Source: Bacteroidota bacterium
GTDB lineage: Bacteria > Bacteroidota > Ignavibacteria > Ignavibacteriales > Melioribacteraceae
Direction: 5' to 3'
Assembly: GCA_023381535.1 (NCBI GenBank)
Contig: JAMCSN010000155.1
Coordinates: forward strand, 1-7,905
DNA: 7,905 bases
Both the position numbers and the translations under genes were made by a program. Of the stretch, positions 1 through 7,905 are shown piece by piece. The first letter of the stretch is position 1, and each line of letters opens with the position of its first letter. The notes under the pieces were generated by a model. That model ran no database searches and was not told where the DNA came from. It saw only the letters and a program-made list of their open reading frames with translations.

Positions 1-32
1 AGTATGCTTTTTTATATATAGACGGAGGCAAT

Positions 33-1154
33 ATGAGTTCAGTTAACATACGAACTGTACAATCCAAGAAAGACCTTAACGATTTTCTAAAGTTCGCGTG
101 GAAGATTTATAGGAACGATCCATACTGGGTCCCGCCTCTTATGTATGATAAGAAGAAAATCCTCGACAAGAATAAAAACCCTTTCTACAAACACGCCGAG
201 ATGGAATTATTTCTAGCCGAAAAGAATGGTGAACTTGTAGGCAGAATTGCCGCGGTGAAAAACGATCTTCACAACAAATACCACAATGATAAAGTTGGGT
301 TCTTCGGATTTTTCGAGTGCATAAACGATCAGGAAGTCGCAAACAAACTTTTCGATACTGCAAAAGATTGGCTGAAAGCTAAAGGAATGGATGCGATGCG
401 CGGTCCGGCTAATCCGTCATCAAATGACGAATACGGAATGCTCCTTGACGGATTTGATGACGAGCCTAGATTACTGATGACTTACAATCCGAAGTATTAT
501 CTCGACCTTTGTGAAAAGTACGGAATGAAAAAAGCAAAAGATCTTTATGCGTACAAACTTGAAAACGAAAAAGTTGTCAGTTCAGATAAGTTAAAACGTG
601 TTGCCGAAATTGCTGCTAAAAGATCAGGCATAAAAATCTCACAGCTAAGTATGAAAGATTTTGCAACCGACTTGGAAAGATTCAAATTCGTTTACAACAA
701 AGCATGGGCTCCTAACTACGGTTTCGTTCCATTGACCAATGAAGAGATTGATGCAATGGCGAAAGATTTGAAACCTCTCGTTGAACCATCGCTGGTTATT
801 TTTGGCGAGATTAACAATGAACTTGTCGGCGCGGCACTCGTAATGTTGGACTACAATACAATTTTCAAATCGATGAATGGAAGACTTTTACCTTTTGGCT
901 TTTTGAAATTATTCACCCAAAAGAAAAAAATAAAATGGTGCCGCATTATTACTTTGGGAATTATTCCAGAGTATCAAAAGCGCGGACTCGATGCAGTATT
1001 CTATTGGGAAATTGTTAATCGCGCAGCTAAGCTTGGAATTCTGCTTGGAGAAGCAAGTTGGGTTCTTGAAGATAATGACATGATGAACAGGGGCGCTCAA
1101 GTTATGAACGGAGAAGTTTACAAGAAATACAGACTCTATCAGGTTAGTATTTAG
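33..1154 (+). CDS. YghO-like GNAT-fold N-acetyltransferase family protein
   Basis: The 373-residue product matches, by eye, the YghO-like group of predicted N-acetyltransferases. Members share an N-terminal block with WVPPL (residues 32-36), a KNPF stretch (48-51), HAE (54-56) and a VGRI strand (69-72), then FGFFE (91-95), RGP (123-125), a GFD..P segment (140-145) and YNP..Y (151-156). A second GNAT-like half follows. Near residues 304-320 it has a strand leading into YQKRGLD, which resembles the acyl-CoA pyrophosphate-binding loop. It is probably cytoplasmic, since no signal peptide or membrane segment is visible. The acceptor substrate is unknown. A GGAGG sequence at 24-28, four bases before ATG 33, supports the start. 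The last codons and the stop lie inside a TTAGTNN heptamer array, so the C-terminal VSI may be repeat-derived. The gene converges on the DUF4835 gene. The fold assignment is fairly firm; the reaction is not. Confidence 0.8.
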   Translation: MSSVNIRTVQSKKDLNDFLKFAWKIYRNDPYWVPPLMYDKKKILDKNKNPFYKHAEMELFLAEKNGELVGRIAAVKNDLHNKYHNDKVGFFGFFECINDQEVANKLFDTAKDWLKAKGMDAMRGPANPSSNDEYGMLLDGFDDEPRLLMTYNPKYYLDLCEKYGMKKAKDLYAYKLENEKVVSSDKLKRVAEIAAKRSGIKISQLSMKDFATDLERFKFVYNKAWAPNYGFVPLTNEEIDAMAKDLKPLVEPSLVIFGEINNELVGAALVMLDYNTIFKSMNGRLLPFGFLKLFTQKKKIKWCRIITLGIIPEYQKRGLDAVFYWEIVNRAAKLGILLGEASWVLEDNDMMNRGAQVMNGEVYKKYRLYQVSI

Positions 1155-1171
1155 TAGTTAGTCGTTAGTAA
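1144..1171 (+). repeat. Tandem heptamer array, four units of TTAGTNN
   Basis: Four uninterrupted 7-base units fit TTAGTNN, starting at 1144, 1151, 1158 and 1165. The array covers the last codons and stop of the acetyltransferase gene (stop 1152-1154) and most of the 40-bp gap to the convergent DUF4835 gene. A run of eight A follows at 1176-1183. The copy number and unit length equal those of the GTSAAAN arrays near 6.3-7.3 kb, though the unit sequence differs. No inverted partner is seen nearby. It could be a solo arm of a small element, or a chance low-complexity tract. Confidence 0.6.
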
Positions 1172-1194
1172 TCAGAAAAAAAATGGACCGGAAA

Positions 1195-2094
1195 TTAGTA
1201 CAACTTCATAGCTTCGTCGTACTTTGATGTATGCGGCGGGTCCAGCTTTTTCAAAGTTTCGAAAATCGATTTGTCGGGATAGTTTTTTAGATACTCAACT
1301 ATTTCACCGGCTTTCGCATCAAAGAAAACTTTCATTAAAACATTTCTCGTATCTATCTGATCTTTTACGCTGTACAAATCCGTAATTAATTTTACAATAT
1401 TCTTTAACGCCTGATCGTGAGTTTTTGGATCTCTAAATAAATCTATCCCGTTGTAATGATAATCGAAATAATCTTGGCGGAATTGCTGGTACTTCGCATT
1501 CAGCAAGTTATCAACCAGCGATCTCCGGTTAAACGGCGAACTATCCGACTGCCATCCTTTGCTGAATTGACTGCTTCCACCTCTCACACAAATATCCAAA
1601 GCTTTCTGAAAATAATCCGTTCCGCCGAGAGAATAGTATGAATCAGCATCGAAACCGATAATGATGTAAGCATAATAATCTAATAGACTCGTCAACGGAT
1701 CAAAATCGGTTTGATTGAAATACATTGATTGATTTTTTTGATATTTAAATTGCCATGAGTTATCGAGAATAGTCATCATCAAAGAATTGAGCAGCGTGTT
1801 TTCAATAATACGCTGACTAGTAACAACCAGCTGAGTGGTGTATGTAACCTCATCGGATGAACCGGTGAAGAAAATATTAAATGTACACTTAATCTTTTCC
1901 CCTTGCCAACTCTGTCCGGTGAACTTTGTATTGTTAAGATAATCCTGAACTTGAGTTTTGAAATTATCAACGCGCTCTCGTGAGGCAGTCGGCAGTTGTT
2001 CTAAATTCACTACAACAGTAGCGTCCAATTCTTGTGCAGAAAGTATTGTCGACCAAACAAAAAACATTACCAAGAGTACTGCCGACTTCTTCAT
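1195..2094 (-). CDS. porD: DUF4835 family exported protein (PorD-like)
   Basis: The 299-residue protein has a signal peptide (about residues 1-21, basic start, hydrophobic core, ending SAQ) and then the DUF4835 layout. There is an early strand with TVVVNLEQLP (26-35), a long helix, W63 and a conserved central region with LTSLLDYYAYIIIGFD (134-149), LGG (156-158), YFQKA (161-165), GW (180-181), NR (189-190) and YDYHYNG-type residues near 209-216. In Bacteroidota this family is annotated as the type IX secretion protein PorD, thought to act in the periplasm or envelope; its exact role is unsettled. CTCC at 2102-2105 (GGAG on the coding strand), nine bases before the ATG, supports the start. It diverges from the barrel/helix-hairpin-helix pair across 90 bp. 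Family membership is fairly sure. A secretion role in this organism is inference, because no core Por genes are in the window. Confidence 0.8.
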   Translation of the reverse strand: MKKSAVLLVMFFVWSTILSAQELDATVVVNLEQLPTASRERVDNFKTQVQDYLNNTKFTGQSWQGEKIKCTFNIFFTGSSDEVTYTTQLVVTSQRIIENTLLNSLMMTILDNSWQFKYQKNQSMYFNQTDFDPLTSLLDYYAYIIIGFDADSYYSLGGTDYFQKALDICVRGGSSQFSKGWQSDSSPFNRRSLVDNLLNAKYQQFRQDYFDYHYNGIDLFRDPKTHDQALKNIVKLITDLYSVKDQIDTRNVLMKVFFDAKAGEIVEYLKNYPDKSIFETLKKLDPPHTSKYDEAMKLY

Positions 2095-2184
2095 CTGATC
2101 ACTCCGACTTTTATTGTGTAATCAAAATAGATATTTGGAAAAAATTAAACAATCCCTTAAGTTATAGTGAACATTTTAACTACC
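2095..2184. promoter_or_regulatory. Divergent intergenic region, probably with promoters for both sides
   Basis: This 90-bp AT-rich gap separates two divergently transcribed exported-protein genes, so it should hold both promoters. I looked for the Bacteroidota -7 box TANNTTTG and for sigma-70 type boxes and found only near matches, for example TATTTG at 2132-2137. No promoter is therefore assigned. The one clear signal is the GGAG Shine-Dalgarno of the minus-strand gene at 2102-2105. Confidence 0.4.
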
Positions 2185-2988
2185 ATGAAAAGTATTTTAC
2201 TTTTACTATTCATTTCGGTTGAATGTTTCGCACAGATCCAACCGGGGGCACACCAAGCAGCCTTAGCCCATTCCGATATAGCCTCCGCCGGCGACGCATT
2301 CAGCCTATTCAATAATCCAGCAGGGATTGCATTAATCCATTCGAGAGAGATCGGAATAAATTATTCCCCCGCTCCGTTTGAAATGAAAGAATTATCCAAC
2401 GCGTTCGCGTCCTACTGCGAGCCAACTGATTTTGGAAATTTCAGCGCCGGTTTCAGCATTTACGGATTCGAACTTTACAAAGAAACTCAATTCGTGTTTG
2501 GTTACGGTCGCAACATTTCGCGGAATTTTTCCATCGGCGCGTCAGCTATCTATAAAAATATTACAATTAAGAATTACGGCTCGAAAGGAGTTTTTCTTTT
2601 TAATCTTGGAGCTATTGCAAAAATCAACGAACAATTTGGAATCGGATTTTCTGCTGAGAATATTACCAGGGCAACAATTAATTCTGAATCAAATCAAATT
2701 CCGACGGTATTGTGGGCGGGCGCATACGCAAAATTTCTTGAAGAACTGACCTTCAGCATTGCTGCAAGAAAAGAATTGGGGTTTAATCCTTCTCTAAGAC
2801 TCGGCGCCGAATATAGTCTATTGGATTTTGTTCAAGTTCGGTTCGGAGTTTCTAATGAACCGAGCACCTTCTCCAGCGGTTTCGGAGTTCAATACGAATT
2901 TATGCAGTTTGATTATGCTTTTTCTTCTCATCCGGATTTAGGATTCACACATCAATTTGGTTTGATTGTTCATTTCAGCAGTAACTAA
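2185..2988 (+). CDS. PorV/PorQ-like outer-membrane beta-barrel protein
   Basis: The 267-residue product starts with a signal peptide (residues 1-17, five-leucine core, ending FAQ). A segment resembling the N-terminus of PorV/PorQ and UPF0164 barrels follows: DIASAGDAFSLFNNPAGIA, about residues 31-49, with the NNPAG turn seen in FadL/PorV-like proteins. The rest is alternating Gly/aromatic strands, such as FSAGFSIYG (86-94), FSIGASAIYK (115-124) and FGIGFSAENI (151-160), and ends near a hydrophobic strand. The expected location is the outer membrane. I chose ATG 2185 over in-frame GTG 2167 because it gives a proper signal peptide; there is no clear Shine-Dalgarno for either. Only 8 bp separate it from the next gene, so the two are probably co-transcribed. 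At 267 residues it is shorter than typical PorV/PorQ, so the precise family is uncertain; a generic barrel is the safe reading. Confidence 0.7.
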   Translation: MKSILLLLFISVECFAQIQPGAHQAALAHSDIASAGDAFSLFNNPAGIALIHSREIGINYSPAPFEMKELSNAFASYCEPTDFGNFSAGFSIYGFELYKETQFVFGYGRNISRNFSIGASAIYKNITIKNYGSKGVFLFNLGAIAKINEQFGIGFSAENITRATINSESNQIPTVLWAGAYAKFLEELTFSIAARKELGFNPSLRLGAEYSLLDFVQVRFGVSNEPSTFSSGFGVQYEFMQFDYAFSSHPDLGFTHQFGLIVHFSSN

Positions 2989-2996
2989 AAGATTAG

Positions 2997-4979
2997 ATGA
3001 AAACATTTATATCAATCTTTATACTATTAATATGTTCGGTAGAACTCGCCGCACAGTCAGACACAACTGCATTTCAGAAGGACCTTGATAAAATTTTAGA
3101 AGATATAACTGCCGAGAAGGAAAGCTCACAATTTTACGACATGGTAGAATATCTTAAGGAGAATCCTATTAGAATAAATTTTGCCACTGAGGATGATCTT
3201 CTGCAAATACCTTTCGTCAACCGCGAAGATGCAAAGATGATCATCAAACAAAGAAAAACGATCGGCGGATTTTATACCGAAGAGACATTTAAGAATATTG
3301 ATGGGGTTGCAAGCGATGTGATAGACAAGATTTTGCCGTTTATAGATTTCAGTCGTAACAAAGGATTCACACTTCTTAATCAATTCTCGCAAAGCATAAA
3401 GTCGCTTACAGTGACTTACCGTTCACGGGTATTAAGAGATTTACAGCAAGACCGCGCATATTTAACGGGAAAGTACTACGGATCGGATTTAAAAATTTAT
3501 AACCGGCTGGTGCTGAACAACAAGAACGATATTCATGCCGGCATTATAGTTGAAAAAGATGCCGGTGAAAAATCGCTGACGGATTTTAACTCATTCCATC
3601 TTTCTCTGCAAAATTTAGGTTTTGTGCAAAACATAATTTTTGGCGATTACAGCGTTGGGTTTGGTCAAGGCATTGCATTGTGGAGCCGTTCGTCAATGTC
3701 TAAGGGAAGCGAAACTGTAGATGTTCTTCCGCGGGATGCGCACGGAATAAAACCTTATCTCAGCACAGATGAGAATATGTTTTTCAGAGGAGTTGCCGCC
3801 AAAACTGTTTTCGATAATTTCAGTTTGTACACATTTTATTCTGACAAATATTTAGACGGCACGATCGATTCAACAACTAATCAGATTAGGTCATTGGTCA
3901 CGGATGGACTTCATCGTAACGCATCCGAAGCGGCACATAAACATGTAATCAATGAGAAATGTTACGGTGCGTCAATTAACTATACTTACTCGGATCGGTT
4001 TGGCTTAGGAATTCTTTACTACACTTCAAAATTTGGAAATGATTTTGAAAAAGAGACAGCGCTCGATCCGTCCGGTAATACTTTTGATTATCTTTCCTCC
4101 TGCTACAATTTCAAAATAGGTAAATTATATTTTAGCGGCGAAACCGCATACTCTAACAAATCGGTCTCTACTATCAACAGCGCGCAAATCACAATAGATA
4201 AGAATTTTGCATTGGTGTTTTCTTATCGAAACTATTCTAAAGACTACTGGAGCTTTCATGCAAATGGTTTCGGTGAAAAGGACGGAACACAAAACGAAAG
4301 CGGATTCTACACAGGTATTCATTGGCGGACGGCTTACGGAATCTTTGACGTTTATTACGATCAATTCAGATTTCCGTACGCGGCAAATAATTTTTTGTTC
4401 CCGTCTCAAGGGAACGACTTTCTTGTTTATTACACTTTGAGACCATTCAAAAGCGGCGAGCTACGATTAAAATACCGTATCAAATCGAAAGATGATGTCG
4501 CGGCGCTGAAGGATCAGTTGGGGCTTATAAAAGGTACAACAGAAAATTACCGTGCAGAACTGTTGTACCGTGTGTTAAGAAATGTTCAGTTGCGAACGCG
4601 TGTTGAAATTGTAAACGTGCACTCAACAACAGTAAGTTCAAGCGAAAAAGGTTTTCTAATGTATCAGGAAGTTCAATTCTCCCCTATCCGGTCTCTCGGC
4701 ATCAGCGCTCGCGTTGTTTTATTCAAAACAGATTCTTACAATTCCAGAGTTTATGAATATGAAAGCGACTTGGCAGGCGTGATGACAACACCGCCACTTT
4801 ATGGCGATGGAATGCGATGGTATCTGCTCGCGCGATATAATACTCCGTTCGGCTTTACGCTCACTTTTAAATACGCTGAATCATTCAAGCCGAGTGAAAC
4901 TTCGTTCGGAAGCGGCGCTACATTTGTTAACGGGAACTTAGATAACAGAGTAAGTCTTCAAATCGATTTTAAGATGTAA
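2997..4979 (+). CDS. Exported protein with ComEA-like helix-hairpin-helix region and predicted C-terminal beta-barrel
   Basis: The 660-residue protein opens with a signal peptide (about 1-20, ending AAQ), then a short charged helical stretch. Next comes a helix-hairpin-helix type region at about 53-118: NP.RINFAT (56-64), LLQIPFVN (68-75), and a second copy around GGFYTEETFKNIDGV (90-104), with the spacing seen in ComEA-like DNA-binding domains. From about 125 onward the sequence is rich in alternating aromatic and polar strands to a final strand ending in FKM, as in an outer-membrane barrel. A conserved-looking stretch between about 215 and 260 includes GFGQGIALW, a later HGIKPYLS and FFRGVAA; I recall similar stretches in helix-hairpin-helix barrel proteins of Bacteroidota. 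It lies 8 bp after the barrel gene, probably in the same operon. No clear Shine-Dalgarno precedes ATG 2997. Whether it binds DNA, as in uptake, is unproven; the hairpins might instead be a periplasmic structural module. Confidence 0.72.
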   Translation: MKTFISIFILLICSVELAAQSDTTAFQKDLDKILEDITAEKESSQFYDMVEYLKENPIRINFATEDDLLQIPFVNREDAKMIIKQRKTIGGFYTEETFKNIDGVASDVIDKILPFIDFSRNKGFTLLNQFSQSIKSLTVTYRSRVLRDLQQDRAYLTGKYYGSDLKIYNRLVLNNKNDIHAGIIVEKDAGEKSLTDFNSFHLSLQNLGFVQNIIFGDYSVGFGQGIALWSRSSMSKGSETVDVLPRDAHGIKPYLSTDENMFFRGVAAKTVFDNFSLYTFYSDKYLDGTIDSTTNQIRSLVTDGLHRNASEAAHKHVINEKCYGASINYTYSDRFGLGILYYTSKFGNDFEKETALDPSGNTFDYLSSCYNFKIGKLYFSGETAYSNKSVSTINSAQITIDKNFALVFSYRNYSKDYWSFHANGFGEKDGTQNESGFYTGIHWRTAYGIFDVYYDQFRFPYAANNFLFPSQGNDFLVYYTLRPFKSGELRLKYRIKSKDDVAALKDQLGLIKGTTENYRAELLYRVLRNVQLRTRVEIVNVHSTTVSSSEKGFLMYQEVQFSPIRSLGISARVVLFKTDSYNSRVYEYESDLAGVMTTPPLYGDGMRWYLLARYNTPFGFTLTFKYAESFKPSETSFGSGATFVNGNLDNRVSLQIDFKM

Positions 4980-5123
4980 CTCAGATACAAGTACGATCTG
5001 CTGCGGTATCATTTACAGTCAACAAAATTTTTTGATTAAAAAAATCTATCGGTTATTCGAGTTGCCAAATTCGACCCATCTCTCTAAGTTGCAGAAGAAA
5101 ATTTCTAAATATTGAGGTTATGA
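4980..5123 (+). other. Intergenic gap before the dehydrogenase gene
   Basis: This 144-bp gap probably holds the end of the envelope transcript and the promoter of the metabolic cluster. A T-run and an A-run at 5028-5033 and 5038-5044 could pair, but this A/T-only stem is not a convincing terminator. No promoter box is convincing. GAGG at 5114-5117, six bases before ATG 5124, is a usable Shine-Dalgarno. Confidence 0.4.
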
Positions 5124-6302
5124 ATGAGAACGATTGTTGCGCTTCCCGGTGACGGAATTGGAAAAGTTGTTTTACCGGAATCAATAAGACTATTGGATGC
5201 AGCGGGATTCAAAGCTGATTACGTTTGGGGTGATATCGGATGGGATTTTTGGTGTAAAGAAGGAAACGCGCTACCGCAACGGACAATCGATTTAATTGTT
5301 CAGCACAAAATTGCTCTGTTCGGTGCGATAACAAGCAAGCCGAAAGATGCCGCTGAAAAGGAACTCGATCCAGCGTTGAAAGGAAAAGGTTATGTTTATT
5401 TTTCTCCAATCGTAAGTCTTCGCCAGCATTTCAATCTTGATATTTGTATTCGTCCGTGTCTCTCATTTAAAGGGAATCCACTGAACTTCATTCGGCAAAG
5501 TGCCAGTGGAGGAATTGAAGAACCGATTATTAATACAGTTATCTTCAGACAGAACACAGAAGGACTTTATTCTGGAGTTGAGTGGACTAATCCTCCAAAA
5601 GTAGTTCGAGACGCATTCGAGACGCATCCCAAGATGAAAACATTTAAGAACGTACCGAGCGAAGAGCTGGCAATCTCAAGTAGAATCGTCACAAAGAAAG
5701 CGAGCGAAAGAATTATCCGCGCCGCGTTCGAACACGCAAAGAAATTTGGTTACAAAAATCTTACGCTTTGCGAGAAGCCGAACGTTCTGCGCGAGACATC
5801 CGGAATGATGTTCAAGATTGCAAAAGAAATTGCGAAGGAATATCCTAACATTACATTGTGGGATACAAACATCGATGCACAGATGATGTGGCTTACTAAA
5901 AATCCAGAGGACTACGGTGTGATCGTCGCCGAAAATATGTTTGGCGATATAATCAGCGATGGATTTGCCGGATTAATCGGCGGACTCGGATTTGCGTGCA
6001 GCGCCAACATCGGCGAAGAAGTCGCAGTCTTTGAACCGACTCACGGCTCAGCGCCGAAATATGAGAAGCTCAATCCTTCTATCGTAAACCCGATTGCAAT
6101 GTTTATGAGCGCGTGCATGATGTTGGATCATATCGGTGAAAAAGAAATTTCGAACAAGATTAGAAAAGCAATTGCGTCTGTAGTTGAAGAAGGTAAAGTT
6201 AGAACTTACGATATGCTGAAACTGCGCGGCGGTGCAGATGTATTTGGAAAAGGTGCGGCATCAACTAATCAAATGACCGATGCAGTGATTTCAAAACTTT
6301 AG
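5124..6302 (+). CDS. Isocitrate/isopropylmalate-family dehydrogenase, probable homoisocitrate dehydrogenase
   Basis: This 392-residue enzyme belongs to the beta-decarboxylating dehydrogenases, which oxidise and decarboxylate a 2-hydroxy acid with NAD(P) and a divalent metal. Visible family parts are the LPGDGIG start (7-13), substrate arginines R100, R110 and R142, catalytic Y149 and K218, metal-binding D251, D275 and D279 in the NIDA and FGDIISD motifs, and HGSAP (307-311). The backbone resembles NADP isocitrate dehydrogenase (VIFRQNTEGLYSGVEW, 139-154). However, the substrate loop is SPIVSLR (94-100): the Asn that E. coli isocitrate dehydrogenase has two residues after its key Ser is Ile here. 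Yeast homoisocitrate dehydrogenase, as I recall it, has SPIV at this place. K312, Y313, Y362 and K366 match NADP-specific positions of the E. coli enzyme. With a homoaconitase-like gene downstream, homoisocitrate dehydrogenase of the alpha-aminoadipate lysine route is the best call; isocitrate or isopropylmalate dehydrogenase are alternatives. The family is certain, the substrate is inferred. Confidence 0.8.
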   Translation: MRTIVALPGDGIGKVVLPESIRLLDAAGFKADYVWGDIGWDFWCKEGNALPQRTIDLIVQHKIALFGAITSKPKDAAEKELDPALKGKGYVYFSPIVSLRQHFNLDICIRPCLSFKGNPLNFIRQSASGGIEEPIINTVIFRQNTEGLYSGVEWTNPPKVVRDAFETHPKMKTFKNVPSEELAISSRIVTKKASERIIRAAFEHAKKFGYKNLTLCEKPNVLRETSGMMFKIAKEIAKEYPNITLWDTNIDAQMMWLTKNPEDYGVIVAENMFGDIISDGFAGLIGGLGFACSANIGEEVAVFEPTHGSAPKYEKLNPSIVNPIAMFMSACMMLDHIGEKEISNKIRKAIASVVEEGKVRTYDMLKLRGGADVFGKGAASTNQMTDAVISKL

Positions 6303-6306
6303 TCGC

Positions 6307-6374
6307 CAAACGTGAAGGGTGAAACGGAAGTCGTTTGCGAAGTTGTTTCACTTTTCATATTTCATTTTTCACGG
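6307..6374. repeat. Small hairpin element built of GTSAAAN heptamers
   Basis: The element begins four bases after the dehydrogenase stop. The left arm holds two heptamers of type GTGAANN (6312-6325). The right arm holds four units in the complementary orientation, NTTTCAY (6345-6372), separated by 19 bases. GTGAAAC at 6319-6325 pairs perfectly with GTTTCAC at 6345-6351, and CGTGAA at 6311-6316 can pair with TTCACG at 6368-6373. The left part 6307-6324 matches 6935-6952 of the next element at 16 of 18 positions. It looks like an empty or collapsed relative of the element at 6915-7281. Confidence 0.7.
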
Positions 6375-6376
6375 AG
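6373..6376 (+). promoter_or_regulatory. Shine-Dalgarno that fixes the HD-protein start
   Basis: GGAG lies five bases before ATG 6382 and sits exactly at the outer edge of the heptamer hairpin. An earlier in-frame GTG at 6319 would translate through the repeat and has no ribosome site of its own, so the ATG at 6382 is preferred. Confidence 0.65.
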
Positions 6377-6381
6377 TACCA

Positions 6382-6915
6382 ATGAGAGATAAAGTAAAAA
6401 AAATCTGGCCGGAAATTGAATGGATCAACGACCGGAAATTGAAAAACAAAGTTTTGGATTGCTGGGTTTACGCTTTAGAAAAATCCGCTCTCACAATCAA
6501 AGATCTTGAAACAATTCCGTTTTCGCTTCTTGTCAAGAATTGTAAAATTTCATTTATGAATCATAAGCGAACTTGTGTAAAGCTCGCCGTAGAAATGGCT
6601 AAGATCATGCAAGATAATTTCGGCAGCGAAATAAAAATCAACATGGATTATCTTATCGCCGGTGCCATTCTGATTGATGTCGGTAAACTTTTGGAATACG
6701 AAAAAGTAAAAGGCAAAATTGTTACAAGCAAAGCCGGCGAGTTAGTGCGGCATCCGTTCAGTGGACAAGCAATTGCGGCACGTTTCGATTTACCCGCTGA
6801 AGTTCAGCATATTATTGCAACGCATTCTACGGAGGGAGATCTCGGCAAGCGTTCTGTCGAATCAATTATAGTTCATCATGCAGATTTTGTTTCGTTTGAA
6901 CCGTTTAGGTCGTAA
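6382..6915 (+). CDS. Small HD-domain protein with altered HD doublet
   Basis: The product is a 177-residue soluble protein of the HD-domain (metal-dependent phosphohydrolase) type. Visible landmarks are H61 (MNHKR), the helix AGAILIDVGKLLEY (93-106), RHPFSG with H124, IIATHS with H148, and VHHADF with D168. In normal HD proteins the second landmark reads HD; here it is I98-D99. The Ile codon is ATT, two changes from a His codon, so this is not a simple sequencing error. Other metal ligands appear intact, so it may have weak, altered or no hydrolase activity. The closing FEPF (172-175) and HPFSG give it a distinct subfamily look. It sits between the dehydrogenase and the homoaconitase on the same strand, which suggests a link to that pathway, but no substrate can be named. 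Repeat elements flank it on both sides. The start at 6382 is supported by GGAG at 6373. Confidence 0.75.
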   Translation: MRDKVKKIWPEIEWINDRKLKNKVLDCWVYALEKSALTIKDLETIPFSLLVKNCKISFMNHKRTCVKLAVEMAKIMQDNFGSEIKINMDYLIAGAILIDVGKLLEYEKVKGKIVTSKAGELVRHPFSGQAIAARFDLPAEVQHIIATHSTEGDLGKRSVESIIVHHADFVSFEPFRS

Positions 6916-6953
6916 AACGTTAATAGTGAAAAGTCAAACGTGAAAGGTCAAAG
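6915..6953 (+). repeat. Left inverted-repeat arm, four GTSAAAN heptamers
   Basis: Four back-to-back heptamers of type GTSAAAN occupy 6926-6953, preceded by the hexamer AAACGT at 6915-6920. Both parts recur in inverted form at 7243-7281 with the same five-base offset between hexamer and array. The units alternate GTG and GTC. Paired with the right arm, about 22 of 28 array positions are complementary. The arm begins within the stop codon of the HD gene, and its last G starts a GGAG Shine-Dalgarno (6953-6956) for the four-helix-bundle remnant. Confidence 0.75.
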
Positions 6954-6964
6954 GAGATATTTTA

Positions 6965-7229
6965 ATGCTACAGTTGAACCATAAGAAACTTGAAGTATGG
7001 CAGTCAAGCGTTAATTTGGTAACCGAGATATATCTTATTACTAAAACTTTCCCGAAAGAAGAAATGTTTGGTTTAACGAATCAACTTAGAAGAGCGGCAA
7101 TTTCAAATTGATTCTCAAATAGAAATTGCTATTCGTCTTGAATACCTAAATAAAGATCAAGCAGAAAAAATTGATTTATTGCTAAATCAAATTTTTGCAA
7201 TGCTATCAAAATTAATTTCAAATACTTAA
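6965..7229 (+). pseudogene. Four-helix-bundle (S23-like) protein gene, internally deleted and frameshifted
   Basis: From ATG 6965 (GGAG at 6953-6956) the frame gives 48 residues, with KKLEVWQSSVNLV (7-19), FPKEEMFGLTNQLRRAAIS (29-47) and then TGA at 7109-7111. These are hallmarks of the S23/23S-intervening-sequence four-helix-bundle family, where FGLTSQ-RRAA is usually followed by a SIPSNIAEG-like stretch. In the +1 frame from 7110 the C-terminal part resumes as DSQIEIAIRLEYLNKDQ and ends SNT at TAA 7227-7229, giving 39 more residues. Intact members are about 115-120 residues; here some 30 residues including the IAEG region are missing and the frame is shifted. The junction lies near 7106-7110. 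Relatives are known as pentameric structural proteins, including the Avd accessory protein of diversity-generating retroelements, but most have no known function. The copy is almost certainly non-functional. Confidence 0.8.
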
Positions 7230-7242
7230 TTTATTATACCTT

Positions 7243-7281
7243 TTTTCACCTTTGACTTTTGACCTTTGACGGTCCACGTTT
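7243..7281 (-). repeat. Right inverted-repeat arm, four heptamers complementary to GTSAAAN
   Basis: Four contiguous units of type TTTSACN run from 7244 to 7271, followed by ACGTTT at 7276-7281. The reverse complement mirrors the left arm at 6915-6953. The 14 bases at 7258-7271 match the complement of 6939-6952 at 13 positions. The arm lies between the four-helix-bundle remnant and the homoaconitase start, whose Shine-Dalgarno follows at 7285. Confidence 0.75.
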
Positions 7282-7284
7282 CTC

Positions 7285-7288
7285 GGAG
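7285..7288 (+). promoter_or_regulatory. Shine-Dalgarno of the homoaconitase-like gene
   Basis: GGAG lies five bases before ATG 7294 and just outside the right arm of the heptamer element. It supports ATG 7294 as the start. Confidence 0.6.
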
Positions 7289-7293
7289 AAGTT

Positions 7294-7905
7294 ATGTCTC
7301 AAACCTTAATCGAAAAAATTGCCCAGCGTTATGCAGTCGGATTGCAGCCAAACCATATCGTTCACGCTGGAGATTATTTGTCCATTCGTCCCGCTTATGT
7401 AATGACACACGATAATACAGGCGCGGTAATTCCGAAATTCAAAAGTATCGGTGCGACCAAACTTGCAAATCCAAGACAAGTGGTTCATACGCTCGACCAC
7501 GACATCCAAAACAAAGATGAAAAGAATTTAGCCAAGTACAAGAAGATAGAAGAGTTTTCCAAATCGATGGGTGCTGATTTTTATCCTGCCGGACGAGGCA
7601 TCGGTCATCAAATAATGATTGAAGAAGGTTACGCGTTCCCCGGTACTATGGCCGTCGCATCGGACAGTCATTCCAACATGTACGGAGGAATCGGGTGTTT
7701 AGGAACGCCAATTGTACGAACTGACGCAGCAGCAATTTGGGCAACCGGAAGAACATGGTGGCAAGTTCCACCGATCGCAAAAGTTGAACTCAAAGGAAAA
7801 CTTAGAACGGGTGTGACCGGTAAAGATGTGATTATTGCGCTCTGCGGATTTTTTAATCACGATGAAGTTCTAAACCACGCGATAGAATTTATCGGCGACG
7901 GAATA
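7294..7905 (+). CDS. Homoaconitase, fungal Lys4-like type (N-terminal part, cut by window edge)
   Basis: An open frame of 204 codons runs to the window edge. The product belongs to the aconitase superfamily, which moves a hydroxyl group by dehydration and rehydration on a 4Fe-4S cluster. Landmarks are THDN (38-41), LDHDIQNK (67-74), [10 protein letters not shown] (97-106), IEEGYAFPG (109-117), ASDSHSN (122-128), [11 protein letters not shown] (136-146), [13 protein letters not shown] (148-160) and LNHAIEF (193-199). From memory, nearly the whole stretch aligns without gaps to yeast Lys4 at clearly more than half identity, including LDHDIQNK and IWATG.TWWQ.PP. That makes homoaconitase (homocitrate to homoisocitrate) the likely activity. 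The Fe-S cysteines and the swivelling C-terminal domain lie beyond the window, so I cannot tell whether it is a single chain like Lys4 or split like Thermus LysT/LysU. A related isopropylmalate isomerase or aconitase is the alternative. It pairs logically with the dehydrogenase upstream. Confidence 0.85.

Follow-up and report, generated by a model that had tools for sequence, protein, structure and literature searches.

What kind of sequence separates the aconitase family gene on this Melioribacteraceae contig from the conserved gene that precedes it? The interval holds a broken gene of the S23 family (PF05635, '23S rRNA-intervening sequence protein'), and the gene is flanked by two inverted arrays of short repeats (Table 1). 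We call the whole analysed stretch of 7,905 nt the window. Judged from sequence comparison, positions 6912-7284 are most likely a decayed copy of a compact mobile element, which we name the S23 element.

Table 1. Features of the window around the broken S23 gene
Feature	Positions	Strand	Remarks
Isocitrate/isopropylmalate dehydrogenase family gene	5124..6302	+	PF00180, E 8.4e-75
S23-less heptamer hairpin in the preceding gap; two units left, four right	6312..6372	+	
Conserved gene upstream of the element	6382..6915	+	No Pfam match above cut-off
Left array, six GTSAAAN heptamers, outer two degenerate	6912..6953	+	Starts at the upstream gene's stop codon
S23 (PF05635) N-terminal part, broken gene	6965..7108	+	PF05635 positions 1-41, E 7.3e-14
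S23 C-terminal part, other frame, with stop codon	7113..7229 (match 7113-7226)	+	PF05635 positions 74-105, E 0.0033, alone below the family cut-off
Right array, six inverted heptamers	7243..7284	-	Ends just 5' of the GGAG preceding the downstream start codon
Aconitase family gene downstream, cut at the window end	7294..7905	+	PF00330, E 7e-43

In both arrays, the inner four units match GTSAAAN exactly. The left array reads GTAAAAC GTTAATA GTGAAAA GTCAAAC GTGAAAG GTCAAAG. The right array, read on the other strand from 7284 to 7243, is GAGAAAC GTGGACC GTCAAAG GTCAAAA GTCAAAG GTGAAAA. The two exact four-unit runs lie at 6926-6953 (plus strand) and 7243-7270 (minus strand). Four consecutive units with at most two mismatches are matched six times in the window, overlapping registers counted, versus never in 200 dinucleotide shuffles. 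The initial annotation had counted four contiguous heptamers per side; the arrays are real, but in register each has six. The AAACGT hexamer that it had placed at the same offset beside both arrays is present, but belongs to the two degenerate outer units. The alternation of GTG and GTC units holds for the left array, whereas the right one reads C, C, C, G. Complementarity of the arms is 77% over 35 nt.

The gene survives as two PF05635 pieces in different frames, the first of which scores above the family cut-off, and about 32 of the 106 profile positions are absent between them. Its N-terminal piece matches PDB chain 2gsc_A (E 4.5e-10), the sole solved relative found with that piece. The paper on this chain reportedly has five four-helix bundles in its title. 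A Pfam scan of both open pieces returned S23 alone and no transposase. No further open reading frame (ORF) of at least 50 aa lies between the arrays, and an Rfam search of the window gave no match up to E 1. Since it has no intact S23 reading frame, the window copy would be non-autonomous.

Relatives were collected by scanning genome contigs with the dehydrogenase and taking the best 80 loci, the closest eight of which are 82-89% identical. These eight are titled Melioribacter, Stygiobacter, Ignavibacterium or 'Bacteroidetes bacterium', and the set is called Ignavibacteria-type here. A PF05635 search gave 87 matches in ten Ignavibacteria-type genomes, all ten being positive, and none in 14 control genomes. 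Three fragment pairs were merged to one gene each and two small fragments were dropped, leaving a first set of 82 loci. A further 30 genomes were searched, 26 of which had matches, and each genome's better-scoring loci (60 in all) formed a second set. This fell to 57 on removal of L239, which has no profile match, and of two loci with flanks below 80 nt, for a total of 139 S23 loci. Record titles in the second set name Bacteroidetes, Anaerolineales, Phycisphaerae, Gemmatimonadota, Cloacimonadota and Neomarinimicrobiota, with the caution that bins can be misassigned.

Arms were scored by the best ungapped inverted match between the 200 nt upstream and the 200 nt downstream of the gene. The median score is 17 at the 82 first-set loci and 10 when flanks are swapped between loci; the swapped 99th percentile, 17, is exceeded by 40 of the 82. 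In the 68 arm pairs scoring at least 13, the self-match at lag 7 is 0.54 and 0.57, versus 0.28 far from the gene. A joint criterion was then applied: the inverted score had to reach 14, and a period of 6-9 had to show a match of half or more. It is passed by 103 of 139 S23 loci, the first set, which was unselected, contributing 58 of its 82, and missed by 36, versus 2 of 617 other genes, which represent 800 kb from three of the genomes. Those 800 kb hold 48 periodic inverted pairs against 17 in a Markov control, with arms at six of the eight S23 genes there. An S23 gene bounded by arrays recurs as a unit, and the initial annotation was right to separate it from ordinary terminal inverted repeats.

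The repeat word varies between loci. Among the 111 elements scoring at least 14, the period is 7 in 77, 8 in 23, 6 in 6, 9 in 3 and 10 in 2. Of 102 untied elements, 91 have more G than C in the arms when these are read toward the gene; the skew of coding flanks has the same sign but is weaker. The median numbers of units per arm are 5.9 and 5.4 under a loose extension rule, so a match between unit number and the pentamer is suggestive at most and was set aside. One low-scoring set of S23 genes from four Ignavibacteria-type genomes (L177, L184, L185 and L187) has no arrays, the best inverted scores being 10-12. The DNA of these genes is alike over 433-594 nt, three have a common gene context, and the set is possibly a fixed, domesticated form. 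A position inside rRNA is suspected for none of the fetched loci, since flanks at the low end of the sorted list are at least 60% covered by ORFs (a judgement from ORF coverage only). Phage records gave no match to one S23 query.

The association is strong from S23 to array and weak from array to S23. A threefold GTSAAAN pattern gave 67 matches, merged into 39 sites, in 7 of 12 related genomes, compared with 4 matches for a reversed control pattern. Two of the 39 sites are S23 arms and three are S23-less hairpins in the dehydrogenase gap. At the remaining 34, the stretch contains no S23, and no inverted partner with a score of at least 14 occurs within 700 nt; ORFs of at least 150 aa contain 9 of the 34. 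The expectation that pairs of GTSAAAN arrays would generally enclose S23 genes thus failed, with 2 of 39 array sites linked to S23, and GTSAAAN proved to be one among many units. Because 34 sites have neither S23 nor an inverted partner, arrays also spread or arise without S23, and the S23 element does not account for the solo arrays. On this side of the evidence (2 of 39 sites linked, 0 of 34 partnered), the arrays could be simple-sequence debris, that is, slippage repeats between genes gathered at S23 by chance or under relaxed selection. That explanation is already disfavoured, and we regard it as very improbable: it meets 103 of 139 S23 loci against 2 of 617 other genes, arms that are inverted and in register, and units that are common to unrelated loci.

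The units at unrelated loci were compared along the S23 lineage. There are 43 pairs of elements whose S23s are at least 60% identical and whose flanking genes have no detected relation. Their mean arm similarity is 18.4 and 95% have the same period, with the proviso that the pairs overlap in members and that one pair consists of two neighbouring elements of one operon. Mean arm similarity is 7.4 for S23 pairs below 25% identity and 7.4-8.0 at 25-50%. On a FastTree phylogeny of S23 (107 labelled rows), 16 changes of period were counted, versus a mean of 31.6 and a minimum of 26 in 200 shuffles. Seven Ignavibacteria-type S23s share 65-71% identity with that of a Nostoc element (L381), whose arms score 15-26 against theirs, compared with a median of 7 over the 111 elements. 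There are counter-examples on plasmids. L367 shares 63-66% S23 identity with six of the seven relatives of L381, but its arms are unlike theirs (scores 8-11), and L361 has arms that resemble those of L285 while the S23s are only 27% identical. Overall, a given S23 lineage tends to have its own array unit, and the unit is kept at unrelated loci.

Whole elements are also present or absent at the same junction. At the junction before aconitase, S23 is found at 9 of 17 comparable loci, the window included, and is lacking at eight, one of which (L019) is a distant locus; the S23-less gaps measure 8 to 192 nt. The site is therefore not filled in all relatives. At the junction preceding that one, S23 is found at 3 of 18. 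Five plasmid operon junctions were found both filled and empty in close relatives: one in a TraM-domain operon, one in an integrase operon, two within one three-gene operon, and cmr2-cmr3. The 17 plasmid comparison records comprise 11 that are empty, three with S23 (L380, L381 and L384), two with S23-less inserts (L372 and L373) and one with another downstream gene (L378). Empty plasmid gaps range from a one-base overlap to 52 nt. Empty sites in relatives, a trait of insertion sequences, were thus observed for other copies, and the window's own junction is among the 17 aconitase loci.

The upstream end of an element coincides with the preceding gene's stop codon or lies close to it, and the downstream end is no more than about 50 nt from the following start. 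The upstream ORF is codirectional in 78 of 81 first-set cases, versus 484 of 606 background pairs of neighbouring ORFs, with ORFs called mechanically in both. At the TraM-operon junction, two inserts are bounded by arrays and have no S23 (L372:790-1110 and L373:790-1190), and in further Nostoc plasmids that junction is occupied by S23 elements or is empty. A possible 5-nt flanking repeat, TTCTA, occurs at one junction and resembles the array unit. Next to the element, the filled tra junction lacks about 40 nt of the spacer found in its empty counterpart. Among the compared plasmid junctions, no consistent target-site duplication was seen.

Finished plasmids were searched to exclude assembly artefacts. 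A query with one S23 protein found 32 records, mostly from cyanobacteria, and a plasmid DNA search with one Ignavibacteria-type element gave no match. Twelve of the higher-listed records were analysed, representing ten distinct elements because two pairs are copies. All 12 have inverted periodic arms, with a period of 7 in ten and 8 in two, and scores of 16-33 that were taken without a swapped control. In two Nostoc plasmids the right array of one element has six and seven exact unit copies, respectively. This loss or gain of a whole unit supports the unit slippage suggested at the outset. S23 genes in cyanobacterial plasmids also occupy the cas6-cas4 and cmr2-cmr3 junctions (L362, L363 and L367). 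S23 genes have been noted in cas loci (PMC3936711, in the part available). Since the cmr2-cmr3 junction is empty in PCC 7002 (L379), this reported link may simply reflect insertion into an operon gap.

Several known systems resemble the S23 element in part. Insertion sequences and MITEs have inverted ends, empty sites and short gene-less derivatives. The S23 element is like them in all three respects but differs in having no transposase, ends made of degenerate tandem arrays in place of a conserved terminal repeat, and no consistent target duplication. REPIN/RAYT systems consist of dispersed intergenic hairpins, built on the REP hairpin, with a cognate gene, a Y1 transposase. S23 elements likewise combine hairpins scattered over intergenic gaps with a cognate gene; however, S23 is not a Y1 transposase, and arrays of units are not a REP hairpin. 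Cyanobacterial STRRs are intergenic tandem heptamers, but they are direct repeats of one fixed word and are not paired around a gene. The same applies to the TAACTGA repeats, which share tandem heptamers between genes and differ as direct repeats of one fixed word, unpaired around a gene, with one inverted case noted in the available text (PMC4679880).

The closest likeness is with the S23-bearing intervening sequences of 23S rRNA genes. In Leptospira and Coxiella an S23 gene lies inside complementary ends, and such inserts are suspected to be mobile or to be remnants of transposition (PMC4990558, available part). The window likewise holds its S23 gene between complementary ends. It differs in lying between protein genes and not inside a 23S rRNA gene, in having arrays on both sides, and in having units that depend on lineage. 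The Coxiella insert carries tandem GACAGAT heptamers just before S23, in two or three copies by strain; the available part of the paper mentions a 28-bp stem of inverted repeats and no matching array at the other end. These heptamers directly upstream of S23 are the sole precedent in the literature searched, as far as the source extends, and they strengthen the kinship to rRNA intervening sequences that the initial annotation had proposed. No description of paired arrays around S23 was found in this literature, a search to which most subscription papers and bioRxiv-only work are external. S23 genes also occur in rRNA insertions of CPR bacteria, and PF05635, a widespread family, was still called functionally uncharacterised in 2024 (both from the part of PMC11270868 available).

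In the reading that we propose, the S23 element consists of one PF05635 four-helix-bundle gene between two inverted arrays of degenerate 6-9-nt units, mostly of 7 nt. It lies in sense orientation where two co-transcribed genes leave a short gap. Its protein, which forms a pentamer in the solved relative, may bind the units of both arrays (step 1). Binding would bring the ends together and lead to insertion, with or without a host enzyme (step 2). Array-only hairpins may be mobilised in trans (step 3), and slippage and exchange between arms could renew the arrays (step 4). The reading as a whole, a compact mobile element whose arrays S23 would recognise, has in our estimate a probability of roughly 0.6, because its core is the element and recognition enters as something we infer. 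Taken separately, the whole element is very probably mobile, and recognition by S23 itself, although the most likely arrangement, stands at close to even odds. From the arrays we infer that recognition would proceed unit by unit, as had been suggested for the window.

Among 64 pairs of S23 genes at least 60% identical, dN/dS was computed for 58, and its median is 0.147 over the 33 pairs with dS below 2.5. These values indicate purifying selection on S23, and hence some function of the protein. Its pI is only mildly basic, with a median of 8.0 and values above 8 in 69 of 130. We know of no catalytic residue in S23.

A different enzyme could move the elements in trans with S23 as an accessory, either a reverse transcriptase, as for the related Avd, or a Y1 transposase. 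Avd of diversity-generating retroelements is a related four-helix-bundle protein that PF05635 resembles (PMC10053308, available part), and a weak bAvd match was obtained (E 0.018, below cut-off). A Y1 transposase match is found in 33 of 40 genomes. The distribution of S23, however, requires neither enzyme. No RVT_1 match was found in six S23-rich relatives (G001, G004, G005, G007, G013 and G028), and no Y1 transposase match in G006 (four S23 matches), G016 or G032-G034, all with S23 matches; these genomes may be incomplete. Reverse transcriptase and Y1 transposase were thus both rejected as necessary partners, and the latter is missing as the cognate that REPIN/RAYT systems have. We consider movement in trans by another enzyme improbable. 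Because the distribution requires neither, S23 most likely recognises the arrays itself.

A stronger competitor, which we still hold to be rather unlikely, places the arrays at the RNA level. The arms would form a stem in the polycistronic transcript that is cut by RNase III, as rRNA inserts are (PMC4990558, available part); S23 would be a passenger or an RNA-binding helper, and spread would be rare. Pairing of the arms as RNA has a median energy of -32.8 kcal/mol, versus -11.7 for swapped arms (111 elements), and the window element folds with a z of -3.5. The sense orientation (78 of 81) fits, and so does in-register agreement of the arms beyond the sharing of units, which reaches p<0.01 in 29 of 109 elements versus 4 of 109 when units are permuted first. 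Yet the antisense duplex is about as stable (-33.4 versus -32.8), the sense strand being better in 60 of 111 (p 0.07). G-U pairs have no sense-transcript bias either (156 versus 135, p 0.24). With neither asymmetry, selection for pairing in the sense transcript was rejected, and a role for the arrays in DNA or in both strands is favoured over one in the transcript alone. An RNA stem also leaves unexplained why a common 7-nt period goes with a lineage-specific unit.

The mobile S23 element can be extended to a wider scheme that is possible but unlikely as a whole. S23 elements would be a widespread mobile class without a recognisable transposase, and the pentameric four-helix-bundle protein would be the mobility factor, reading a lineage-specific short-word code at both ends. 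The 23S rRNA intervening sequences would be a branch that landed in rRNA, and array-only hairpins would be non-autonomous offspring. The gene is small, an orphan and known mainly from rRNA gene inserts. Since gene and arrays come and go together between operon genes, here and in many other bacteria, the S23 element looks like an overlooked kind of tiny mobile element. If most PF05635 genes are the core of array-bounded elements, their function becomes directly testable. This would also explain S23 genes in rRNA genes, cas operons and plasmid transfer operons, and would provide naturally occurring pairs of protein and DNA word with which to study repeat recognition. For annotation it is a warning that many short intergenic repeats and hairpins may derive from one element type.

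Arrays without S23 take several forms. The 800 kb contain eight short-loop periodic hairpins that lack S23. When the 63 matches to their arms are ranked, seven of the eight hairpins have an S23 element from their own genome in first or second place, although equally high scores are often reached by elements from other genomes. For one of these hairpins, scoring 40 of 65 candidates gave a minimum of 28 matches in genome G007, some of them arranged in tandem at a period of 118 nt. In that genome (contig C5, L352:557-1404), the hairpin is amplified as a 118-nt tandem repeat of 7.2 copies with 97% matches, and dispersed copies lie elsewhere. One S23 gene on a Nostoc plasmid is interrupted by a 182-bp repeat (L384:581-762) that has heptamer arrays at its ends; the element to which this gene belongs has a similar word. 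No target duplication is evident there, and the repeat is found at 98 places in 43 plasmid records. As separate observations, in-frame GTSAAAN arrays occur at L323, L330, L332, L333, L344 and L348, at the equivalent position of domains with YPNPFNPST...VKGETSNVKLIVYDILG. These domains look like type IX secretion C-terminal domains. Three G015 loci (L320, L324 and L331) are intergenic mosaics in which arrays of an 8-nt unit (AAGATTNN) adjoin GTSAAAN arrays.
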